In this document: positions 1-64,000 of the stretch, in pieces | Layout of the letters: each line of letters opens with the position of its first letter | Numbering within the stretch: position 1 is the stretch's first letter | Origin: an uncultured Lachnospiraceae bacterium | GTDB taxonomy: Bacteria; Bacillota; Clostridia; Lachnospirales; Lachnospiraceae | Reading direction: 5' to 3' | Length of the DNA: 64,000 nt | Assembly: GCA_947173495.1 (NCBI GenBank) | Contig: CAMWFQ010000002.1 | Location: forward strand, 1 to 64,000 | Made by a program: the position numbers and the translations under genes | The notes under the pieces: model-generated | Seen by the model: the letters and a program-made list of their open reading frames with translations, nothing else | Databases searched by the model: none | What the model was told of the DNA's origin: nothing

Positions 1-97
1 TAAGAATCTCGATACACTCCTGTACGCTTTTCGGGGTTTTGTATAAAGGCTCCCCCACTTTTTTGTAGATAGAAAATTTGTCCTGAAATAACCTCAA
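1..97 (-). CDS. 5' fragment of a probable VirB4-like conjugation ATPase, cut by the window edge
   Basis: A reading frame opens at a TTG at 97-95, eight bases after an AAGGAG site, and runs off the left edge, so about 32 residues are visible. The peptide contains TPKSVQECIEIL, which resembles the N-terminal region of VirB4/TraE-like ATPases of Clostridia conjugative elements. No ATPase motif falls inside the window, so the call rests on this short similarity and on other conjugative-element relics nearby (sigma-like, ParM-like). A 24-codon ORF at 190-116 lies just upstream. It could equally be an unrelated gene. Confidence 0.4.
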   Translation of the reverse strand, partial: MRLFQDKFSIYKKVGEPLYKTPKSVQECIEIL

Positions 98-215
98 TCT
101 GTCTGCTCCTTCCTTTTATGCCGGAAAGGAATAGGGAACTGCCTTTTTATTTACAATAAACTGGCTATAAAGCATGGCGTTATTTCCCATGCGGCAATCC
201 CTGTATGCAGAAAGG

Positions 216-249
216 CCCGGCAAGGGAGCTTTCCGCACTCCCTTCCGGG
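216..249. terminator. GC-rich hairpin, probable terminator
   Basis: CCCGG-c-AAGGGAG pairs with CTCCCTT-CCGGG across a nine-base loop. On the minus strand it is followed by a weak CCTTTC run, on the plus strand by TCTGATGGTT, so it may be a terminator with a poor U-tract or a processed hairpin upstream of the VirB4-like fragment. Confidence 0.45.
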
Positions 250-278
250 TCTGATGGTTGATAGTTTCTATATTCTAT

Positions 279-320
279 TCCACAAGCAACAAACCAAGTG
301 GCTGCCTGTGGATATTTGAC
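279..320. repeat. Dispersed intergenic repeat, family B (degenerate copy)
   Basis: The motif CAACAAACCAAGTGGCTGCC lies inside a CCACA/TGTGG inverted repeat. Related copies with the core CAAYRARCCARGYGG inside other inverted repeats occur near 24306, 33466 and 45848, always between genes. It may act in termination or mRNA 3' processing; function unknown. Confidence 0.45.
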
Positions 321-444
321 TTAATGGAATCTCCTTTGTAGATTTCAGCAGCTTTTGTTTCTCTGGTAATCTGCCGCTTTTATATAAATCATTTCAGGCT
401 GGCTTTATGATGTATGGAAATATCCGGGTTGAAATATTTCCATG

Positions 445-482
445 AAAAAACACACCTAAAAGCTGTATTTAAGTGTGTTTTA
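445..482 (-). terminator. Terminator after the PIN-associated small gene
   Basis: AAAACACAC and GTGTGTTTT pair around a short AT-rich extension, and on the minus strand the stem ends in six T. It sits about 85 bases after the stop codon of the 63-residue gene. Confidence 0.6.
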
Positions 483-566
483 ATCTGATTTATTTCTTCT
501 TAATTTATAATTCTTCCCACAGAAGTTATCCCTCTGTTCTTTCCTGCATCATACCAGACAGATTAC

Positions 567-758
567 TCACTCTTTCATGAGCTTCCTCTGTTCCAGCATC
601 CTCAGTACCTTATCCGCCCCCGCCTGTGTCTCATTTATAATCTCTTCCGGTGTCATATGGATATGGCGCAGGGAATTGTATTCCCGTATCTTCCTGATAT
701 CGTCCACGTCAAAACGGCTGCTTATTTCCGGCTTATTCATCATCATCATCTTCTTCAT
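567..758 (-). CDS. Small protein paired with PIN-domain gene (antitoxin-like)
   Basis: A charged 63-residue protein, largely helical by composition, with no membrane segment. Its start lies inside the 3' end of the PIN gene (overlap about 26 bases), where a GAGGAGG motif in the acidic PIN tail acts as ribosome binding site; the exact start among several consecutive ATG codons is uncertain. The position immediately after and overlapping a PIN nuclease gene suggests a toxin-antitoxin or co-regulated pair. I do not recognise a DNA-binding motif, so antitoxin is an inference from context. The partner toxin gene is frameshifted. Confidence 0.6.
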   Translation of the reverse strand: MKKMMMMNKPEISSRFDVDDIRKIREYNSLRHIHMTPEEIINETQAGADKVLRMLEQRKLMKE

Positions 759-1229
759 CCTCCTCTACCAAAAGTGCGGACGGCGGGTAGATCATCAAAT
801 CCTTATAACCTTCCAGCGTTGTGATTGTCTTCACGCCCCTTGCCGTCTTCACATTCACGATATGCTTAAAGTTCCATGAGCTTATGATATCACACCCGGC
901 AAGGATTGCCGCCGCTATGTGCTGGCAGTCATCAAAGCTTTTCTGCCGCAGAATGCCAAAGTCAATGAACTTCCCGGCAAGCTCCACGGTATCCTCATCA
1001 GCCTTTACCATGGTATAATCAATCTGGTTCAGGTAATCCAACAGCCTGTGCAGCTTTTCCTCACTGCATTCCTGTATCTCATTCATCACAATATTTGAGA
1101 TACACACCTCATACCTGCCCTTTTTCAGTATCTCCCACAGTTTCAGGGTGTCCTTCATCTTCTCCGGCCATCCTCCTGGTGGAGATAGCTGACCACGGAT
1201 GTGTCAAGGTATATCTTCTGCTTCCTCAT
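733..1229 (-). pseudogene. PIN-domain nuclease, frameshifted
   Basis: The protein starts at ATG 1229 after GGAGGGAATGA and reads the typical PIN opening YLDTSVVSYLHQED. It then shifts frame: one base is missing near 1165 compared with the frame needed for the family sequence DAPEKMKDT. The rest (from about 1158) continues as an intact PIN body with FDDCQHIAAAILAGCD and SWNFKHI, giving the conserved acidic residues, and ends in an acidic tail rich in Glu and Asp. PIN proteins are Mg-dependent RNases, often VapC-like toxins. With the lesion no full protein is made unless the ribosome slips or the base loss is a sequencing error. A second, related PIN copy lies directly upstream. Confidence 0.75.
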
Positions 1230-1267
1230 TCATTCCCTCCTGTTCTTATAATATACCACATCTGCCC

Positions 1268-1463
1268 TCAGATAACCACTGCTACATGTTTCTCCCCGCT
1301 GCATTTATTGATCTCATAGACCACGATGTCAGAAATGTATATCTCATACAGGCCTTTTTTAGAGTTCCCATACCTCCTGTGTCTCCTTTATCTGCTCCGG
1401 CGCATCCTTCTGGTCAAGGTAGCTGATCACGGATGTATCCAGATATATTTTTATCTTATTCAT
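1268..1463 (-). pseudogene. Second PIN-domain gene, frameshifted and truncated
   Basis: It starts at ATG 1463 behind a GGAGGGAG site and reads KIYLDTSVISYLDQKDAPEQ, closely related to the neighbouring PIN gene. The frame breaks at 1359 (GAACTC then TAAAAAAGGC) where one T appears missing. The next frame continues the homologous sequence (YEIYISDIVVYEINKCSGEK) to a stop near 1268, and the C-terminal half is absent. Together with 733-1229 this looks like a tandem duplication in which both copies carry independent one-base deletions. Confidence 0.65.
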
Positions 1464-1641
1464 AAGTTCTCCCTCCTTCTCCTGTCCTGATAATGCCTGT
1501 ACCATTATTAAAGGATATTTCTCTTTGCCGCTGCCTGTTCCTGTCGCGCCATGCGTTGATCGCGGCATAGCGTATGACGACTTTACAGAAACCATTGAAA
1601 AAATACATAATGTGTTCCTTGTATGCTTCTGTGCAATCCAT
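1456..1641 (-). pseudogene. 3'-truncated sigma-factor-like gene of a mobile element
   Basis: The first about 43 residues (FFNGFCKVVIRYAAINAWRD and RQRQREIS) match the N-terminus of small sigma-70-like regulators found in integrative conjugative elements of Firmicutes. The start at 1641 has a good AAAGGGGG site, but the sequence loses similarity after REIS and runs into a stop near the second PIN gene. It is about 61 residues against roughly 140 in the family, so it is a remnant. It supports the idea that the left end of the window is what remains of a conjugative element. Confidence 0.5.
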
Positions 1642-1702
1642 AAAAAATTCCCCCTTTCTCCCACGTGGGGCGGCGCTTGGTTTACAGTTGCATTTATAAT
1701 CA

Positions 1703-1735
1703 AAGGGGCGATAGCATTTTAGGCTGTCGCCCCTT
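1703..1735. terminator. Strong hairpin between sigma-like and HAD remnants
   Basis: AAGGGGCGATAGC pairs with GCTGTCGCCCCTT across a seven-base loop. It resembles the hairpin at 3387-3419 in sequence and shape, suggesting both came from the same element. Confidence 0.55.
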
Positions 1736-1761
1736 GACCATTAAGATTGATTTTGCCATTA

Positions 1762-2262
1762 TCATTTACGGTTAAAATATTCATACAAATCATTTACACA
1801 ATAAAACACATGATTAGGATTTTCTTTTTCCAAAATATCAGCATTAGAGGATTCCTGCCATGCCGCCGAAAAGCAAATCACGCCTGCCTCTTGGCAGTCT
1901 TTTATATCTTGAACCGTATCTCCTATATAACAAAATTCCTCTTTGGAAACAGAATATTTTTTCAAGAGATATTCCATATTCTTTTTCTTGTTCGGGGATA
2001 TTTCCGAACCGTATAATGTTTCATCAAATATTTTTGACAAGCCCAATTTTTCTAAAGTAATTGTACAGCTTTTTTCTCCTTTCCCCGTAATCAATGCCAC
2101 GGTAGTATCTTGAAAAATCCCGGAAAAGCCAGTAAAATCAATGATTCCACGGCGAGGGAAGGCATGTACTACGCCACTAGTACACCATTTCTGAAAGAGC
2201 CTTGAAATGACAATCCCAAATAAAAAGTAAATCTTGAAAAAGATAATGCGACAGCTTCCCAA
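1762..2262 (-). pseudogene. HAD-superfamily hydrolase, N-terminal part lost
   Basis: The C-terminal two thirds is a clear HAD phosphatase: motif II in ALITGKG, the motif III lysine in the ISPNKKKN stretch, and motif IV as GDTVQD. The N-terminal DxDGT nucleophile motif is absent, and the first about 45 residues do not look like HAD sequence. Around 2130-2165 another frame reads GVESLILLAF, more family-like than the open frame, so a frameshift probably lies near 2160. Without the nucleophile aspartate it cannot act as a HAD phosphatase. Confidence 0.6.
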
Positions 2263-2290
2263 TATGAAAAAGGTCTGTCGCTATTTTTTT
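2248..2290 (+). terminator. Terminator-like hairpin with T-tract
   Basis: GCGACAG pairs with CTGTCGC across about 20 bases and is followed on the plus strand by TATTTTTTT. No intact plus-strand gene lies upstream, so it may be the relic terminator of a lost gene. Confidence 0.5.
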
Positions 2291-2438
2291 GCAAAACCGA
2301 CCCAAAGAAGCCAAAGACCAAAAGACAAGCATTATGGAAATGTGCATAACTGGCTATGGAATCCCTATTTCTCTCTTTTATACATAAGCCAAAAACAGGG
2401 ATAACCCATTAGCAATATATCATTCCGTAGGTGAAACC

Positions 2439-2825
2439 CTATTTCAAAGAATAATTATAATCGCATTTTTGACACTGTAAAAGGGTGTTCTCATTATCTT
2501 CCTTGTGATAAGCACCAGACCATTTGCAAATATTTTGAAGTATAGGAACAACAGAAAGCCCTTTGTCCGTCAAACAATATTCAACACGGGGAGGGATTTC
2601 ATCATATTGCTGCCGCTTAACTATATCGTCAGAAATCAGCTCTTTAAGAGTTGCCGCCAATACAGCGTCAGTTATGTTTGCCATTTCTTTACGGATAGAA
2701 CTATACCGCAAAGTACCTTTTTCAGCTAATACACAAATTACTCTGGATTTCCATTTACCGCCAAAAACGGTTAGACCATACTCCAAAGGACACCGAATAT
2801 CTTTTTCTAATTTTGGTTTATACAT
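2439..2825 (-). CDS. HxlR-family transcriptional regulator
   Basis: A winged-helix regulator of about 128 residues. HxlR features are the opening CPLEYGLTVFGGKWK, the helix around FSSIRKEM-like YSSIRKEMANITDAVLAATLKEL, and the wing motif IPPRVEYCLTDKG. I place the start at ATG 2825, eight bases after AAGGAG, rather than the GTG two codons earlier. A CxxC pair near the C-terminus (LLQCQKCDYNY) could make it thiol or metal responsive. It is divergent from the small gene at 2997, with a 26-bp dyad between them, so it probably controls that gene, the MATE pump behind it, and itself. Confidence 0.85.
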   Translation of the reverse strand: MYKPKLEKDIRCPLEYGLTVFGGKWKSRVICVLAEKGTLRYSSIRKEMANITDAVLAATLKELISDDIVKRQQYDEIPPRVEYCLTDKGLSVVPILQNICKWSGAYHKEDNENTLLQCQKCDYNYSLK

Positions 2826-2875
2826 TGTCACCGCTCCTTTCTACGCTATTATAACTAATTAACTATGAATTTTCC

Positions 2876-2901
2876 AGTTACTATTAAATTTGTTAGTGAC
2901 T
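2876..2901. promoter_or_regulatory. 26-bp dyad, likely HxlR operator
   Basis: AGTTACTATTAAATTTGTTA followed by GTGACT is an almost perfect inverted repeat (AGTnACTA...TAGTnACT) in the intergenic space between the divergent HxlR gene and the 2997 gene. The position fits a regulator that binds as a dimer and controls both directions. Confidence 0.6.
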
Positions 2902-2996
2902 CATAAATTTGCTTATATCTTCCCATATAGAAGCCGGGGAATTATAATTGACCCAAGCTCAAACGGAAGCAAAAAAATAAAATGGAGGAAATTGAA

Positions 2997-3287
2997 ATGA
3001 ACGTAAAGGCTTATTTGGAAATCACAATGAAAATCAAAGAGGAAAACCGCCCGGCGGCAGCAAAGGTTTATACCGATTACCGTCAGCCGTTCCTTGACAC
3101 GATTGAGGGAGCATTGACAAAAGACCTGCTTATTCGTGATGAAGATGTGCAGGTGCTTCACGGATTTGACAGTGTTGAACACGCACAGGCATATCTTTCC
3201 AGTGCTATGTTCCAAAATGATGTATTTGTAGGGCTGAAACCGCTTTGGAGCGCAGACCCCGATGTAAAGATTTATGCTGTTGCATAA
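2997..3287 (+). CDS. Small antibiotic-biosynthesis-monooxygenase-like protein
   Basis: A 96-residue protein starting at ATG 2997, eight bases after a GGAGG. The pattern of alternating strands and helices, with the FDSVEHAQAYLSSAMF stretch, resembles small dimeric alpha/beta-barrel (ABM-like) proteins that often accompany HxlR regulators. No catalytic residue can be named. It is divergently transcribed from the HxlR gene and followed by a terminator and a MATE pump, so it may belong to a stress or drug response unit. Function is an inference from fold-level resemblance. Confidence 0.6.
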   Translation: MNVKAYLEITMKIKEENRPAAAKVYTDYRQPFLDTIEGALTKDLLIRDEDVQVLHGFDSVEHAQAYLSSAMFQNDVFVGLKPLWSADPDVKIYAVA

Positions 3288-3386
3288 TACCTTACCTTGA
3301 TGAACCAACCGAAACAGACGAGCGATAAAATGAACGCGCTTTATCTTTGCCGTTATTGACACTTTCGCCTGTTTACAGCCAAACCC

Positions 3387-3423
3387 AAGGGGCGGAAGCA
3401 ATGAGTGCTGCCGCCCCTTTTCA
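3387..3423 (+). terminator. Terminator or attenuator before MATE gene
   Basis: AAGGGGCGGaaGCA pairs with TGCtgCCGCCCCTT and is followed by TTTT. It lies between the 2997 gene and the MATE gene. Because a short frame (ATG at 3401) runs through the stem, it could also be a leader attenuator of the pump gene. Confidence 0.55.
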
Positions 3424-3456
3424 ACATAAAGGCAACTGTCGAGGAGGAAACAACAG

Positions 3457-4866
3457 ATGTGTGAGCCGAATTTAGAAGAACCGGCAAGCCTGCCGGGAGT
3501 TGATAAAGAAAAAAAGTTAGGCACAGAGCCAGTCGGTAATCTATTTGTAACATTGGCAATCCCCTCTATTATTTCACAGATTGTCAATCTGCTGTACAGT
3601 GTAGTAGACCGAATGTATGTAGGACATATTTCTGAAACTGGTACGATTTCTTTAACCGCTTTAGGCGTATGTGTGCCAATTATTACTCTTGTTTCATCAT
3701 TTGCACAGCTTGTTAGTAGTGGAGCTGCCCCCCTTGCCTCAATACAGCTGGGGAAAAAGCAAAAAGAACGGGCAGAGCAGATATTAGGCAATTCTTTTAC
3801 TGCCATGCTTCTTATGGCGGTTATATTAACCGTTATCTTACTTTCTTTTACAAAGCCGATTTTGACAATATTCGGTGCAAGCGAATCTACCATGCCATAT
3901 GCAGCGGAATATCTCCGTATCTATGCTTGTGGAAATGCCTTTGTATTATTAACATTGGGATTAAACGCTTTTATTACTGCACAGGGATTTTCAAAAATCA
4001 GTATGATTACAGTATTGATTGGGGCAACTGCAAACATCATTCTTGACCCGATATTTATTTATATTTTCAAAATGGGGGTAAGCGGAGCTGCCTATGCTAC
4101 TATTGTTTCACAAGCTCTTTCTGTCATGTGGGCGTTTCGTTTTTTTATGAAGCGCAAGGGCATTCTTGAATTGAAGATAAGGTATATGAGATTGCGGGCA
4201 AATATCATTTGTCCGGCTCTTGTATTAGGGTTAGCCCCGTTTATCATGTTTGCAACAGAAAGCATACTTGTATTAACTTATAATTCTTCTTTACTCAAAT
4301 ATGGTGGAGATATGGCTGTAGGAATGATGACTATTCTCTCTACACTTATGCAGTTTCTTATGCTTCCGGCACAGGGACTTGCACAAGGGGCACAGCCAAT
4401 TATAAGTTATAACTATGGTGCTGGTAACGCATTTCGTGTAAAAGAAACTTTTAGGTTGTTAATCATGGCAGCGTTTGGGGTAACGCTTGTTATATATCTG
4501 GTATTTATGTTTGCTTCTAAACTTGTAATTCTGCCTTTTACACCCGACCCCATACTAACGGAAATGACGATTTGGGGAATACGAATTTATTTTTCGGCTG
4601 GTGTCCTTATTGGGATACAAATGGCTTCCTTACAATCCTTAATGGCACTGGGAAAAGCGGGAGCGTCCACGTTTCTGTCATTACTTAGAAAAGTTTTCCT
4701 TTTGATACCATTTATTTATAGTTTTCCATTGTTCATGGAAAACAAGGTACAAGCAATCATTTTAGCAGAACCGATTGCAGATGTCATAGCTGTATTAACC
4801 ACAATAATTGTTTTCATCTTCCAATTTAGCAGGACACTAAAGAACATGGCTATTTCCCATGAATAG
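3457..4866 (+). CDS. MATE-family multidrug/Na+ antiporter
   Basis: A 469-residue inner-membrane exporter with twelve predicted membrane segments in two homologous halves. Family hallmarks are the N-terminal PSIISQIVNLLYSVVDRMYVGH, the DPIFIYIFKMGVSGAAYATI segment, and the second-half signature AQGAQPIISYNYGAGN. MATE proteins exchange Na+ or H+ for cationic drugs. The start follows GAGGAGG. It is downstream of the HxlR-controlled small gene, and its leader contains a terminator hairpin. Length and motifs look complete. Remnants of a mobile element flank it on both sides, so it may have arrived with that element. Confidence 0.9.
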   Translation: MCEPNLEEPASLPGVDKEKKLGTEPVGNLFVTLAIPSIISQIVNLLYSVVDRMYVGHISETGTISLTALGVCVPIITLVSSFAQLVSSGAAPLASIQLGKKQKERAEQILGNSFTAMLLMAVILTVILLSFTKPILTIFGASESTMPYAAEYLRIYACGNAFVLLTLGLNAFITAQGFSKISMITVLIGATANIILDPIFIYIFKMGVSGAAYATIVSQALSVMWAFRFFMKRKGILELKIRYMRLRANIICPALVLGLAPFIMFATESILVLTYNSSLLKYGGDMAVGMMTILSTLMQFLMLPAQGLAQGAQPIISYNYGAGNAFRVKETFRLLIMAAFGVTLVIYLVFMFASKLVILPFTPDPILTEMTIWGIRIYFSAGVLIGIQMASLQSLMALGKAGASTFLSLLRKVFLLIPFIYSFPLFMENKVQAIILAEPIADVIAVLTTIIVFIFQFSRTLKNMAISHE

Positions 4867-4921
4867 CTGCTTAAAAGCCATACGGCTATGTAATACTTTT
4901 TGGCAAAGGAGATTGGAACGT

Positions 4922-4975
4922 ATGAAAACAATAAAACTTGTTGTTCCTACTATGGAGCATAAAAAACTGTTATGA
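4922..4975 (+). pseudogene. Truncated acetyltransferase start (17 codons)
   Basis: An ATG with a good AAAGGAG site follows the MATE gene and encodes MKTIKLVVPTMEHKKLL before a stop. This matches the opening of GNAT acetyltransferases. The rest is replaced by ParM-like sequence on the other strand, so the junction near 4970 marks a deletion or insertion breakpoint. Confidence 0.45.
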
Positions 4976-5411
4976 ATTTTCGACAGGAATTTCTAGATTC
5001 ATTCATATTTTCCGGTGCTGACAGGAAATCCGGCGCCTTTATATCCAAACGTTTTTCCCTTTCTCCCTGCAAAATGCCCGAAATACAATACCTGTCTACC
5101 GCTTCAAGAAAATAAGATATTTTTATCGCCATTCCTGCCAGTTGGAGCTTGTCAGCCTCCGCGGCATTCTCATAAGCATCCCGCGCCGCTTTTGCCATAT
5201 TTTTTAAGATGCTCCGTGTGCAGGGAACCGGTGATAAATATTTCCGGAAGCCTTCTCCCTGCTCCCCAAACCACTTAATGGGAAGCCCTGCCGCAAGGAT
5301 AACGGAAGCGCTGCATAAGCCCCTGCCCTTCAATTCCTTTGCCAGCGCCGCCAGCGTCAGGATATAATAATCTTCATGTTTCCTATATTTGCTTAACCCT
5401 TGGCAGGACTT
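4950..5411 (-). pseudogene. ParM/StbA-like segregation actin fragment
   Basis: The open frame has no start codon. Its first part (YYILTLAALAKEL, then VILAAGLPIKWFG and FRKYL) is characteristic of the ParM-like ATPases carried by plasmids and conjugative elements. After about residue 60 the sequence (NMAKAARDAYENAAEADKLQ) no longer fits ParM, so two pieces are probably joined. ParM-like actins drive plasmid partition; here neither the nucleotide-binding core nor the C-terminus is complete. It abuts a HigB-like fragment, with which it shares the stop/start boundary. Confidence 0.5.
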
Positions 5412-5510
5412 TTAGGCACAAACTTCCTGTTTTGGCATCTCCTGCGTTTTTTGGATAAATCCATTGGTCATTACAATTTTCCTGCCATAGCAGAAAAAAT
5501 ATGCAGTCTG
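5412..5510 (-). pseudogene. HigB/RelE-type toxin, C-terminal remnant
   Basis: About 32 residues remain, with the signature FFCYGRKIVMTNGFIQKTQ, characteristic of Gp49/HigB-like RelE toxins where the conserved lysines near the end contact ribosome-bound mRNA. There is no start codon and the N-terminal half is missing. Confidence 0.5.
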
Positions 5511-5556
5511 TCAATGTGCCTATGACAAGCGGCTTAAAAGAATATTGATTTCCCCT

Positions 5557-6660
5557 TTAATTATTTATTGCAAAATAATGTTCCAGAGCGTACTCAAAAT
5601 GAGTATTAAACTTCATTGCCGCTTTTTGGCTAAGGGGCTCTTCGGGCTTTATCATATCAAAGGCGTGCATATTCGTTTGATAGATATCCATATCAGCCTC
5701 CACACCGGCTTTTTTAAGGTTCTCAATAAACGTACAGGTTTCCGAATAGAAAGGCTCCCCATCTCCAACAAACGTGTATGCAGGCGGCAGACCGGAGTAA
5801 TCATTCTGCCTTGCCGGTGCCGCATAAGGCGATACCACTTCTTTCGCATGTTTTCTTAAGTATACCTTCCATGCCATGTGGTTTCTTCTGGTATTCCATA
5901 CTTTTCCGTGATTATCTGCTGAGGATTCCGTATCAAAGTTATCAAGCATCGGGTACAAAGGCATTTGATAGGCAATATTGACCTCCCTTCTATCTCTCGC
6001 CAGCATGCACAGGGCTGCACAAAGACCGCCGCCTGCGCTTTCCCCGCCCGCCATGATCTGATCCTTATTTATCCCCAAATCATCCTTATGTTTTTTCAGG
6101 TACAAAAGCGCGTCATAACAGTCCTCTATGGCTGCCGGATAGGGCGCCATAAAAGAAAGCCGGTAGCCGGGAGAAATCACCACAGCACCGTATGTTTTCA
6201 CCAGATCAACCGCTCTGGACATATGGACCATTTCCTTCATCCCTGTCATATAGCCGCCGCCATGAATCCACAGGATTCCCGGTGCATTCTTATGGCCAGA
6301 TTTAGGAGATAATACAAGAGCAGAAATATATTTTCCGTCTTTCCGTAGTATTCTTATTTTTGTGCAGTTGATTTCTTTATCAGGAAAAAGTCTGTACATA
6401 GAAATCGCTCCTGTCTTTTCTCTCACCACTCCTGCAAACATTGTCGTACTTCCTTTTTTCATGATTTCATATGCTCTTTGTACTTCCTCTTTTGTATCAT
6501 ACATAATAGTCAGAAAATTAGAATAGCACGTTTGAAATTCAATATCCACATGGTCACTCATGATGACTCTTCGGTCGCCCAATATAAGCTCCGAATGGTA
6601 TATATATGCGGTCCCCGTTGGTATCTCCACATCCCCGGGCAAGGAGCATCCCTTTATCAT
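5557..6660 (-). CDS. Alpha/beta hydrolase with an in-frame VOC fragment at its N-terminus
   Basis: Residues from about 80 on form a complete alpha/beta hydrolase-3 (acetyl esterase type): oxyanion motif HGGGY, nucleophile elbow GESAGGG, and a C-terminal MHAFDM region for the catalytic His. Residues 1-74 instead resemble a PhnB-like VOC domain (YHSELILGDRR, MSDHVDIEF, YDTKEEVQRAYEIMK), itself without a start region. A ribosome site AAGGAAG precedes Met74 (ATG at 6441), so the real hydrolase may start there (294 residues) and the VOC part would be a remnant that happens to be in frame. Cytoplasmic; substrate unknown, probably a short acyl ester. Confidence 0.8.
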   Translation of the reverse strand: MIKGCSLPGDVEIPTGTAYIYHSELILGDRRVIMSDHVDIEFQTCYSNFLTIMYDTKEEVQRAYEIMKKGSTTMFAGVVREKTGAISMYRLFPDKEINCTKIRILRKDGKYISALVLSPKSGHKNAPGILWIHGGGYMTGMKEMVHMSRAVDLVKTYGAVVISPGYRLSFMAPYPAAIEDCYDALLYLKKHKDDLGINKDQIMAGGESAGGGLCAALCMLARDRREVNIAYQMPLYPMLDNFDTESSADNHGKVWNTRRNHMAWKVYLRKHAKEVVSPYAAPARQNDYSGLPPAYTFVGDGEPFYSETCTFIENLKKAGVEADMDIYQTNMHAFDMIKPEEPLSQKAAMKFNTHFEYALEHYFAINN

Positions 6661-6661
6661 G

Positions 6662-7424
6662 GAAGCCTGTGTAATTGATCAAAGCAAATTTATAATATGG
6701 CACTGCCTACCCAAACGTCAAGAAAAAGTTGTCATCGGCTGTTCAACGCAGCCCGTTTTATATCATTTTAAAACGATTGAAGATGTCCGAATTGCAGCAC
6801 ATAAAAAAGCAAGTGAATTTCATATTAACTATGTAACAAATATAAGCGGCAAATACGAACGCCCTATGTTGGAAGTGGGTATGAGACATATTCAATTTGC
6901 CATGGTTGTTATCGGTCAGATAATCTCGCTTTTCGGCAATGCCATACTGCGCTTTGCCTCTTTATCTGCTTCGCGAGACGGACTCATCGTCTCTTTTCGG
7001 CGCGGTAACAGCCTGCTCATTTATCCCAATGGTGATTTTCTCTCCTTGGGGGAGTTATTGCCGACAGAAAAAACAAACGGAATATTATGGTGGCGCTTGA
7101 TTTTACAACTGCGGCAATAATTTTGATCTTCAGCTTTGCTCTGGGAAAAGTTTTGCTTGTTCCTCTGATGATAGCTGTGCTATGATACTGTATGGAATTT
7201 CCGGAATTTATCAGCCCGCTGTTCAGGCAAGCATACCGCTTATTGCAGAAAACAATTTCTTATGCAGGGCAATGCAGTGATAAATATGGTAAGCACCCTT
7301 GCTGGACTGCTGGGACCGATCATAGGCGGCGTTCTGTTTGGCGCGACGGTTTTGGCTATGTCGGTTTCGCTATATTCCAAAAAGATTTTTGCGGTTCTTG
7401 AAAAGGAATCCATGGAGGATTATT
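6662..7424 (+). pseudogene. Decayed TetR-MFS chimera
   Basis: The start of this stretch encodes part of a TetR regulator: recognition-helix type sequence IGCSTQPVLYHFKTIEDV and MLEVGMRHIQFA. It joins directly, without a stop, to the first membrane segment of an MFS exporter (IGQIISLFGNAILRFA). The MFS sequence then continues over at least four frame changes: LYLLRETDSSSLFGAV, GVIADRKNKRNIMVALDFTT, LYGISGIYQPAVQASIPLIA, and NAVINMVSTLAGLLGPIIGG. Only the N-terminal six-helix half is present. A deletion fused regulator and pump, and single-base lesions followed. Not functional. Confidence 0.7.
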
Positions 7425-7829
7425 ATGAAAATCGAATACAGGCGGACAAAAGATTTTACTGCCACTGAATTACAGCGATTGTTCTTATCGGTCAAGTGGG
7501 AATCTGGAAACTATCCTGAAAAACTTGTCCGGGCAATGCGCAATTCAACACAGGTCATCTCTGCGTGGGACGGAAGCAAGCTGATTGGGCTGGTTCGGGC
7601 TCTGGACGACGGTGAAACGGTTGCCTTTTTGCATTATCTTCTGGTAGACCCTGCCTATCAAGGCCAGCATATTGGGGATGAATTGATGAATCAGATCATG
7701 CAATGCTTTGAAAACCTTTTGTATGTGAAGGTTATGCCGTCTGACCCCAAAACCATTGCATTTTATAAGCGATATGGTTTTCAGCAGTATGACAACTACT
7801 CAGCAATGGTGCGAAAGAACTTTTTGTAA
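7425..7829 (+). CDS. GNAT-family N-acetyltransferase
   Basis: A 134-residue GNAT protein. I place the start at ATG 7425, behind GGAGG, rather than at the upstream ATG 7338 that lies in pseudogene sequence. The acetyl-CoA loop is YLLVDPAYQGQHIGDEL (Q/R-x-x-G-x-G/A variant), and the C-terminal FYKRYGFQQYDN is typical of motif B. It transfers acetyl from acetyl-CoA to an amine; substrate unknown. It follows directly on the MFS remnant and could once have belonged with it. Confidence 0.85.
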   Translation: MKIEYRRTKDFTATELQRLFLSVKWESGNYPEKLVRAMRNSTQVISAWDGSKLIGLVRALDDGETVAFLHYLLVDPAYQGQHIGDELMNQIMQCFENLLYVKVMPSDPKTIAFYKRYGFQQYDNYSAMVRKNFL

Positions 7830-7937
7830 AACATAATAAAACAATTTCAAATGCTCTCCTATATTGGATTTCAAGTCTCTCCATTCTCTCTTAAGTGATA
7901 AATATCAGATTGCAAAAGAATTATACTGTTTGGTATA

Positions 7938-9191
7938 TCAAAATTCCAAGCTGTCCGAATTCAAAAGAAAATACTTCATTCCCATGATGACAAATCCTTC
8001 TTCATTTCTCCAGGGTTTTGCCGTTCCACCTACAATCACTATTTTCTTAAAGGAATCCGGAATATTACGCAGAGAATGAAATTCCTGCGACTGCTTTTCC
8101 TTTGATGCCATATCATAGGTCACCTGAATATAATATCTCTGGCTTCCCTGGTTCACAACAAAATCAACCTCAAGCTGCCTGCGTACGCGTTTTCCTTCCT
8201 GATCTTTTCCATACATATCAATAATGCCTGTATCAACATGATATCCGCGAATCAGCAATTCGTTATAAACGATATTCTCCATAATATGGGTCGGCTCCTG
8301 CTGCCGAAAATTCAATCTTGCATTTCTGAGACCCACATCAGTAAAATAATACTTTAACTTCGCACCAACATATTTTCTTCTTTTAATATCATAACGATTG
8401 GATTTTGAAATCAGGAACGCTTCCTCAAGATAATTAATATGTTTGGATATTGTTTTATTCGTATAGCTAATCTGGCGTTCACTTGCAAAGGTATTCGAAA
8501 TCCGGGTTGGATTTGTCGGAGCCCCGATGGCAGATGCCAGAATATCAACCAGCGTATTCAAATCGTCCATACTTTGAATACCATTTCTTTCCACAACATC
8601 CTTCAGGTATACGTTTGTGAAAATATTTTTCAAATATTCTGCCTTCTGGCGTTCCGTCTGAAATCCGGCAACCTGCGGCAGTCCTCCATAAATCATATAA
8701 TCGTTCCATGCATCCTCATATTCTCCATCATAAACAGAATAGAATTCTGCAAAAGAAAGAGGATAAATTCTGATTTCATCTCCCCTTCCCCGAAACTCTG
8801 TTACAATGTCACTGGACAGAAATCTGGAATTGCTGCCTGTCACATAGATGTCAATATTACTGATACGGAGCAGGCTGTTCAGTACCTCTTCAAATCGAGG
8901 CATAAATTGTATTTCATCTAAAAGCAGATAATATCTTTCATCGTCTTTTACTGCAGTTTTCACGTGCTGATAACATATTTTTGGATCTCGTAATTCTTCA
9001 TTTGCAATACCATCCAGCGCAATCTCAATGACATGGTCTTCATCTACGCCATTTTTCAGTAAGTATTTTTTAAATATTTGAAAAAGTAAAAATGATTTTC
9101 CACATCTTCGTATGCCTGTAATCACCTTTATCATTCCATTATCTTTTCTCAGAATAAGCTGCTGAAGGTAACCATTTCTTTCAATTTCCAT
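7938..9191 (-). CDS. AAA_14/DUF4143 ATPase, paralogue 1
   Basis: A 417-residue protein: Walker A GIRRCGKS at 26-33, Walker B LLLDEIQ near 89-95, sensor-like YVTGSNS, a winged-helix region near 220-265 (NPTRISNTF...TNKTISKHINYLEEAFLI), then a C-terminal DUF4143 part with LEVDFV...YYIQV, as in restriction-endonuclease-like folds. The start at ATG 9191 follows AAGGAG. It is 60-plus percent similar by eye to paralogue 2, with nearly identical stretches (TDVGLRNARLNFRQQE). Biological role of the family is not established. The promoter (TTGAAA-17-TAGAAT) is bracketed by two copies of a 35-bp palindromic site. It is cytoplasmic. Confidence 0.85.
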   Translation of the reverse strand: MEIERNGYLQQLILRKDNGMIKVITGIRRCGKSFLLFQIFKKYLLKNGVDEDHVIEIALDGIANEELRDPKICYQHVKTAVKDDERYYLLLDEIQFMPRFEEVLNSLLRISNIDIYVTGSNSRFLSSDIVTEFRGRGDEIRIYPLSFAEFYSVYDGEYEDAWNDYMIYGGLPQVAGFQTERQKAEYLKNIFTNVYLKDVVERNGIQSMDDLNTLVDILASAIGAPTNPTRISNTFASERQISYTNKTISKHINYLEEAFLISKSNRYDIKRRKYVGAKLKYYFTDVGLRNARLNFRQQEPTHIMENIVYNELLIRGYHVDTGIIDMYGKDQEGKRVRRQLEVDFVVNQGSQRYYIQVTYDMASKEKQSQEFHSLRNIPDSFKKIVIVGGTAKPWRNEEGFVIMGMKYFLLNSDSLEF

Positions 9192-9201
9192 TCTGCTACT
9201 C

Positions 9202-9312
9202 CTTGTTTTTGTGCAAATACACACTTTTAAGTAATCTTATTCTACTATAAGCAGAATCTTATTTCAATATGTCATTCCTATTTTTTGTGTATTTACACAA
9301 TTTTATGTAATC
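9202..9312 (-). promoter_or_regulatory. Promoter with two flanking 35-bp operator copies (ATPase 1)
   Basis: Minus-strand sites at 9312-9278 and 9236-9202 are 28/35 identical and offset by 76 bases. Each contains a TTGTGTA..TACACAA type palindrome (perfect TTGTGTATTTACACAA at 9285-9300; TGTGTATTTGCACA in the other). Between them lies TTGAAA-17-TAGAAT. The downstream copy overlaps the ribosome binding site region. The layout suggests looping or cooperative repression by a dimeric winged-helix protein, possibly the ATPase itself. Confidence 0.6.
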
Positions 9313-9342
9313 AAGAAGTAAAACGGGAAATCGGAGCAATCG

Positions 9343-9384
9343 TGTCAATCGAATGACCCGATTGTGACCTGATTTGACCCGATA
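9343..9384. repeat. Four helically phased TGACCYGATT repeats
   Basis: Three copies of TGACC(C/T)GAT(T/A) begin at 9354, 9365 and 9375, and a weaker one (TGTCAATCGA) at 9343, a spacing of 10-11 bases, one helical turn. They lie between ATPase 1 and ATPase 2. A binding array for an unknown regulator is likely. Confidence 0.5.
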
Positions 9385-9392
9385 TTTTCATT

Positions 9393-9415
9393 GTGTTATG
9401 TTCTTTGCGCACCAT
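9393..9415. repeat. 23-bp direct repeat, copy 1
   Basis: The sequence GTGTTATGTTCTTTGCGCAC plus CAT is identical to 10920-10942. The two copies bracket ATPase 2 and the sirtuin fragment, as if a block of about 1.5 kb had been inserted or duplicated by recombination. Confidence 0.7.
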
Positions 9416-9421
9416 GTTGAT

Positions 9422-10675
9422 TTACAATTCCAGACTATTGGGATTCAAAAGGAAGTCCATGATTCCTATCACAACAATTCCTTCCTCATTCCGCCATAAT
9501 TTGATTCTGTCCTTAACTACAATGATTTTTTTGAAAGAATCGCCAATATGCACCAACGATTTCTTTTCCTGATTCATTTTTTCGCTATCCGGAATCGCAA
9601 ATGCAGACTGGATATAATATCTTTGGCTTCCGCGGTTGCAGACAAAATCCACTTCCAGCCGTTTGCGTACAAGCTTCCCTTTTCCATCGCGTTCAGAATG
9701 TTCTACAATACCGACATCGACATGGAAACCTCTGACCAGTAATTCGTTGTAGATGATGTTCTCCATAATATGCTTTTCTTCCTGTTGTCTGAAATTAAGC
9801 CTGGCATTGCGCAGCCCTACATCCGTAAAATAATATTTAAAGGGGAAAGCAATATACTTTTTCCCTTTAATATTGTACCGTTCTGCTTTGCTGATAAAAA
9901 AGGCATCCTCCAGATAACTGATATAAAGACCGATAGTTTTATCGCTGACACCTATTCCATTGCTGCTGAAAGTATTTGCCAGTTTTGTCGGATTCGTCAG
10001 AGATCCCACCGCCGATGCAAGGACACCCACCAGATCTGCCATGACATTGTCTCCACGCAGCTTGTTACGTTCTTCGATATCCTTTAGATACAGCTCGCTG
10101 CACAAGTCAGTCAGATATTTTGCCTTTAATTCCTCCGTTTTCCTACTGAGTATCAGCGGCAGCCCTCCATATGTGTAATAATCCAGCCATGCATCATATT
10201 TATCCCCGGAATATGCCGAAACATATTCCGAAAAGGACAGCGGATATACCCGGACTTCGTCACCACGCCCACGAAATTCTGTCAGCACATCAGAAGAAAG
10301 AAATTTTGAATTACTTCCTGTTACATAAATATCCAGATTCTCCTTTCGGTTTAAACCGTTGAGTACTGACTCAAATCCTTTACACATCTGGACTTCATCC
10401 AAAAAGACATACCACATGCTCTCATCAGTTATATGCTTTTTCACATAACTGTTTAACTGTTTGCTGTCACGCAAGTCTTCATAATCCTCGTCATCTAACG
10501 GAATCATGATAATCCTGGATGCATCTACGCCGGAATCCAACAGATATTGATAATATAGCTTGAACAGAAGATAAGATTTTCCACATCTCCTAATACCGGT
10601 AACTACCTTGATCAAGCCATTTTCGCGACGCTCAATCAGCCTCTTTAAATATATTTCCCGCTTAATAACTACCAT
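9422..10675 (-). CDS. AAA_14/DUF4143 ATPase, paralogue 2
   Basis: A 417-residue protein with the same plan as its neighbour: Walker A GIRRCGKS, Walker B YVFLDEVQ, sensor YVTGSNS, winged helix near 225-265 (NPTKLANTF...SDKTIGLYISYLEDAFFI), and C-terminal LEVDFVCNRGSQRYYIQ. The start at 10675 follows AAGGAGAGAAA. The putative recognition helix (SDKTIGLYISYL) differs clearly from paralogues 1 and 3, and so does the palindrome in front of the gene (TTACTTCG/CGAAGTAA). It lies between two copies of a 23-bp direct repeat. Function unknown; ATP binding is certain from motifs. Confidence 0.85.
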   Translation of the reverse strand: MVVIKREIYLKRLIERRENGLIKVVTGIRRCGKSYLLFKLYYQYLLDSGVDASRIIMIPLDDEDYEDLRDSKQLNSYVKKHITDESMWYVFLDEVQMCKGFESVLNGLNRKENLDIYVTGSNSKFLSSDVLTEFRGRGDEVRVYPLSFSEYVSAYSGDKYDAWLDYYTYGGLPLILSRKTEELKAKYLTDLCSELYLKDIEERNKLRGDNVMADLVGVLASAVGSLTNPTKLANTFSSNGIGVSDKTIGLYISYLEDAFFISKAERYNIKGKKYIAFPFKYYFTDVGLRNARLNFRQQEEKHIMENIIYNELLVRGFHVDVGIVEHSERDGKGKLVRKRLEVDFVCNRGSQRYYIQSAFAIPDSEKMNQEKKSLVHIGDSFKKIIVVKDRIKLWRNEEGIVVIGIMDFLLNPNSLEL

Positions 10676-10684
10676 TTTCTCTCC

Positions 10685-10726
10685 TTACTTCGAAATTCTG
10701 TAAAATGTTGCATTTTCCCGAAGTAA
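10685..10726 (-). promoter_or_regulatory. Nested palindromes before ATPase 2
   Basis: Outer arms TTACTTCG (10685-10692) and CGAAGTAA (10719-10726) enclose AAAATG/CATTTT (10702-10707, 10711-10716). The downstream arm overlaps the ribosome binding site. Likely operator; no second copy was found upstream, where sequence is interrupted by the sirtuin fragment. Confidence 0.5.
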
Positions 10727-10759
10727 AGCTTTGGCTAATCAAAAGCCGGATTCATTGCC

Positions 10760-10942
10760 TTATAAGCACTTAAGCACCTCCCCGATATCCCCGTCAATAC
10801 AGATTGACTGCCGTTGAATTTCTGTCGGGCAAGCTGCCTCGCTATAATTGATGCAGGCATAAACAGCTTCCCTGTTTTTCGCCGTCATCTGCCAGAAAGG
10901 GTACTTGATGATTCCCGGGGTGTTATGTTCTTTGCGCACCAT
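10760..10942 (-). pseudogene. C-terminal fragment of a second class M sirtuin
   Basis: The peptide NTPGIIKYPFWQMTAKNREA through SICIDGDIGEVL aligns with the last about 55 residues of the full sirtuin at 12342-13208 (NTPGIVKFSFWKMTEGNPKA, SICINADIGKVL). It covers only the end of the Rossmann fold. The first codons (MVRKEHN) are the 23-bp direct repeat that also occurs at 9393, so the fragment is joined to foreign sequence exactly there. Confidence 0.7.
10920..10942. repeat. 23-bp direct repeat, copy 2
   Basis: Identical to 9393-9415; it forms the truncated edge of the sirtuin fragment. Confidence 0.7.
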
Positions 10943-10968
10943 ACTTTGAAATTATCTTTACTATATGC

Positions 10969-12165
10969 TTACTTCTCCAGAAGCCATTCCGCAATATCGC
11001 AGACTTCAATACCTTCATATGTGTATTTCGGATGTTTTGTTCTGGCAATTACTTTTTTAGGATACGCATCCCGTATGCTTAAAAGCGGTGCAACTTCCCG
11101 TTTAAAGGTATCTTCGCCGACAATATTGTCACTGACCTGAATATATATTTTCTCACTTCCACGCTGTGCCACAAAATCAATTTCTTTTTGATACAGTTTT
11201 CCCACATAGACATCAAAGCCTCTTCGAAGAAGTTCCATGCAGACAATATTTTCATATATCCGTCCATAGTCCATGTTCCTGCTGCCCAAAACCGCATAGC
11301 GGATACCTGTGTCGCACAGATAAAACTTATCCAGAGACTCCAGATACTTCCTCCCCCGGATATCGTATCTCTTAATGTCATAAAAGACAAACGCATTGCA
11401 CAGATATTTGATATACTTTCCAACTGTCATATGGTTGGTGGCAATCTTGTTTTCGGACAGGATATTGCTCACCTTATTGGGAGAAGTCAGATTACTGACA
11501 TTATCCATCAGAAATTCACTGAGCCGCTGCAGCACCATAGTATCGGGAAGATGATACTTCTGTACAAGATCCCTGGTCACGATTGTTTCGTAAACCTCTT
11601 TTATATAATTTATTCTGTCTGTCTCGGTTCGATATACATAAGACCCCGCCAGTCCGCCGTTCAAGGAATAATCTTCAAAAAGCCGTTCTCTGTCTTTGAT
11701 GTCATTATAATATTCACAATATTCCTCAAAGCTGAAAGGAAATACCGGAATCTCGATATATCGACCGGTAAAAAGCGTCGCCAGATCCGCACTTAACAAA
11801 AATGCGTTTGAACCGGTAAGATAAATGTCATACTTTCTTTTTGCATACAGACTGTTGACGGCCAGCTCAAATCCGGGACACATCTGCACCTCATCCACAA
11901 AGACATAATTTGCCTTTCCTGCCTGATACCGCTCCTCCACATAATGATGAAGCGCATGATACTCTTTGATTTCCTCAAATGCCAAATCCATGTAATCCAC
12001 ATAAATAATATTAGCATCGTTAAAATGATTCCGTAGATATTCTACATAAGCCTGCATCAACTGAGATTTCCCGGAACGCCTGATTCCTGTAATGATTTTT
12101 ATGTCCGGGGTATCCTTCAAATTAATCATTCTGTCCAGATATTGTTTTCTCAAAATTGTCTTCAT
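10969..12165 (-). CDS. AAA_14/DUF4143 ATPase, paralogue 3
   Basis: A 398-residue protein: Walker A GIRRSGKS, Walker B YVFVDEVQ, YLTGSNA sensor, winged helix (NKVSNIL...NHMTVGKYIKYLCNAFVF) and a C-terminal EIDFV...YIQVSDN nuclease-like part. I use ATG 12165, seven bases after GGGGA; a TTG six codons upstream is less likely. It is more distant from paralogues 1 and 2 than they are from each other. The promoter (TTGTAT-18-TATAAT) is flanked by two TTTCAAAA-N17-TTTTGAAAG dyads. It is downstream of the sirtuin/macrodomain pair in the same direction but has its own promoter. Confidence 0.85.
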   Translation of the reverse strand: MKTILRKQYLDRMINLKDTPDIKIITGIRRSGKSQLMQAYVEYLRNHFNDANIIYVDYMDLAFEEIKEYHALHHYVEERYQAGKANYVFVDEVQMCPGFELAVNSLYAKRKYDIYLTGSNAFLLSADLATLFTGRYIEIPVFPFSFEEYCEYYNDIKDRERLFEDYSLNGGLAGSYVYRTETDRINYIKEVYETIVTRDLVQKYHLPDTMVLQRLSEFLMDNVSNLTSPNKVSNILSENKIATNHMTVGKYIKYLCNAFVFYDIKRYDIRGRKYLESLDKFYLCDTGIRYAVLGSRNMDYGRIYENIVCMELLRRGFDVYVGKLYQKEIDFVAQRGSEKIYIQVSDNIVGEDTFKREVAPLLSIRDAYPKKVIARTKHPKYTYEGIEVCDIAEWLLEK

Positions 12166-12176
12166 ATATTTCCCCG

Positions 12177-12285
12177 CTTTCAAAAATATAATTTTTTTAT
12201 TCTTTTGAAATCATTATATCCTGTATGACGTAAAAAATACAATGACTTTCCTTTCAAAACACAAATTATTTTCACTTTTTGAAAG
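12177..12285 (-). promoter_or_regulatory. Promoter with two flanking dyads (ATPase 3)
   Basis: Dyads CTTTCAAAA/TTTTGAAAG occupy 12251-12285 and 12177-12210, each with a 17-base spacer, about 75 bases apart. A TTGTAT-18-TATAAT promoter lies between them and the downstream dyad reaches the ribosome binding site. The geometry is the same as at ATPase 1, but the sequence is different. Confidence 0.6.
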
Positions 12286-12341
12286 TGTCTTCGAAACAAA
12301 TGATGATATTACAAATGAACAAAGTAACTGGCTCTGTTGTC

Positions 12342-13208
12342 TTATAATTGTTCGAGTACCTTCCCAATATCTGCATTGATACAGATGGAGCGGTCTCTGA
12401 TTTCCGTTGGTGCGCCGGCTTCCCCTAAATTGACACAGGCATAGACTGCCTTTGGATTCCCCTCTGTCATCTTCCAGAAAGAAAATTTCACTATGCCCGG
12501 GGTGTTATAACCTACGCCAAGTTCCAAAAACAGGATTCTTTGATTTTTCCTTGTCCGCAGGAAATTCTCGTACCGCCCCGCTGCCAGATGCCAGCCTTCG
12601 TCCTCCACAAATTTATCATCCGAACGCAGGTTCATGGTAAGAGGCTTGCCGCAGTGTGGGCATACCGGCAATAATTCTGTCGGGATCCGCATATCCGTCT
12701 GCCGCTCCAGCATCTGACGAATAACAGTCTCATTTTCAAAAGTCTCCGTGCAGCAGGGTTCGCTGCATTGAAACAGCCCGTAATCACCCTGTGTGTAAAA
12801 CAGCCTCTTTTTGTCAAATCCCGCCTTTTGAAAGCAGTGATCCACATTGGTTGTAATCACAAAATAGTCTTTGTGTTTTACCAGATCCAAAAGCGCCTGA
12901 TAGACCGGCTTCGGTGTGTCCATATAACGATTGATATAGATATAACGGCTCCAATATGCCCAATGCTCTTCCGGTGTCTCATATGGATAAAAACCGCCGG
13001 AATACATATCATGAAAGCCGTATTTTTGCTCAAAGTCTGAAAAATACTTTTCAAATCTCTCTCTGGTATAAACAAATCCGGCGGAAGTAGAAAGACCTGC
13101 GCCTGCTCCGATTACAACGGTATCGGCAGATTGGAATGCTTCTTTCAGGCGGTTAATCTGCCCGGAGCAGTTTTTTGTAGATTTCGTAATCGACATCCCT
13201 GAAAACAT
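12342..13208 (-). CDS. Class M sirtuin (SirTM), NAD+-dependent ADP-ribosyltransferase
   Basis: A 288-residue Sir2-fold protein. NAD motif GAGAGLSTSAGF at 34-45, TTNVDH at 119-124, and YTQGDYG with Gln140 where deacetylase sirtuins carry the catalytic His. Zinc ligands are probably C148, C152 or C153, C183 and C186. These are features of macrodomain-linked SirTM enzymes, which ADP-ribosylate a lipoylated GcvH-like protein in staphylococci and streptococci (established for those). The start at 13208 (GAGGTG site) lies inside the end of the macrodomain gene, so the two are translationally coupled. No GcvH-L or lipoate ligase gene is in this window, so its target here is open. Confidence 0.85.
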   Translation of the reverse strand: MFSGMSITKSTKNCSGQINRLKEAFQSADTVVIGAGAGLSTSAGFVYTRERFEKYFSDFEQKYGFHDMYSGGFYPYETPEEHWAYWSRYIYINRYMDTPKPVYQALLDLVKHKDYFVITTNVDHCFQKAGFDKKRLFYTQGDYGLFQCSEPCCTETFENETVIRQMLERQTDMRIPTELLPVCPHCGKPLTMNLRSDDKFVEDEGWHLAAGRYENFLRTRKNQRILFLELGVGYNTPGIVKFSFWKMTEGNPKAVYACVNLGEAGAPTEIRDRSICINADIGKVLEQL

Positions 13209-13932
13209 TAAATATCACCTCAATTTCACTTTTTGTCTGCCTTCTGTATTCTTTGACTGTCTGTACTGCAATCTCCGCCGCCTTATCATTTGGAAAATGA
13301 AACTCACCCGTGGATATACAGCAGAAAGCAATGCTTCTGACTGAATTTTGCTCCGCAAGCGTAAGACAGGAACGATAACAGGAGGCAAGCAGCGTCTTGT
13401 CACTTTCTGTCAGCCTGCCCTGAACAATCGGGCCAACCGTGTGTAGGATATATTTACATGGCAGGTTAAACGCCGGTGTAATCTTCGCCTGTCCTGTTTC
13501 TTCTTCATGTCCCTGTTTCTCCATAATATCTGCACAGGCAAGCCGAAGCTGAACGCCTGCAAAGGTATGAATGGCATTATCAATGCACCCATGACAGGGA
13601 TGGAAACAGCCGAGAAGCTGTGAGTTTGCAGCATTGACAACCGCATCGCACCCAAGCGTTGTAATATCCCCCTGCCAAAGATAGAGCTTATCCCTTTCAG
13701 GCATCAAATCTTCCAGCAGCGTAATCCCTTTCCGCATGGTTTCCTCCTGCAAATACTCGTCCTGTACCTGCAGAAATTTCTCTGATACAGGCTCCGGCAT
13801 ACGGATGTTAAAAAGCGAACGCAGAAGTCTCTTTTGCCCGCCGGCGTTCTCCGGAATCTGTATATCCGCATATTGGGACCGCTCCCGGAGCAATTCTTTG
13901 ATTAGAAAAATTCTTCTTTCTGTTTGATTCAT
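13153..13932 (-). CDS. Zn-dependent macrodomain ADP-ribosyl hydrolase
   Basis: A 259-residue protein; start ATG 13932 after AAGGAGG. Residues 1-75 are the helical extension typical of Zn-macrodomains; the macrodomain follows with the ADP-ribose motif VVNAANS at 98-104, zinc-binding stretch GCFHPCHGCIDNAIH at 109-122 (His/Cys ligands), TVGPIV, and the loop STGEFHFP near 208. Such proteins remove ADP-ribose put on by the linked sirtuin. The gene is first in a two-gene operon, with a 56-base overlap into the sirtuin gene. Complete in length and motifs. Confidence 0.88.
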   Translation of the reverse strand: MNQTERRIFLIKELLRERSQYADIQIPENAGGQKRLLRSLFNIRMPEPVSEKFLQVQDEYLQEETMRKGITLLEDLMPERDKLYLWQGDITTLGCDAVVNAANSQLLGCFHPCHGCIDNAIHTFAGVQLRLACADIMEKQGHEEETGQAKITPAFNLPCKYILHTVGPIVQGRLTESDKTLLASCYRSCLTLAEQNSVRSIAFCCISTGEFHFPNDKAAEIAVQTVKEYRRQTKSEIEVIFNVFRDVDYEIYKKLLRAD

Positions 13933-14278
13933 TTGCCGCCTCCTTTCCAAACAAACTGCCTTGACAGGGCAGTTTTCATAACAGTTTCCTGCCCTCTGTA
14001 TCTCATATTTTACTGATTTTTTTACATTCCGCCAGTACGCACTTTTTTATTACCTGGTCACTTTTTTGTGACCTTTGGGTCGTCGCAGGACTCTTTCAGA
14101 AATGTCATATACTAAATTTATTGAAAAACATTGAATGCTGCAATATAATAGGAATGTAACATTCAAATATGATGTAATGAGCGTTAGCGAGAAGAATGTG
14201 CTCGCACATTCGGCGAGCGGCGAATGGTGATCATGAATCGCAGATTCATGATATAATATATATGGGAAGAGGATTCAT
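13933..14278. other. Divergent intergenic region with hairpins
   Basis: About 345 bases between the macrodomain gene and an HxlR gene. It contains GAATGTGC-tc-GCACATTC (14194-14211) and a perfect ATCATGAATC-gca-GATTCATGAT (14230-14252) just before the HxlR start. The second may be the HxlR operator. The GAGCGTTAGCGAG/GGCGAGCGG flanks look like a repetitive extragenic element. No gene seen. Confidence 0.5.
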
Positions 14279-14608
14279 ATGCTGACGAAAGATGAAATGC
14301 CGGCCTGCCCTGTAGCAACAACCGTACAAATGATAGGAAGTAAATGGAAACTGCTTATTATGCGTAATCTTCTTGTCCGCCCGTGGCGATTTAATGAATT
14401 GAAGAAAGATCTGGAAGGCATCAGTCAAAAGGTATTGACTGACAGCCTTCGCTCTATGGAGGACGACGGTATTGTCATTCGCACCGTATATCCCGAAGTT
14501 CCGCCCAGGGTCGAATACTCATTAAGCGAACTCGGCGAATCCATGCGTCCGATAATGGCTTCTATGGAACAATGGGGGCTGGCATATCAAAAAGCTACTC
14601 ATAAATAA
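14279..14608 (+). CDS. HxlR-family transcriptional regulator
   Basis: A 109-residue winged-helix protein with the family opening CPVATTVQMIGSKWKLLIMR (conserved Cys11), the FNELKKDLEGISQKVLTDSLR recognition region and the wing PPRVEYSLSELGES. The start follows AAGAGGATTCAT. Its 3' end overlaps the converging glycosidase gene by 14 bases. A perfect 10-bp inverted repeat lies about 27-50 bases upstream of the start and may be its own operator. A Cys-sensing mode is known for some HxlR members; here it is inference. Confidence 0.88.
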   Translation: MLTKDEMPACPVATTVQMIGSKWKLLIMRNLLVRPWRFNELKKDLEGISQKVLTDSLRSMEDDGIVIRTVYPEVPPRVEYSLSELGESMRPIMASMEQWGLAYQKATHK

Positions 14609-16091
14609 CCTTTTTCATTCGAATCGCCATATACTGTTTCTCCGGCATATCGATCTTAATGCTTCCTGAATACACCCCCGGCAGCTTCCGGATTGTCATA
14701 TTCCACGTATCAATCAACTCAATTTCATAAGAATATCCCTCCGTCAATTCATATGTCCGGAAAGCAGGCTTAAAAAAGCCGAAATAATACAGGAAATAGG
14801 ATTTATCTGCTTTGCATAAACACGGAACATCCCAGTTGGCCTCCTGAATATCCGGTGTAACCTTTAATGGAGAAACATCTTCTGGTGTGTCTGCCATAAT
14901 CTCCTTTAAAAAAGCAATTCGTTCAGGACAGGTACCATACAGTTTTCCGCCATGAGACCACCAGATCTGCTCATGCTGCACATAAACTTCGCCGTGAGAA
15001 AGATATCCGCCCCGTATACAGCCTTCCCAAAATCTCCGCGTCAGCTCCTCGCCCGTTATATTCCCCCATCCAAAATTGATATTACCCTCATAAGCACATT
15101 CATCCACCACAATCGGCTTATGATAAATCCCGCGCCATTCGCTGACCGCTTCTGCAGTCTTGTATACATCAATACGCTGTATGCTTACATGAGTGATCCA
15201 CGGACGTGTGTGATCATATAATTTCACACAATTATGAATAGATCTCAGATGCCCGTAGGAATCTCTTCTCATAACAAGGCGGGCATACAACTCCCAGTCT
15301 TCCACAGATTTCCACGGAAGCAGGTCAAACTCATTTGCCATAGACCACCACACATTTTTAAAATGACACAAGCGGTCTACTGCATATTTCAAATAGAACA
15401 TATCTGTTTCCCGATCCATTTTGGAGAATCCCCACTTATCATAGGGGTGAAGCAAAATCACATCCGCTTCTATCCCCAGTTCATCTAAACGGCTGATACA
15501 CTTTTCCAGCTTATCCCAAAATTCCGGATAAAAACGCGACAGATCAAATCCATCTTCTTCATTCCCCTCGAACGCATAACAGGGAGGATTTACCGTATTA
15601 TAAGTATAAAATTTAGGGAAAATACACATCCTCACTTTATTAAAACAGGAATTCTTTAATGTTTCCAGCGTCTGCTCCTGAATCGCCTCCGGCTGGTTGA
15701 TCCATGCATAGCAGGTAGTGCCGAAAGGCTGGAATCTTGTACCATCCTCATACGAAAAATGATAGTTGTCCTCTTCAGAAGAAATACTTCGCGGGCGAAT
15801 CTCACTCTTTAATAATACCCGTCCATGATTCCCCTCTTTTGCCGGCATGCAGTCACACACCAGTTCCATCTTATCAAGCGCAGGATCGTTAGACCTTGTA
15901 ACTGCAGTCCATTTCCCCGGTTTTGCAGGCATAAAGCGAACTTTATAGTTTCCATTTCCACAATAAAACCCGTTTACTTCTATCTTCTCGGAATCATTCA
16001 TGAAATCTGCTTTCAGCCAGATATCTTTATATGGATTTCCCTGATCCGTTCCGGTTAAATCAGCTTCAAAAATTCTAAATTGCTCTGTCAT
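14595..16091 (-). CDS. Glycoside hydrolase, DUF5060-DUF4038-DUF5605 architecture
   Basis: A 498-residue cytoplasmic protein (no signal peptide). Residues 1-90 are a beta-sandwich DUF5060-like domain; 100-410 form a TIM barrel (DUF4038) with WSMANEFD carrying the likely acid/base Glu and IVVDECAYEG the likely nucleophile Glu; a C-terminal beta domain follows. Related enzymes act on pectic or apiose-type side chains, but the substrate cannot be read from sequence. It has no sugar transporter next to it, so it stands alone. Complete length. Confidence 0.8.
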   Translation of the reverse strand: MTEQFRIFEADLTGTDQGNPYKDIWLKADFMNDSEKIEVNGFYCGNGNYKVRFMPAKPGKWTAVTRSNDPALDKMELVCDCMPAKEGNHGRVLLKSEIRPRSISSEEDNYHFSYEDGTRFQPFGTTCYAWINQPEAIQEQTLETLKNSCFNKVRMCIFPKFYTYNTVNPPCYAFEGNEEDGFDLSRFYPEFWDKLEKCISRLDELGIEADVILLHPYDKWGFSKMDRETDMFYLKYAVDRLCHFKNVWWSMANEFDLLPWKSVEDWELYARLVMRRDSYGHLRSIHNCVKLYDHTRPWITHVSIQRIDVYKTAEAVSEWRGIYHKPIVVDECAYEGNINFGWGNITGEELTRRFWEGCIRGGYLSHGEVYVQHEQIWWSHGGKLYGTCPERIAFLKEIMADTPEDVSPLKVTPDIQEANWDVPCLCKADKSYFLYYFGFFKPAFRTYELTEGYSYEIELIDTWNMTIRKLPGVYSGSIKIDMPEKQYMAIRMKKVIYE

Positions 16092-16230
16092 TCTTCTCTC
16101 CTTATATTTTTTACTATTCTCAGATTGTATTTATGAGACTGCTGATCTCTCATAAAATATCTTATTGCAAAATATGAACTATGTCAAAAGAATGCTGCAG
16201 GAACCTGGCCCGGAACTTTAAAAGATATTT

Positions 16231-17295
16231 TTAACGATTAAACCAATCGCTTATATCAATCTCAAAATGATCTTTCCCCGGATAATCGGCTTCGCTGAAA
16301 CAGTTATATTGATCCAGATAAGGGGAATAGGTAGATACTGTAAGCTGCTTTTTGTTTTCGTCAATCGTCAGCAGACGCATAAAGCCGTTTCCTCCATTGG
16401 GCGTTTCCTGATAATCTGCCAGAAGCTGATATACTGTCCTGTCCGTTATGCCGTCATGATTATCGTCTAACTCGTCCCGGCAGTATTCCGCATTATGATT
16501 ATGTCCGCACAGGACCAGATGGACATTGGGATTTTTTCGGACAATTTCATCGAACAGCCTCTCTCCCGCATCACTGCGTGTTCCGTTTTTATTCATATAG
16601 TCGTGGGTTGTCAGAATGGCGGGTATTTCTGAGTGCTCTTTCAGTATCGCATCCGCCCAGGCCATCATTTCCGCATCCGGCCAGACTCCTAATGCAAGGA
16701 CAAGATAACTCTGTGACCCGGTATCGATCATCTGCGCGCTTGCTTCTCCTTCACGATAGAACCAGACAGCATCGCCTTTGGCGATCCGTCCGGAAAAACG
16801 ATCTGCCCCGAAATAGGACAGAAAATTCTCATAAGAGTTTCCCGAATCCGTCAGATCATGATTACCAGCCAGAATACTGTAGGGAACGGAACCATCCAGA
16901 TACCCCATAGCCGCATCTGCCTGGAGCCATTGTGTGGAATCACCGGTCTCGTCAACCACATCACCGGTATGGAATACAAATTTTATGTTTCTGTCATCTG
17001 CATTTTCTGAAATCCATTTTGTCATGGCTTCATACACTTCCGGAGCGTTTTCACTGTAAAACTGTGTATCTGTCATCCATGCAAAAGTATATTCTTCCTG
17101 TATATTCGTACTTATAGCAGGTGTTTTAACCAAATTTACATTATAATCGGTGTAAAACGATGCCGGTGAACTGATATAGGGAACATTCTTCTCCACAAAA
17201 ATTGCCTTATCCGTTTCTCTGCCGCAGCCCATCATACACAGAGACGTCATAAGCATACCAATTTCCACAAAAAACAGCTTCATTTTCTTTTTCAT
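16231..17295 (-). CDS. Lipoprotein calcineurin-like metallophosphoesterase
   Basis: A 354-residue exported protein with a lipobox (MMGC, Cys24) after a hydrophobic signal. Metallophosphatase motifs are in order: DTQF, HTGDVVDETGD, LAGNHD, TTHD, and GHNHNAE, which together bind two metal ions. It probably releases phosphate from esters at the cell surface. Directly upstream is a four-repeat PhoP box with exact 11-bp spacing, so phosphate starvation should induce it. A fragment of a related gene lies at 37070-37163. Confidence 0.88.
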   Translation of the reverse strand: MKKKMKLFFVEIGMLMTSLCMMGCGRETDKAIFVEKNVPYISSPASFYTDYNVNLVKTPAISTNIQEEYTFAWMTDTQFYSENAPEVYEAMTKWISENADDRNIKFVFHTGDVVDETGDSTQWLQADAAMGYLDGSVPYSILAGNHDLTDSGNSYENFLSYFGADRFSGRIAKGDAVWFYREGEASAQMIDTGSQSYLVLALGVWPDAEMMAWADAILKEHSEIPAILTTHDYMNKNGTRSDAGERLFDEIVRKNPNVHLVLCGHNHNAEYCRDELDDNHDGITDRTVYQLLADYQETPNGGNGFMRLLTIDENKKQLTVSTYSPYLDQYNCFSEADYPGKDHFEIDISDWFNR

Positions 17296-17349
17296 ATTAA
17301 CACTTCCCTTTCCTTTCTGTTATCATTTATAAATAAAGTAAAACGAATA

Positions 17350-17388
17350 TTTAACATTCACATAAACAGAAGTTAAACGAAATGTAAA
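17350..17388 (-). promoter_or_regulatory. PhoP box of the metallophosphatase gene
   Basis: On the minus strand the hexamers TTTACA, TTTAAC, TTTATG and GTTAAA start exactly 11 bases apart (plus-strand blocks 17383, 17372, 17361, 17350). This is the Gram-positive PhoP direct-repeat arrangement, about 60 bases upstream of the start codon. Confidence 0.65.
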
Positions 17389-17486
17389 ATCAGTTCATCA
17401 TTTTGAAAATATAAGGGTTACAGGTGTCCCCGCAACCACAGCACTTTCCAGGCTGCTCTTCGCGTGGTGGTATCCTGTCTGAATCG

Positions 17487-18878
17487 TTATGTCCCCAAAG
17501 CCTTGCAGGTATATCGAATCACGACAACACAGATCACAAATGTCAGCAGATCCGAAACCGGCATGGAATACAGCACCCCATTCAGTCCAAACCACACAGG
17601 GAGCAGCAGGGCAAACCCAACGCCAAACAATACCTCCCGCACCATAGAGATCATGGTGGAGGCGAAAGCCTTCCCCAGAGACTGCAGATAGATGAAAGTG
17701 CCTTTGTTCACCGTGGCCAGCACCATCATGCACAGATAAATCCGGAAACATTTTACCGCATATTCCGTATAGTACACACTCTCATTGGCTGCACCGAAGA
17801 TGCCGATGAGCTGCTCAGGGAACAGCTCCACAATCAGCAGAGCCACTGCCCCCGCAACGGCCTCCGCAGTCAGCAGCCGGACAAACAATGCTTTGGCACG
17901 ATCCTTCCGCCCCGCTCCAATGTTGTAGCCTACCACCGGGATACAGCCTGCCGCCAGTCCCACAGCAATGGAAATGACGATCTGGAAGAACTTCATCACA
18001 ATGCCCAGCACAGCCATGGGAATTTGTGTATACTGCGCCTGTCCGAAAACGGGGTCAATGGCGCTGTATTTCAGCGTCATGTTCTGGATCGCCGCCATAG
18101 CCATCACCAGAGAGATCTGGGACAGGAAGCTGCAGAGCCCGAGAGGAAGATATTTCTTGGCCAGAACGCTGTGGAGCCTGAAGCTGCCTCTTTCCAGCCG
18201 GACGGCATTCATATGGCACAGATACCAGAGAGCCAGAGCAGCGGTCAGCACCTGCCCCAGCACCGTAGCCACTGCCGCGCCCATCATGCCCCATCGGAAA
18301 ACAAAAATGAAAACCGGGTCCAAAATGATATTGACTAACGCCCCTGCCAGCGTGGATGCCATGGCAAACTTAGGACTTCCGTCCGAACGAATGACTGGAT
18401 TAAGGGCCTGCCCAAACATATAAAAGGGGATGCCCACCGTGATCCAGAAAAAATATTCTTTTGCATGATGATAGGTCTCCGCATTGACCTGCCCGCCAAA
18501 CAGAGTCAGGATCGGCTCCTGCAGGATCAGATAAAGCGCCGTCAGTACCAGGCTGGCAGTAATGCACAGCAGGACTGCGCTGCCAATGCTTTTATGGGCA
18601 GCCTCTTTGTTTCCCGCCCCCAGGCTGATACTGACGAAGGCACAGCAGCCGTCTCCGATCATCACCGCAACAGACAGCGCCACCACCGTCAGCGGAAAGA
18701 CCACCGTATTGGCGGCATTTCCGTAGGAACCCAGATAGTCCGCGTTGGCAATAAATATCTGATCTACGATGTTGTAGAGCGCGGCCACCAACAGGGAGAT
18801 CACACAGGGAACGGCATATTTTGCCATCAGTCTGCCCAGCCGTTCCGTTTCCAGAAATGAATTTGCTTTTGTTTCCAT
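17487..18878 (-). CDS. MATE-family exporter
   Basis: A 463-residue membrane protein starting at ATG 18878 after TAAGGAGGAAG. Twelve membrane segments; MATE signatures VPCVISLLVAALYNIVDQIF and GCIPVVGYNIGAGRKDRAK, and IILDPVFIFVFRWGMMGAA in the first half. It is closest in type to the DinF/VmrA-like MATE branch. The roughly 250-base leader holds three terminator-like hairpins and short ORFs, so expression is likely controlled by attenuation. A drug or toxic metabolite is the probable substrate. Confidence 0.9.
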   Translation of the reverse strand: METKANSFLETERLGRLMAKYAVPCVISLLVAALYNIVDQIFIANADYLGSYGNAANTVVFPLTVVALSVAVMIGDGCCAFVSISLGAGNKEAAHKSIGSAVLLCITASLVLTALYLILQEPILTLFGGQVNAETYHHAKEYFFWITVGIPFYMFGQALNPVIRSDGSPKFAMASTLAGALVNIILDPVFIFVFRWGMMGAAVATVLGQVLTAALALWYLCHMNAVRLERGSFRLHSVLAKKYLPLGLCSFLSQISLVMAMAAIQNMTLKYSAIDPVFGQAQYTQIPMAVLGIVMKFFQIVISIAVGLAAGCIPVVGYNIGAGRKDRAKALFVRLLTAEAVAGAVALLIVELFPEQLIGIFGAANESVYYTEYAVKCFRIYLCMMVLATVNKGTFIYLQSLGKAFASTMISMVREVLFGVGFALLLPVWFGLNGVLYSMPVSDLLTFVICVVVIRYTCKALGT

Positions 18879-18888
18879 AACTTCCTCC

Positions 18889-18939
18889 TTAATAAGCACC
18901 AAAAAAGCGGCGGCCCATGCAGTTGGATTTATACCACAT
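18889..18939 (-). CDS. Putative 16-residue leader peptide of the MATE gene
   Basis: MWYKSNCMGRRFFGAY starts at ATG 18939 in the left arm of a hairpin and ends at a TAA that abuts the GGAGG of the MATE gene. Its FF codons are the terminator T-run. No clear ribosome binding site precedes it, so translation is uncertain. Confidence 0.4.
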   Translation of the reverse strand: MWYKSNCMGRRFFGAY

Positions 18940-18944
18940 GGGCC
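18901..18944 (-). terminator. Leader hairpin 3 of the MATE gene
   Basis: GGCCCATG pairs with CATGGGCC, then GCCGC and six T on the minus strand, ending about 25 bases before the MATE start. A terminator inside the leader implies attenuation. Confidence 0.55.
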
Positions 18945-18970
18945 ACACACTGTTTTGGCTATAATAAAAT

Positions 18971-19058
18971 CGAGTAGGGGGATGCTTTTTTCCCCTACTC
19001 GCCGCGCGCCCCATGCGCCGCTTTAGCGGCATGCTTCCTCTGCATGGGGCTGCGCATA
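18971..19058. repeat. Dispersed palindromic repeat, family A, copy 1
   Basis: About 88 bases built of CGAGTAGGGG/CCCCTACTCG, GCCGC-ttta-GCGGC and CCCATGC/GCATGGG palindromes. It is roughly 90 percent identical to 60121-60207. This copy sits inside the MATE leader, where its first palindrome gives hairpin 2 followed by ATTTTATT. Confidence 0.65.
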
Positions 19059-19059
19059 C

Positions 19060-19111
19060 AAAAAACAACGTGTAGCGGTCAACCGGATTTATGCGGTAAC
19101 GCTACACGTTG
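19060..19111 (-). terminator. Leader hairpin 1 of the MATE gene
   Basis: A perfect 12-bp stem, CAACGTGTAGCG with CGCTACACGTTG, is followed on the minus strand by six T. It begins right at the predicted transcription start, so it should stop most transcripts unless an antitermination event occurs. An 11-residue ORF (ATG 19114) runs through its left arm. Confidence 0.65.
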
Positions 19112-19118
19112 CATTGTT

Positions 19119-19148
19119 AATATAACACTTCGTATTTCGAAAAGTCAA
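19119..19148 (-). promoter_or_regulatory. Sigma-A promoter of the MATE leader
   Basis: TTGACT (19148-19143) and TATATT (19124-19119) are separated by 18 bases, reading toward the MATE gene. Confidence 0.6.
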
Positions 19149-19234
19149 GACTCAGTTTCCTGAAAATATTTCTTTTTCGATCCCTTACAGTATTTACTAC
19201 CGCTGTCCGGGAGAAGCATCCTTGCCGGAAATCC

Positions 19235-19426
19235 TTATTTCCGCAAAGTTTCCGGCTTTGGCGGATGGCAGGCTCCATTCATGGCGCAGCCCGCACATCC
19301 GCAGCCACAGGATGATTTTCCTTTCCTCTTACTCCGTACCATACTGACAAGAATCGCCGCCACCACGAGAACTAAAATCGCACTGATAATGATTGTCGCC
19401 ATATTTTCCACAAACCATGTAAGCAT
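19235..19426 (-). CDS. FeoB-associated Cys-rich membrane protein
   Basis: A 63-residue protein; start ATG 19426 after AGGAGGG. One N-terminal membrane segment (IIISAILVLVVAAILVSMV), a basic stretch, then a Cys-rich tail CGCGCAGC...C. This family regularly follows feoB. The cysteines may bind iron on the cytoplasmic side, which is an inference. It is last in the feo operon. Confidence 0.85.
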   Translation of the reverse strand: MLTWFVENMATIIISAILVLVVAAILVSMVRSKRKGKSSCGCGCAGCAMNGACHPPKPETLRK

Positions 19427-19555
19427 TGAAATCCCTCCTGCCATTATAATCTTTCATCGGACAGGGAATTGGACTTTTTCCCTGTCCGTCTTACAGCATA
19501 TTTCTTCAATCCCCCTGTTCATCCAAATATTTCGGATGTTTTTCAGGTATTCACG

Positions 19556-21955
19556 TTATAAATCTGCCATTTTCACCTTTCTCGTCAGCTTTGTCGCCTC
19601 TTTATAGGGCCTGAACAGCATATAAATCATGCTGCCAAGAATTACAATGGCCGCCAGCAGACCAATCACATTCAGATTTCCTGTAAATGCCGAACCGATC
19701 TGGTATACCATCAGCGCCACCCCGTAAGCCAGCCCGCACTGGTACCCGATTGCAAACCACGTCCATTTCGCACTGTTCATCTCCCGCTTGATGGCTCCGA
19801 TTGCCGCAAAGCACGGGGCACACAGAAGGTTGAACACCAGGAAGGAGTATCCCGCAACCATGGTAAAGTTTGCTCCAATCTCTGGCCACCCGCCGGGATA
19901 AAGGATTCCCATGGTGCCGACGATATTCTCCTTCGCCACAAGCCCTGTAATGGAAGCCACCGCCGCCTGCCAGTTCCCCCAGCCGAGCGGTATGAAAATC
20001 CATGCAATCGCGCTTCCCACCGCTGCAAGGAGCGACTGGTCCATCTCCTCCTCGCCAAGCATCCGGAAGCCTTCCGCAGTAAATCCAAAGTAAGTCGTAA
20101 ACCAGATCACAATGGTGGAGAGCAGGATAATCGTCCCCGCCTTCTTGATAAAGGACCAGCCCCTCTCCCACATGGAGCGCAGCACATTGCCTGCTGTGGG
20201 CATATGGTAGGCCGGAAGCTCCATGACGAAAGGAGCCGGATCGCCGGAAAACATTTTCGTCTTCTTTAACATGATACCGGAAACGATAATCGCCGCCATA
20301 CCCACGAAATACGCGCTGGTCGCCACCCAGGCGGAGCCGCCGAAGATTGCTCCCGCAACCATGGCGATAAAGGGCACCTTCGCGCCGCAGGGGATAAAGG
20401 TGGTCGTCATAATCGTCATTCTGCGGTCCCGCTCGTTCTCGATCGTCCTCGACGCCATGATGCCCGGAATGCCGCAGCCGGTACCGATGAGCATGGGGAT
20501 AAAGGACTTCCCGGACAATCCGAATTTGCGGAAAATACGGTCAAGCACGAATGCGATACGCGCCATATAGCCGCACGCCTCCAGGAAAGCCAGAAGCAGG
20601 AACAGGACAAGCATCTGGGGCACAAAGCCAAGCACCGCTCCCACACCTGCCACAATGCCGTCATTGATCAGCCCTGCCAGCCAGTCTGCCGCACCTATCG
20701 CTTCCAGTGCATTTCCCACAAGCACCGGAATTCCCGGAACCCATACGCCGTATGCCGCCGGGTCAGGCTCGCCGCCATACTGCTCCGTCACCGCAAGGGC
20801 AGCCTCGTAATCCGCAAGGGAAGCCGTCTCCACCGTCACCTCCAGGGTTTCCTCGTCCTCTACCTCATAAGGGAAGTCTCCTGCAGGAGCCGCACCGTTT
20901 TCTTCCACATAAGCGTCATAGCCGTCCACAATCAGCGCCGCGTCTCCATATTCCTCAGCCGCCTCTCCATAAGCGGAGGAGCCGATGCCGAGCAGGTGCC
21001 ACCCGTCTCCGAAGAGCCCGTCGTTTGCCCAGTCCGTAGCGTTTGCCCCTATCGTCACCATGGATATGTAGTACACAAGGAACATAACCGCCGCAAATAT
21101 CGGAAGCCCTAAAAACCGGTTTGTGACAATCCTGTCAATCTTGTCGGAGTTTGTCAGCTTTCCCGCGGATTTTTTCTTTAAACAGCCTTTGATAATGCTT
21201 CCGATATAAATATACCGCTCGTTGGTGATGATGGATTCCGCGTCGTCGTCCATCTCCTCCTCCACTGCCTTAATGTCCGTTTCGATATGGGAAAGGACAG
21301 ACTCGCTTAAGCTTAGCTGCTCCAGAACCTTATCATCCCGCTCAAACAGCTTGATGGCATACCAGCGCTGCTGTTCCTCCGGCAGTCCATGTACCGCCGC
21401 CTCCTCGATATGGGCAAGGGCATGCTCCACCGTTCCCGCAAAGGTGTGCATGGGAACCGTCTTTCCGTTCTCTGCCGCATCGACTGCCGCCTCCGCCGCT
21501 TCCATGATTCCCTTTCCTTTCAGGGCGGATATTTCCACAACTTTGCAGCCTAACTGCCTTGACAGCTCCCCTGTATTGATCTGGTCGCCGTTTTTCTCCA
21601 CCACATCCATCATGTTGATGGCAGCCACCACGGGGATGCCAAGCTCGGTAAGCTGCGTGGTCAGGTACAGGTTTCTCTCCAGGTTCGTGCCGTCGATAAT
21701 ATTCAGGACTGCATCAGGGCGCTCGCTGATGAGATAATTTCTCGCCACCACTTCCTCTAATGTATAGGGGGAAAGGGAATAAATACCCGGAAGGTCGGTG
21801 ATGGTCACACCGTCATGCTTTTTCAGCTTTCCTTCCTTCTTTTCCACCGTAACGCCCGGCCAGTTCCCCACAAACTGATTAGAACCTGTCAGGGCGTTGA
21901 ATAACGTCGTCTTCCCGCAGTTCGGGTTGCCCGCAAGGGCAATTCGCATACTCAT
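19556..21955 (-). CDS. feoB: Ferrous iron transporter FeoB
   Basis: A 799-residue protein; start ATG 21955 after GGAGGAAATT. The N-terminal G domain has GNPNCGKT at 9-16, DLPG at 54-57 and NMMD at 114-117; a helical GDI-like domain follows; then the membrane domain with two Gate regions (GCGIPGIMASRTI, CAPCFAAIGAIKREM). It takes up Fe2+ powered or gated by GTP. An unusually long acidic insertion of about 90 residues lies between the first and second membrane segments. It is downstream of two feoA genes, with a DtxR-type site and a composite hairpin in between. Confidence 0.95.
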   Translation of the reverse strand: MSMRIALAGNPNCGKTTLFNALTGSNQFVGNWPGVTVEKKEGKLKKHDGVTITDLPGIYSLSPYTLEEVVARNYLISERPDAVLNIIDGTNLERNLYLTTQLTELGIPVVAAINMMDVVEKNGDQINTGELSRQLGCKVVEISALKGKGIMEAAEAAVDAAENGKTVPMHTFAGTVEHALAHIEEAAVHGLPEEQQRWYAIKLFERDDKVLEQLSLSESVLSHIETDIKAVEEEMDDDAESIITNERYIYIGSIIKGCLKKKSAGKLTNSDKIDRIVTNRFLGLPIFAAVMFLVYYISMVTIGANATDWANDGLFGDGWHLLGIGSSAYGEAAEEYGDAALIVDGYDAYVEENGAAPAGDFPYEVEDEETLEVTVETASLADYEAALAVTEQYGGEPDPAAYGVWVPGIPVLVGNALEAIGAADWLAGLINDGIVAGVGAVLGFVPQMLVLFLLLAFLEACGYMARIAFVLDRIFRKFGLSGKSFIPMLIGTGCGIPGIMASRTIENERDRRMTIMTTTFIPCGAKVPFIAMVAGAIFGGSAWVATSAYFVGMAAIIVSGIMLKKTKMFSGDPAPFVMELPAYHMPTAGNVLRSMWERGWSFIKKAGTIILLSTIVIWFTTYFGFTAEGFRMLGEEEMDQSLLAAVGSAIAWIFIPLGWGNWQAAVASITGLVAKENIVGTMGILYPGGWPEIGANFTMVAGYSFLVFNLLCAPCFAAIGAIKREMNSAKWTWFAIGYQCGLAYGVALMVYQIGSAFTGNLNVIGLLAAIVILGSMIYMLFRPYKEATKLTRKVKMADL

Positions 21956-21994
21956 AATTTCCTCCATTCCGAAGCGTTTTACGCTGAGGGCCGC

Positions 21995-22094
21995 GAACCG
22001 AATCTCAAATTCGGTTCTGCGATCAGGGAAATTTGTGACGCTTCTACACAAATTTCCGATTGAAAAATAAGGTCATCAGACTTATTTTTCAATC
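21995..22094. repeat. Composite triple-hairpin element before feoB
   Basis: Three consecutive inverted repeats: GAACCGAAT/ATTCGGTTC (21995-22017), GGAAATTTGTG/CACAAATTTCC (22027-22057), GATTGAAAAATAAG/CTTATTTTTCAATC (22058-22094). A similarly built element lies at 63908-63978 before argR. It may tune mRNA stability between feoA and feoB. Confidence 0.6.
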
Positions 22095-22114
22095 TTTTCC
22101 TCTCCTTCTTTATA

Positions 22115-22129
22115 TTAGTTTCCACTAAC
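22115..22129 (-). promoter_or_regulatory. DtxR-type metal-regulator site before feoB
   Basis: TTAGTTTCCACTAAC, matching the dyads at 22773-22920, suggests an internal iron-controlled promoter in front of feoB. Confidence 0.45.
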
Positions 22130-22178
22130 TATTTGTCTGAAAATATAGGGGATAAACCCCTGCACAACCTTTTTCATC

Positions 22179-22406
22179 TTATGCGCTTTCCACTTCAATC
22201 ATCTCCGCATCTGCTTTCCGGATGGAAAGTTCATAGCCGCGGACAGTCACCTCAATGGGATCGCCCAAAGGAGCTACCTTGCGTATCTGCACATCCACGC
22301 CCTTCGTCAGCCCCATGTCCATGATCCGGCGTTTCACCGCTCCCTCACCGTGAAGCTTCACCACACGGACGGTATCGCCGACCTTTGATTCTTTCAGTGT
22401 TTTCAT
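22179..22406 (-). CDS. feoA: FeoA SH3-like protein
   Basis: A 75-residue single-domain FeoA: the VGDTVRVVKLHGEGAVKRRI opening with MDMGLTKGVDVQI and PLGDPIEVTVRGYELSIRK is the standard SH3-like core. It is a small cytoplasmic partner of FeoB. It lies between the second FeoA gene and feoB in one operon. Confidence 0.93.
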   Translation of the reverse strand: MKTLKESKVGDTVRVVKLHGEGAVKRRIMDMGLTKGVDVQIRKVAPLGDPIEVTVRGYELSIRKADAEMIEVESA

Positions 22407-22536
22407 TTTCAGCCCTTCCTCCTCATTTCATGATAAATTTTTAATCATGGAATCCTTTCCCGGATTCCATGATATCGAAACATTCAGCAGCCCCTTGCGG
22501 CATTCTTTACTTCCGAAGAGCTTCCTCCTGTTTTGC

Positions 22537-22749
22537 TCAGACCATAATCTTCTGCGCCATCTCTCTGCTGACCGCAATGCGGGAGTCCTTCACATTCACG
22601 ATCACATTTCCCCCGATGGCATTTATTACAGTGACCGCCCCTCCCACAACAAAACCGAGGTTCTCCAGATGTGCTTTTATCTTCTGTTTTCCTCCGATTT
22701 TCCTGATAATGTTTTCCTCTCCCACTTCTGCTAATGTTAGCGGCATCAT
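22537..22749 (-). CDS. feoA: Second FeoA-family protein
   Basis: A 70-residue FeoA-like domain (MPLTLAEVGEENIIRKIGGK, LENLGFVVGGAVTVI, GGNVIVNVKDSRIAVS). The start follows AAGGTGG; either of two adjacent ATG codons is possible. Duplicate feoA genes ahead of feoB are common in Clostridia. First gene of the operon, behind three metal-regulator dyads. Confidence 0.9.
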   Translation of the reverse strand: MMPLTLAEVGEENIIRKIGGKQKIKAHLENLGFVVGGAVTVINAIGGNVIVNVKDSRIAVSREMAQKIMV

Positions 22750-22772
22750 GTGTCCACCTTCTTTTGAATATA

Positions 22773-22920
22773 TTAGTTTTTGCTAACCTTACATGTGAAA
22801 CAAAAGTTAGCATCTGCTAACCATATATTATAATATGACTCTTCTTCATCCTTGTCAATGTCATTTTGATAACTTACTTAAGTTCTATCATCCTAACCAA
22901 TATGTTAGCTAATGCTAACC
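22773..22920 (-). promoter_or_regulatory. Three DtxR/IdeR-type dyads at the feo operon promoter
   Basis: TTAGTTTTTGCTAAC (22773-22787), GTTAGCATCTGCTAACC (22806-22822) and GTTAGCTAATGCTAACC (22904-22920). The repeated GTTAGC-N-TGCTAAC dyad resembles DtxR-family boxes, so iron-dependent repression is likely. Confidence 0.6.
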
Positions 22921-22921
22921 A

Positions 22922-23113
22922 ATATTTTGTGCAAAATGTATACGGTTCATGAAAATTGCCGGTGCTGTCGCTCCATGGAATATTACAGTTTTCCTTTTCC
23001 GCTATGGCCCGTCTGAAAGCGGCCCTTTGTCCTTCATACCATTCATCAGGCTATACTTTATCTATCAAGTTCATGGCTTTTGGAATATTTACTTCCGTTT
23101 ATTTCTCTTTCTG
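22922..23113. other. Short unassigned stretch between feo operon and cfa
   Basis: A minus-strand frame of about 43 codons (DEWYEGQRAAFRRAIAEKE) is open here, but no start or family could be assigned. Probably a remnant. Confidence 0.3.
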
Positions 23114-24285
23114 TCAATACCACCTTACGATTGGCACGTCATTATTGATTCCCTTTGTAAACAAAACCTGGTGCAGGTCGATAATCCCATTATGGAAAGT
23201 CGCCGCACAGGAGGATAAATACAAATCCCACATGCGCACAAAGCGTTCATCAAACATTCCCCGCACTTCCTCCGTATGTTCCCTGAAATTCTTTTCCCAG
23301 TTCAGCAATGTGCGGTTATAATGAAGCCGGAGGTTTTCAACGTCCAGCGTGTGGAATCCTGTCTCCGCGGCGCAGGAAAGCATTTCTCTCAAACTCGGAA
23401 CCATGCCGCCGGGGAAAATATATTTTTTTATCCACGGATCGCCGGGATGTTCCTTTAACGCACTGATAAAATGCAGCAGGAACATCCCTCCCGGCTCCAT
23501 CACTTTATTTACACAGTCCATAAAAAGCTGGTAATTGTCGCGTCCTACATGCTCCACCATGCCAACGCTCACTACACGGTCAAATTTCTTCTTATATGCC
23601 GGAAGATCACGGTAATCCATCAATTCAACGGTAAGAAGATGCTCTAAATGTTCTTCTGCGATCCGTTTATTGAATTCTTTATACTGTTCTTCGCTCAATG
23701 TAATGCCACAGCCATGTACGCCATATTTTTTTGCCGCATTCATCAGCAGGAACCCCATCCGCATCCGATATCAAGCAATGACATCCCTTCTCACAGGTAC
23801 AGCTTTTTAAGAATATAATCTGTCTTATTAATCTGCGCCTGGGTCAGTGTATCATTTTCATTCTGGAAATACCCACAGGAATAACTCATTGTTTCATCCA
23901 GCCACAACCTGTAAAAATCATTCCCTATATCGTAATGGCTCTGTACTTCCTTTTGCTGGTTTCTCTTTTCTGTCGAAGTAAACATCAGCTTTTTTAAAGC
24001 CGATTCGTCCATAGAAAACTTATCCATCTGCCCCAGGAAATGATCCAGGGCATAGTACAGATTCCCTTCTATTTCCAAATCCCCATTCCTATACGCTTCT
24101 CCCAATGCCAGGGAAGTGCTTGTCATAAGCGCAGAAATCGGAATGGATTTTTTTAAAATAACGGTAAACTCCGGTTCTCCCTCGCCAATCCTGTATTCCC
24201 TGCCATCCATTCGCACACAAAATGGATATTGGTCAAATTTCTTCAAAAATGGTATTAAAATATGTTGATCTAGCATCTTACTCAT
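23114..24285 (-). pseudogene. cfa: Cyclopropane-fatty-acyl-phospholipid synthase, disrupted
   Basis: Two adjacent frames together give a normal Cfa of about 390 residues. The first 164 residues contain the lipid-binding N-terminus and QSHYDIGNDFYRLWLDETMSYSCGYF; the second has ITLSEEQY, VSVGMVEHVGRDNY and the end RWY. Between them there is an in-frame TGA at 23791-23793 (LYL-stop-EGMSLLDIGCG), and then a missing base about fourteen codons later (23751-23760, in GWGF). Two separate lesions make a simple sequencing slip less likely. Cfa would use S-adenosylmethionine to cyclopropanate membrane lipids. Confidence 0.8.
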
Positions 24286-24383
24286 ATGAACTCCTTATCG
24301 TTTATTATTGTGGACAACGGATCAGGCGGCCATGTCCCTGCACCTTTCCGGACAGTCCCGCCCTGTTCCGATCTATCCTGTTT

Positions 24384-25247
24384 TCAGCGCAAATAAATAT
24401 CGCCATTCCCCGTAGTTATATCCAATCTTATATTGCTTTTTTCCGCAGTTTTGACATAATGCTCTTTATCGTTTTTGTAGTCTTTCTTTCCGCCGATCGA
24501 TTTCTTTACGGAAATCTCCCCTTCTTCCGTACTCGCATCAATATTCAAAGGCTTATAACCGCTTTCAGGCACAGACACGTTTACGTCGCCCTCCTTTGCG
24601 CACAGCTTTACATTACCGGAAAAACTGTCTCCCGCAATGCTGATATCTCCTTCCTGTGTATGGACATCCGTACTGCCGGAAATTGCACAGTCAGCAGCTC
24701 TGACGTCGCCTTCCTTCGTCCTGACGTTCAAAGCCTCCAAAAGGGTCAGCTTTGAAAGATGGATATCTCCACTCTCTACAACGACATTTACAGATTCAAG
24801 GAAGCCTTTCTCCGGTTCCTTTCCCTGAATTGTTCCTGCCGGTACATAAAGCGTTACAGCCGCTGCATTTGTCCAGGACAATCCCTTTTTATGCATTGCC
24901 GGACTAAAACCGGTTTCTTTTATGGTAAGAATACCGTTTTTGATGTCCCACTGAAACGGATTCTTCCCATCATAGCTGTACAGCTTATAAGAAAGATAAC
25001 CCTGGCTGCGGTCAGATAATTTTATCTGCAGGTCCGTACAGCCCAAATCCGCCTGGATGCTGTGAAAAGTGCCGAGTTTCTGTTCTGTTTCCATATAGGC
25101 ATCAGTCTGTTTTTCCACTGTGGCAGCTTCTGCTGTTTTGACAGCCAGCCGCTGCCCACCGCCCGCATTTCTGCCTGTAACGATAAGACAGGCCGTGCCG
25201 AGAACCAAAACGGCTGCAGCAGCCTTTATACATTGTTTCAATGTCAT
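24384..25247 (-). CDS. DUF4097 beta-repeat exported protein
   Basis: A 287-residue protein with an N-terminal signal/anchor (AAAAVLVLGTACLIVTG), then a DUF4097 beta-helix. Short turns recur at regular spacing: SGDIHLSK, EGDVRAAD, EGDISIAG, EGDVNVSV, EGEISVKK and NGDIYLR. Such proteins are predicted surface or envelope proteins of unknown function. It lies between the broken cfa and the cytidylate-kinase-like gene. Confidence 0.75.
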   Translation of the reverse strand: MTLKQCIKAAAAVLVLGTACLIVTGRNAGGGQRLAVKTAEAATVEKQTDAYMETEQKLGTFHSIQADLGCTDLQIKLSDRSQGYLSYKLYSYDGKNPFQWDIKNGILTIKETGFSPAMHKKGLSWTNAAAVTLYVPAGTIQGKEPEKGFLESVNVVVESGDIHLSKLTLLEALNVRTKEGDVRAADCAISGSTDVHTQEGDISIAGDSFSGNVKLCAKEGDVNVSVPESGYKPLNIDASTEEGEISVKKSIGGKKDYKNDKEHYVKTAEKSNIRLDITTGNGDIYLR

Positions 25248-25259
25248 GTTTCTATCCTC

Positions 25260-25868
25260 TTAATTTTCAAATATACGCATATACTCCACAAGACCGGGAA
25301 TCATTTCCTTAATCTTCACTCCCGATGTGTTGATACAAAGGTCAAAATTTTCTTTCACACCCCACTTCTGCCCTGTGTACTGTTCATAGTACCTGGAACG
25401 TCTTTTATCGACAGCGATGATCTGCCTCCTCATTTCTTCATCGGACAGGCGTTCACCGGACTTTGCCTTTTCACGGCAGCGCAGCAGACGGGACTTCAAA
25501 TCTGCATAGATCATGATTCTGACGGGTCGTTTTTCCCGCAGAATATAATCCGCACACCTTCCGATAAAGACGCCGCCTTCTTTTTCGGCAAGCTCCTTTA
25601 TCAATTCGCTCTGTGCTTTGAATACTGCAGTCTCCGTCACCGGTTTGTTTACGACCGTAAAGGACCTTCCTATCCGGATCGGATAATATTCTGTCATATG
25701 ATGTTCCACGATACTGTTCACATACGCAAGGGCAAGGCCGCTTTTGTCCGCGATTCCTTTGATGATCTCGTAATCATAGTAAGCAAGCCCCATCGTCTCT
25801 GCCAGACGTTTGCCAAGTTCCCGTCCGCCGCTGCCGAACTCCCGGCTGATTGTAATAATCTGATTCAT
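25260..25868 (-). CDS. Cytidylate-kinase-like protein
   Basis: A 202-residue P-loop protein of the AAA_26/cytidylate-kinase-like family: ITISREFGSGGRELGKRLAE contains a variant P-loop, GVFIGRCADYIL is the central motif, and RRSRYYEQYTGQKWG the lid. The family is widespread in Clostridia beside MATE genes; its true substrate is not known. Only 15 bases separate it from the MATE gene upstream, so they form an operon. Confidence 0.85.
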   Translation of the reverse strand: MNQIITISREFGSGGRELGKRLAETMGLAYYDYEIIKGIADKSGLALAYVNSIVEHHMTEYYPIRIGRSFTVVNKPVTETAVFKAQSELIKELAEKEGGVFIGRCADYILREKRPVRIMIYADLKSRLLRCREKAKSGERLSDEEMRRQIIAVDKRRSRYYEQYTGQKWGVKENFDLCINTSGVKIKEMIPGLVEYMRIFEN

Positions 25869-25882
25869 GTTACATAACCTCC

Positions 25883-27238
25883 TTATTCAAATGAGTTTTC
25901 TATATTTTCAAATCCATATGCCGTCTTATTTTTCCACAGGCAGGCCACTGACAAGATAAGCGCCAGCAGCTCCGCGCAGGGTACGGCAAGCCAGATCCCT
26001 GTAACCCCTGCAATCTGGGGGAGCAGCAGAATTCCCGCTGTCAGAAAAACCAGGGTCCGCAGCATGGATAAGAGCGATGCTGTCTTCGCATTGGACAAAG
26101 CCGTAAAAAATGCAGAGGTGAATAAGTTGATACCCATAAATAAAAAGCCGACTGAAAAATAGGCAAATCCCCCTACCGCAATATCGTAAACGGTGCTGCC
26201 TGCAGGTGCGAATATGGACGCAATACCTCCGGCTCCTAAAATAGATACAGCAAACGATACAACCGAACAGAGGGAAATAAAAATCAAACTGTTCTTCAAA
26301 AGCTTCTTTAACTGCTCCTTATCGCCATTGCCGAAATTATAACTGAAAATCGGCGCAACCCCGGAAGAATAACCCAGGTAGACAGACGTAAAGATATACT
26401 GTGCATACAAAAGGATGGATATGGCTGCCACACCGTCCTCGCCGATAAAGCGCAGCACCGTAATATTAAATAAAAATGTAGTAACTGCCGTTGACAGGTT
26501 TGATACCATCTGGGCCGCACCGTTAGAGCAGGTCTGTGCAATTATTTTCCAATCCCAACGGGGCTTTACAAAACTTAAGGTTCCAGTTTTCTTTACCACG
26601 AAATAAAGGAAGCCAAACAGGGTGGGAATACAATATCCGATCACCGTTGCAATCGCCGCACCGCGGATTCCCATATGAAGCGGACCCATAAACAAAATAT
26701 CCAAAACGACATTTGTGACGCCCGCCAGGATCATCATCACCATACCCAGATGCGGCTTTCCCGCATCGATAAATCCATGCTGAAAAATCGTCTGAAGAAG
26801 AAATGCCGGTGCAAAAGCAATCAAAATGCAAAAATATTCCCGGCACAGTTCATACAGTCTGCCGTCCCCGGCACCCAATGCAGTTAAGAGCGGCCGCATA
26901 AATACAAGCGATAACGCCGCAATCAGCGCTCCCACCAAAAGACCTGCCACTACCAGCATGGTAAAATCATTTTTTGCTTCCCGATTCTTTCCCTCGCCCA
27001 TTTTCCGTGCAATCAGAGAGCTTCCTCCGGCTGCAAGCATGATACTGACCGCAAGCTCTATGCTTATCATAGGATAAACGATGTTTACGGCTGAAAGGCC
27101 ATCTGTCCCCACAAACCGTGAAACGCAAATACCATCTACAATACTGTACAGGGACATGAAAACCATCGTGATAATATTTGGTAGCGAAAACAGTACCAGA
27201 GAACCGAAGTTAAATTTTTTTGCCAAAGTATTGTCCAT
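25883..27238 (-). CDS. MATE-family exporter
   Basis: A 451-residue exporter; I place the start at ATG 27238 (AAAGGAG 11 bases upstream). The frame is open a further 132 codons upstream, but that part lacks MATE features. Signatures: LPNIITMVFMSLYSIVDGIC, VVLDILFMGPLHMGIRGAA and SGVAPIFSYNFGNGDKEQ. The leader carries a terminator hairpin with eight T (27547-27576), so attenuation is likely, as at the other minus-strand MATE genes. Confidence 0.9.
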   Translation of the reverse strand: MDNTLAKKFNFGSLVLFSLPNIITMVFMSLYSIVDGICVSRFVGTDGLSAVNIVYPMISIELAVSIMLAAGGSSLIARKMGEGKNREAKNDFTMLVVAGLLVGALIAALSLVFMRPLLTALGAGDGRLYELCREYFCILIAFAPAFLLQTIFQHGFIDAGKPHLGMVMMILAGVTNVVLDILFMGPLHMGIRGAAIATVIGYCIPTLFGFLYFVVKKTGTLSFVKPRWDWKIIAQTCSNGAAQMVSNLSTAVTTFLFNITVLRFIGEDGVAAISILLYAQYIFTSVYLGYSSGVAPIFSYNFGNGDKEQLKKLLKNSLIFISLCSVVSFAVSILGAGGIASIFAPAGSTVYDIAVGGFAYFSVGFLFMGINLFTSAFFTALSNAKTASLLSMLRTLVFLTAGILLLPQIAGVTGIWLAVPCAELLALILSVACLWKNKTAYGFENIENSFE

Positions 27239-27517
27239 GTTAAATATTTCTCCTTTCCTGCCCTGTTTTCGGGGAGATACAGGGCTACCCTGGGTGTTTC
27301 TCCTTTTCGTGTATCGGAATTCACCCAAATCATATTTCATCATCAAACACCTCCACAAAACGCCATTCATTCGGGTTGCAGAAGCTTCACTGTCGAATTC
27401 TGATTGTGCCGAAACTTTTGCATTAGGCGCTCTTTCTTTTTTGTAATATGTCTGATGTACTTTTAGTGCAGGATTCCCTGCAAGAATCAACTGGAAATCC
27501 TTTTCTGACATCCACAT
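27239..27517 (-). other. Open frame upstream of and continuous with the MATE gene
   Basis: ATG 27517 has a good GGGAGGTGGGATT site and opens about 93 codons (MSEKDFQLILAGNPALKVHQ...) that run in frame into the MATE start. The opening resembles small phage proteins with an NPALKV motif, but no domain can be named. It may be a leader ORF or a gene remnant. Confidence 0.35.
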
Positions 27518-27546
27518 AATCCCACCTCCCAAGTGATTTGCTGCCG

Positions 27547-27576
27547 AAAAAAAACCGCACTCCATGAGGAGTGCGG
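27547..27576 (-). terminator. Leader terminator of the MATE gene
   Basis: CCGCACTCC-tcat-GGAGTGCGG is followed by eight T on the minus strand. It lies about 310 bases before the MATE start and after the predicted promoter, hence an attenuator candidate. Confidence 0.7.
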
Positions 27577-27637
27577 CTCTCGTTTGACAGCTACCTACAA
27601 CATTGCAAATTATATTGCTTTTGCTTTTCTGCAATAA

Positions 27638-27667
27638 ATTTTATCATAAATTTACGCAATTTTTCAA
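27638..27667 (-). promoter_or_regulatory. Predicted promoter of MATE/kinase operon
   Basis: TTGAAA (27667-27662), 18 bases, TAAAAT (27643-27638), reading into the leader. A TATAAT nearer to the terminator is an alternative -10. Confidence 0.4.
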
Positions 27668-27725
27668 AGGATATTTTGCACAAATTTTACACCTTACACA
27701 ACTGCAAAAATGACCAGTGTATGGT

Positions 27726-29054
27726 TTAAACTTCCACCTGTTTCGGCTGACATGGAAACAGAAATGCAATGCAAAAGCACCTCCCATTTTCTTTCACAAT
27801 ACATTTTCCATTCATTTTCTTCATCATATTTTTCATATTCTGTATCCCGATCTTCGTACTCTCTGTCTTTTCATCCAAATCCTGGATTCTATTTTCAAAG
27901 AAGAAACCAGTCATCCCCTCTTCCTTTGCAGAAAATATTTTCACGGGAACAGACCGGTCGGCATATTTCACGATATTAGAAGCTACATTGTCAAAGATTC
28001 GCGACACATAATCTGTTGAAATCTGCAGCGTACAATCTATCCACTCTATATGAAACTCAATGCAAAATCCCTGCTGTTCCAAATAGCTGACGGTTTCAGA
28101 AAACAAATCAAAAAACAGTGTTTTATATTGTTCCGGCGCTTCCAAATCTGCCTCGCCTTCACCTGCAATCAAAGAATATTCAAACAAATGCTCTGTCAAC
28201 TGCTTCATACGCCGCGCTTTTTTGTCGATCTTATCAAGACATTCCAAAAGCTGTCCATTACTTTTGTATTTCCCCTTTTTTAATATCTCTGTATACAATA
28301 TAATGGAAGTCACCGGGGTTCTTAAGTCATGGGACATTTCCGTTACAATCCGTTGGTTTTCCTGTACTATCTCACTTTCCCTCTGAATCAAACTTCTGAA
28401 AGAAAGGCGCATGTTATCCAATCCCTCTGCCAATGTCGCCAACTCGTCTTTTCCTTGTACAGTAATGCGGTAATCAAGATTTCCTCCTTCCAAAATTTCT
28501 ATTTCTTCACTGAGTTTACGAATATAACTCATTTTCCCGTGAATCCCCAGGAATACCAGGCCAAGAAACAACAGGCAGGAAAACATTATTTCTCCAATTA
28601 CGGCAAAGGTATAAAGCTGGTATGAATAGGAGCCGGTTATAAAAACTTCCGCAGGCCCGTCCGAAAAATCTATGCAATAACTGGTTTCCCATCCGTGGTC
28701 ATCTGCTTCTATCTCTTCTTCCGATATTTTATCTTCCGGATATTCGGAATTGAATATCAATTTTCTGTCTTTATATATTTCAACGAATAGAATCCGCTGC
28801 CTTTCTACCCATACTCCCAATTTGTCTGCATCTGCAATCGATATTTTTTCTCTGTCAATATAGCTTTGAAGTTCATTTACATATTCCTGCTCCTTTTTTG
28901 CTGTATAATCGTTTTTATCCAAATAACATCCAATCAAATATTGTCCTGTAATGTTCAAAAAAACAAATATTGCAGCAGACACAAACGCAGACGCAAGTAA
29001 AAGACATAAGAGCTGTATATAGATAGAATTTTTCTTATCTGTTCCCACCGTCAA
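27726..29054 (-). CDS. Sensor histidine kinase
   Basis: A 442-residue membrane kinase. Start TTG 29054, six bases after AAGGGG, inside the end of the response-regulator gene. Two membrane segments enclose an extracellular sensor of about 130 residues; then HAMP-like (SYIRKLSEEIEILEGGNLDY), HisKA with EMSHDLRTPVTS, and a HATPase with N box DNVASNIVKYAD. The G boxes are degenerate (TKIGIQNMKNM). Last gene of the glycan/two-component operon. Signal unknown. Confidence 0.88.
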   Translation of the reverse strand: MTVGTDKKNSIYIQLLCLLLASAFVSAAIFVFLNITGQYLIGCYLDKNDYTAKKEQEYVNELQSYIDREKISIADADKLGVWVERQRILFVEIYKDRKLIFNSEYPEDKISEEEIEADDHGWETSYCIDFSDGPAEVFITGSYSYQLYTFAVIGEIMFSCLLFLGLVFLGIHGKMSYIRKLSEEIEILEGGNLDYRITVQGKDELATLAEGLDNMRLSFRSLIQRESEIVQENQRIVTEMSHDLRTPVTSIILYTEILKKGKYKSNGQLLECLDKIDKKARRMKQLTEHLFEYSLIAGEGEADLEAPEQYKTLFFDLFSETVSYLEQQGFCIEFHIEWIDCTLQISTDYVSRIFDNVASNIVKYADRSVPVKIFSAKEEGMTGFFFENRIQDLDEKTESTKIGIQNMKNMMKKMNGKCIVKENGRCFCIAFLFPCQPKQVEV

Positions 29055-29751
29055 ATTTATACCCCTTTCCCCATACGGTTTTAATATACTCCGGGCATTT
29101 CGGATCTGCTTCCACCTTGACCCGGAGCTTTCGGATATGTACCATAACCGTGCTGTTGCAGGAATAGAAATACGGCTCATTCCACACGCTTTCATAAAGA
29201 TTTTGTGCGGAAAATATTTTATTCGGGTACTGCATCATGATCAGTAAGATATTGTATTCAATATCCGTCAATTCCTTTAGCGCCTCATTTACATAAACCT
29301 CATTAAAAATTCTATGTACCCGGATAGCGCCTCTTACCAGATACTCTTCTTCCGGCTCCTGTATCGGTGCGCTTCTCCCCCTGTATACATTATATCGGCG
29401 CATCAGCGCTTTCACCCTTCCCAGAAGCTCCGCATAGGAAAACGGTTTTGGCAGATAATCATCACCCCCGGCCATCAATCCAATCAACTTATCCGATTCC
29501 TGTGCCCTTGCCGTCAGAAAAAGCACCGGAACATTGGAGCTTTTCCTGATTTCCTCGCACGTCCGAAGCCCTGATATCCCCGGCATCATCACATCCAGGA
29601 TAACCAGGTCCGTACTTTCATCCAGAAGTTCCAGTCCCCGCTTTCCATTTTCTGCCTCCGTAACAATATAATTTTCACTTTCCAGCAAAATACGCACGCC
29701 TTCCCGAATATCTGCATCATCTTCTACTAACAGTACACGCTCTTTGTTCAT
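29035..29751 (-). CDS. OmpR/PhoB-type response regulator
   Basis: 238 residues: receiver domain with EDDADI, phosphorylatable Asp in LVILDVMMPG, and KPFSYAEL, then a winged-helix output domain ending in RKLRVKVEADPKCPEYIKTVWGKGYKF. It starts at an ATGA overlap with the small membrane-protein gene and overlaps the kinase start by 20 bases, so the three are translationally coupled. Confidence 0.92.
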   Translation of the reverse strand: MNKERVLLVEDDADIREGVRILLESENYIVTEAENGKRGLELLDESTDLVILDVMMPGISGLRTCEEIRKSSNVPVLFLTARAQESDKLIGLMAGGDDYLPKPFSYAELLGRVKALMRRYNVYRGRSAPIQEPEEEYLVRGAIRVHRIFNEVYVNEALKELTDIEYNILLIMMQYPNKIFSAQNLYESVWNEPYFYSCNSTVMVHIRKLRVKVEADPKCPEYIKTVWGKGYKFDGGNR

Positions 29752-29960
29752 ATCTTACACTTTCTCCTTCCAAACCGCTCCACTGTCTGTTTCCTTGTAA
29801 ATCCAAGTATCATAACAGATACATATAAAAACATCTGAAATCCCCCAATATGGCCGGTAAAATCCATATACGGATTATACCAGTCCAGAATCCTGGCTAT
29901 AATGCTTACCAGGCTGCATATCACGCACATATGTGATAAAAATCCTCTTATTCGGTTCAT
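29748..29960 (-). CDS. Small two-helix membrane protein
   Basis: 70 residues; ATG 29960 after GGAGGGATTTTAGG. Two hydrophobic segments (FLSHMCVICSLVSIIARIL, GGFQMFLYVSVMILGF). It begins one base after the stop of the glycosidase gene and ends in an ATGA overlap with the regulator gene. It may be an accessory to the sensor kinase; family not recognised. Confidence 0.65.
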   Translation of the reverse strand: MNRIRGFLSHMCVICSLVSIIARILDWYNPYMDFTGHIGGFQMFLYVSVMILGFTRKQTVERFGRRKCKI

Positions 29961-29961
29961 C

Positions 29962-31005
29962 CTAAAATCCCTCCATAATAAAAATTCCATCCTGCACTTC
30001 ATGTTTCGGTTTATAAGGGTGGTTCACCACCTGATTCTGCATGGTCATAAACGAGCAGTGGCCCCCATCCAGATTATAGGCCGCCTTACATCCCAAATCC
30101 TCAAACACTTTTGTCATTTCGCCAGGAAACATTCCCCTTGATTCTTCCTGCCTTCCGTCTACTAACAAAAGACAGTAATGTCCCGGTTCAAAATATCCAA
30201 TGGCTGTCCTGGGATGTGACTGACGGATATAATCCCATGTCCAAAACTTATCCCTGGCCTTTCCATTCTCATCAAGCAGGCTTGGCCCAAAAATCCAGCT
30301 CTGATACGCCCCTTTCTCAATAAGCTGCTGCAGATCAACCGTACCCGGCCTGTAAATATCCATCGTGCCGTCCCAATTCAGAACGCAGGTTTCAGCGTTT
30401 GTCGGCCGGCTTCTGTAAATCACTCCATTTCTGATAATCGTGCCATTATCTTTGTGACGGTTATTACTGTAAGAATCTCCATTTACAGCAAGAACTGATT
30501 TCATCCGTTCCGACATATCCTGCAATTTTTCCGAATATCCAACGCCATAAGTATCACTCGCAAACGCTGTCTGCAGGCAGGTAATATCCCCTACATAAAT
30601 ATCCGCAAGCACGTAAGAAATCCGCGTTCCGTATTTTATATGTTTTCCTTTCGCTGATTTGTCGAATTTCCCCGTATCATACTTGTGAAAAGATAACCGT
30701 ACGGACACGTTAGGGCTGCTGTAAGATGTGTCGGTTGAAACCACGGTATCCGTAAATTTATCCGCGAACTTTTCATGCCAGTCCTGCTTGTCAGTAACCA
30801 TCTTTGTCCTCTTTAAAGCATCCTGTTCCCCGCCCGCGTTTTCTATTTGGATTCCCTTATCCATTTCTTTCTCAGGGACAACATCCTCCATGGATACTGC
30901 CACGACTCCCTTTTGCGGAACCAGATAATTTCCAATCCATACTACAAGAATGACTATGATTGCTATCACAACATCAATCATTCCACCCAAAATCCGCCTT
31001 TTCAA
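29962..31005 (-). CDS. Phosphodiester glycosidase (NAGPA) family protein
   Basis: 347 residues, starting at TTG 31005 (AAGGG seven bases upstream) with an N-terminal membrane anchor (MIDVVIAIIVILVVWIGNYL) and an extracellular NAGPA-type domain. Motifs: VNGDSYSNN, GVIYRS, HPRTAIGYFEPG, and AYNLDGGHCSFM. Relatives cleave GlcNAc-1-phosphate or similar phosphodiester sugars of cell-wall polymers. The start lies within the end of the GtrA remnant. Confidence 0.85.
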   Translation of the reverse strand: MKRRILGGMIDVVIAIIVILVVWIGNYLVPQKGVVAVSMEDVVPEKEMDKGIQIENAGGEQDALKRTKMVTDKQDWHEKFADKFTDTVVSTDTSYSSPNVSVRLSFHKYDTGKFDKSAKGKHIKYGTRISYVLADIYVGDITCLQTAFASDTYGVGYSEKLQDMSERMKSVLAVNGDSYSNNRHKDNGTIIRNGVIYRSRPTNAETCVLNWDGTMDIYRPGTVDLQQLIEKGAYQSWIFGPSLLDENGKARDKFWTWDYIRQSHPRTAIGYFEPGHYCLLLVDGRQEESRGMFPGEMTKVFEDLGCKAAYNLDGGHCSFMTMQNQVVNHPYKPKHEVQDGIFIMEGF

Positions 31006-31219
31006 TCGTAATCCCTTCTTTCTGCCAATCCATGGCTTTCTGCAATCTTCTCTCTTGTCTAAATATAATACAATTTTGCACCAGCCAGCTAATAAAAAAC
31101 AGCATACATTCCGTAACCAGCTTTGCCGGATATACGGAAATATGGCAAAATTGTACCAAAAACTCCAGGATCAGATTGTTCATAATCAAAATAAATACCG
31201 CCAATCCAAAGTAATTCAC
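30974..31219 (-). pseudogene. GtrA-like membrane domain remnant
   Basis: About 60 residues (VNYFGLAVFILIMNNLILEF, then PAKLVTECMLFFISWLVQNC) match the C-terminal half of GtrA-like flippase domains. The N-terminal part (SSFILDYLIFTILMVF) is at the end of the glycosyltransferase frame. The middle of GtrA is deleted and the frame shifted, so the flippase is split across two ORFs and incomplete. Confidence 0.6.
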
Positions 31220-31959
31220 TGCGGTAGAAAAACCATCAGAATCGTAAATATCAGATAGTCTAGAATAAAACTTGAAAGAGAGGAAAGGACAAATTTTAGA
31301 ATGTCCTTATATATCCTTATGGAATCCCATACTGCCCTAAAATGAGACGTTGAGTTCTCCTTGTCCCGGTAAATCGTATGGATTGGCACTTCTCTTATGG
31401 GAACACCTGCTTTTGCCAGCGTCATCAACACATTCATTTCATATTCATAGCGTTCTCCTTCGATTGAGCGCATCCTCCGCAGCAGCTTTGCACTGAATGC
31501 CCGAAGCCCTGTCTGTGTATCCGAGACCTTCACACCGCTGGCTATATGGAAAATCATTCTTGTAATCCGGTTTCCCAATCTGGATTTCAGGGGCATATCC
31601 TTTCCGACTTCACGGACGCCGAGTACCAGCGATTCCCTGTGATTTCCCACCTCGGCCAGAACTTTCATCATATCCTCCGGCAAATGCTGCCCGTCACAGT
31701 CCATGATTCCAATCAGGCTTTTGTCCCACATTTCTGTTTCCGCATAAGCTAACGCGCTCTTAATTGCCGCTCCCTTTCCTCGATTTTCGGAATGGGAAAG
31801 AATGATACAATTTTCTTTCAGCCTGTCAAAAATCGATTGATACTCTTCCCCGCTCCCATCATCTACCACAATCATCCTGCATCCATAATCCCAAAGCTTA
31901 TCTGCAAGCATTATCAATGTTTTGTCGGGCTTATACGCCGGTATAATTATGATTGGCAT
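31216..31959 (-). CDS. Family 2 glycosyltransferase (DPM1/GtrB-like), GtrA tail truncated
   Basis: 247 residues: IIIIPAYKPDKTL opening, VVDDGSGEEY, and DxD motif IMDCDGQ, TQTGLRAF and the amphipathic YRDKENS region are typical of polyprenyl-phosphate hexose synthases. The C-terminal about 20 residues are the first helix of a GtrA domain that is otherwise deleted. It would transfer a sugar to undecaprenyl phosphate; with the flippase part damaged, export may depend on another protein. First gene of the operon. Confidence 0.85.
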   Translation of the reverse strand: MPIIIIPAYKPDKTLIMLADKLWDYGCRMIVVDDGSGEEYQSIFDRLKENCIILSHSENRGKGAAIKSALAYAETEMWDKSLIGIMDCDGQHLPEDMMKVLAEVGNHRESLVLGVREVGKDMPLKSRLGNRITRMIFHIASGVKVSDTQTGLRAFSAKLLRRMRSIEGERYEYEMNVLMTLAKAGVPIREVPIHTIYRDKENSTSHFRAVWDSIRIYKDILKFVLSSLSSFILDYLIFTILMVFLPQ

Positions 31960-32067
31960 TTTATCATCTCCTCCGATATGTTTTCTTTATCATATCTGGA
32001 AATAGGATGATAAAACCTTAATTGATTCTAAACAATTCTAAATATACCTCTGGCTGGCGACTGCTGT

Positions 32068-33381
32068 TTACCTGCTTTTTTCTGTTAAGGCATAAAAGAT
32101 CATTCCTATTATTGTAACAATACATTCCGTTAATGGATAGGCGCACCATACGCCTGTCATTTTCAAAATCGCAGAAAGCAGAAATGCCATTGGCACAAGC
32201 ACAAACAGCCCTCTTAAAAACGAGATAATCTGGGACGGGCGGGGACGCCCTGTTGATGAAAAATAAGTGGCTGTTACAATATTAAATCCTATAAACGGGC
32301 AGGCAAGAAAATACAATTTCATTCCAGTAATTGCGAAGGTTTGGAGCGTTTCATTGCCCTCGCTGTTAAAAACAGAAGCAATCGGCGAAGCCCCGAAAAA
32401 TATAGCCGCATAAATTACACAGGATAAAAGAAACACAGTGCGCATGGCATATTTCAATATCGTTTTTACGTCTGCCGCATTTCCTTTTCCATAGTTTTGG
32501 CTGATAATCGGCTGTATACCCTGTGACAGCCCCGTATAGATCGCAATGACCACCAGTGAAATAACTGTAACGACTCCGAATGCCGCCACGCCGATATTTC
32601 CCGCAAGCCGGAGAATAATAAAGTTGAACAGGAACATCACGATACCCGAAGATACTTCCGTTACCAATGGCGGTATACCGCTTGACATGATATTCCGTAC
32701 CTTTTTTGCATCCGACACAGATTTCATAAAATGAAATCCATTTCTTTTGGAAATGAGGCAGGGCGACAAAACAGCAATACTGATAACCGGAGCCAGACCT
32801 GTGGCAAGAATAGCCCCGAATATCCCCATACGGAGCGGAAAAATGAAAATATAATCAAGAATTACATTAGACAGGCTTCCGCTGATCATTGCCGCCATAG
32901 AAAGCGACGGTTTCCCATCATTTCTCACAAAACATTGGAGCAGATTATTTGTCAAAAAAGCCGGGGCAAAGAACAGCATGACCTTGAGGTATGTGTTGGT
33001 CATAGAAAATACCGTATCGTCAGCCCCTAACATTCTTACAAGCTTACCTGACAGGAATACGCCTGATAAAACATATAGAACCGCGAAACAGGCAGCCATA
33101 TAAACTGCATTTGTAAAAATGTGATCGGCTCTTTCGTTTTCACCGCGGCTTTTTGCGATTGAGTACCTTGTCCCGCCGCCCATGCCGATCATCAGCCCTG
33201 TCCCATTTAGCAGGCAGAATACGGGAAAAGCGAGATTAAGGGCTGTCAGGCCATTTGCCCCCAGACTGGACGATACAAAAAAAGTGTCTGCTAATGTATA
33301 GCATGAGTACGCCATCTGCCCTAAAATATTCAGGGATACATACTTAAGAAAATCTTTCAGCACTGGTTTCCTGCGGTTCAT
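32068..33381 (-). CDS. MATE-family exporter
   Basis: 437 residues; start ATG 33381 after GGGAGG. MATE signatures: SLNILGQMAYSCYTLADTFF, NVILDYIFIFPLRMGIFGA, and QGIQPIISQNYGKGNAADV. Twelve membrane segments. The leader contains a promoter, a 41-codon leader ORF with its own ribosome binding site, and a terminator whose U-run is translated as FF within that ORF. A dispersed repeat lies between terminator and gene. Confidence 0.9.
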   Translation of the reverse strand: MNRRKPVLKDFLKYVSLNILGQMAYSCYTLADTFFVSSSLGANGLTALNLAFPVFCLLNGTGLMIGMGGGTRYSIAKSRGENERADHIFTNAVYMAACFAVLYVLSGVFLSGKLVRMLGADDTVFSMTNTYLKVMLFFAPAFLTNNLLQCFVRNDGKPSLSMAAMISGSLSNVILDYIFIFPLRMGIFGAILATGLAPVISIAVLSPCLISKRNGFHFMKSVSDAKKVRNIMSSGIPPLVTEVSSGIVMFLFNFIILRLAGNIGVAAFGVVTVISLVVIAIYTGLSQGIQPIISQNYGKGNAADVKTILKYAMRTVFLLSCVIYAAIFFGASPIASVFNSEGNETLQTFAITGMKLYFLACPFIGFNIVTATYFSSTGRPRPSQIISFLRGLFVLVPMAFLLSAILKMTGVWCAYPLTECIVTIIGMIFYALTEKSR

Positions 33382-33460
33382 TACCATTCCTCCCATCAAT
33401 CAAGGCGTCCGGAACTGCCGTCAAAATCTGAAAGACGGCATCCCCAGGCACCTTTTTCGT

Positions 33461-33586
33461 TTATTCCCGCGAGCAACGAGCCAAGTGATTTCCTGCAAGC
33501 ATTTGGCGACTGCCGCGGGGGTATCTGACTGCAAAAAAATAAACGCTTCCGCACACAGATAGCCTTTGTGTACGGGAGCGTTTCAA
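33461..33586 (-). CDS. Putative 41-residue leader peptide of the MATE gene
   Basis: TTG 33586 follows AAGGG by seven bases. The peptide (MKRSRTQRLSVCGSVYFFAV...) runs through the whole terminator hairpin at 33541-33583 and ends about 80 bases before the MATE gene. Ribosome stalling in it would prevent terminator formation, as in known drug-inducible attenuators. Translation not proven. Confidence 0.5.
   Translation of the reverse strand: MKRSRTQRLSVCGSVYFFAVRYPRGSRQMLAGNHLARCSRE
33466..33519. repeat. Dispersed intergenic repeat, family B
   Basis: CCCGCG ... CGCGGG arms enclose GCAACGAGCCAAGTGATTTC and a CATTTGGCGAC segment. This is the best preserved family B copy in the window, overlapping the end of the leader ORF. 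Confidence 0.55.
33533..33583 (-). terminator. Leader terminator of the MATE gene
   Basis: Seventeen-base arms (33541-33557 and 33567-33583; AAACGCT..CCG.ACACA with TGTGT.CGG.AGCGTTT), followed on the minus strand by A and seven T. Confidence 0.7.
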
Positions 33587-33598
33587 ACCGTTGCCCTT

Positions 33599-33627
33599 AT
33601 GGTAGCATAAAGTAAAAGTAAAATCAA
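33599..33627 (-). promoter_or_regulatory. Promoter of the MATE leader
   Basis: TTGATT (33627-33622), 17 bases, TACCAT (33604-33599), directly before the leader ORF. Confidence 0.45.
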
Positions 33628-33720
33628 TCCTCTTGCTCAACTCGACAAAAAAGACTGGGCCGGGAGAAATCCGCACCATTGCCAAAAAAGTACTGCTTGT
33701 CAGGATTATGCCGTCTGGTT

Positions 33721-34194
33721 TTATGATAGACGTGCATACAGTTCTCTGAATTCTTTTTCCGAAAGCCTTAACTCCGTTTCGTTATAATAAGGAGCGCCAT
33801 CTCTGATGCCGAATTCAAGAGCCGTAGGTCCATCTAAGTAGTAGGCTTTATGTGCATAGTTAACCGGTTCGGCCTGCCGGACATAATCTACTAAAGCCTT
33901 CGCCGCCTTTCTGGATTCTTCGTCCCGCATACCGCCAACTGCGGGACCTGAGCCAGCACAGTAAATGTCTAAATAAACTTCTTCCCCTTCTTCCGATGTC
34001 GCTAAAATACAGTATAAAAAAAGATTCTCCAAATTTTCCGTCTCATAGATTGGTTGGCCAAATAACGCTTTAATTTTACCGCATATAAGAGAAAACTGAT
34101 TTCCATAATCTGCAAAGCCTTCAATAATATTATATAATTTGCTGCTATCTGCTAATTTTTCCGTGTTCTTCACTGATTGAAATGTGTATGGCAT
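33721..34194 (-). CDS. Hypothetical cytoplasmic protein
   Basis: 157 residues with a strong start (GAGGGGGATAAA then ATG). No signal peptide or membrane segment; acidic, mixed alpha/beta by composition, with YLDIYCAGSGPAVGG in the middle and an acidic C-terminal helix. I do not recognise the family. It stands alone between a MATE leader and methyltransferase remnants. Confidence 0.7.
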   Translation of the reverse strand: MPYTFQSVKNTEKLADSSKLYNIIEGFADYGNQFSLICGKIKALFGQPIYETENLENLFLYCILATSEEGEEVYLDIYCAGSGPAVGGMRDEESRKAAKALVDYVRQAEPVNYAHKAYYLDGPTALEFGIRDGAPYYNETELRLSEKEFRELYARLS

Positions 34195-34390
34195 TTTATC
34201 CCCCTCTGCTTTGGCGCGTGTTCGAAAAATTCCAATATTATATATTTACAATACGCTGATTTTGGCAAAAAAACAAGTCCCCATATGTAAAAGCAGGGTC
34301 TGCCTTCAGACCAACTGAATTTCTATTTTTTCCGTCCAATGGCTATCATAGATAATCCGGGAAAATAAATTCCTGATTTGCCGAGCATTT

Positions 34391-34817
34391 TTATTGATGG
34401 AAAAATCCAGATTTAAGCAGGCAGTCAAAAGTCTGGTTATCCATGTATCCTCCGCTTTTAATCTCCCTGCTTATCTTTTTCACATATGCGACATCTCTCT
34501 CCATGTATTCCAAAGAATCCATCATAATTGCATAGTCAATGCTTTTTTGAGGTATTTCCTCAAAAAAATGATACTTATGGATTCTCCCCTTCCTGGCCAG
34601 ATTTTTATATGCAATGTCAACAGTACATCTGATGCTTCGTATATCTTTTCAGCAATGCCCTGTCAAAATACAGGTCTCCTGCCCCAATATTGGCATAAAC
34701 AGCCATTTTATCCGTATTTCCCAAATACTGGGCAAACTGATTCAGGACACATTTGGTTCTGCTTAATTCCCACGGATGCCTGTTAAGAACTTCTTTCGTT
34801 ATTTCACTTAAGTCCAT
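34391..34817 (-). pseudogene. SAM-dependent methyltransferase, frameshifted remnant
   Basis: The first 66 residues (HPWELSRTKCVLNQF, YANIGAGDLYFDRALLKRY) are a class I methyltransferase start with the glycine motif. A stop follows HQMYC near 34617; the next frame continues IAYKNLARKGRI, AIMMDSLEYMERDVAYVKKI up to a stop at 34391. A frameshift plus C-terminal loss leaves it non-functional. Confidence 0.6.
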
Positions 34818-34855
34818 TTATATTCTTTATTGTCCTTTCTGTGCGCAGCTGCACT

Positions 34856-35056
34856 TTATCCATAAATATATCCTTGTAATATTTCCTCTGCGTTATTCCA
34901 ATGCTCGTGAACGCCCAGGTTCGTAACCGGCGGCCTCATACGGTTGCTCTTGACATAAGAACCATAGTGGTTCTTTCCGCACAAGGTCACCCCATAGCTG
35001 TGTCCTTTCAGCATTTCCACCATATAATCCGGAAAAATGCCCGGACGCATCATCAC
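34856..35056 (-). CDS. Short ORF, possible DUF362-like remnant
   Basis: 66 residues with SYGVTLCGKNHYGSYVKSNR, which recalls DUF362 proteins with an LxxKNxxG motif; the Fe-S and remaining parts are missing. Starts at the stop of the DUF368 gene. Probably a fragment; start uncertain. Confidence 0.35.
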   Translation of the reverse strand: MMMRPGIFPDYMVEMLKGHSYGVTLCGKNHYGSYVKSNRMRPPVTNLGVHEHWNNAEEILQGYIYG

Positions 35057-35946
35057 TCTTTACTCTTCACAGAGTCATCTGCCAGGGCTTCTTTCATTTT
35101 TTGCAAGCCCAATACCAATAAAATGCCTGCCGCAGCCGCAATAAAATGAAAATTGCCGATGTCTAACTGCTTCCTCGGTATTTCAAGTGTTGCCGGCCCC
35201 ACGGCAATCGCATACAGAGAGCCTGTCATCATGCCCAGAATCATATAAACTGTCTGGGGACGGTACTTTTCAAGGCAGAACCGAATAGCCTTTACCACCG
35301 TTACGGCTCCCGTCAGGATGCCGCAGCCAAAAATAAGCAGACTGGGGATATAAGAAAAATCGAAAGACAGGACGCCTTTTATTGCCGTAGTTACCGGAAT
35401 ATATGCCCCAAATATCAAAAGCAGGGCAGAGCCGGATATCCCCGGAAGGAACATCGCCGATATGGCGATCATTCCGATCAGAAACAGCCGTAAAGCCATT
35501 CCGGCAGAAAACTGTCCCAAATCCATAGAAACACCGCCTGTCCTTCCGTTCATCCATGTAACTCCGGCAGCTATCACCAATCCGATCAGACAAAAGATAA
35601 AACTTTGCCGGAATTTTCGCAGACTTTCCAGTTCATCTTCCACGATCAACGGAATTGCCCCAAGGACAAAACCAAAGAACAGGGAGCTGACCATATAGGT
35701 ATGGCTTTCAAACAGGGATGCCAGAACCATCACCGCTAACCCCATGCCGATCACCCATCCAACTCCCAGCTTTGCCAGATATGCTGCCGCACTCTTTTTC
35801 TGATCCAACTTTCCAAATGCCAGGTCATGGATCGAACCTATAAAATTGTCATAAAATCCCATAATAAACGCTATTGTCCCGCCCGAAACGCCCGGTACAC
35901 TGTCCGCAAGCGCCATGCAGAAACCATGGATTCCTTCTTTTAACAT
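35053..35946 (-). CDS. DUF368 membrane protein, PopT-like undecaprenyl-phosphate translocase
   Basis: 297 residues, eight or more membrane segments. Opening GFCMALADSVPGVSGGTIAF and the internal repeat MFLPGISGSALLLIFGAY are the two conserved PG-SG motifs of DUF368. Members of this family have been shown to recycle undecaprenyl phosphate across the membrane (PopT). A PAP2 phosphatase gene nearby would supply the same lipid, so the two probably act in one pathway. Confidence 0.88.
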   Translation of the reverse strand: MLKEGIHGFCMALADSVPGVSGGTIAFIMGFYDNFIGSIHDLAFGKLDQKKSAAAYLAKLGVGWVIGMGLAVMVLASLFESHTYMVSSLFFGFVLGAIPLIVEDELESLRKFRQSFIFCLIGLVIAAGVTWMNGRTGGVSMDLGQFSAGMALRLFLIGMIAISAMFLPGISGSALLLIFGAYIPVTTAIKGVLSFDFSYIPSLLIFGCGILTGAVTVVKAIRFCLEKYRPQTVYMILGMMTGSLYAIAVGPATLEIPRKQLDIGNFHFIAAAAGILLVLGLQKMKEALADDSVKSKE

Positions 35947-36009
35947 AATGAAACTCCTCCGTTATTTTTCTATCCAAATGCTGCCAGCTTAACTGTAAGT
36001 ATCGCAGCG

Positions 36010-36183
36010 TTATCCATACTCTATACTGGCAGCCCCAGCCGCCGTGATCCGATAGAGCGATGATTGCGAAATCCCGTATTGCTCTAACTTTTTTATGACC
36101 TGACAGCCATATAATTTTCTGTCCTTAAGCACCGACAAAATATGATATTCTAGCACTTTGAGAATGTGCTTATGCAGTTGCAT
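36010..36183 (-). pseudogene. PadR-family regulator, N-terminal fragment
   Basis: 57 codons: HILSVLKDRKLYGCQVIKKL and YGISQSSLYR are the first helices of a PadR winged-helix protein. The dimerisation part is missing after SLYR, where sequence ends in an alanine-rich tail. Overlaps the PAP2 stop by 14 bases. Confidence 0.5.
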
Positions 36184-36715
36184 GCAGCTTTCCATGTAGT
36201 TTTTCTCCTGTAAACGACACCAGAATATTCCCAAGCCACCCCAACATGATCCCAAGCAGAGCTCCGGCCAGGACATCCGCAGGGTAATGCACATAAAGAT
36301 AAAGGCGTGAAAATCCAATCAATACCGCCAGTATAAATGCCGGAACCTTAATCCTGCTCCTGCCAAAATACAGCGCCGAAGCGGCAGCAAAGGATGCCCC
36401 CGTGTGCCCGGAAGGGAATGAAAACCCTTCCGGATGCGGGATCAAAAGCTGAACAGCTGAATCTACGTCACAGGGACGGATTCTTGCCACAAACGGCTTT
36501 AAAATCACATTGCAGCAAAGCACTTCAAGGCCAAGACTCACGGCCATAGCCGCCCCTGCTTTTCTTGTCCTGGGAGAGATGAGCAGAAGCACCGAGATGC
36601 CTATCCACAAAATTCCTCCATCCCCCAGCCTGGTGATAAGCGGCATAGCCATGTCAAGCAGGTCGCAGCGTAAATATGTCTGAATAAACTCCAAAATCCT
36701 AAGATCAATCCTCAT
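36170..36715 (-). CDS. PAP2-family phosphatase (undecaprenyl-diphosphatase type)
   Basis: 181 residues, about five membrane segments. Phosphatase motifs: KPFVARIRP, SFPSGHTGAS and SRLYLYVHYPADVLAG, all present. It removes phosphate from lipid pyrophosphates on the outer face of the membrane, most likely undecaprenyl pyrophosphate (BcrC-like). It lies between a small membrane protein gene and the PadR remnant, with PopT further on. Confidence 0.88.
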   Translation of the reverse strand: MRIDLRILEFIQTYLRCDLLDMAMPLITRLGDGGILWIGISVLLLISPRTRKAGAAMAVSLGLEVLCCNVILKPFVARIRPCDVDSAVQLLIPHPEGFSFPSGHTGASFAAASALYFGRSRIKVPAFILAVLIGFSRLYLYVHYPADVLAGALLGIMLGWLGNILVSFTGEKLHGKLHATA

Positions 36716-36736
36716 GTCGCAGCCGCCTCCTTAATT

Positions 36737-36925
36737 TTACTGTTCCTTTTTATGGAGCTCTTTTCCACAGGCATTGCCTGCCAATCCTGCCGCCAGACAG
36801 AGCAGGCCGTTCATGCCGGACTGTACCGCCGCCTGGTACAGCCATGCGGCAATTGACAGCCAGATAAGTATTTTCATGGATTTTCGACATTGATCAAAAC
36901 CTCCTTTTCTTTTCGATAGATCCAT
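36737..36925 (-). CDS. Small hydrophobic protein upstream of PAP2
   Basis: Up to 62 residues with one long hydrophobic region (ILIWLSIAAWLYQAAV, LLCLAAGLAGNA). The only good AGGAGG site leads to an ATG in another frame, so the start is uncertain (ATG 36877 is possible) or a base is missing. Confidence 0.4.
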   Translation of the reverse strand: MDLSKRKGGFDQCRKSMKILIWLSIAAWLYQAAVQSGMNGLLCLAAGLAGNACGKELHKKEQ

Positions 36926-36976
36926 AATAACGGAAGATCTTAAACAGACATTTTTCTAAAGTTAAACAAAAGATAA

Positions 36977-37013
36977 AACAACGGACAGCACACTCCGCGA
37001 ACTGTCCGTTGTT
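36977..37013 (-). terminator. Terminator hairpin
   Basis: AACAACGGACAG and CTGTCCGTTGTT form a perfect 12-bp stem; on the minus strand it is followed by TTTTATC. Confidence 0.6.
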
Positions 37014-37069
37014 CAATAAAAACCGTATGCCCATGGATAAACCCATGAAAACATACGGTCAAAAGACAT

Positions 37070-37163
37070 TTTTTATTTTCGTTAATAGTCAGCAGGCGCA
37101 TAAAGCCGTTTCCGTCATTGGATGTTTCCTAAATAGTCTGCCAGGAGCTGATATACTGTCCGC
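37070..37163 (-). pseudogene. Fragment of a metallophosphatase gene
   Basis: The sequence encodes TVYQLLADY and, after a frame change, NGFMRLLTINENKK, matching the C-terminal part of the metallophosphatase at 16231-17295 (TVYQLLADY, GFMRLLTIDENKK) with clear DNA identity. It is a relic copy joined to a flavodoxin fragment. Confidence 0.6.
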
Positions 37164-37164
37164 T

Positions 37165-37344
37165 TCAAATCTTCTTTCCAAGCTCCGCCGCTTCCCTTTG
37201 GTTCGACGCCATGCCGCAATAATCCATGCCGTAAAGCCCCGCGAAACGCTTTATCGTATATTCCCTGCCCCTTAACAAAGCCGCCGCCAGCGCGGCAGTA
37301 TTGCCGTTTTTATTCGGGCTTCCGTTGATAAATAAAATCTTCAT
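37165..37344 (-). pseudogene. NADPH-dependent FMN reductase/flavodoxin-like, N-terminal fragment
   Basis: ATG 37344 has an AGGAGG site. MKILFINGSPNKNGNTAAL is the flavin-phosphate loop of NAD(P)H-dependent oxidoreductases. After about 50 residues it runs into the metallophosphatase relic. Confidence 0.55.
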
Positions 37345-37357
37345 TTGCGCATTCCTC

Positions 37358-37621
37358 CTATTTTGCATATCCCAAATCTTCCAGCCACCGGATGATATCC
37401 GGCTCTGCCTCATGCACATTGTTACGCGAAACCGTAAATCCATCTTCGATTACCACAGCATCCGGCTCCAGTCCGGCAATCGTGCCTATCGTATCGGAAA
37501 ACCGGCTGCCTCCATGGGTGTTGAAAGGAACAATGGTCTTTCCCGAAAAATCATGTTCATCGAAAAAGGTATAGAGGATCATGGGCATATCTCCCCACCA
37601 GTTAGGAATTTCTTCTGTCAA
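37358..37621 (-). pseudogene. Flavodoxin, C-terminal fragment
   Basis: 87 residues: PNWWGDMPMILYTFFDEHDF and FNTHGGSRFSDTIGTI are the FMN-binding loops of a long flavodoxin; the N-terminal half with the phosphate loop is absent. It ends 13 bases before the reductase fragment. Confidence 0.6.
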
Positions 37622-37628
37622 GTACGGA

Positions 37629-37934
37629 CTAAAAAATAAATCTTCCTACACCATAATTATATCCGATCATCCCTTTGTATGGAATAAATAAATAGTTATC
37701 CAGTTGTAACCCCAAGGTTATAATCACAGGATAAATGCTCCCTAAACTTCCACACAACTCCTGAGTATCCTGTGCATGGAAGAAAATCATCATCAACTCT
37801 GGTGCGGGATCGAAAGTCTGTCCGAAGAAATATTTTGGTATCTTCAATATAGATCCAGGCCACGATATCCTGATTGATTTCACTAAAGGCTTCTCAACGG
37901 TGCAGGGACTCGCATATTGCAGCTGTACTTTCAT
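37629..37934 (-). other. Unassigned open frame of about 100 codons
   Basis: No good ribosome binding site and no recognisable domain. Its end, GMIGYNYGVGRF, resembles a MATE loop motif, so it may be scrambled remnant sequence. Confidence 0.25.
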
Positions 37935-37971
37935 AAAAAATCAGCCGCCATAAGTTTTTTTGTGAAATCCC

Positions 37972-38000
37972 TTGATATTGTTCTGTTAACTGAATATAAT
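37972..38000 (+). promoter_or_regulatory. Sigma-A promoter of the HTH/AlbA_2 operon
   Basis: TTGATA (37972-37977), 17 bases, TATAAT (37995-38000), about 32 bases before the HTH start. Confidence 0.65.
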
Positions 38001-38031
38001 ATATAGAAAAGGAAAGGAGCCAGATCAGAAG

Positions 38032-38244
38032 ATGAAATTCATAACGACAACGGAAGCCGGAAACAAGTGGAACCTCTCCTCACGGCGTGTGGGAGTCCTG
38101 TGCAGCGAAGGCCGAATCCCCGGAATTCAGAAAGTCGGTAACACCTGGCTGATTCCGGACGATGCAGAAAAGCCAGGCGATGCCCGTATAAAAAGCGGTA
38201 AATATAGGAAAGCAAAAACCGAAACGGAGGATGCATCAAAATGA
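38032..38244 (+). CDS. Excisionase-like helix-turn-helix protein
   Basis: 70 residues: TTTEAGNKWNLSSRRVGVLC and GRIPGIQKVGNTWLIPDDA form the MerR/excisionase-type winged helix, followed by a basic tail. Stop overlaps the ATG of the next gene (ATGA), so both are translated together. It probably regulates the operon or works as DNA-binding subunit of the next protein. Confidence 0.8.
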   Translation: MKFITTTEAGNKWNLSSRRVGVLCSEGRIPGIQKVGNTWLIPDDAEKPGDARIKSGKYRKAKTETEDASK

Positions 38245-39686
38245 TTGACATTGCTTCTATATTACAATCAAATGAGCGCGTTAATATCGAAGTGAAAGCG
38301 GCTGGCAAAGGGATCCCGAGCAGTATCTGGGAAACATACTCTTCATTTGCAAATACCTTTGGCGGCGCCATCATTCTCGGTATTGAAGAAAACAAAGACA
38401 CAAAGGAATTTATTCCAAGAGGAATCCATAATCCTCAGCAGATGCTCTCTGATATCTGGAATATGTTAAACAACCATCAGAAAATCAGTAATAATATTTT
38501 GCTTGAACACCATGTATACAGCGCCCGGCATGGGGATATGGACTTCATTGTTATCGAAGTTCCCCGTGCAGACCGAAGGGACAAGCCCATTTATATCGGA
38601 CAGGATATGTTCAAAGGAACATTCAGGAGAAACCATGAGGGGGACTACCACTGTTCTGCCGAGGAAGTAAAAGCTATGCTTCGCGACCAGGCAGATACAC
38701 CACAGGATGCGCTGCTCCTTGAAAATCTCCTGATAGATGATCTGAATCAGGAATCGGTTCACCGCTATCGGATCCTGTTCAATAATTTGAAACCGGATCA
38801 TGTATGGGGAAAACTTGCAGACGATGAATTTCTTATCAAGATTGGTGCAGCCAAAAAAAGCCGGGAGGACGGGAAAATCCATCCCACACTTGGCGGACTT
38901 ATATTTTTCGGTGATTTTATAACCATCACGGAAGAACTGCCAAACTATTTCCTGGACTACAGGGAACGCCTTTCAAATGAAACACGCTGGTCTGACCGTG
39001 TCTGCTCCGGCGACGGAAATTGGAGCGGCAATATATTTGACTTCTATTTCAAAATCATTGACCGTCTGACTGCCGACGTAAAGACGCCATTTAAACTGGA
39101 TTCCAATCTGCAGCGTGTCGATGATACCCCCATACATCGATCGCTCAGGGAATGCCTGGCCAATGCCCTGATCCATGCCAACTACTATGGGCGCCGCGGG
39201 ATTGTTATTGACAAAGAATTCCGCAAGATTGCGATTTCCAACCCAGGGACTTTCCGCATCAGCATTGACGAGGCCATTGCCGGCGGTATCAGTGATGCAA
39301 GAAACGGCAGGATATTTAATATGTTTTCGCTAATAAAAGTAGGTGAACGATCCGGCCAGGGTCTGTGCGATGTATATAGCAACTGGGAAACAAATGGCTT
39401 TAAAAAACCAGAACTACAGGAAACGGTCGATCCCGACCGTATTACTCTCACACTTGAGATAGAAATTGACAGTAATCGTGAGAGTAATGATGACAGTAAT
39501 CTGACAGAAAATGAAGTTAAAGTAATCGCAGTCCTTCGCAAAAACAGCAGCCTCAATGCAACACAAGTTGCAGCAGAAACCGGGCTTTCTGTATCTACCG
39601 TCAATAGAGTATACAAGAGCTTAAAAAACAAAAACTATATTACCCGCGAAAGCCTGACTCGCGGCAAATGGATCATTCTAAAATAG
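38241..39686 (+). CDS. AlbA_2/Schlafen-type ATP-binding protein
   Basis: 481 residues. N-terminal AlbA_2 domain about 1-130 (NIEVKAAGKGIPSSIWETYS, FANTFGGAIILGIEE), a GHKL-type ATPase region about 290-380 (RECLANALIHANY, ISNPG, GQGLCDVY), and a C-terminal winged helix about 420-481 (LNATQVAAETGLSVSTVNRV). Often annotated as transcriptional regulator; some relatives belong to defence islands. It is coupled to the HTH gene by ATGA. Function here unknown. Confidence 0.85.
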   Translation: MIDIASILQSNERVNIEVKAAGKGIPSSIWETYSSFANTFGGAIILGIEENKDTKEFIPRGIHNPQQMLSDIWNMLNNHQKISNNILLEHHVYSARHGDMDFIVIEVPRADRRDKPIYIGQDMFKGTFRRNHEGDYHCSAEEVKAMLRDQADTPQDALLLENLLIDDLNQESVHRYRILFNNLKPDHVWGKLADDEFLIKIGAAKKSREDGKIHPTLGGLIFFGDFITITEELPNYFLDYRERLSNETRWSDRVCSGDGNWSGNIFDFYFKIIDRLTADVKTPFKLDSNLQRVDDTPIHRSLRECLANALIHANYYGRRGIVIDKEFRKIAISNPGTFRISIDEAIAGGISDARNGRIFNMFSLIKVGERSGQGLCDVYSNWETNGFKKPELQETVDPDRITLTLEIEIDSNRESNDDSNLTENEVKVIAVLRKNSSLNATQVAAETGLSVSTVNRVYKSLKNKNYITRESLTRGKWIILK

Positions 39687-39817
39687 ATAAGGTGACAATC
39701 TGGCTCGTAAACAGATCGCAGACAGAGGTTAATATGATACTTAATATAAGGGAAAACGAGATGGAAAAATACTTTGATGGGAAATTCATATATAAAACTG
39801 TTCATGTCCACAACCTC

Positions 39818-40654
39818 CTATGATTCCCGGGGCTTTAACGGCCCGTAAAAATAGCTGGCTGTGGCGCCGCCATCGATCAGGAAATCCGCCCCCGTGATGA
39901 ATGCTCCCTTACCTCCCATCAAAAGCTCCGCCACATTCGCCACCTCGTCTGCAGTCCCCGGGCGGCCCGCCGGGCATTTCGCGAACATATTTTTATAGAA
40001 ATCCCCGCGGGGGCCGTTAAACTCGTCGATTGCCAAAGGCGTCACAATGATGCCAGGGGAAATGGAATTGATCCTTGCGCCCCTCTCTCCCCACTTCACC
40101 GCCTCCGCCATCACCCGCTTCTCATTGCAGCGTTTCGCCAGCTGATAGGCGTGGAGGGTATCACGGATATTTCCCGGCTGCAGCAGTTCCAGGGACAATA
40201 GCTCTTCCGTGGGCGTACAGGCAAGCTGTTCATCCTCCTGCGGCGACAATTGGGGCATACGGTGTCCCGACTGGCTGGATATGGTCACGCCCACGCCGCC
40301 CTGGGCAATTACCTTCCCCACTTCCTCCAGCAGCACCGCCGTGCCGTAAAGGTCAACTTTTAATATGGCTTCAATGGGAGCCTGGCTGGGCGAAACGCCG
40401 GCGGCATTCACCAACATGGTAATTTCGCCCTCTTTCTCTGCCTCCGCAATCAGATCCAGGATAGAATCCCTGGAAGACAGATCCAACTCCACCGGTTGCA
40501 CGTCAAACCCGGCATCATTCATAACCTTAGCGGCTGCCTGGGCATTTTCCGAACTTTTATCCCCAAGTATGATCTTCTTTCCGTACCCCATCCTCCGGGC
40601 AATGGCCATGCCGATCTGTCCCGCCCCGGTTACGATCATGACATCCTTTTCCAT
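39818..40654 (-). CDS. Short-chain dehydrogenase/reductase
   Basis: 278 residues; ATG 40654 behind GGAGGAAAGC. Rossmann glycine motif TGAGQIGMA, NAAGVSPS, catalytic YQLAK and the SPGIIVTPLA loop are present. Prefers NADP(H) or NAD(H); substrate unknown. It follows two aldo/keto reductase genes in the same direction. Confidence 0.88.
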   Translation of the reverse strand: MEKDVMIVTGAGQIGMAIARRMGYGKKIILGDKSSENAQAAAKVMNDAGFDVQPVELDLSSRDSILDLIAEAEKEGEITMLVNAAGVSPSQAPIEAILKVDLYGTAVLLEEVGKVIAQGGVGVTISSQSGHRMPQLSPQEDEQLACTPTEELLSLELLQPGNIRDTLHAYQLAKRCNEKRVMAEAVKWGERGARINSISPGIIVTPLAIDEFNGPRGDFYKNMFAKCPAGRPGTADEVANVAELLMGGKGAFITGADFLIDGGATASYFYGPLKPRES

Positions 40655-40672
40655 CTGCTTTCCTCCATCCAT

Positions 40673-41158
40673 TTATGAACTATGGCCTCCAAAAACCGGA
40701 AGCGTCATGCCGTCCAGCTTCTCATCAATGGCCGCGATCTCCCCCGCGTCCAGAGAAACCGATGCCGCCCCTATATTTTCTTTCAGACGTTCCGGTTTAC
40801 GTCTTCCGGGAATCGGGATGATGTATGGCTTCTTGCATAACATCCACGCCAACGAGATCTGCGCCGGGGCAGCGCCCTTTTCTTCTGCCAGCTCATCCAG
40901 CATAGCCAACAGCTCCCTGCCTTTTTCAAATCCCTCTTTCGTATGCTGGGGCATCATGCCCCGGTAATCCGTCCCTTTCTCAAAGACAGAATCCCGGCTG
41001 TACCTGCCGCTCAAAAAGCCGTTTGCCATGGGAGAGAATGCCACATAGGCAATCCCAAGCTCCTCCAATGCCATGGGCGCCGCTTGCATGGGTGGTTCCC
41101 ATGCACCCAAGCCCGTGATGGCTGATACCTCCAGGGAGCCTATTTTCCGTTTTTCCAT
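40673..41158 (-). pseudogene. Aldo/keto reductase with large internal deletion
   Basis: From ATG 41158 (GGAGGGATTGTC upstream) the first 14 residues (MEKRKIGSLEVSAI) and the last about 140 (LGIAYVAFSPMANGFLSG, PAQISLAWMLCKKPYIIPIP) match AKR proteins of about 330 residues. The central barrel, including catalytic Asp, Tyr and Lys, is missing, so it cannot be active. Confidence 0.7.
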
Positions 41159-41180
41159 GACAATCCCTCCTAAATCCATC

Positions 41181-42293
41181 CTATTTCTTCTCGAACTCTG
41201 CCGCCACGTCCACAAGCAGCTTGCGAATCTGTAAATGCTGCGGGCAGGCCTTCTCACATTTGCCGCATTTGATGCACTCCGAGGCTTTCGCCTTCCCGCC
41301 TCCGGTATGCACCACGTTGTAATAGTAATCCGCATTCCAGTCATGATAGATCTGTTTTGTATTCATCACAGCGAACAGATCCGGAATGGAAATCTGTTTG
41401 GGACATCCTGCCACACAGTAGCGGCAGGAGGTGCAGGGGATCAGGTTCATGGAGCTGAAGATCTCCTGTACCTCCTTCACCGCGTCCAGCTCCTTCTCCG
41501 ACAGAGGCCGGAAGTCCTTCATAAAGCCGATATTTTCCTCCATCTGCGCCATATCGCTCATGCCGGAGAGAACCATCATGACGCCTTCAAACCCGGCGGC
41601 AAACCGGATCGCGTAGCTGGCCGGGCTTCCCCCGTGGAGCTTATCCAAAACCGCCTTTGCGCTTTCCGGCAGGTTGACAAGGTTCCCGCCCTTGACCGGC
41701 TCCATGACAATCACCGGCTTGCCGAACTTCCGGCAGACTTCATAGCATTTCCGGCTCTCCACCGCCGGATCGTCATAGTCCACATAGTTGAACTGGATCT
41801 GCACCACCTCAATCTGGGGGTACTCCGTCAGGATCTGCTCCAAAACCTCCGCCCGGTCATGGAAAGATATGCCGAAGTGCCGGAACTTCCCCTCCGCCAT
41901 CAGCTCCAGCGCGGTCTCATAGGCGCGGCACTTTTTAAAGAAAGCAAAATTGTCCGCCCCCTGTGCGTGCATGAGATAGATGTCGAAATAATCCACGCCG
42001 CATGCTTCCAGCTGGCTTTCAAAAAACGGGCGGATATCCTCCTGCTTCTGAAAGAAGAAATTCGTCAGCTTGTCGGTCAGAATGAACCGGTCGCGGGGAT
42101 AGCGGCTGGTAAGACAGGTCTTTAACGCCGTCTCGCTTTTTCCGCCCAGGTAACCATGGGCCGTGTCGAAATAGTTGAACCCGTTTTCCAGAAAAGCGTC
42201 CACCATCCGTGAAAACTCCACCGTGTCCACCTCCCCATCCTTCATCGGCAGACGCATGCATCCAAAGCCAAAATTCTTTTTGATTCGTTCCAT
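41181..42293 (-). CDS. Aldo/keto reductase with C-terminal 2x[4Fe-4S] ferredoxin domain
   Basis: 370 residues: AKR barrel with FGFGCMRLPM, NYFDTAHGYLGGKSE (catalytic Asp and Tyr) and DYFDIYLMH, then a ferredoxin module with CTSCRYCVAGCP and CIKCGKCEKACP. Such proteins are frequent in anaerobes; the iron-sulfur part may allow ferredoxin-linked reduction. First gene of the oxidoreductase cluster, LysR gene upstream. Confidence 0.9.
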   Translation of the reverse strand: MERIKKNFGFGCMRLPMKDGEVDTVEFSRMVDAFLENGFNYFDTAHGYLGGKSETALKTCLTSRYPRDRFILTDKLTNFFFQKQEDIRPFFESQLEACGVDYFDIYLMHAQGADNFAFFKKCRAYETALELMAEGKFRHFGISFHDRAEVLEQILTEYPQIEVVQIQFNYVDYDDPAVESRKCYEVCRKFGKPVIVMEPVKGGNLVNLPESAKAVLDKLHGGSPASYAIRFAAGFEGVMMVLSGMSDMAQMEENIGFMKDFRPLSEKELDAVKEVQEIFSSMNLIPCTSCRYCVAGCPKQISIPDLFAVMNTKQIYHDWNADYYYNVVHTGGGKAKASECIKCGKCEKACPQHLQIRKLLVDVAAEFEKK

Positions 42294-42473
42294 AAATCAT
42301 ATCTCCTTTTCCATTTCATATAATCCCGTTCATAAGGCAAATGCTAATATCTTATTATAGAAACTCTCTTTTCGGGAATCAATTTTACTTTCGGGATAAA
42401 ATCATAAGAAAAACTTATATGAAAAAAAGCTGCCCCCTGAAAAACGGAGACAGCCCGCGGCCTGAAAAATACC

Positions 42474-43355
42474 TTATTCAAATTTTCTTTTCAGCATATC
42501 GGCAAATTCCTCTACATAATAGCCGGAATTGTCCTTTTTCCAAAAAGCGCAGTAATTACGCCTGATTTGGGCATCCCCGCGAAAGAGAGGGATGCGGCTG
42601 ATCGACGGGCCAAAGCTGTCCGCCTGCCTTACTCCTTCCACCGGCATAAACCCCTGCCCCCCTATCACCATCAGACGGGCCTCCTCCAGATTCTCCGCAT
42701 AGAGGAAATCGCTTTGAAAACCAACCACGCTTCTGTAATACTCCTGCTCCGTTTCCTGCTGTTCCTTCGAGGAAACAAGGATACACGGGATATTTTTTAA
42801 TTCCTGCGGGGTAATGGAGGACAGGGAGGCAATGGGATTTCTGGCGGAAATTTCAATAAACTCATTTCCCACAGTCAGAATCAGGTTGACATATTCATCC
42901 GAAAACGCCCTGCGCTGGTCATTCAGAACCAGGTCAACGCCGCCCGTCCGGAGCAGGCCGTACAATTCTTCATGGTTTCCATATGTAATCTTCACCGAAA
43001 CATCCGGATATTTTGTTGAAAATTCCTCCAGCGCAAGATGAAACTCCTGCCCGCTGTAGCAGCGCAGATAGCCAATCGTTAAGACAGCCTTATCCTGTCC
43101 GGAAAGTCTGGCCGCTTCCATGCACATACGCTCATAATCGGCTATCAGCACCAGGCTCTTTTTGTAAAAATACTCCCCGGCATCTGTAAGCGTAAACCTG
43201 CGGTTTTTTCTTTCCAGCAGGTCAAAGCCAAGCTCACGCTCCAATACCTGTATCTGCTGGGAGATTGCCGATTGTGAAATATGGCACTCCTGTGCCGCTT
43301 CCGAAAAGCTGTTGCTGCGTACAACCGCCTGGAAATATTTTATCTGCCGTATCAT
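42474..43355 (-). CDS. LysR-family transcriptional regulator
   Basis: 293 residues; start ATG 43355. N-terminal HTH (YFQAVVRSNSFSEAAQECHI, SQSAISQQIQVLERELGFDL), then a LysR substrate domain. It lies 180 bases upstream of the aldo/keto reductase cluster in the same direction and may regulate it. Confidence 0.92.
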   Translation of the reverse strand: MIRQIKYFQAVVRSNSFSEAAQECHISQSAISQQIQVLERELGFDLLERKNRRFTLTDAGEYFYKKSLVLIADYERMCMEAARLSGQDKAVLTIGYLRCYSGQEFHLALEEFSTKYPDVSVKITYGNHEELYGLLRTGGVDLVLNDQRRAFSDEYVNLILTVGNEFIEISARNPIASLSSITPQELKNIPCILVSSKEQQETEQEYYRSVVGFQSDFLYAENLEEARLMVIGGQGFMPVEGVRQADSFGPSISRIPLFRGDAQIRRNYCAFWKKDNSGYYVEEFADMLKRKFE

Positions 43356-43477
43356 TTCACAGACCACCCCTTTCTAACAATTTTACATTCTCATGCCGCA
43401 AAGTTATTCCGCTGTTTGGAAAATCATCATCCCTGCACGAAACGTAAACACCCTGAACTCTTTTTCATTCACGCGGT

Positions 43478-45154
43478 TCAAAAAGGGAATACAACCGAAA
43501 TGCTCGTGCCATTGCCGGCATCGCTTTGCAGCTCAATCACTGCATGGTGGTACTGTGCGATATGCTTCACGATGGACAAACCTAACCCCGTTCCTCCGGA
43601 AGCTTTCGACCGGCTCTTATCCACCCGGAAGAACCTCTCAAACACACGGGAATGGTACTCCTGCGGGATGCCGATGCCGGTATCCCTGATGGTGAGGGAC
43701 ACATTTTGCACACCTTTGGAAACAATGACTTCCACAGAGCCTCCTTCCACGTTATATTTGATGGCATTATCGCAGAGGTTGCAGACCATCTCATACAGAA
43801 ATCCCTGTACTCCATTTACCCGTGCGCTTTCCCCTACAATGGAGATTTGAACGTGTTTTTTCTCAGCGCTGTCCCGCAGGGCGGATACTGCGTTTTGGGC
43901 AAGTGTGAGAAGGTCCACCGCCTCCCACTCCATCTCCGAACCTTCGTCCAGCCGGGAAAGATGAATGATATCCTCCACCAGTGTGACCAGCCGGGCGGCT
44001 TCTTTATAGATCACTTCGGAAAATTGAGAAATGTCCTCCGACCTGACCATCCCGTTTTTCAGAAGTTCCGCACTGCCCAGAATGGCCTGCAGAGGCGTTT
44101 TCAGCTCGTGGGACACATTGGCGGTAAACTCCCGGCGGCTGCGCTCCGCCGCCGCCTGCTTTGTCACATCAAAGGCCAGCAGTACCGTTCCGATCACCGC
44201 ACTGTCCGACTCGATCCTGCTGATGTCAACCTGTAATTCACGGCCGCTCCGCGCCACACGAACCTCGCTGTGGCCATCTTCCAGCGCAGCCAGAATAGCT
44301 GTGCTCATCTCATGGGTACGATCCACCGTCAGAAAGTCTTTTTGGATACAGGATCGGTCGGTATCAAACAGTCTCTGCGCCGCAGGGTTGATGCTCAGAA
44401 TTGCGCCTTTCTGATTTAGCACCACCAGCCCCTCGTTCATGCTTTTTGTAATCTGGTCAAACTCATCCGCCCTGGCCCGCAGTTCCCGCATTTGCGCGCT
44501 GATCTGGACGCGCTGCTGCTGGATGCGCCACAATAATGGCGACAGTTCCTCATAAGTCTCCTTCTCCAGCGGATGTTCCAAATCCAGAGAATTGAGGGGC
44601 TGGACGATTTTCTTTGCCATCCGGCCGGCCAGAACCGCTGAAAGAATCACGGCGAAAGTCCCCACCACCAAAATCGGCTGAAGCATGGCCAGCACCAGAA
44701 CCAGCACTGTAGCCTGGCTGGCTGAAATACGCAGTACGGTCCCATTGTTCAGTAATCGCGCGTAATAGAGCGTCCGCTCCGTCAGCGTGTCAGAGTAACG
44801 GACAGCGCTGCTTTCGCCCCTGGCGAAGGCTTCCCTGATTTCTGCGCGGTTCCCATGGTTTTCCATACCCTCCGCGGGTTCCTCTGTGTCAAACAGCACT
44901 GTCCCATCTGAGGCGATCCATGTCAGCCGGTACTCCGGTGTCCAGGTGTAGCGGTAATCCGTGGAGGTCAGTTTTTCCAGATAGGCCTGCCCGCTCTCCT
45001 CCACCGCGTAAGCGGCCAGCCTCAGCTCATCCTTGAGCTGACCTGCCTGTACGGTACCAAAATAGTCGTACAGGCAGCCCAGCACGATTACAAGGCTTGC
45101 CAACAGCACCGCCGCCACGATCATCAGGGCAGATCGAAAAATTCTCTTACTCAC
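43478..45154 (-). CDS. phoR: PhoR-like sensor histidine kinase
   Basis: 558 residues, GTG start overlapping the regulator stop (GTGA). Membrane segment 8-28, extracellular sensor to about 165, second membrane segment, a PAS domain (LVVLNQKGAILSINPAAQRL), HisKA ANVSHELKTPLQAI, HATPase with DNAIKYN, DTGIGIPQEY and GGTGLGLSIVKH. This order is that of PhoR. Together with the PhoP boxes and the Na/Pi transporter next to it, phosphate sensing is likely. Confidence 0.85.
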   Translation of the reverse strand: MSKRIFRSALMIVAAVLLASLVIVLGCLYDYFGTVQAGQLKDELRLAAYAVEESGQAYLEKLTSTDYRYTWTPEYRLTWIASDGTVLFDTEEPAEGMENHGNRAEIREAFARGESSAVRYSDTLTERTLYYARLLNNGTVLRISASQATVLVLVLAMLQPILVVGTFAVILSAVLAGRMAKKIVQPLNSLDLEHPLEKETYEELSPLLWRIQQQRVQISAQMRELRARADEFDQITKSMNEGLVVLNQKGAILSINPAAQRLFDTDRSCIQKDFLTVDRTHEMSTAILAALEDGHSEVRVARSGRELQVDISRIESDSAVIGTVLLAFDVTKQAAAERSRREFTANVSHELKTPLQAILGSAELLKNGMVRSEDISQFSEVIYKEAARLVTLVEDIIHLSRLDEGSEMEWEAVDLLTLAQNAVSALRDSAEKKHVQISIVGESARVNGVQGFLYEMVCNLCDNAIKYNVEGGSVEVIVSKGVQNVSLTIRDTGIGIPQEYHSRVFERFFRVDKSRSKASGGTGLGLSIVKHIAQYHHAVIELQSDAGNGTSISVVFPF

Positions 45155-45825
45155 GTTTTTCCCTCCCAGCGGTAGCCCACACTGCGGACCGTCTCAATCC
45201 TCGCGCCATACGCTCCCAGCTTCTGCCGAAGTGTCTTGATGTGCATATCCACCGTCCGCGTCTCCCCGATATAATCCACTCCCCAAACAACAGACAGGAG
45301 CTGCTCCCTGGTGAACGCGGCACCGGGGTGGGCAAGGAACAGGCGCAACAGCTCAAACTCCTTGAACGTGAGGACAAGCCGCTGTCCGTCCGCCGTCACG
45401 GTATGCTCCTTCAAATCCACAGTCAGCCCGTCCGCTGCCAGGACGTTCCGCTCCTGCCTGGGGTGGCAGCGGCGCAGCACCGCCTTGACGCGGGACACCA
45501 TTTCCATCATGCCGAAGGGCTTGACCAGATAATCGTCCGCGCCCAGATCCAAACTTTGAATTTTATCGTACTCCGCGCCCCTGGCCGTGGCCATGATAAC
45601 AGGGATGCCGCAGGTGTCACTGGAAGCTTTCAGTTCGCGCAGTAACTCCACGCCGCTTTTCCCCGGCAGCATCACGTCCAGAATCACAAGCTCCGGCTTC
45701 CGGGAACGCAGGGCTTCCAGAAAGCACTTCCCATCCACGAAGCCCTCGGCCTCATAACCGGCGGAGCGCAGCGTATATAGTTCAAGGCTCCGGATGCTCT
45801 CGTCGTCTTCTACACAGTAGATCAT
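45151..45825 (-). CDS. phoP: PhoP-like OmpR response regulator
   Basis: 224 residues; ATG 45825 after GGAGGTGAACTGCC. Receiver: CVEDDESIR, ELVILDVMLPG, KPFGMMEM; output winged helix ending in DMHIKTLRQKLGAYGARIET, VRSVGYRW. It lies just after the EamA gene, likely in the transcript that starts at the Pho box, so it would be autoregulated. Confidence 0.85.
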   Translation of the reverse strand: MIYCVEDDESIRSLELYTLRSAGYEAEGFVDGKCFLEALRSRKPELVILDVMLPGKSGVELLRELKASSDTCGIPVIMATARGAEYDKIQSLDLGADDYLVKPFGMMEMVSRVKAVLRRCHPRQERNVLAADGLTVDLKEHTVTADGQRLVLTFKEFELLRLFLAHPGAAFTREQLLSVVWGVDYIGETRTVDMHIKTLRQKLGAYGARIETVRSVGYRWEGKT

Positions 45826-45880
45826 AGGCAGTTCACCTCCTTGATTTCCGCGGACAATGAGCCAGGCGGCTGCCCAACAT

Positions 45881-46747
45881 TTAGGCCCATATTGCCATAA
45901 CCAGCGTTCCAAGCACCATAAAGATAAGCCCAAAGGCGGATTTACGGGTCAGTTTTTCCCGGAATACCACATAGGAGAAAGCTACCGTAACCAGGATGCT
46001 CAGCTTGTCGATGGGAACCACCACGCTGACCACGCCATTCTGGATAGCGTAATAGTAACACAGCCAGGACGAGCCCGTGGCCAGGCCGGACAGAGCGATA
46101 TAGAGCAGTTCCCTACGGTCGGTCTCCCGAATCTGCGCCTGCTTTCCTTTGATAAAAACGATCAGCCACGCCATAACCAGCACAACGCCTGTCCGGATTG
46201 CCGTACCCAGGTTGGACTCCACACCTGTAATGCCCACCTTTGCCAGGATAGACGTAAGGGCGGCAAAGACCGCCGAGGCAACGGCATAGGGCATCCATGT
46301 CCCGTCCGTTTCCGTATTCTCCGTTTCCTTCCTCTCGATCATCAGGAAAACTCCCAGGGCCAGAAGCATTGTTCCAACCAGCTTGACCGCCAGATGCGCC
46401 CTTTCGCCCAGCAGGAAAACCGCCATCAGGACGGAAAGAATGGTGCTGGACTTATCAATGGGAACCACTTTATTCACATCTCCCGCAGACAGCGCCTTGA
46501 AATAACACAGCCAGGAAGCCCCCGTAGCCAGCCCGGACAGAACCAGAAAAACAAGGGATTTCACGCTAATCTGCGTAATCGTCCCGGCTGAACCGACAAC
46601 AAACACCATAACCCACGAAAACAGCAGTACCACCACCGTCCGCAGGGCGGTGGCCACATCAGAATCTGTTTTTTTTATGCCGCACTTGGCGAGAATTGCC
46701 GTCAGTCCGGCAAAGAACGCAGACAGCGCCGCCATAACAAGCCACAT
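45881..46747 (-). CDS. EamA/DMT-family transporter
   Basis: 288 residues, ten membrane segments in two EamA repeats (ILAKCGIKKTDSDVATALRT and ILAKVGITGVESNLGTAIRT are matching repeat starts; GLATGASWLCYFKA and GLATGSSWLCYYYA likewise). Exports or imports a small metabolite; substrate unknown. It sits between the Na/Pi transporter and phoP genes with short gaps, so it may be phosphate regulated. Confidence 0.88.
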   Translation of the reverse strand: MWLVMAALSAFFAGLTAILAKCGIKKTDSDVATALRTVVVLLFSWVMVFVVGSAGTITQISVKSLVFLVLSGLATGASWLCYFKALSAGDVNKVVPIDKSSTILSVLMAVFLLGERAHLAVKLVGTMLLALGVFLMIERKETENTETDGTWMPYAVASAVFAALTSILAKVGITGVESNLGTAIRTGVVLVMAWLIVFIKGKQAQIRETDRRELLYIALSGLATGSSWLCYYYAIQNGVVSVVVPIDKLSILVTVAFSYVVFREKLTRKSAFGLIFMVLGTLVMAIWA

Positions 46748-46769
46748 AAAATCGCCTCCTTTTCCCCAA

Positions 46770-48569
46770 CTATTCTACCATGGGAGCCGTGGTCAGGCAA
46801 CACTGCCTGCCTTTCCCATCGGCTGCAGAGATGGAATACTTACGCGTATATTCCGCGTACCGCGCCAGAAAATCCTCGCTGCTGCTGCGGGTGTCCCGGA
46901 GGGACTGATGCAGGTTCAGATTGTCGTGGGCCGCGTCAATTACACACCCGGCAATGTTGGAGCAGTGGTCCGCTGTGCGCTCTAAGCTGGTCAGCAGATC
47001 CAGCCACGTGAAGCCTGCATCAATGGTACAGTCGCCCTTCTGCATACGGAGGATATGCCGTGTGCGGAGTTGCTCCTTTAACTGGTCGATCACCTGTTCC
47101 AGCGGTTCCACCAGGAAGGCGGTGTCCAGGTCGTCTTTCAAAAAGGCAGTGAGGGACAGATTCAGAATATCACCGACTGCCGTGGAAATGACAGCCAGCT
47201 CCCTGCCCGCCGCGCTGGTAAAGCGAATCCCCTTGCTTTGCAGTTCCTCCGCCGACTCCAGAAGGTTGACTGCGTGGTCGGCAATCCGCTCAAAGTCACC
47301 GATCATTTTCAGCAGCTTGGCCGCTTCCCGGCTGTCTGCTTCGCTGATCTGCCGCGTGCTCAGGTTCACAAGATATGTGCCTAAAATATCCTCATAGTGG
47401 TCGGTCCTGTCCTCTTTTTCCCGAATAGACGCGGCCAGGTCCGGAGATAAGTCCTGCAGGGAAACCAGCGATTCTTTCAGGGCGGCAGCGGCAGTCTCCG
47501 CCATATCGGCCGCAACCGCATGGCAGCGTTCCAGCGCAATGGACGGCGTGGCAAACAGGCGCTCGTCCAGTTCCCGAAACTCCTCCGGCTGCCTGGCATC
47601 GGGAATCAGGGCAATGACCAGCCTCTCCAGGAAACCGGACAGAGGCAGCATAAGGATGGTACACAGGATATTGAACACCGAGTGCGCCACGGCAATGCCC
47701 AACAGAGAAGCCGGTTCCTCTAAAAGTACAGGATGAAAGACAGCCCGTACCAGAACAAACACAGTCAGCCAGACTGCTGTGCCGATCACGTTGAAGGAAA
47801 GGTGGACCAATGCCGCCCGCTTTGCGTTCTTATTGGCTCCCACAGAGGAGAGCATGGCCGTGACGCAGGTGCCGATGTTCTGGCCCATGATGATGGGGAT
47901 TGCCGCGCCGTAAGATACCTGTCCGGTGACGGCCAGCGCCTGTAAAATGCCCACCGAGGCGGAGCTGGACTGGATCACCGCCGTCAAGCCTGCGCCCGCC
48001 AGTACGCCCAGTACCGGATTTTTAAACATGACGAACATCTGCCGGAAAGCGGGGACGTCTCGCAGGCCGGACACCGCCCCCGACATGGTTTCCATGCCGA
48101 ACATCAGCGTGGCAAAGCCCAGCAGGATCATACCCGTGTCCTTTTTCTTTGTACTCTTGCAGAACATATAGAAGATAATTCCCAGCAAAGCAAGCATCGG
48201 CGTGAAAGAGGACGGTTTCAGCAGCCTGACGAACAGATTCCCGCTGTCGATTCCCGCAAGGCTCAAAATCCACGCCGTGACCGTAGTGCCAATGTTCGCT
48301 CCCATAATTATGTTGATGGCCTGTTTCAGATTCATAAGGCCGGAGTTGACGAACCCCACCACCATGACGGTTGTTGCCGAAGAACTCTGGATCACCGCCG
48401 TGACACCCAGCCCCGTCAGAAGCCCGGCCAGTTTTCCGCAGGTCAGCTTTTCCAGAAGGACGCGGAGCCGTCCGCCGGCCCTGCGCTCCAATGCTTGTCC
48501 CATAATGTTCATGCCAAACAGGAACAAACTCAATCCGCCAATCAGGGTCAGCAAGTTGAAAATATCCAT
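46770..48569 (-). CDS. Na+/phosphate cotransporter with PhoU domain
   Basis: 599 residues. Two NptA-type repeats with the signatures VIQSSSATTVMVVGF and VIQSSSASVGILQAL, GANIGTT and GQNIGTC, then a C-terminal PhoU-like four-helix domain (about 350-560). Takes up inorganic phosphate with sodium; the PhoU part may gate it. The Pho box 86-125 bases upstream of the start implies induction by phosphate limitation. Confidence 0.9.
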   Translation of the reverse strand: MDIFNLLTLIGGLSLFLFGMNIMGQALERRAGGRLRVLLEKLTCGKLAGLLTGLGVTAVIQSSSATTVMVVGFVNSGLMNLKQAINIIMGANIGTTVTAWILSLAGIDSGNLFVRLLKPSSFTPMLALLGIIFYMFCKSTKKKDTGMILLGFATLMFGMETMSGAVSGLRDVPAFRQMFVMFKNPVLGVLAGAGLTAVIQSSSASVGILQALAVTGQVSYGAAIPIIMGQNIGTCVTAMLSSVGANKNAKRAALVHLSFNVIGTAVWLTVFVLVRAVFHPVLLEEPASLLGIAVAHSVFNILCTILMLPLSGFLERLVIALIPDARQPEEFRELDERLFATPSIALERCHAVAADMAETAAAALKESLVSLQDLSPDLAASIREKEDRTDHYEDILGTYLVNLSTRQISEADSREAAKLLKMIGDFERIADHAVNLLESAEELQSKGIRFTSAAGRELAVISTAVGDILNLSLTAFLKDDLDTAFLVEPLEQVIDQLKEQLRTRHILRMQKGDCTIDAGFTWLDLLTSLERTADHCSNIAGCVIDAAHDNLNLHQSLRDTRSSSEDFLARYAEYTRKYSISAADGKGRQCCLTTAPMVE

Positions 48570-48654
48570 AATGCTCTATCCTCTCTTTCCTATTCTCACT
48601 CCCATATTTTATAGTGAACGACAAATTATTTTGTCATTTACTATAGCAGGCGGA

Positions 48655-48694
48655 TGTAAAATTCATTATCAAGGTCATGTAAAGTCTGTGTAAA
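48655..48694 (-). promoter_or_regulatory. PhoP box of the Na/Pi transporter operon
   Basis: On the minus strand TTTACA, TTTACA, TTGATA and TTTACA start 11, 11 and 12 bases apart (plus-strand blocks 48689, 48678, 48667, 48655), the Gram-positive Pho box pattern, between the second regulator gene and the transporter start. Confidence 0.7.
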
Positions 48695-48697
48695 ACT

Positions 48698-49384
48698 CTA
48701 TCCCCTGAACCGGTATCCGGCGCCCCAGACGGTCTCTATATAACGGGGCTTTGCCGGGTCCTTTTCCAATTTCTCCCGTAATCTGTTAATATGTACGGCT
48801 ACCGTTGCATTGTCGCCCAGTGCCTCCAGTCCCCATACCTTTTCATACAGCGTTTCCCGGTCGAATACCAGGTCCACATTCAGCATCAAAAACAGGAGCA
48901 GCTCATATTCTTTGTTTTTCAGCTCCACTTCCCTGCCCCTGGCAAAAACCCGGTGCGTTCCCGTATTGAGACGGATCTCGCCCAATGTAATCTCCGAAGG
49001 CGCTTTCTCGGTTCCTGCAAGCCGCTCATACTGTGCCAGATTTGCCTTTACCCTGGCAACCAGAACCGTGGGTGAAAACGGCTTTTCAATGTAATCGTCC
49101 GCCCCCAGTCCAAGCCCCCGTATCTTATCGATGTCCTCCTGTCTTGCCGTCACCATCAAAATCGGGATATTGATTTTTTCCCGCAGCTTCCGGCAGATTG
49201 CAAAGCCGTCCATTCCCGGCAGCATCAAATCTAACAGGATCAGATCAAATTTCCCGCTGAGCCCACGGGTGAGCCCGGCTGTACCGTCAGATATGATCTC
49301 CACTTCAAAATTTTCGATTGCCAGATAATCCTTTTCAATTGCGGCGATTGCCATATCGTCTTCTATGATCAATATTTTAGGCAT
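48698..49384 (-). CDS. OmpR-family response regulator
   Basis: 228 residues: receiver with IEDDMAI, LILLDLMLPG and KPFSPTVL, output domain ending in NRLREKLEKDPAKPRYIET, VWGAGYRF. It follows its kinase gene (108 bases). Its stop is directly before the Pho box of the Na/Pi operon. Target unknown. Confidence 0.92.
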   Translation of the reverse strand: MPKILIIEDDMAIAAIEKDYLAIENFEVEIISDGTAGLTRGLSGKFDLILLDLMLPGMDGFAICRKLREKINIPILMVTARQEDIDKIRGLGLGADDYIEKPFSPTVLVARVKANLAQYERLAGTEKAPSEITLGEIRLNTGTHRVFARGREVELKNKEYELLLFLMLNVDLVFDRETLYEKVWGLEALGDNATVAVHINRLREKLEKDPAKPRYIETVWGAGYRFRG

Positions 49385-49492
49385 CTTTTACTCCATTTCT
49401 GCGCTGCTTTGTTGCGCAAATCCATAAAATGAATTATTTTCACTCTCTGCCGCTTGTTTCCCAGCATACCATTTGTGCATCCATGTAATTCT

Positions 49493-50911
49493 CTATACAG
49501 GCAGATCGATGCAGATACAAAGACCTTCCGGCTCATTCAGACGGGCCTGTATGGTCCCCCCCATCCTCCGCACAGCCCCGGCAACAATCGCCAGCCCCAG
49601 GCCGCTGCCGCCTCCGGGATTCTGTCTTGAGGGATCGCTGCGGTAGAACACATCAAACAGATGGGGCAGTGCAGCCTCCGGTACGCCCGGCCCATCGTCT
49701 GCAAAGGACAGCCTGCATCCGCCGGCAGTCCGTTTCAGGCAGATCCATACATTTCCCGATTCCTTTTCTTTATATTTCAGGCTGTTTTCCAGAATATTCG
49801 TAACGATACGATGAAGGTACACCGGATCGGCACAAATCTCCACCGGATCGGCTTCCAGATGAATGTCAATTCCATGTTCTCTGTATTCCTCCTCCAGCGC
49901 AGCTACAACTTCCGCTATTTTCTCATCCAGGCGCAGGTTACAGGGATTTTCTGGGTTTTCCCCCAGGTCCATTTTGGAAAACAGGAATAGCTGGGATATG
50001 ATATGTGCCAGGTCCTGTGCTTTGACCTTAATGGTTTCCAGATACCGTTTCTGTGCCTCCGGCGTTCTGGCAACCCCATCCAAAAGCCCCTCCACATAAG
50101 CCTGGATAGAAGTGAGGGGAGAACGCAGGTCATGGGAAATACCGGCGATCAGTTCCTTTCGGCTTAATTCCTGCCGCTGCATCCCGTCCACAGAGGACTT
50201 TAAACGTGCTGCCATCTCATTGAAATCTTCACATACAGGCTGAAATTCATCTTTTCTGTCGTAGACAATCCGGTACTCCAGATTACCGTCCCTGATTTCA
50301 TGGACGCCGCCTGCCAGAATATGAAGTGTCTCCTCAATCCTTTTAAATACAAACTTTGTCAGGAAACGATTTGTGAGCAGAATGGAAACAAAAATAGTGA
50401 AGAGGATTACAATTGCCGATAACGTCAAAGCCACTTTTATTTCGGAATAGGTCTGCCGTCCATGATAGTTTCCAAACAGGCAGATAATGTAATCCTCCCC
50501 TTTCACCCTTTCTTTCTCTACATACAGGCTTCGTCCGTCCAATGTTATGGTGCATAATGAGCCGCCTAAAAGTCTGGCAGCGGACAGCAGCGCTTCATCG
50601 GCATCCTCTTTTGAGCCATACTCAAAAATTACCTTTTCATCTGATACAATCTGCAATGACATGTGATTATTATCCAATATTGGCTTTATAGGGGAAAAAT
50701 CTGAAGTCCCCCAAATGCCATACTCAAACATTTCACTAATCGCCATACCGGCATGGTCAAAATCTTCCTGATCCTCAATTTCCAAACCTGCACCACCTGT
50801 CAAAGACAGCCAGATCAGTCCTATACACAGAATTCCAATCAAGGCAGCAGCTGCCGCCGGAACCACGATCATTAAAATATTGGACCAGAATAAACGCCTT
50901 TTGATTGTCAT
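49493..50911 (-). CDS. Sensor histidine kinase
   Basis: 472 residues; ATG 50911 after AGCAGGTG. N-terminal membrane segment, extracellular sensor of about 130 residues, second membrane segment near 180, HAMP (EIRDGNLEYRIVYD), HisKA IAGISHDLRSPLTSI, HATPase DDGPGVPEAAL and GGGSGLGLAIV. Intact. It is the first gene of the pair with 48698-49384. Confidence 0.92.
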   Translation of the reverse strand: MTIKRRLFWSNILMIVVPAAAAALIGILCIGLIWLSLTGGAGLEIEDQEDFDHAGMAISEMFEYGIWGTSDFSPIKPILDNNHMSLQIVSDEKVIFEYGSKEDADEALLSAARLLGGSLCTITLDGRSLYVEKERVKGEDYIICLFGNYHGRQTYSEIKVALTLSAIVILFTIFVSILLTNRFLTKFVFKRIEETLHILAGGVHEIRDGNLEYRIVYDRKDEFQPVCEDFNEMAARLKSSVDGMQRQELSRKELIAGISHDLRSPLTSIQAYVEGLLDGVARTPEAQKRYLETIKVKAQDLAHIISQLFLFSKMDLGENPENPCNLRLDEKIAEVVAALEEEYREHGIDIHLEADPVEICADPVYLHRIVTNILENSLKYKEKESGNVWICLKRTAGGCRLSFADDGPGVPEAALPHLFDVFYRSDPSRQNPGGGSGLGLAIVAGAVRRMGGTIQARLNEPEGLCICIDLPV

Positions 50912-50995
50912 GTTATCACCTGCTTTCATGCCGTCCTATTGTATCATATTTAATTTTCAGATATATAAACTACAGATAAATTTTCTTGTGTTCTG

Positions 50996-51050
50996 ATGCG
51001 CTGCTTCAGCAGCAAACTTCCTTTTACGGGCCTGCGCAAACAAACGCTGC
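50996..51050. repeat. Diverged family A-like repeat
   Basis: GATGCGCTGCTTCAGCAGC followed by CTTCCTTTTACGGGCCTGCG repeats the order palindrome-CTTCC-GGGCCTGCGCA of the family A elements, with a GCTGC-ttca-GCAGC hairpin. Confidence 0.4.
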
Positions 51051-51075
51051 TACGATTGCGAACCCAGCTTATCGT

Positions 51076-51106
51076 AAAAAAAACGGAAGCCCGAAGGCCT
51101 CCGTTT
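51076..51106 (-). terminator. Terminator of the PTS operon
   Basis: AAACGGAGGCC-ttcg-GGCTTCCGTTT followed by T on the minus strand (eight T in all), 20 bases after the EIIBC stop. Confidence 0.8.
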
Positions 51107-51126
51107 CTTACTGATGGTAACACAAT

Positions 51127-52596
51127 TTATAACATCTTTTTCATCTCATCGGCAACAAACTGTACCTTGGTACCGACAATAACCTGAACAGCATTTTTGC
51201 TCGGTCTCATAACGCCTGCCACTCCTGCGGACTTGATCTTCTTCTCATCAACCTGTGTATAATCCTTGATCTCGAGACGAAGTCTTGTAATACAGTTGTC
51301 GAGGGAAGCTATATTGGATTTGCCGCCCAGACCTTCCAAAATGATAGCAGCCACTTCCGTGAAATCACTGTTGGAGAGAACCGCCTTTTTCTCCGCCTCA
51401 ATATCATCATCCTCTCTTCCGGGAGTCTTCAGATCAAATTTCACAATGGCAAAACGGAACACAACATAAAATACGATGAATGCGGCAAGACCAAGAGGAA
51501 TGATCATCCATGTATTCTGAGCTGCCGGAAGCGATGCAGAGAAGAAAAGATCTGTCGCGCCTGCCGAGAAGCTGAATCCTGCCCGGAATCCTATCAACGT
51601 GGTTACAAATGTAAATATTCCATATAATAATGCGTAAATCAGATACAGCGCCGGCGCAAGGAACATAAATCCGAATTCAAAAGGCTCTGTAACGCCGCAG
51701 ACAAATGCACAGACTGCAGAAGAAGCGACCAGACCAATGGCAACCTTCTTTTTTCCTTCTTTGGCCGTATGAATCATTGCAAGTGCCGCACCCGGAATAC
51801 CAAACATCATACAAGGGAAGAATCCCGACATATACATACCAAGACTCCATGTAACATCTGCGCTGGTTTCGCCCGCCCAGAAATGCTTCAGATCGCCAAG
51901 ACCTATGGTATCAAACCAGAATACATTGTTTAAAGCATGATGTAATCCTGTGGGGATCAGCAGTCTGTTGAGGAATGCATAAATACCTGCGCCTACTGCA
52001 TCCAAACTTACGATTCCGTTACCGATTGCAAGCAGGATACCGTATACGATAGGCCATAAGATCAGCAGGATTGCCGCCACTACGATAGAAACCACTCCGG
52101 CAATAATCGTTACACAGCGTTTGCCGCTGAAGAAAGACAGCCAGTCAGGCAGTTTCGTCGCTTTAAACTTATTATAGCAGACAGATCCGATGATACCGGA
52201 AAGAATACCGATAAACGGATTGGCTATGGCTGAAAAAGCCAGCGTCCTGTTCACATCATCCGCTATAGAAGGAATCAGTGTGGTAACAGTACCAACTGAG
52301 AGCAGATTAGTAATCATCAGCCATGCTGCAAGAGAGGCAAGCCCTGCCGTGCCGTCATGATCATCGGCCATACCAACGCCTACACCGATTACAAACAGAA
52401 GCGCCATATTGTCGATCAGCGCGCCGCCTGCCTTCACCAGGAAAAATCCCAGCATATTCACAAATCCTGTTATTTCTCCACCCTGCATCGTCTGTTTACA
52501 AAGTGCATATCCAAGTCCCATAAGGATACCGCATATCGGCAGACATGCAACGGGCAGCATGAGCGCTTTACCCAATTTCTGTAAATGTTTCATCAT
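51127..52596 (-). CDS. PTS EIIBC, glucose/N-acetylglucosamine family
   Basis: 489 residues: EIIC membrane domain (LQKLGKALMLPVACLPICGI, PTGLHHALNN, GVTEPFEFGFMFLAPALYLI) and C-terminal EIIB with the phospho-Cys in DNCITRLRLEI. There is no fused EIIA; that is supplied by crr in the same operon. The linker LKTPGRE and the sequence PAAQNTWMIIP resemble NagE more than PtsG, so N-acetylglucosamine is a good candidate substrate, glucose an alternative. Confidence 0.88.
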   Translation of the reverse strand: MMKHLQKLGKALMLPVACLPICGILMGLGYALCKQTMQGGEITGFVNMLGFFLVKAGGALIDNMALLFVIGVGVGMADDHDGTAGLASLAAWLMITNLLSVGTVTTLIPSIADDVNRTLAFSAIANPFIGILSGIIGSVCYNKFKATKLPDWLSFFSGKRCVTIIAGVVSIVVAAILLILWPIVYGILLAIGNGIVSLDAVGAGIYAFLNRLLIPTGLHHALNNVFWFDTIGLGDLKHFWAGETSADVTWSLGMYMSGFFPCMMFGIPGAALAMIHTAKEGKKKVAIGLVASSAVCAFVCGVTEPFEFGFMFLAPALYLIYALLYGIFTFVTTLIGFRAGFSFSAGATDLFFSASLPAAQNTWMIIPLGLAAFIVFYVVFRFAIVKFDLKTPGREDDDIEAEKKAVLSNSDFTEVAAIILEGLGGKSNIASLDNCITRLRLEIKDYTQVDEKKIKSAGVAGVMRPSKNAVQVIVGTKVQFVADEMKKML

Positions 52597-52632
52597 AAAA
52601 ATTTACCCCCTGATTTTCTCTTGTTCTGTTTG

Positions 52633-52890
52633 TTACAAATTTTCATTGAAGAAATTCTTCATTGCCTCACAGGCTGTTTCCTCATCCTCTCCTTCCACCT
52701 GACAAGTAATCTCCATTCCCTGCTTGATACCAAGGCTCATAAGCTTGATGAGCTTTTTGGCGTCGGCGCTTTTTCCATTGCCGTTAATCGTAATGCTGCT
52801 CTGGAACTCTGCTGCCTGCTTTACCAAAAGCCCGGCCGGCCTTGCATGGATTCCTACCGGATCCCTGATGATAAATTGAAATTCTTTCAC
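52633..52890 (-). CDS. ptsH: HPr phosphocarrier protein lacking Ser46
   Basis: 85 residues from GTG 52890 (GGGGGTGGAGAG upstream); longer starts lack HPr sequence. His15 is in GIHARPAG, so PTS transfer should work. The second conserved site, normally Ser46 (the HprK target), is Lys46 in SADAKKLIKLMSLGI. It therefore should not take part in HprK/CcpA-dependent catabolite repression. The gene sits between ptsI and EIIBC, so it may be a dedicated transport HPr while another HPr exists elsewhere. Confidence 0.9.
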   Translation of the reverse strand: MKEFQFIIRDPVGIHARPAGLLVKQAAEFQSSITINGNGKSADAKKLIKLMSLGIKQGMEITCQVEGEDEETACEAMKNFFNENL

Positions 52891-52945
52891 CTCTCCACCC
52901 CCTGTTCCTGTTAATTTGGTTGTTTGCAGCCTGCAAACCATAATT

Positions 52946-54559
52946 TTAAATATCTCTGACCGCCTTACGCACTTTCAGCACGGAAGACGCCGAAACGCTG
53001 AGTTCATCCACTCCCATGGCAAGAAATGTTTCCGTCAGATCAGTATCCGCAGCCAGTTCACCACAGATTCCTGCCCAGATTCCTGCCCTGTGCGCGTTTG
53101 CCACTGTCATTTCGATCAGTTTCAGAACTGCCGGATGATGCGTATCGCAAGTGCTCTCCAGCTTCTGGTTCTGTCTGTCTACCGCAAGCGTATATTGTGT
53201 CAAGTCGTTCGTCCCGATACTGAAAAAGTCAACTTCTTTCGCCAGTTCATCGGAAATCAGCGCTGCTGCCGGGGTTTCCACCATAATTCCCAGTTCCACT
53301 TTCCCGACAGAATAGCCCTCTGCAGAAAGCTCCTTTTTCACCTGCTCTACGATCTCCTTGATCCGCCTTACTTCATTCACTGACACAATCATGGGAAACA
53401 TGACCGCCGCCCTGCCATAAGCAGATGCCCGGAATATTGCCCGGAGCTGTGTTATAAAGATTTCCGGACGATCCAGACAGATTCTGATAGCCCGATACCC
53501 CAAAGCCGGATTTTCCTCCTGTTCCAGACCGAAATAATCCACCTTTTTATCTGCGCCAATATCCAGCGTCCGTATCACGACCTTTTTATTCCCCATTTTT
53601 TCAAGTACTGCTTTGTAACTCAAAAACTGTTCTTCTTCCGTGGGAAAGCTCTCTCTTCCAAGATAGAGAAATTCACTCCGAAACAGTCCGATCCCTCCTG
53701 CATCCGCATTCAATGCACCGTCTGTATCTTCCACCTTTCCGATATTGGCGAAGAGATCAACCCGTCTTCCATCACTGGTAACATTGTCTTTTCCCTTCAA
53801 TTGTTCCAGCGCTTCCAGGTCAGCCACCCATTGGTTTTTGCGGTGGATCATCTCGTCCAGCAGATCCTGCTCCGGTTCCACCAGAAATTCTCCGCTAAAA
53901 CCGTCCACCACCCCTATTTTTCCATTCAGCTCCTCTCCCGCCTTCATCCCTGTATTTACCAGTGCCGGGAGATTCATGCTTCTCGCCAGGATTGCCGTGT
54001 GAGAATTGGAGGAACCGCGCGCCGTTACAAAGGCAAGTATTTTATTTTTATCCATTTTGACAGTTTCACTGGGCGTCAGATCATCCGCCGCTACAATGAC
54101 CGGCTCATCGGTCAGAATACCATCTTCCGGCACTCCTGCCAGGATTCTGATCACTCTGCGGGAAATATCCTTTATGTCGACGGCCCTCGCCTTCATGTAT
54201 TCGTCATCCATGGACGCAAACAACTCCGCAAACTGATTCTGAGCGGTTTCCACCGCATATTCCGCATTAAAACCTTCTTCCAGCACCTCATTTACCGCAT
54301 CCAGATAATCATCATCCTCCAGCATCATCTTATGGATATCAAAAATCATGGCATGGTCTTCCCCTGCGCGGGCAAGTGTTTCATCATAAAGACTGGACAA
54401 TTGCGCCTGGGCGGTTTCCACTGCCCGGGAAAACCTGCGCTTTTCTGCCTCTTTGTCCTCCACTTCTGTTTTGATCACCTGATAATCCTGCTTCTGATAC
54501 CAGTAGATCCGGCCTATGGCAATTCCCTTAAGTACACTTTTTCCGGTATATTTTTCCAT
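52946..54559 (-). CDS. ptsI: PTS enzyme I
   Basis: 537 residues. Phospho-His187 in GSSNSHTAILAR, PEP-binding FRSEFLYLGR and MFPMIVSVNEVRRIKEI, metal/PEP loop GTNDLTQY and the catalytic Cys in GICGELAAD. It is about 30 residues shorter at the C-terminus than typical enzyme I. It transfers phosphate from PEP to HPr. Middle gene of the PTS operon. Confidence 0.95.
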   Translation of the reverse strand: MEKYTGKSVLKGIAIGRIYWYQKQDYQVIKTEVEDKEAEKRRFSRAVETAQAQLSSLYDETLARAGEDHAMIFDIHKMMLEDDDYLDAVNEVLEEGFNAEYAVETAQNQFAELFASMDDEYMKARAVDIKDISRRVIRILAGVPEDGILTDEPVIVAADDLTPSETVKMDKNKILAFVTARGSSNSHTAILARSMNLPALVNTGMKAGEELNGKIGVVDGFSGEFLVEPEQDLLDEMIHRKNQWVADLEALEQLKGKDNVTSDGRRVDLFANIGKVEDTDGALNADAGGIGLFRSEFLYLGRESFPTEEEQFLSYKAVLEKMGNKKVVIRTLDIGADKKVDYFGLEQEENPALGYRAIRICLDRPEIFITQLRAIFRASAYGRAAVMFPMIVSVNEVRRIKEIVEQVKKELSAEGYSVGKVELGIMVETPAAALISDELAKEVDFFSIGTNDLTQYTLAVDRQNQKLESTCDTHHPAVLKLIEMTVANAHRAGIWAGICGELAADTDLTETFLAMGVDELSVSASSVLKVRKAVRDI

Positions 54560-54643
54560 CCCAAATCTCCTTTTATGTTTCGCATCCGCTCTTTTGTAAC
54601 GCCATATGCCGTCTGGCAGATGCTGCCATCGGTACCTTTTTTT

Positions 54644-55132
54644 CTATTTCTTCAGGATCAGGATCTCATCCCCCTGGGATACGGCGCCAGGTTCTCCTGG
54701 ATGAATATCCGAAAAGTCATCGGAATTACAGATAACGATCGGTGTTGTGATATCATACCCCTCCGCTTTGATCTGTTCTATATCCGCTTCCAGAAGCAAA
54801 TCTCCTTTCTTTACCTCCTGTCCCTCGCTGGCATGGATGGTAAAATGCCTGCCATCCAGCTTCACAGTATCAAGTCCTACATGAATCAGAATCTCCGCAC
54901 CATCCTTACTCGTCACAGCCGCTGCATGCCCGGTAGGAAATACGGTGCTTACTGTGCCGTCCACCGGGGAGCAGATCCGCGTGCCGGCCGGAACGACCGC
55001 CACACCTTTCCCCAGTATCTCTCCGCTGAAAGCAGGATCATTTACTTCCTGAATGCTCATCAGCGTTCCCGCCACCGGCGCTCCAATTTTTATGCCATTG
55101 TCTTTGGCAAACATATTTTGAAAAAGTTTCAT
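54644..55132 (-). CDS. crr: PTS EIIA of the glucose family
   Basis: 162 residues. EIIA-Glc fold with APVAGTLMSI, PTGHAAAV (His69) and the phospho-His84 in ILIHVGLDTV. It passes phosphate from HPr to the EIIBC of this operon. Complete. Confidence 0.93.
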   Translation of the reverse strand: MKLFQNMFAKDNGIKIGAPVAGTLMSIQEVNDPAFSGEILGKGVAVVPAGTRICSPVDGTVSTVFPTGHAAAVTSKDGAEILIHVGLDTVKLDGRHFTIHASEGQEVKKGDLLLEADIEQIKAEGYDITTPIVICNSDDFSDIHPGEPGAVSQGDEILILKK

Positions 55133-55191
55133 TCACTTCCCCTTTCCTGTCTCCTGCTGAAAATTTAAATTGTGCTTTGCCGGACGCGGTA

Positions 55192-56031
55192 TCAGCATAA
55201 ATATAAATTTTTCATTCGTTTAATGTTCAGTGTCAGGTAAATCTTCTCTTCTTCTGTCATGCTGCACCGATATTCGCTTTCTATATAATCATTAATTCCA
55301 TTGATCATGTCATATTCCTGTATGTAATTCTCCTCCACAAACCGGTACAGTTTTTCATCCCTCCTCCCTCTTATTGGTTTTTCCGAAACAAGACGGTTTG
55401 CAAGCTGTTTCAAGTCTGCAATCAGTCTGTCCCTTGGATAATTCCGTCCCTCAGGGATGGGAATATCCCGTCCGATAATCTCCATCATTTCACGCATCAT
55501 CTTGATCATGAAAAAAGTCGTTCCCATAGCGGCATTTAATTCTCCATTGATCAGATGAAGTGCGATTGACGCCGACTCATCTTCTTCCAGCCGGCATCCC
55601 GTTCGTTCCTCGATCAGCTCAAGTGCATAACAGCCCACCGAATACTCCAGCGGATAAAACAGCTTTACCTCATCATATAATACATTATTAAATTTTACGC
55701 CTTTTCGATATCTCTCCAATGCAAAACTGATATGATCTGTCAAAGTCAGATACACATTCTGATTTAATTTAATTTCCAGATTCTCCCGCGCATAAGAAAT
55801 AATATCTGTTGAAAGTCTGATGTGTTCAATCGGCAGAGAAGCAAGCAGTTCTTTAAATTGCTCCTTGTCATCCATGTTTTCCAGCCTGAAAATTTTCTCG
55901 ATTTTCTCTTCAGCAATTTCACTGCCCGGTTTCTTGCCAAAGCCGATGCCCCTTCCCATGACCACCAACTCTACACCCTGATTATCCCTCGCAGAAATAA
56001 TATTATTGTTGATCACCTTTTCGATACGCAA
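55192..56031 (-). CDS. licT: LicT/SacY-type transcription antiterminator
   Basis: 279 residues: RNA-binding CAT domain 1-55 (RIEKVINNNIISARDNQGVE), PRD1 about 65-165 with His100 and His159, PRD2 about 170-279. In PRD2 the positions of the usual His are Asp206 and Asn269 (RLIADLKQL, YLTLNIKR), so HPr-type control there seems lost. It should bind the RAT at 56194-56224 and open the operon when sugar is present. It is the first gene, hence autoregulated. Confidence 0.92.
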   Translation of the reverse strand: MRIEKVINNNIISARDNQGVELVVMGRGIGFGKKPGSEIAEEKIEKIFRLENMDDKEQFKELLASLPIEHIRLSTDIISYARENLEIKLNQNVYLTLTDHISFALERYRKGVKFNNVLYDEVKLFYPLEYSVGCYALELIEERTGCRLEEDESASIALHLINGELNAAMGTTFFMIKMMREMMEIIGRDIPIPEGRNYPRDRLIADLKQLANRLVSEKPIRGRRDEKLYRFVEENYIQEYDMINGINDYIESEYRCSMTEEEKIYLTLNIKRMKNLYLC

Positions 56032-56146
56032 TTTTCATTCCTCGTTCATTTCATTGTAAATACGATCTTTCCATCTCACTGCAGACCAAAAGGAATTGAT
56101 TCTCCGGCAAGTTAAACAACTCAATCAGCACCCCCTTTAGCGCAAT

Positions 56147-56224
56147 AAAAAAACCAAATTTTATAAATCAACCCTCCCGTTAATTTATAAAATCTGGTTT
56201 TGCCTGCTTATGCAGTAACAACCC
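56147..56224 (-). promoter_or_regulatory. RAT antiterminator and overlapping terminator
   Basis: The minus-strand sequence GGGTTGTTACTGCATAAGCA then GGCAAAACCAG (56224-56194) matches the LicT/SacY RAT. It overlaps a terminator with 17-bp arms (56199-56183 and 56168-56152) and seven T (56153-56147). The two structures exclude each other. Confidence 0.85.
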
Positions 56225-56253
56225 AAATATCATTCACTATATCTATTGATATA

Positions 56254-56282
56254 ATTATATCAACACGCACAACACAAGTCAA
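56254..56282 (-). promoter_or_regulatory. Sigma-A promoter of the PTS operon
   Basis: TTGACT (56282-56277), 17 bases, TATAAT (56259-56254), about 30 bases before the RAT. The rest of the 56283-56437 stretch is AT-rich without a gene. Confidence 0.75.
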
Positions 56283-56437
56283 GATAATATTTTATGTATT
56301 TGTAATAATGTATAAAATATGTAAATATATGTCCGCTTTTCCGTGCACATTGTATGAATCTTTCATTTCAAATCATTCTATATGTTATGCACGTTAAGAC
56401 AGGTATATTCCCGTGAATGCACCTTTTGACTTCAGGA

Positions 56438-58198
56438 TCACACCCTTTCAAACTGCGCCTCGTACATCTGATAATATACGCCCTGCTTTTTTATGAGCTC
56501 CTCATGGGTTCCCTGCTCTGCAATTCTGCCATCCCTTACCACCACAATCAGATCCGCATGGCGAATCGTTGAAAGCCTGTGGGCGATCACAAAACAGGTT
56601 TTATCTTTCATAAGGCGGCGCATCGCTTCCTGAATCTGCATTTCCGTGCGGGTATCCACGTTTGATGTCGCTTCATCCAGAATCAGCATTCTGGCATCTG
56701 AGAGCATGGCGCGGGCGATGGTGAGAAGCTGTCTCTGTCCCTTGGAAATATGTACACCATTATCGCTGAGCACTGTGTCAAAGCCCTCCGGAAGCTTTTC
56801 AATATAGGAATAGATTCTGGCCGCTTTGGCAGCCTGCTCCACCTCCTGCCTGGATATATGATCTCTTCCATAGGCAAGATTATCGTAAATCGTCCCATGA
56901 AACAGCCATGTATCCTGCAACACCATCGTATAAGCTTTCCTCAGATCATCTCTCCTGATCTGATAAATGTCCTGTCCATCCAGCAAAATGCTTCCCCGAT
57001 CGGCATCATAAAACCGCATCAGAAGATTAATTACCGTGGTTTTTCCTGCACCGGTAGGACCCACTATTGCGATCTGCTGACCTGCTTTTGCATAAAGGCT
57101 AAAGTCTTTCAGGATCTGCTGCCGGGGCTGGTATCCAAAGGAAACATTTTGAAACGCGACTTCTCCATAAACCTCTTTTAAAATACGTGCGCTCTCCCCA
57201 TCGGTCTTCTCCGGCAGTTCGTCCAGCAGCCTGAATACCCTTTCCGCCGCGGCAAAAGCAGACTGGAACTCTCCAATAATATTGGCCGCCTCGTTGATGG
57301 GTCCTGAAAATTTTCTGGAGTACTGTACAAAAGATGAAATATCTCCGATTCCGATTCCTCCCCGCAAATACAGTAATGAGCCAAACACACTGATCAAAGC
57401 CAGAGATGTATTATTCATGAAGTTCACCGACGGACCTGCCAGCGTTCCATAATATTCCGCTTTTGTATTGGCATCCACTGCTTCTCCATTCTTCCGCTCA
57501 AAAGCCTCTATCACCTGTTCTTCTCTTCCATAGGCTCTGGTAGTCTTCTGTCCGTTGAGCATTTCCTCCACAAATCCATTGAGCTCTCCCAGCTTTTTGG
57601 ATCTTACCCTGTACAATGGTCTGGAACGGCTGGTGATAAACTTTGTAAGCAGAATCGAAACCGGAATTGTCACTCCGAAAATCAGCACCATTACCGGTGC
57701 GATGGACAACATCATGATCAGCGAGAACAGCACAATGACAATGCTCTGCAGGATCTGCAGGAAGTCGTTTGCCAGAGACTGGTTTACCGTGTCGATATCA
57801 TATGTGATAATACTGATAATATCGCCTGTCTGATATTGATCAAAAAATGACACGGGTAATTTTGAGAGATTTTCAAATACATCTCTGCGCATCTGATAAG
57901 TAACTCTTCTTGTCAGCCTGATTGCCAGCAGAGATAGCAAATAAGAAAAGACCGCTGACAGCACATAAAAAAATGCCATCCACCCTACATAATAAAATAC
58001 CCTTTCAAAGTCCACCCCTCCGGCTCTGGTACCAATCGCATCGATCGCCTTTCCGGAAAGCCTGGGACCAAACAGCGCGAGCACATTAGACAGAAGCATC
58101 AGCATCATTCCGGACAGGATCAGAAGATAATACCGGCTGATATAACGCCACAGTCTAAGCAGCAGATATTTTTTAGGTACTCTTTTCCTGTCACTCAT
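56438..58198 (-). CDS. ABC exporter half-transporter (second subunit)
   Basis: 586 residues; ATG 58198 overlaps the stop of the other ABC gene. N-terminal six-helix membrane domain (about 20-310), ATPase domain with Walker A GPTGAGKTT, signature HISKGQRQLLTIARAM (degenerate LSGGQ as SKGQ), Walker B MLILDEATSN, and an H-loop IAHRLSTI. Together with the next gene it forms a heterodimeric multidrug-type exporter. Confidence 0.9.
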   Translation of the reverse strand: MSDRKRVPKKYLLLRLWRYISRYYLLILSGMMLMLLSNVLALFGPRLSGKAIDAIGTRAGGVDFERVFYYVGWMAFFYVLSAVFSYLLSLLAIRLTRRVTYQMRRDVFENLSKLPVSFFDQYQTGDIISIITYDIDTVNQSLANDFLQILQSIVIVLFSLIMMLSIAPVMVLIFGVTIPVSILLTKFITSRSRPLYRVRSKKLGELNGFVEEMLNGQKTTRAYGREEQVIEAFERKNGEAVDANTKAEYYGTLAGPSVNFMNNTSLALISVFGSLLYLRGGIGIGDISSFVQYSRKFSGPINEAANIIGEFQSAFAAAERVFRLLDELPEKTDGESARILKEVYGEVAFQNVSFGYQPRQQILKDFSLYAKAGQQIAIVGPTGAGKTTVINLLMRFYDADRGSILLDGQDIYQIRRDDLRKAYTMVLQDTWLFHGTIYDNLAYGRDHISRQEVEQAAKAARIYSYIEKLPEGFDTVLSDNGVHISKGQRQLLTIARAMLSDARMLILDEATSNVDTRTEMQIQEAMRRLMKDKTCFVIAHRLSTIRHADLIVVVRDGRIAEQGTHEELIKKQGVYYQMYEAQFERV

Positions 58199-59915
58199 TT
58201 TGCAGTGCCCCCTCTCCCATCTGCAGTTCATAAATCATTCTGTATTCCCGGCATTTTTCCAGAAGCTCACTGTGCGTGCCATAGCCAATCTCTTTTCCGT
58301 CCTCGAGAACCAGAATATGATCCGCCCCCTGAATCGTACTGATCCGCTGGGCAATTGTCACAATGGTAGTATCCCTGAAATGAGTACGCAGCTCCCTTCT
58401 CAACACGGCATCGGTTTTATAATCAAGAGCTGAAGAAGCATCATCCAGTATCAGGATCCTGGGTCTTGCTGCCATCGCCCGCGCAATCATAATGCGCTGC
58501 TTCTGCCCGCCGCTCAGATTGCCGCCCCGTACCGTCACTTTTGCGTCCTTTCCGCCTTCCTTCTGTCTGATAAATCCTTCCGCCTGCGCCAGGGCAGCCG
58601 CCTCCATGATTTGCTCCTGCTCAAGGCCACGGAAAAAGTCTATATTTTCCTCCACAGATGCCGCCATAAGATAATCATTCTGGAACACCACGCCGAACAT
58701 CCCCCGCAGTTCCTGACAGGGAATGGTATCGATTCTTTTCCCGTCCACCCATATACTCCCCTCATCCACATCATAAAACCTGAGAAGAAGATTCACGATG
58801 GTACTCTTACCGCTTCCTGTAGCGCCGATAATCCCCAGCGTTTCTCCTTTTTTCAGCGCAAAGCTGATGTGAGAAAGGTGATTTCCTTTTTTATTATAAG
58901 AGAAGGTGACATCTCTGAATTCCACCAGCGGCTTTTCCTCTTCCTTCCTCTCCGGAGAATGCACCGGCATCTGTTCCGGCGCATCCAAAACCTCAAAAAT
59001 ACGTTTCAGAGATGCCAGCCCTTTCGAGCACATGACAAATATCCTGGTAATTCCCAGCATGGCGTTTAATATAATCGTGAAATAGCTCAAAAAGGCGATA
59101 ATGGCTCCTGGTCCGCTCTCCCCTTTTTCCACCAGATATGCGCCGGCCAGGATCACTGCCGCAAGCCCCAGATTCAGCACCAAAGTAGTAGCCGGGCTGC
59201 TGAATGAAGAAATCCTTCCCGCTTTCTGCTCGATCTCCGCCAGATTTTCATTCACTTTATCATAGCGGGCTCTCTCATAGTCTGTCCGGGACAGCGCCCG
59301 TATCACCCTTACGCCAGTGATATTTTCCTGAAGGACTCTGACCACCTCGTCCAGCACTTTCTGCTGCCTGCCATAAACCGGGATACTCTTTTGGGTGACA
59401 AGCCACACGATCCAGATAATAAAAGGCAATGCCGCCACCAGTACCAGCGTCAGCTCAGGTTCCATGGTCATGGTGATTAAAATCCCGCCAATCAGAAGAA
59501 TAGGGCCTCTCACTCCCAGTCGCTGCATTCTGGCAAACATCCGGTTTACATTATAGGTATCGGAGGTCAGACGGGATACCGCTGAAGACACCGTAAAATC
59601 ATCCAGCTGTGAGGCGCTCAGGTATGTAACTTTTGCAAAGAGATCATGTCGGAGCCGCCTGATCATTTTTCCTGCAGAGACCTCCGCCATACGATTTGCC
59701 GTCACATTGGTGGTCACAGAAGCAACTGCGCACACCATCATGACTCCTCCCCATCTGAAAATCAGCGTCTCATTCCCCGACGGAACAATTTCATCTATGA
59801 TCTTTGCCAGCAGAGATGGGATCAGCAGATCCATCATAGCCGCCACAAATTTTAAAAACAGTGTAAGCAGCATATATGCTCTGTGTGGTTTGATATACTT
59901 AAAGATCCCCTTCAT
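58191..59915 (-). CDS. ABC exporter half-transporter (first subunit)
   Basis: 574 residues; I use ATG 59915, although an upstream ATG at 59966 is possible. Membrane domain, then ATPase with Walker A GATGSGKST, LSGGQKQRIMIARAM, Walker B ILILDDASSALD (Asp in place of the catalytic Glu) and Q in IAQRISTI in place of the H-loop His. These changes mean this subunit carries the degenerate ATP site, as in heterodimeric exporters such as BmrC/BmrD. Confidence 0.9.
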   Translation of the reverse strand: MKGIFKYIKPHRAYMLLTLFLKFVAAMMDLLIPSLLAKIIDEIVPSGNETLIFRWGGVMMVCAVASVTTNVTANRMAEVSAGKMIRRLRHDLFAKVTYLSASQLDDFTVSSAVSRLTSDTYNVNRMFARMQRLGVRGPILLIGGILITMTMEPELTLVLVAALPFIIWIVWLVTQKSIPVYGRQQKVLDEVVRVLQENITGVRVIRALSRTDYERARYDKVNENLAEIEQKAGRISSFSSPATTLVLNLGLAAVILAGAYLVEKGESGPGAIIAFLSYFTIILNAMLGITRIFVMCSKGLASLKRIFEVLDAPEQMPVHSPERKEEEKPLVEFRDVTFSYNKKGNHLSHISFALKKGETLGIIGATGSGKSTIVNLLLRFYDVDEGSIWVDGKRIDTIPCQELRGMFGVVFQNDYLMAASVEENIDFFRGLEQEQIMEAAALAQAEGFIRQKEGGKDAKVTVRGGNLSGGQKQRIMIARAMAARPRILILDDASSALDYKTDAVLRRELRTHFRDTTIVTIAQRISTIQGADHILVLEDGKEIGYGTHSELLEKCREYRMIYELQMGEGALQNE

Positions 59916-60120
59916 AATTTCACAGATTCTCCCCTGTCTCCATCGCCTCTGAACAAAAATACGCATCTCTTTTGTCTCATAGGACGCACTTTCCTATGAG
60001 AGAACATATCAATTATATTACAACCCTCTCTGCTTTACAATTACGACTCCGAAAAATCGGGGAAGGAGACAACAGGCATGCTGCATCCGCAGCGATTTCC
60101 CATTTGCGGGCCTGCGCAAT

Positions 60121-60207
60121 CGAGCAGGGAAGGCTTTTCCTCCCTACTCGCCGCGCGCCCCATGCGCCGCTTTAGCGGCATACTTCCTCTGCATGGGCCT
60201 GCGCATA
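60121..60207. repeat. Dispersed palindromic repeat, family A, copy 2
   Basis: About 87 bases, roughly 90 percent identical to 18971-19058, including CTACTCGCCGCGCGCCCCAT and GCCGC-ttta-GCGGC. A shortened related unit (TGCATCCGCAGCG...GGGCCTGCGCAA) lies directly before it at 60080-60119. Confidence 0.65.
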
Positions 60208-60254
60208 AAAAGAGCCGGATTCCCTCTTTAACCGCCGAACTCCCGCTCTTTTTA
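60207..60254 (-). terminator. Terminator of spoIVB
   Basis: AAAAAGAGC and GCTCTTTTT pair around an imperfect interior; on the minus strand it ends in TTTTTATG, about 15 bases after the spoIVB stop. Confidence 0.6.
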
Positions 60255-60266
60255 TCGGCACATCTC

Positions 60267-61562
60267 TCAATGTACCAGCATGTTTTCAATAAAGATCCCA
60301 TACCCTCTGGCAGGATCCTGCACCAGCACATGTGTAACGGCTCCGATCAGTTTGCCGTCTTGAATGATTGGGCTTCCGCTCATTCCCTGAACGATCCCTC
60401 CTGTGGACATAAGTAGATCCGGGTCTGTAATCTCCAGAACGATTCCCCGGTTGATATTGTCATTTTCCAGATTAATATCCGTGATTTCTATTTCATAAAC
60501 CTGCGTCTCATCCCCCAATGAACAGATGATCTGGGCAGGTCCCTTTTTAATCTCCTGCTTCAGTCCGAGAGAAAGGAAATCGCTGTCCGCCTGATCCAGC
60601 GTCTGGGGGGTACAGACTCCGAAAATACCTCTGGATGTATTTGCCGTAATCTCGCCCATAATATTTTTATCGTCATATTCTATATATCCTGTCAGTTCGC
60701 CTGGAGAGCCTGTGGTTCCTCTGGTAATTCCTATTATCTCTGTATGATAAAGTGTCCCTTTGGATAAGGTCATCAGCGTACTGGTATCCACATCATTGAT
60801 ACCGTGTCCCAGAGCTCCGAAACAGCCATGCTCATCAATGTAGGTCATCGTGCCTACCCCCTGCGCATTATCTCTGACCCAGATGCCCAGCTTGTATTCT
60901 CCGTTCTGATTCATTTCCGGGCGGGCCTTCACTTCGATCACTGCATCGCCCCGCTGGAGCTTAAAGACCATCTCCTGGCCCTCACTGTGACTGATCCTTT
61001 CAATCAGCTGCTTTTTCTCATTGATCTGCTCATCATTGATCTCCAGAATATAATCGCCTGTCTGAAATACATATTTCCCCGGATTATATTTCTGCCCATC
61101 TTCCCCTTCAAACTCTCCGATCCCGACTACCAGCACTCCCTGTGTCTTTACATAGATACCTATGGGAATTCCTGCCGGCTTAAGAACCAGATCATCGATG
61201 ACCTCTACGTTCACTTCCTTAAGAGGAATCACGCCAAAAAGTTTCAGTTGCAGCTTATACTGATCAACCTGCCCGGCCTTAACCGTAACCGGGCGTCCCA
61301 GGTCAATATAGATACTGTTGTCAGTCTCTGCGTTGGCGCTGCTCACCTCCATGGCCTCCCGGTACAGCTCTCCCGCCGCCGGTACTTTGAAATCAAGCTC
61401 CTGATCAATACCTGCCTTGATCATGATCGTAGAGGGAACGCTGCTCCACATAAAATAATAGGCGGAGAACATCACCCCAAGAATACCAGCACAAAGTGCA
61501 ATATACAAAAACCTTTTATAAACAAGAACCCTTCTGTGATTTGGTCCATCTACCCGTTCCAA
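60267..61562 (-). CDS. spoIVB: Stage IV sporulation protease SpoIVB
   Basis: 431 residues; TTG start 61562 after AAAGGATG. An N-terminal membrane anchor (about 17-36), a PDZ domain (about 125-215) and an S55 serine protease domain with His253 in GALGHGI and the Ser motif GMSGSPI (393-399). In the forespore it signals sigma-K activation in the mother cell. Presence indicates a spore former. The expected downstream spo0A is not in place. Confidence 0.95.
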   Translation of the reverse strand: MERVDGPNHRRVLVYKRFLYIALCAGILGVMFSAYYFMWSSVPSTIMIKAGIDQELDFKVPAAGELYREAMEVSSANAETDNSIYIDLGRPVTVKAGQVDQYKLQLKLFGVIPLKEVNVEVIDDLVLKPAGIPIGIYVKTQGVLVVGIGEFEGEDGQKYNPGKYVFQTGDYILEINDEQINEKKQLIERISHSEGQEMVFKLQRGDAVIEVKARPEMNQNGEYKLGIWVRDNAQGVGTMTYIDEHGCFGALGHGINDVDTSTLMTLSKGTLYHTEIIGITRGTTGSPGELTGYIEYDDKNIMGEITANTSRGIFGVCTPQTLDQADSDFLSLGLKQEIKKGPAQIICSLGDETQVYEIEITDINLENDNINRGIVLEITDPDLLMSTGGIVQGMSGSPIIQDGKLIGAVTHVLVQDPARGYGIFIENMLVH

Positions 61563-61676
61563 GTTTCCACATCCTTTTACAAATAGTAGCTATTTTACAA
61601 ATAGTATTTCCTGCTTATTATGTGGAAAACTTTAAATTTTACTTTTTTTATTTTATTTTTTTACTTCCAAATGTTT

Positions 61677-63362
61677 CTATTTTCCTTTCACCCTGTCTGC
61701 ACTGTCTCTCATTTCTTTTGCATTTTCCAGAACTGCCCTGGTCATCTTTCCACTTCCCAGAAGGCGCGCCATCTCTTCCAGCCCCTCCGTCTCTGACAGC
61801 TCCCTGATGCCGGTTACCGTTCTCTCATCCTTCAGATTTTTTTCAATCAGAAAATGCCTGTCGGCCATGGAAGCGATCTGCGCAAGATGCGTAATGCAGA
61901 TGATCTGGTGACTGCGCGAGAGCCTTCCCAGCTTTTCGGAGACTTTCCAGGCTGTCCTTCCGCTGATACCGGTATCAATCTCGTCAAAAACCAGCGTATC
62001 CGTCTCATCCCTGTCTGCAAAAACCGTCTTGACGGCCAGCATAATGCGGGAAAGCTCACCGCCGCTGGCAATCTGCCATAAGGGTTTTAGCGCCTCTCCC
62101 GGATTGGTGGAGATCAGAAATTCCACCTGATCATAGCCATCTGCCGCAAATTCATCCTCCTGTACCGTCACGGAAATCTCAAATTCCACGTCCAGAAAAT
62201 TCAGATCAATCATCGCCTGTTTCAGGTGTTCTGAAAGAGGCTGCGCCGCTTTTTTTCTCAACTTTGAGAGCCTTTTGCACAGCTGCAGAATATCTTCTTT
62301 CTGTTTCTTTATCTTTTCCTTCAGCTGTTCTACATATACCTCATAGTTTTCCAGCTTTTCCAGGTTCTTTTGCTTTTCTTCCCGGCTTTCCAGGATCTCC
62401 TCTATCGTGCTTCCGTACTTATCCTTCAGGTGGTTGATCACATTCAGCCTCTCCTCCAGATACATAAATTCTTCTTCATCAAACTCAAGGCTGTCTCTGT
62501 ATTGAGCCACGGCACGATTAAAATCATTTAAGAGATCGTCTATCTCCGTAAGCTGAGAGATCAATGGCACACTTTCTTCATCATAGTCACTCAGCGCTTT
62601 CATCTTACTCAGAGCATGTCCTACTGCAAGCCCGGCGCTTCCCTCTTCCTCATATCCGGTAAGGGCATGCACCGCATAAATCACTTCCTTCAGCTTCTTT
62701 CCGTTTACCATCAGACGGTACTTTTTTTCCGCCTGTTCATCCTCCCGGGGATCGAGTCCGGCTGCTTCTATTTCATTGATCTCAAACTCCAGAAGGCTCG
62801 CCTCTCTTGCTCTCATTTTCTCATCCGAGCTCTGTTCCTCCAGTTCCTGTTTCCACCTTCTGTAGTCAGATAATCCGGCCTTCAGCTGATCCTTTATTTT
62901 TTTTGCCTCATCACCGATATAATCATCCAGCATCTTTTTGGAAGCGGCAGGCTTTAAGAGAGACTGATGCTCATGCTGCCCGTACATGTCCAGAAGACAT
63001 CCCGCAAGATTTTTCAGCTGTCCCGCGCTGATGCTTTCGCCATTTGCCCGGCAGCTGCTTCTCGTCTCTGTGATCTTCCTCTGCAAAATCAGAATATGGT
63101 CTTCCTCTATGGGAAGTTCCATCTCCCTCACCCTGGCGCACTGCTGATCATTTAATGAAAATATCAGTTCTACAAGAGCATATTCCGCACCCGTCCGGAT
63201 ATAATCTTTTCCGGCTTTCGCCCCTAACGCCAGATTAATGGAGCCGATGATAATGGACTTTCCCGCACCGGTCTCTCCGGTCAGAATATTCATTCCTTCT
63301 GAAAAAGTCACTTCCTGCTCTTCAATCAGCGCCAGATTTTTCACGTGTAAACTTTCAAGCAT
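61677..63362 (-). CDS. recN: DNA repair protein RecN
   Basis: 561 residues. SMC-like: Walker A GETGAGKS at 29-36, long coiled-coil arms in the middle (about 150-365), signature region SGGELSRIMLA, and Walker B TLVFDEIDTGISG. Helps repair double-strand breaks. Between argR and spoIVB, as usual in Clostridia. Confidence 0.96.
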   Translation of the reverse strand: MLESLHVKNLALIEEQEVTFSEGMNILTGETGAGKSIIIGSINLALGAKAGKDYIRTGAEYALVELIFSLNDQQCARVREMELPIEEDHILILQRKITETRSSCRANGESISAGQLKNLAGCLLDMYGQHEHQSLLKPAASKKMLDDYIGDEAKKIKDQLKAGLSDYRRWKQELEEQSSDEKMRAREASLLEFEINEIEAAGLDPREDEQAEKKYRLMVNGKKLKEVIYAVHALTGYEEEGSAGLAVGHALSKMKALSDYDEESVPLISQLTEIDDLLNDFNRAVAQYRDSLEFDEEEFMYLEERLNVINHLKDKYGSTIEEILESREEKQKNLEKLENYEVYVEQLKEKIKKQKEDILQLCKRLSKLRKKAAQPLSEHLKQAMIDLNFLDVEFEISVTVQEDEFAADGYDQVEFLISTNPGEALKPLWQIASGGELSRIMLAVKTVFADRDETDTLVFDEIDTGISGRTAWKVSEKLGRLSRSHQIICITHLAQIASMADRHFLIEKNLKDERTVTGIRELSETEGLEEMARLLGSGKMTRAVLENAKEMRDSADRVKGK

Positions 63363-63427
63363 ACTTCTTCCTCCTTTACGCCCCTTCTCTCAAGCGCACA
63401 GCAGGTAATTTTTGATTACCGTCAGGA

Positions 63428-63880
63428 CTATTCATCCAGTACGCCGCGGATCTTTCCCATAATGATCTGCGTATCTTCCACAGTCTTTACAGCCATCATA
63501 ATGGTATCATCCCCGGCAATAGAACCTACGATCTCTTTCAGCTTCATGGCATCAATGGCTGCCGCCACTGCCATAGCCATTCCCGATACAGTTTTCACCA
63601 CGAGAATGTTCTGTGCCATATCCATGGACACAAACCCATCTTTGAGTACCCGTATGTATTTATCATTCAGATAATGATCGCTCTGTGCCAGAATCGTATA
63701 CTTCTGTCTTCCATCACCCATTGAGACCTTGGTCAGTTTAAGCTCTCTGATGTCTCTCGATACCGTGGCCTGTGTTACATTACAGCCTGCTCCTCTCAAC
63801 CGTTCCGCGAGCTCTTCCTGGGTTTCTATTTCAAACTGATCAATTAGTTCTTTTATCTTCTGATGTCTGCTCTTTTTCAT
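63428..63880 (-). CDS. argR: Arginine repressor ArgR
   Basis: 150 residues; ATG 63880 with GAGGAAAAAG, the family's usual length (longer starts run into repeat sequence). N-terminal winged helix KIKELIDQFEIETQEELAER, TQATVSRDIRELKL; C-terminal arginine-binding domain VGSIAGDDTIM. Controls arginine metabolism. Confidence 0.95.
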   Translation of the reverse strand: MKKSRHQKIKELIDQFEIETQEELAERLRGAGCNVTQATVSRDIRELKLTKVSMGDGRQKYTILAQSDHYLNDKYIRVLKDGFVSMDMAQNILVVKTVSGMAMAVAAAIDAMKLKEIVGSIAGDDTIMMAVKTVEDTQIIMGKIRGVLDE

Positions 63881-63907
63881 CTTTTTCCTCATTTCCGCGC
63901 TTCTTTC

Positions 63908-63978
63908 TGCGCATGACGAGTTTGTGGCAAGCAGTGCGCAGACACAAATCTCGTGATTGAAAATTTTAATTTTCAATC
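63908..63978. repeat. Composite hairpin element before argR
   Basis: TGCGCA pairs (63908-63913, 63935-63940), ACGAGTTTGTG with CACAAATCTCGT (63916-63954), and GATTGAAAATTTTAATTTTC plus AATC (63955-63978) form stacked inverted repeats, the same plan as 21995-22094. Confidence 0.55.
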
Positions 63979-64000
63979 TTATCCTCATTTCAACACGTCT

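Follow-up and report, generated by a model that had tools for sequence, protein, structure and literature searches.

Results and Discussion

Genes of the Locus

The stretch of DNA analyzed here (the window, 64,000 nucleotides) contains three genes in tandem, all on the minus strand, whose products combine an AAA_14 ATPase with DUF4143 (g1, g2, and g3). The three tandem paralogues had been recognized in an earlier sequence-only reading. The coordinates of the genes and of the features around them are presented in Table 1. The start codon of g1 was set at 9191, rather than at the GTG at 9224, because a GGAG-type motif ends 7 bp before the corresponding start in 62 of 79 upstream regions from the g1 clade (g1 included). 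The g1 protein is 56% identical to the g2 protein and 34% identical to the g3 protein.

Table 1. Genes, putative control sites, and sirtuin-derived segments of the array
Feature	Positions	Strand	Description
g1 ATPase gene	7938..9191	-	AAA_14 + winged helix + DUF4143 (PD-(D/E)XK-like), 417 aa
g1 proximal operator (putative)	9196..9236	-	39-bp repeat unit, core TGTGTATTTGCACA; core match 9210-9234; outer limits by eye
g1 promoter-like pair	9239..9267	-	TTGAAA-17-TAGAAT, between both g1 operators
g1 distal operator (putative)	9272..9312	-	core TGTGTAAATACACA; core match 9286-9310; outer limits by eye
Tail sequence behind g2	9392..9415	-	ATGGTGCGCAAAGAACATAACACA; no sirtuin C-terminus after it
g2 ATPase gene	9422..10675	-	417 aa
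g2 single operator (putative)	10685..10726	-	TTACTTCG...CGAAGTAA, immediately upstream of start codon
Displaced C-terminus of second SirTM gene	10760..10942	-	60-aa ORF starting inside tail (MVRKEHNTPGIIKYPFW...)
Tail sequence behind g3	10919..10942	-	ATGGTGCGCAAAGAACATAACACC
g3 ATPase gene	10969..12165	-	398 aa
g3 proximal operator (putative)	12177..12210	-	dyad
g3 distal operator (putative)	12251..12285	-	dyad CTTTCAAAA-N17-TTTTGAAAG
Intact SirTM (Sir2-family) gene	12342..13208	-	Pfam SIR2; array stands on its 3' end
Macrodomain protein-ADP-ribose hydrolase gene	13153..13950	-	SirTM neighbour

The products of g1, g2, and g3 were assigned to PADLOC PDC-S01 with PDLC04787 as the best model (E-values of 6e-117, 2e-119, and 4e-149, respectively), and the PADLOC and Pfam models cover nearly their full length. 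The ATPase motifs are intact in all three proteins; K22, G26, R28, R29, G31, K32, D92, E93, G119, S120, and R136 are invariant in 75 aligned proteins that include g1-g3. In the PD-(D/E)XK site, E305, D343, and Q356 are invariant in the same 75 proteins, and none of the 75 has the (D/E)xK lysine, its position being taken by A, S, T, C, or V (by one of the first three in 73). A search of the PDB by sequence matched no solved structure to the ATPase proteins. The AlphaFold2 model of the g1 protein (pLDDT of 90.5) predicts a winged helix at residues 208-283, within which a helix at 245-257 and the two strands after it lie where a recognition helix and wing would be expected. This is the helix that the sequence-only reading had named. 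The accompanying statement that the paralogues differ mostly in this helix was not upheld, since at positions 241-258 g1 and g2 have 9 of 18 residues in common, compared with 56% over the whole protein.

PMC12988326 presents PDC-S01 as a fusion of an ATPase with a PD-(D/E)XK member and as a single-gene phage-defence candidate, the fourth most common defence across prokaryotes; most such candidates are said there to await validation. The g1-g3 proteins give the same model match, and their family is a candidate defence. The claim that no comparable system had been described must be narrowed, because the family is already listed as PDC-S01; in our literature search on PDC-S01/DUF4143, operators, self-binding, compact unit boundaries, and arrays were not found described.

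Putative Control Sites Upstream of g1, g2, and g3

Paired palindromes of about 35 bp had been proposed upstream of g1 and g3. At g3 the two sites are indeed dyads of 34-35 bp, which are also direct repeats of one another, whereas the g1 sites are direct repeats of ~39 bp with a dyad core of 14-16 bp and a spacing of 77 bp. The sites had also been thought to bracket the promoter. At both genes the sites flank the promoter region. At g1 a promoter-like pair lies between them (one sigma-70-like pair found, 0.8 expected in shuffled sequence); at g3 no promoter-like pair was detected between the sites, and TATAAT at 12212-12217 was read by eye. The g1 proximal operator overlaps the ribosome-binding region, and the distal operator lies approximately at the 5' limit of the mobile unit described below. 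The single site foreseen for g2 was recovered as a dyad, and a scan of 10660-10960 revealed no promoter-like pair near this gene. The proposal of three self-limiting switches is doubtful for g2, because no promoter-like pair and no second site were seen.

In the window alone, the number of dyads with arms of at least 8 bp was equalled by 4.8% of random sequences for g2 and by 3.2% for g3, and the g1 intergenic region contains no dyad with such arms. These dyads are weakly significant by themselves, and weight was therefore placed on the relatives. In the 4.58-Mb genome, the g1 site was matched twice with up to three mismatches, both times at the g1 promoter, and a reversed control pattern was matched once; the insulation suggested earlier is in this respect supported for g1. 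The g3 distal pattern has one exact match in the genome and is too strict for g3's own proximal site.

Recurrence of the Sites in Relatives

A significant repeat pair and/or dyad (p < 0.05, 60 randomizations per region) was found upstream of 47 of 86 g1-clade genes, 46 of 71 other relatives, and 34 of 221 control ORFs. Six identical regions were removed before this count, all 221 controls were used, and two pairs of loci that are probably the same record twice (L060/L124 and L112/L123) were left in. The paired sites predicted for homologues are present: the direct repeat pair was detected in 40/86, 30/71, and 11/221, respectively. (An earlier count with 150 of the 221 controls and some contigs doubled gave 43, 39, and 5%.) Dyads were found in 8/86, 26/71, and 24/221, and thus in the g1 clade the repeat pair is enriched and the dyad itself is not. 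In a set held below 85% identity, 42 of 65 genes have a significant site and 23 do not.

Of 79 g1-clade upstream regions, 70 could be placed (9 unplaced); the two sites are 74-76 bp apart in 50, 87 bp apart in 5, and 61 bp apart in one, and the distal site was unrecognised in 14. A promoter-like pair occurs at a fixed distance from the start codon in 74 of 78 g1-clade regions, relative to 15 of 78 shuffled ones. Among 25 genes for which spacings of 60-95 bp were searched, the values cluster at 67-79 and 84-87 bp with none at 80-83 bp, and these clustered spacings are consistent, if only indirectly, with looping between the paired sites, which is plausible. The paired layout is not universal among DUF4143 genes. 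Some clades (L152, L155, L157, and L158) have a single promoter dyad with no significant repeat pair, and in a phylum-wide sample of 30 loci, with starts guessed by script, a dyad was found in 7 and a repeat pair in 1 of the 25 usable loci.

Co-variation of Operator and Recognition Helix

With operators extracted from the DNA alone, identity at residues 245-256 was the best of 399 windows for predicting operator similarity, with a partial r of 0.289 when the remainder of the protein is controlled for; windows of 12, 18, and 24 residues all peak at the recognition helix. The helix as a whole (244-257) has a partial r of 0.292, and the other named segments range from -0.08 to 0.08. The partial correlation between operator and helix given the AAA domain was 0.266, matched by 0 of 500 permutations, and that between operator and AAA domain given the helix was 0.100, matched by 19 of 500. 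All of these statistics use pairs of relatives, which are not independent.

The co-variation between site and winged helix that had been anticipated is supported by these values but is not clean. A window in the AAA lid (173-184) is also predictive and close behind (partial r of 0.231), single columns outside the winged helix (175 and 362) outrank every helix column, and the six exposed helix residues alone reach 0.191, below the whole helix. In the g3-type clade (10 genes, 45 pairs), the operator is tracked better by AAA identity (r of 0.83) than by the helix (0.63). In a cruder test on the whole upstream DNA, the signal was spread over the protein, and the helix supplied 1 of the 20 top columns with 0.9 expected.

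Gene and Putative Operators as a Mobile Unit

The sequence comparisons indicate that the gene and its putative operators, from ~120 bp upstream to the stop codon, behave as a mobile unit, a property that is new here; this mobility and the sirtuin-anchored array go beyond the sequence-only reading. Among copies that are 90-95% identical, 64 of 71 pairs have no common flank. The alignment limits of 3237 pairs peak at -120 to -111 (1027 pairs) and at 0-9 bp past the last sense codon (2452 pairs). Empty sites were found for L018 (in G005 and G020) and for L010 (in G007 and G018). The unit has discrete ends, unrelated flanks, and empty sites, its end points being approximate and not defined to the base. 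In one of the cases that have an empty site, the 3' end of the neighbouring gene was duplicated, and the same seems to have happened elsewhere. No inverted ends were seen at the unit boundaries when these were inspected by eye.

Repeats in the flanks, inverted ones included, were flagged in 32 of 161 loci and in 0 of 161 random pairings. Two of these (L091 and L098, with almost no upstream DNA) are script artefacts and the repeat at L016 is its own operator, which leaves 29; 7 of the 161 loci probably duplicate a contig already counted, and the 29 include one such duplicate (L060/L124). In 11 loci (L011, L018, L036, L042, L068, L076, L099, L131, L147, L150, and L166) the repeats lie near both ends, with the left copy no more than 300 bp from the start codon and the right copy no more than 220 bp from the gene end. 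When the 400 bp behind the gene were compared with the control region in 153 loci, a stretch resembling it was found in 14 (E of 0.01 or better) and in none of the other 139. It is clear in L016 (46 bp, 96%) and is inverted, directly after the stop codon, in L158 and L159.

A Probable Sirtuin-Anchored Array

The row of g1-g3 reads as a cassette array on the intact Sir2-family gene, which we take to be SirTM; the three genes probably came to lie side by side through the movement of such genes in compact units. The displaced C-terminus between g2 and g3 is 60% identical over 55 aa to that of the intact SirTM, and a Pfam search with this segment on its own returned no match. The sirtuin C-terminus has been replaced in two relatives, L045 and L042. 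In L045 the N-terminal part of the sirtuin is closer to type 2 (67-71% identity) than to type 1 (49-50%), the C-terminal part is closer to type 1 (54-59%) than to type 2 (29-40%), and the displaced C-terminus is again closer to type 2 (60-65%, against 33-37% for type 1). In other genomes, AbiE, HipAB, or RhuM genes occupy the same sirtuin position.

The neighbours of 80 g1-type loci include SirTM (6), macro (6), ABC transporters (7), HTH regulators (5), response regulators (5), flavodoxin-like proteins (5), AraC-like proteins (4), and aldo/keto reductases (4), a mixture that indicates no general partner gene. A broader proposal, which we offer tentatively and regard as possible rather than probable, is that widespread single-gene mobile units, each with a defence-type ATPase, a private operator pair, and a DNA-reading helix, land at the 3' ends of host genes and duplicate or replace them. 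SirTM genes might then serve as a capture platform on which defence and toxin-antitoxin genes are assembled into cassette arrays, with the 24-bp tail and spare sirtuin C-termini between them; this would be a system of gene capture unlike integrons.

Proposed Mechanism and Alternatives

We consider it likely that each ATPase represses its own promoter through a winged helix that reads a private site, and that gene and operators move as a unit. A dimer or higher assembly would bind the dyad-containing site through the recognition helix (approximately residues 245-257). In the paired layout, one site would lie upstream of the -35 element and the other between the -10 element and the start codon, and occupation of both, perhaps with a DNA loop, would shut the promoter. 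If each paralogue reads its own site, there would be no cross-regulation among the copies. Since gene and operators would travel together, the control elements would stay with the gene, and units with differing operators could accumulate in one genome. The three units were most likely stacked at the 3' end of SirTM by insertions of the type seen in L045 and L042, in which the insert brought a new SirTM C-terminus as well. The defence output would be released once the ATPase is drawn off its operator. What the sequences show directly is the genes and their sites, the recurrence of the sites, their co-variation with the recognition helix, the limits of the unit, and the two sirtuin fusions; we infer binding, repression, looping, the history of the array in the window, and the defence output.

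The repeats could instead be the sequence-specific end of a mobile element that the ATPase binds to excise or insert, any repression being a by-product. The distal repeat does coincide with the 5' limit of the unit, the gene has moved to many unrelated sites, the fold joins an ATPase to a PD-(D/E)XK-like domain, and a control-like stretch stands behind the gene in 14 loci, clearly in L016, L158, and L159. This reading is nevertheless unlikely, given that no such stretch was found in 139 loci and the unit ends at the stop codon, that the sites flank a promoter-like pair at a fixed distance, which an element end would not need, that some clades have one promoter dyad and no significant repeat pair, and that the (D/E)xK lysine is missing from every aligned protein. 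It is quite improbable that a separate host regulator, or a different repressor in each clade, binds the sites and that the helix signal reflects common descent. Operators and proteins both track the tree, AAA identity is the best operator predictor in the g3-type clade, and the AAA-lid window is predictive as well; however, once the remainder of the protein is taken into account, no segment predicts the operator better than the recognition helix at any of the three window lengths, the sites move with the gene into unrelated surroundings, and the g1 site occurs nowhere else in the genome.

We give the lowest probability to RNA hairpins in the 5' leader that would control translation, and this explanation is not favoured over DNA operators. 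The g2 site does fold well as RNA (-13.8 kcal/mol, z of -4.67) and abuts the ribosome-binding site, and the g3 sites have z values of -3.20 (proximal) and -2.17 (distal), but the g1 sites hardly fold (z of -0.46 and -1.68). The distal copy, upstream of the -35 element, would be outside the transcript from that promoter and yet recurs, and hairpins leave the co-variation with the winged helix unexplained.

An operator read by the ATPase itself would give PDC-S01 a concrete, testable molecular activity and a reportable promoter, with which the phage signal that releases the ATPase from its own site could be sought. The pairs of helix and site would amount to a specificity code of natural origin. 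If the sirtuin-anchored arrays are confirmed, they would represent a new route by which bacteria gather defence genes, and further such genes could be sought in them.

Relation to Known Systems

GalR and lambda CI are repressors that act on two operators around a promoter. The g1-type layout is similar in that two sites bracket a promoter-like pair, here with spacings that cluster about one helical turn apart. GalR and lambda CI are dedicated regulators, whereas here the putative effector ATPase itself would carry the DNA-reading domain. Integrons hold arrays of gene cassettes, and SCC-type elements insert at the 3' end of a gene. The sirtuin array resembles these in that inserts of one or two genes appear stacked at one site and the incoming 3' end completes the host gene, but what is repeated here is the 3' coding end of SirTM together with the 24-bp tail.

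The best structural match of the g1 model was SSO1545, an archaeal AAA+ ATPase (PDB 2fna; Foldseek E of 8e-8, TM-score of 0.46, 15% identity). DNA-bound AAA+ proteins among the hits include the Orc1/Cdc6 initiators on origin DNA (2v1u and 2qby; TM-score of ~0.30). Archaeal origin repeats adjoin the Orc1/Cdc6 gene, whereas the g1-type repeats surround a promoter-like pair instead. Clamp loaders and STAND proteins (Apaf-1, CED-4, and Avs4) were also among the structural hits of the g1 model.

Sites Upstream of the ATPase Genes

The five genes of the window locus are listed in their order along the minus strand. The genome contains four DUF4143 genes (E 0.001), three of which are g1, g2, and g3. 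Most of the named relatives of g1 come from Lachnospiraceae, and the PDC-S01 family is already known as a phage-defence candidate (PMC12988326, PMC13356809).

Genes of the window locus and the basis of their assignment
Gene	Coordinates	Strand	Basis
macro	13153-13950	minus	ORF and domain matches
SirTM (Sir2 family)	12342-13208	minus	domain match
g3 ATPase	10969-12165	minus	Pfam AAA_14 and DUF4143; PADLOC PDC-S01
g2 ATPase	9422-10675	minus	Pfam AAA_14 and DUF4143; PADLOC PDC-S01
g1 ATPase	7938-9191	minus	Pfam AAA_14 and DUF4143; PADLOC PDC-S01

Two dyads of 34-35 bp, which are also direct repeats, are spaced 74 bp apart upstream of g3, and g1 is preceded by two repeats of ~39 bp, each with a dyad core of 14-16 bp, at a spacing of 77 bp. 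A single 42-bp dyad adjoins the start codon of g2, and no promoter-like pair was found in 10660-10960. Promoter-like sequence was read by eye upstream of the site in L020, a relative that is 85% identical to g2, and thus the g2 of the window has probably lost its upstream half. The chance likelihood of the window dyads on their own is just modestly low. In the 4.58-Mb genome, the g1 site has two matches with up to three mismatches, both at its own promoter (reversed control, one match), and the exact g3 pattern has one match, at the promoter of g3. An intergenic repeat motif with TCGGGTCA and TGACCCGA halves was also seen by eye, both upstream of g1 (9310-9400) and at loci L182 and L207, where it follows or neighbors other SirTM or ATPase genes.

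The g1 clade was sampled as the best 80 of 203 relatives (78-96% identity), and further clades were added. Both repeats recur in the g1 clade amid unrelated surroundings. The upstream regions could be placed in 70 of 79 cases and not in the other 9; the spacing among those placed is 74-76 bp in 50, 87 bp in 5, and 61 bp in one. The distal site was not recognised in 14 of these 70 regions, because the top "distal" match fell on the proximal site. A promoter-like pair is present in 74 of 78 g1-clade regions, and in those 74 its -10 box ends 42-48 bp upstream of the start codon; after shuffling, such a pair is present in 15 of 78. Other clades have the same layout with different motifs. The paired sites described in the sequence-only reading were found again in relatives: at p < 0.05, a repeat pair was counted in 40 of 86 g1-clade regions and 30 of 71 others, versus 11 of 221 control ORFs. 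The corresponding counts were 8, 26, and 24 for a dyad, and 47, 46, and 34 for either feature. In the set below 85% identity (n = 65), a repeat pair was seen in 25 regions, a dyad in 26, and one or both in 42. The spacings of the 25 pairs form two clusters, 67-79 and 84-87 bp, with none at 80-83 bp. The layout fades far from the g1-like group, and DUF4143 genes across the phylum gave a dyad in 7 of 25 and a repeat pair in 1 of 25.

Further arrangements of control-region or operator-like sequence were also noted. The control region is apparently doubled head to tail at L101, with a second promoter-like -10 box (by eye); an operator-like 46-bp copy (96%) lies ~108 bp behind the gene at L016; and inverted operator-like stretches immediately follow the stop codon at L158 and L159.

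Co-variation of Sites and Protein

The AlphaFold2 model of g1 (pLDDT 90.5) was read, together with Pfam, as an AAA domain and a PD-(D/E)XK-like C-terminal domain with a winged helix between them. The winged helix is predicted to comprise helices 208-220, 228-239, and 245-257, with strands to 283. Operator similarity among relatives was compared with identity in each part of the protein, using 42 genes (861 pairs). Residues 245-256, the predicted recognition helix, ranked at the top of 399 windows of 12 residues (partial r of 0.289 given the remaining protein), and longer windows peaked alike (18 residues at 241-258 and 24 residues at 243-266). The partial r values were 0.292 for helix 244-257, 0.029 for helix 1, -0.059 for helix 2, 0.081 for the wing, 0.059 for the AAA core, 0.021 for the AAA lid, and -0.080 for the C-terminal domain. 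The permutation counts were 0 of 500 for the helix given AAA, 19 of 500 for AAA given the helix, and 7 of 500 for the C-terminal domain given the helix. As examples, NHKTV helices pair with TTTCCCAAA-type sites, NDKTVG helices with TTTCGCAAA or TTTCGAAAA, NHVTVGK helices with CTTTCAAAA or CTTTCGAAA, and NTIRQY helices with TTGAATA...TATTCAA.

There is, however, evidence on the other side. Window 173-184 reaches a partial r of 0.231, residues 175 and 362 outrank the best helix column (251) when columns are ranked singly, and among the 10 genes of the g3-type clade, identity in AAA does better than identity in the helix (0.83 versus 0.63). Nor did the helix stand out in a cruder test made without first extracting the operators. 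Overall, the co-variation check proposed in the sequence-only reading supports self-binding, though not cleanly.

Since the helix co-varies with the sites, and in this genome the g1 site and the exact g3 pattern match only at their own promoters, the g1, g2, and g3 ATPases most likely each repress their own gene. Each ATPase would bind its own sites and, when bound, repress its own promoter; a DNA loop between paired sites would fit their spacing, and infection might derepress the gene. The array in the window would have been built by insertions. The steps observed are the sites, their layout, the co-variation, the mobility, and the fusions in two relatives. The best reading is a defence-type ATPase that represses itself and is carried in a compact mobile unit. 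We hold it with good confidence, lowered slightly because of window 173-184 and because stretches resembling the control region lie behind some genes. The active-site motif lysine is absent in 75 of 75 aligned proteins, so nuclease activity of the PD-(D/E)XK-like domain is uncertain. No description of these operators or arrays was recognised in the literature searched on DUF4143, AAA_14, PDC-S01, and sirtuin/macrodomain hot spots, in which subscription journals were thinly covered.

Mobility of the Unit

Flanks were compared for the 71 loci of the g1 clade that have 400 bp or more of sequence on each side. Among 71 pairs with genes 90-95% identical, 64 have neither flank in common, 7 share something, and none shares both flanks. 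Above 95% identity there are 7 pairs, 4 with both flanks in common and 3 with something in common. Across 3237 pairs, the 5' limit of the alignment is most commonly between -120 and -111 relative to the start codon, at the distal repeat (1027 pairs), and the 3' limit 0-9 bp beyond the final sense codon (2452 pairs); in the remaining pairs it is shorter than these limits or extends beyond them. The conserved unit is therefore the gene plus its control region, ~1.37 kb.

At the empty site for locus L018 in genome G005, the 3' end of the neighboring gene is present once, versus twice in L018, where the duplicate is 84 bp, 92% identical, and includes an apparent terminator. The two L018 flanks are separated by ~25 bp in G020, and the L010 flanks by ~125 bp in G007 and by 270 bp in G018. 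Repeats shared between the two flanks were flagged in 32 of 161 loci, of which 29 remained after three were removed, versus 0 of 161 random pairings; in 11 loci both copies sit near the unit. From the empty-site copy number and these repeats, insertion duplicated the 3' end of the neighboring gene at least in L018, and probably did so elsewhere.

Relatives are carried on 226 plasmid records (224 below 60% identity) and on 17 phage records. Acinetobacter is the source of 173 of the 226 plasmid records. At L011 (G033:C87), a 149-bp repeat stands on both sides of the ATPase unit, its two copies being 87% identical. Related copies are present three times in G024:C20 and also in G002, G022, and elsewhere in G033; this repeat may mark another array.

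The Array on the Sirtuin Gene

Both g3 and g2 are followed by the 24-bp tail ATGGTGCGCAAAGAACATAACAC, despite a g3/g1 identity of 34%, and the g3 tail enters a spare SirTM C-terminus at the NTP codons. How such a C-terminus can arise is exemplified by L045. Up to NTP, the interrupted SirTM is type 2 (67-71% to seven type 2 proteins versus 49-50% to three of type 1), and past NTP it is type 1 (54-59% versus 29-40%). Behind the ATPase and tail comes the original C-terminus that was displaced, which is of type 2 (60-65% versus 33-37%), and then macro. L042 is a second fusion, with an N-part of type 2 (55-59% versus 42-44%) and a C-part of type 1 (56-61% versus 36-40%). The SirTM proteins of L044 and L039 are type 1 end to end; that of the window is also type 1 throughout, so no swap is visible in it. 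SirTM-macro pairs in the empty state, lacking an interruption, occur at L186-L191 and L193.

The tail is present in six of 298 family genomes besides G000, and in three of the six other cargo lies between SirTM and the tail or spare C-terminus. L256 has another PDC-S01 gene there; L257 has RhuM-Fic (PDC-S23) followed by AlbA_2, beyond which lies a gene for a YafQ-like toxin; and L258 has RhuM followed by AbiEi/AbiEii. In G116 the remains of a g1-type unit are present (L249, L259), and the tail stands at an unrelated place in G392 (L260) and at a contig end in G463 (L248). L290 (G071) combines one more PDC-S01 gene with HipBA and a spare C-terminus. Given the tails, spare C-termini, fusions, and cargo variants, the three-gene row of the window looks like a small cassette array anchored on the SirTM gene.

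The 3' end of SirTM in the window and at L256-L258 and L290 looks like an insertion hot spot for PDC-S01, RhuM(-Fic), AlbA_2, AbiE, and HipAB, with the cargo genes interspersed with spare SirTM C-termini. At L182 (G015:C40), the tail lies ~220 bp behind SirTM with no ATPase and is preceded by a stem-loop and a fragment like the 3' tail of a g1-type unit; this locus is probably an emptied cassette.
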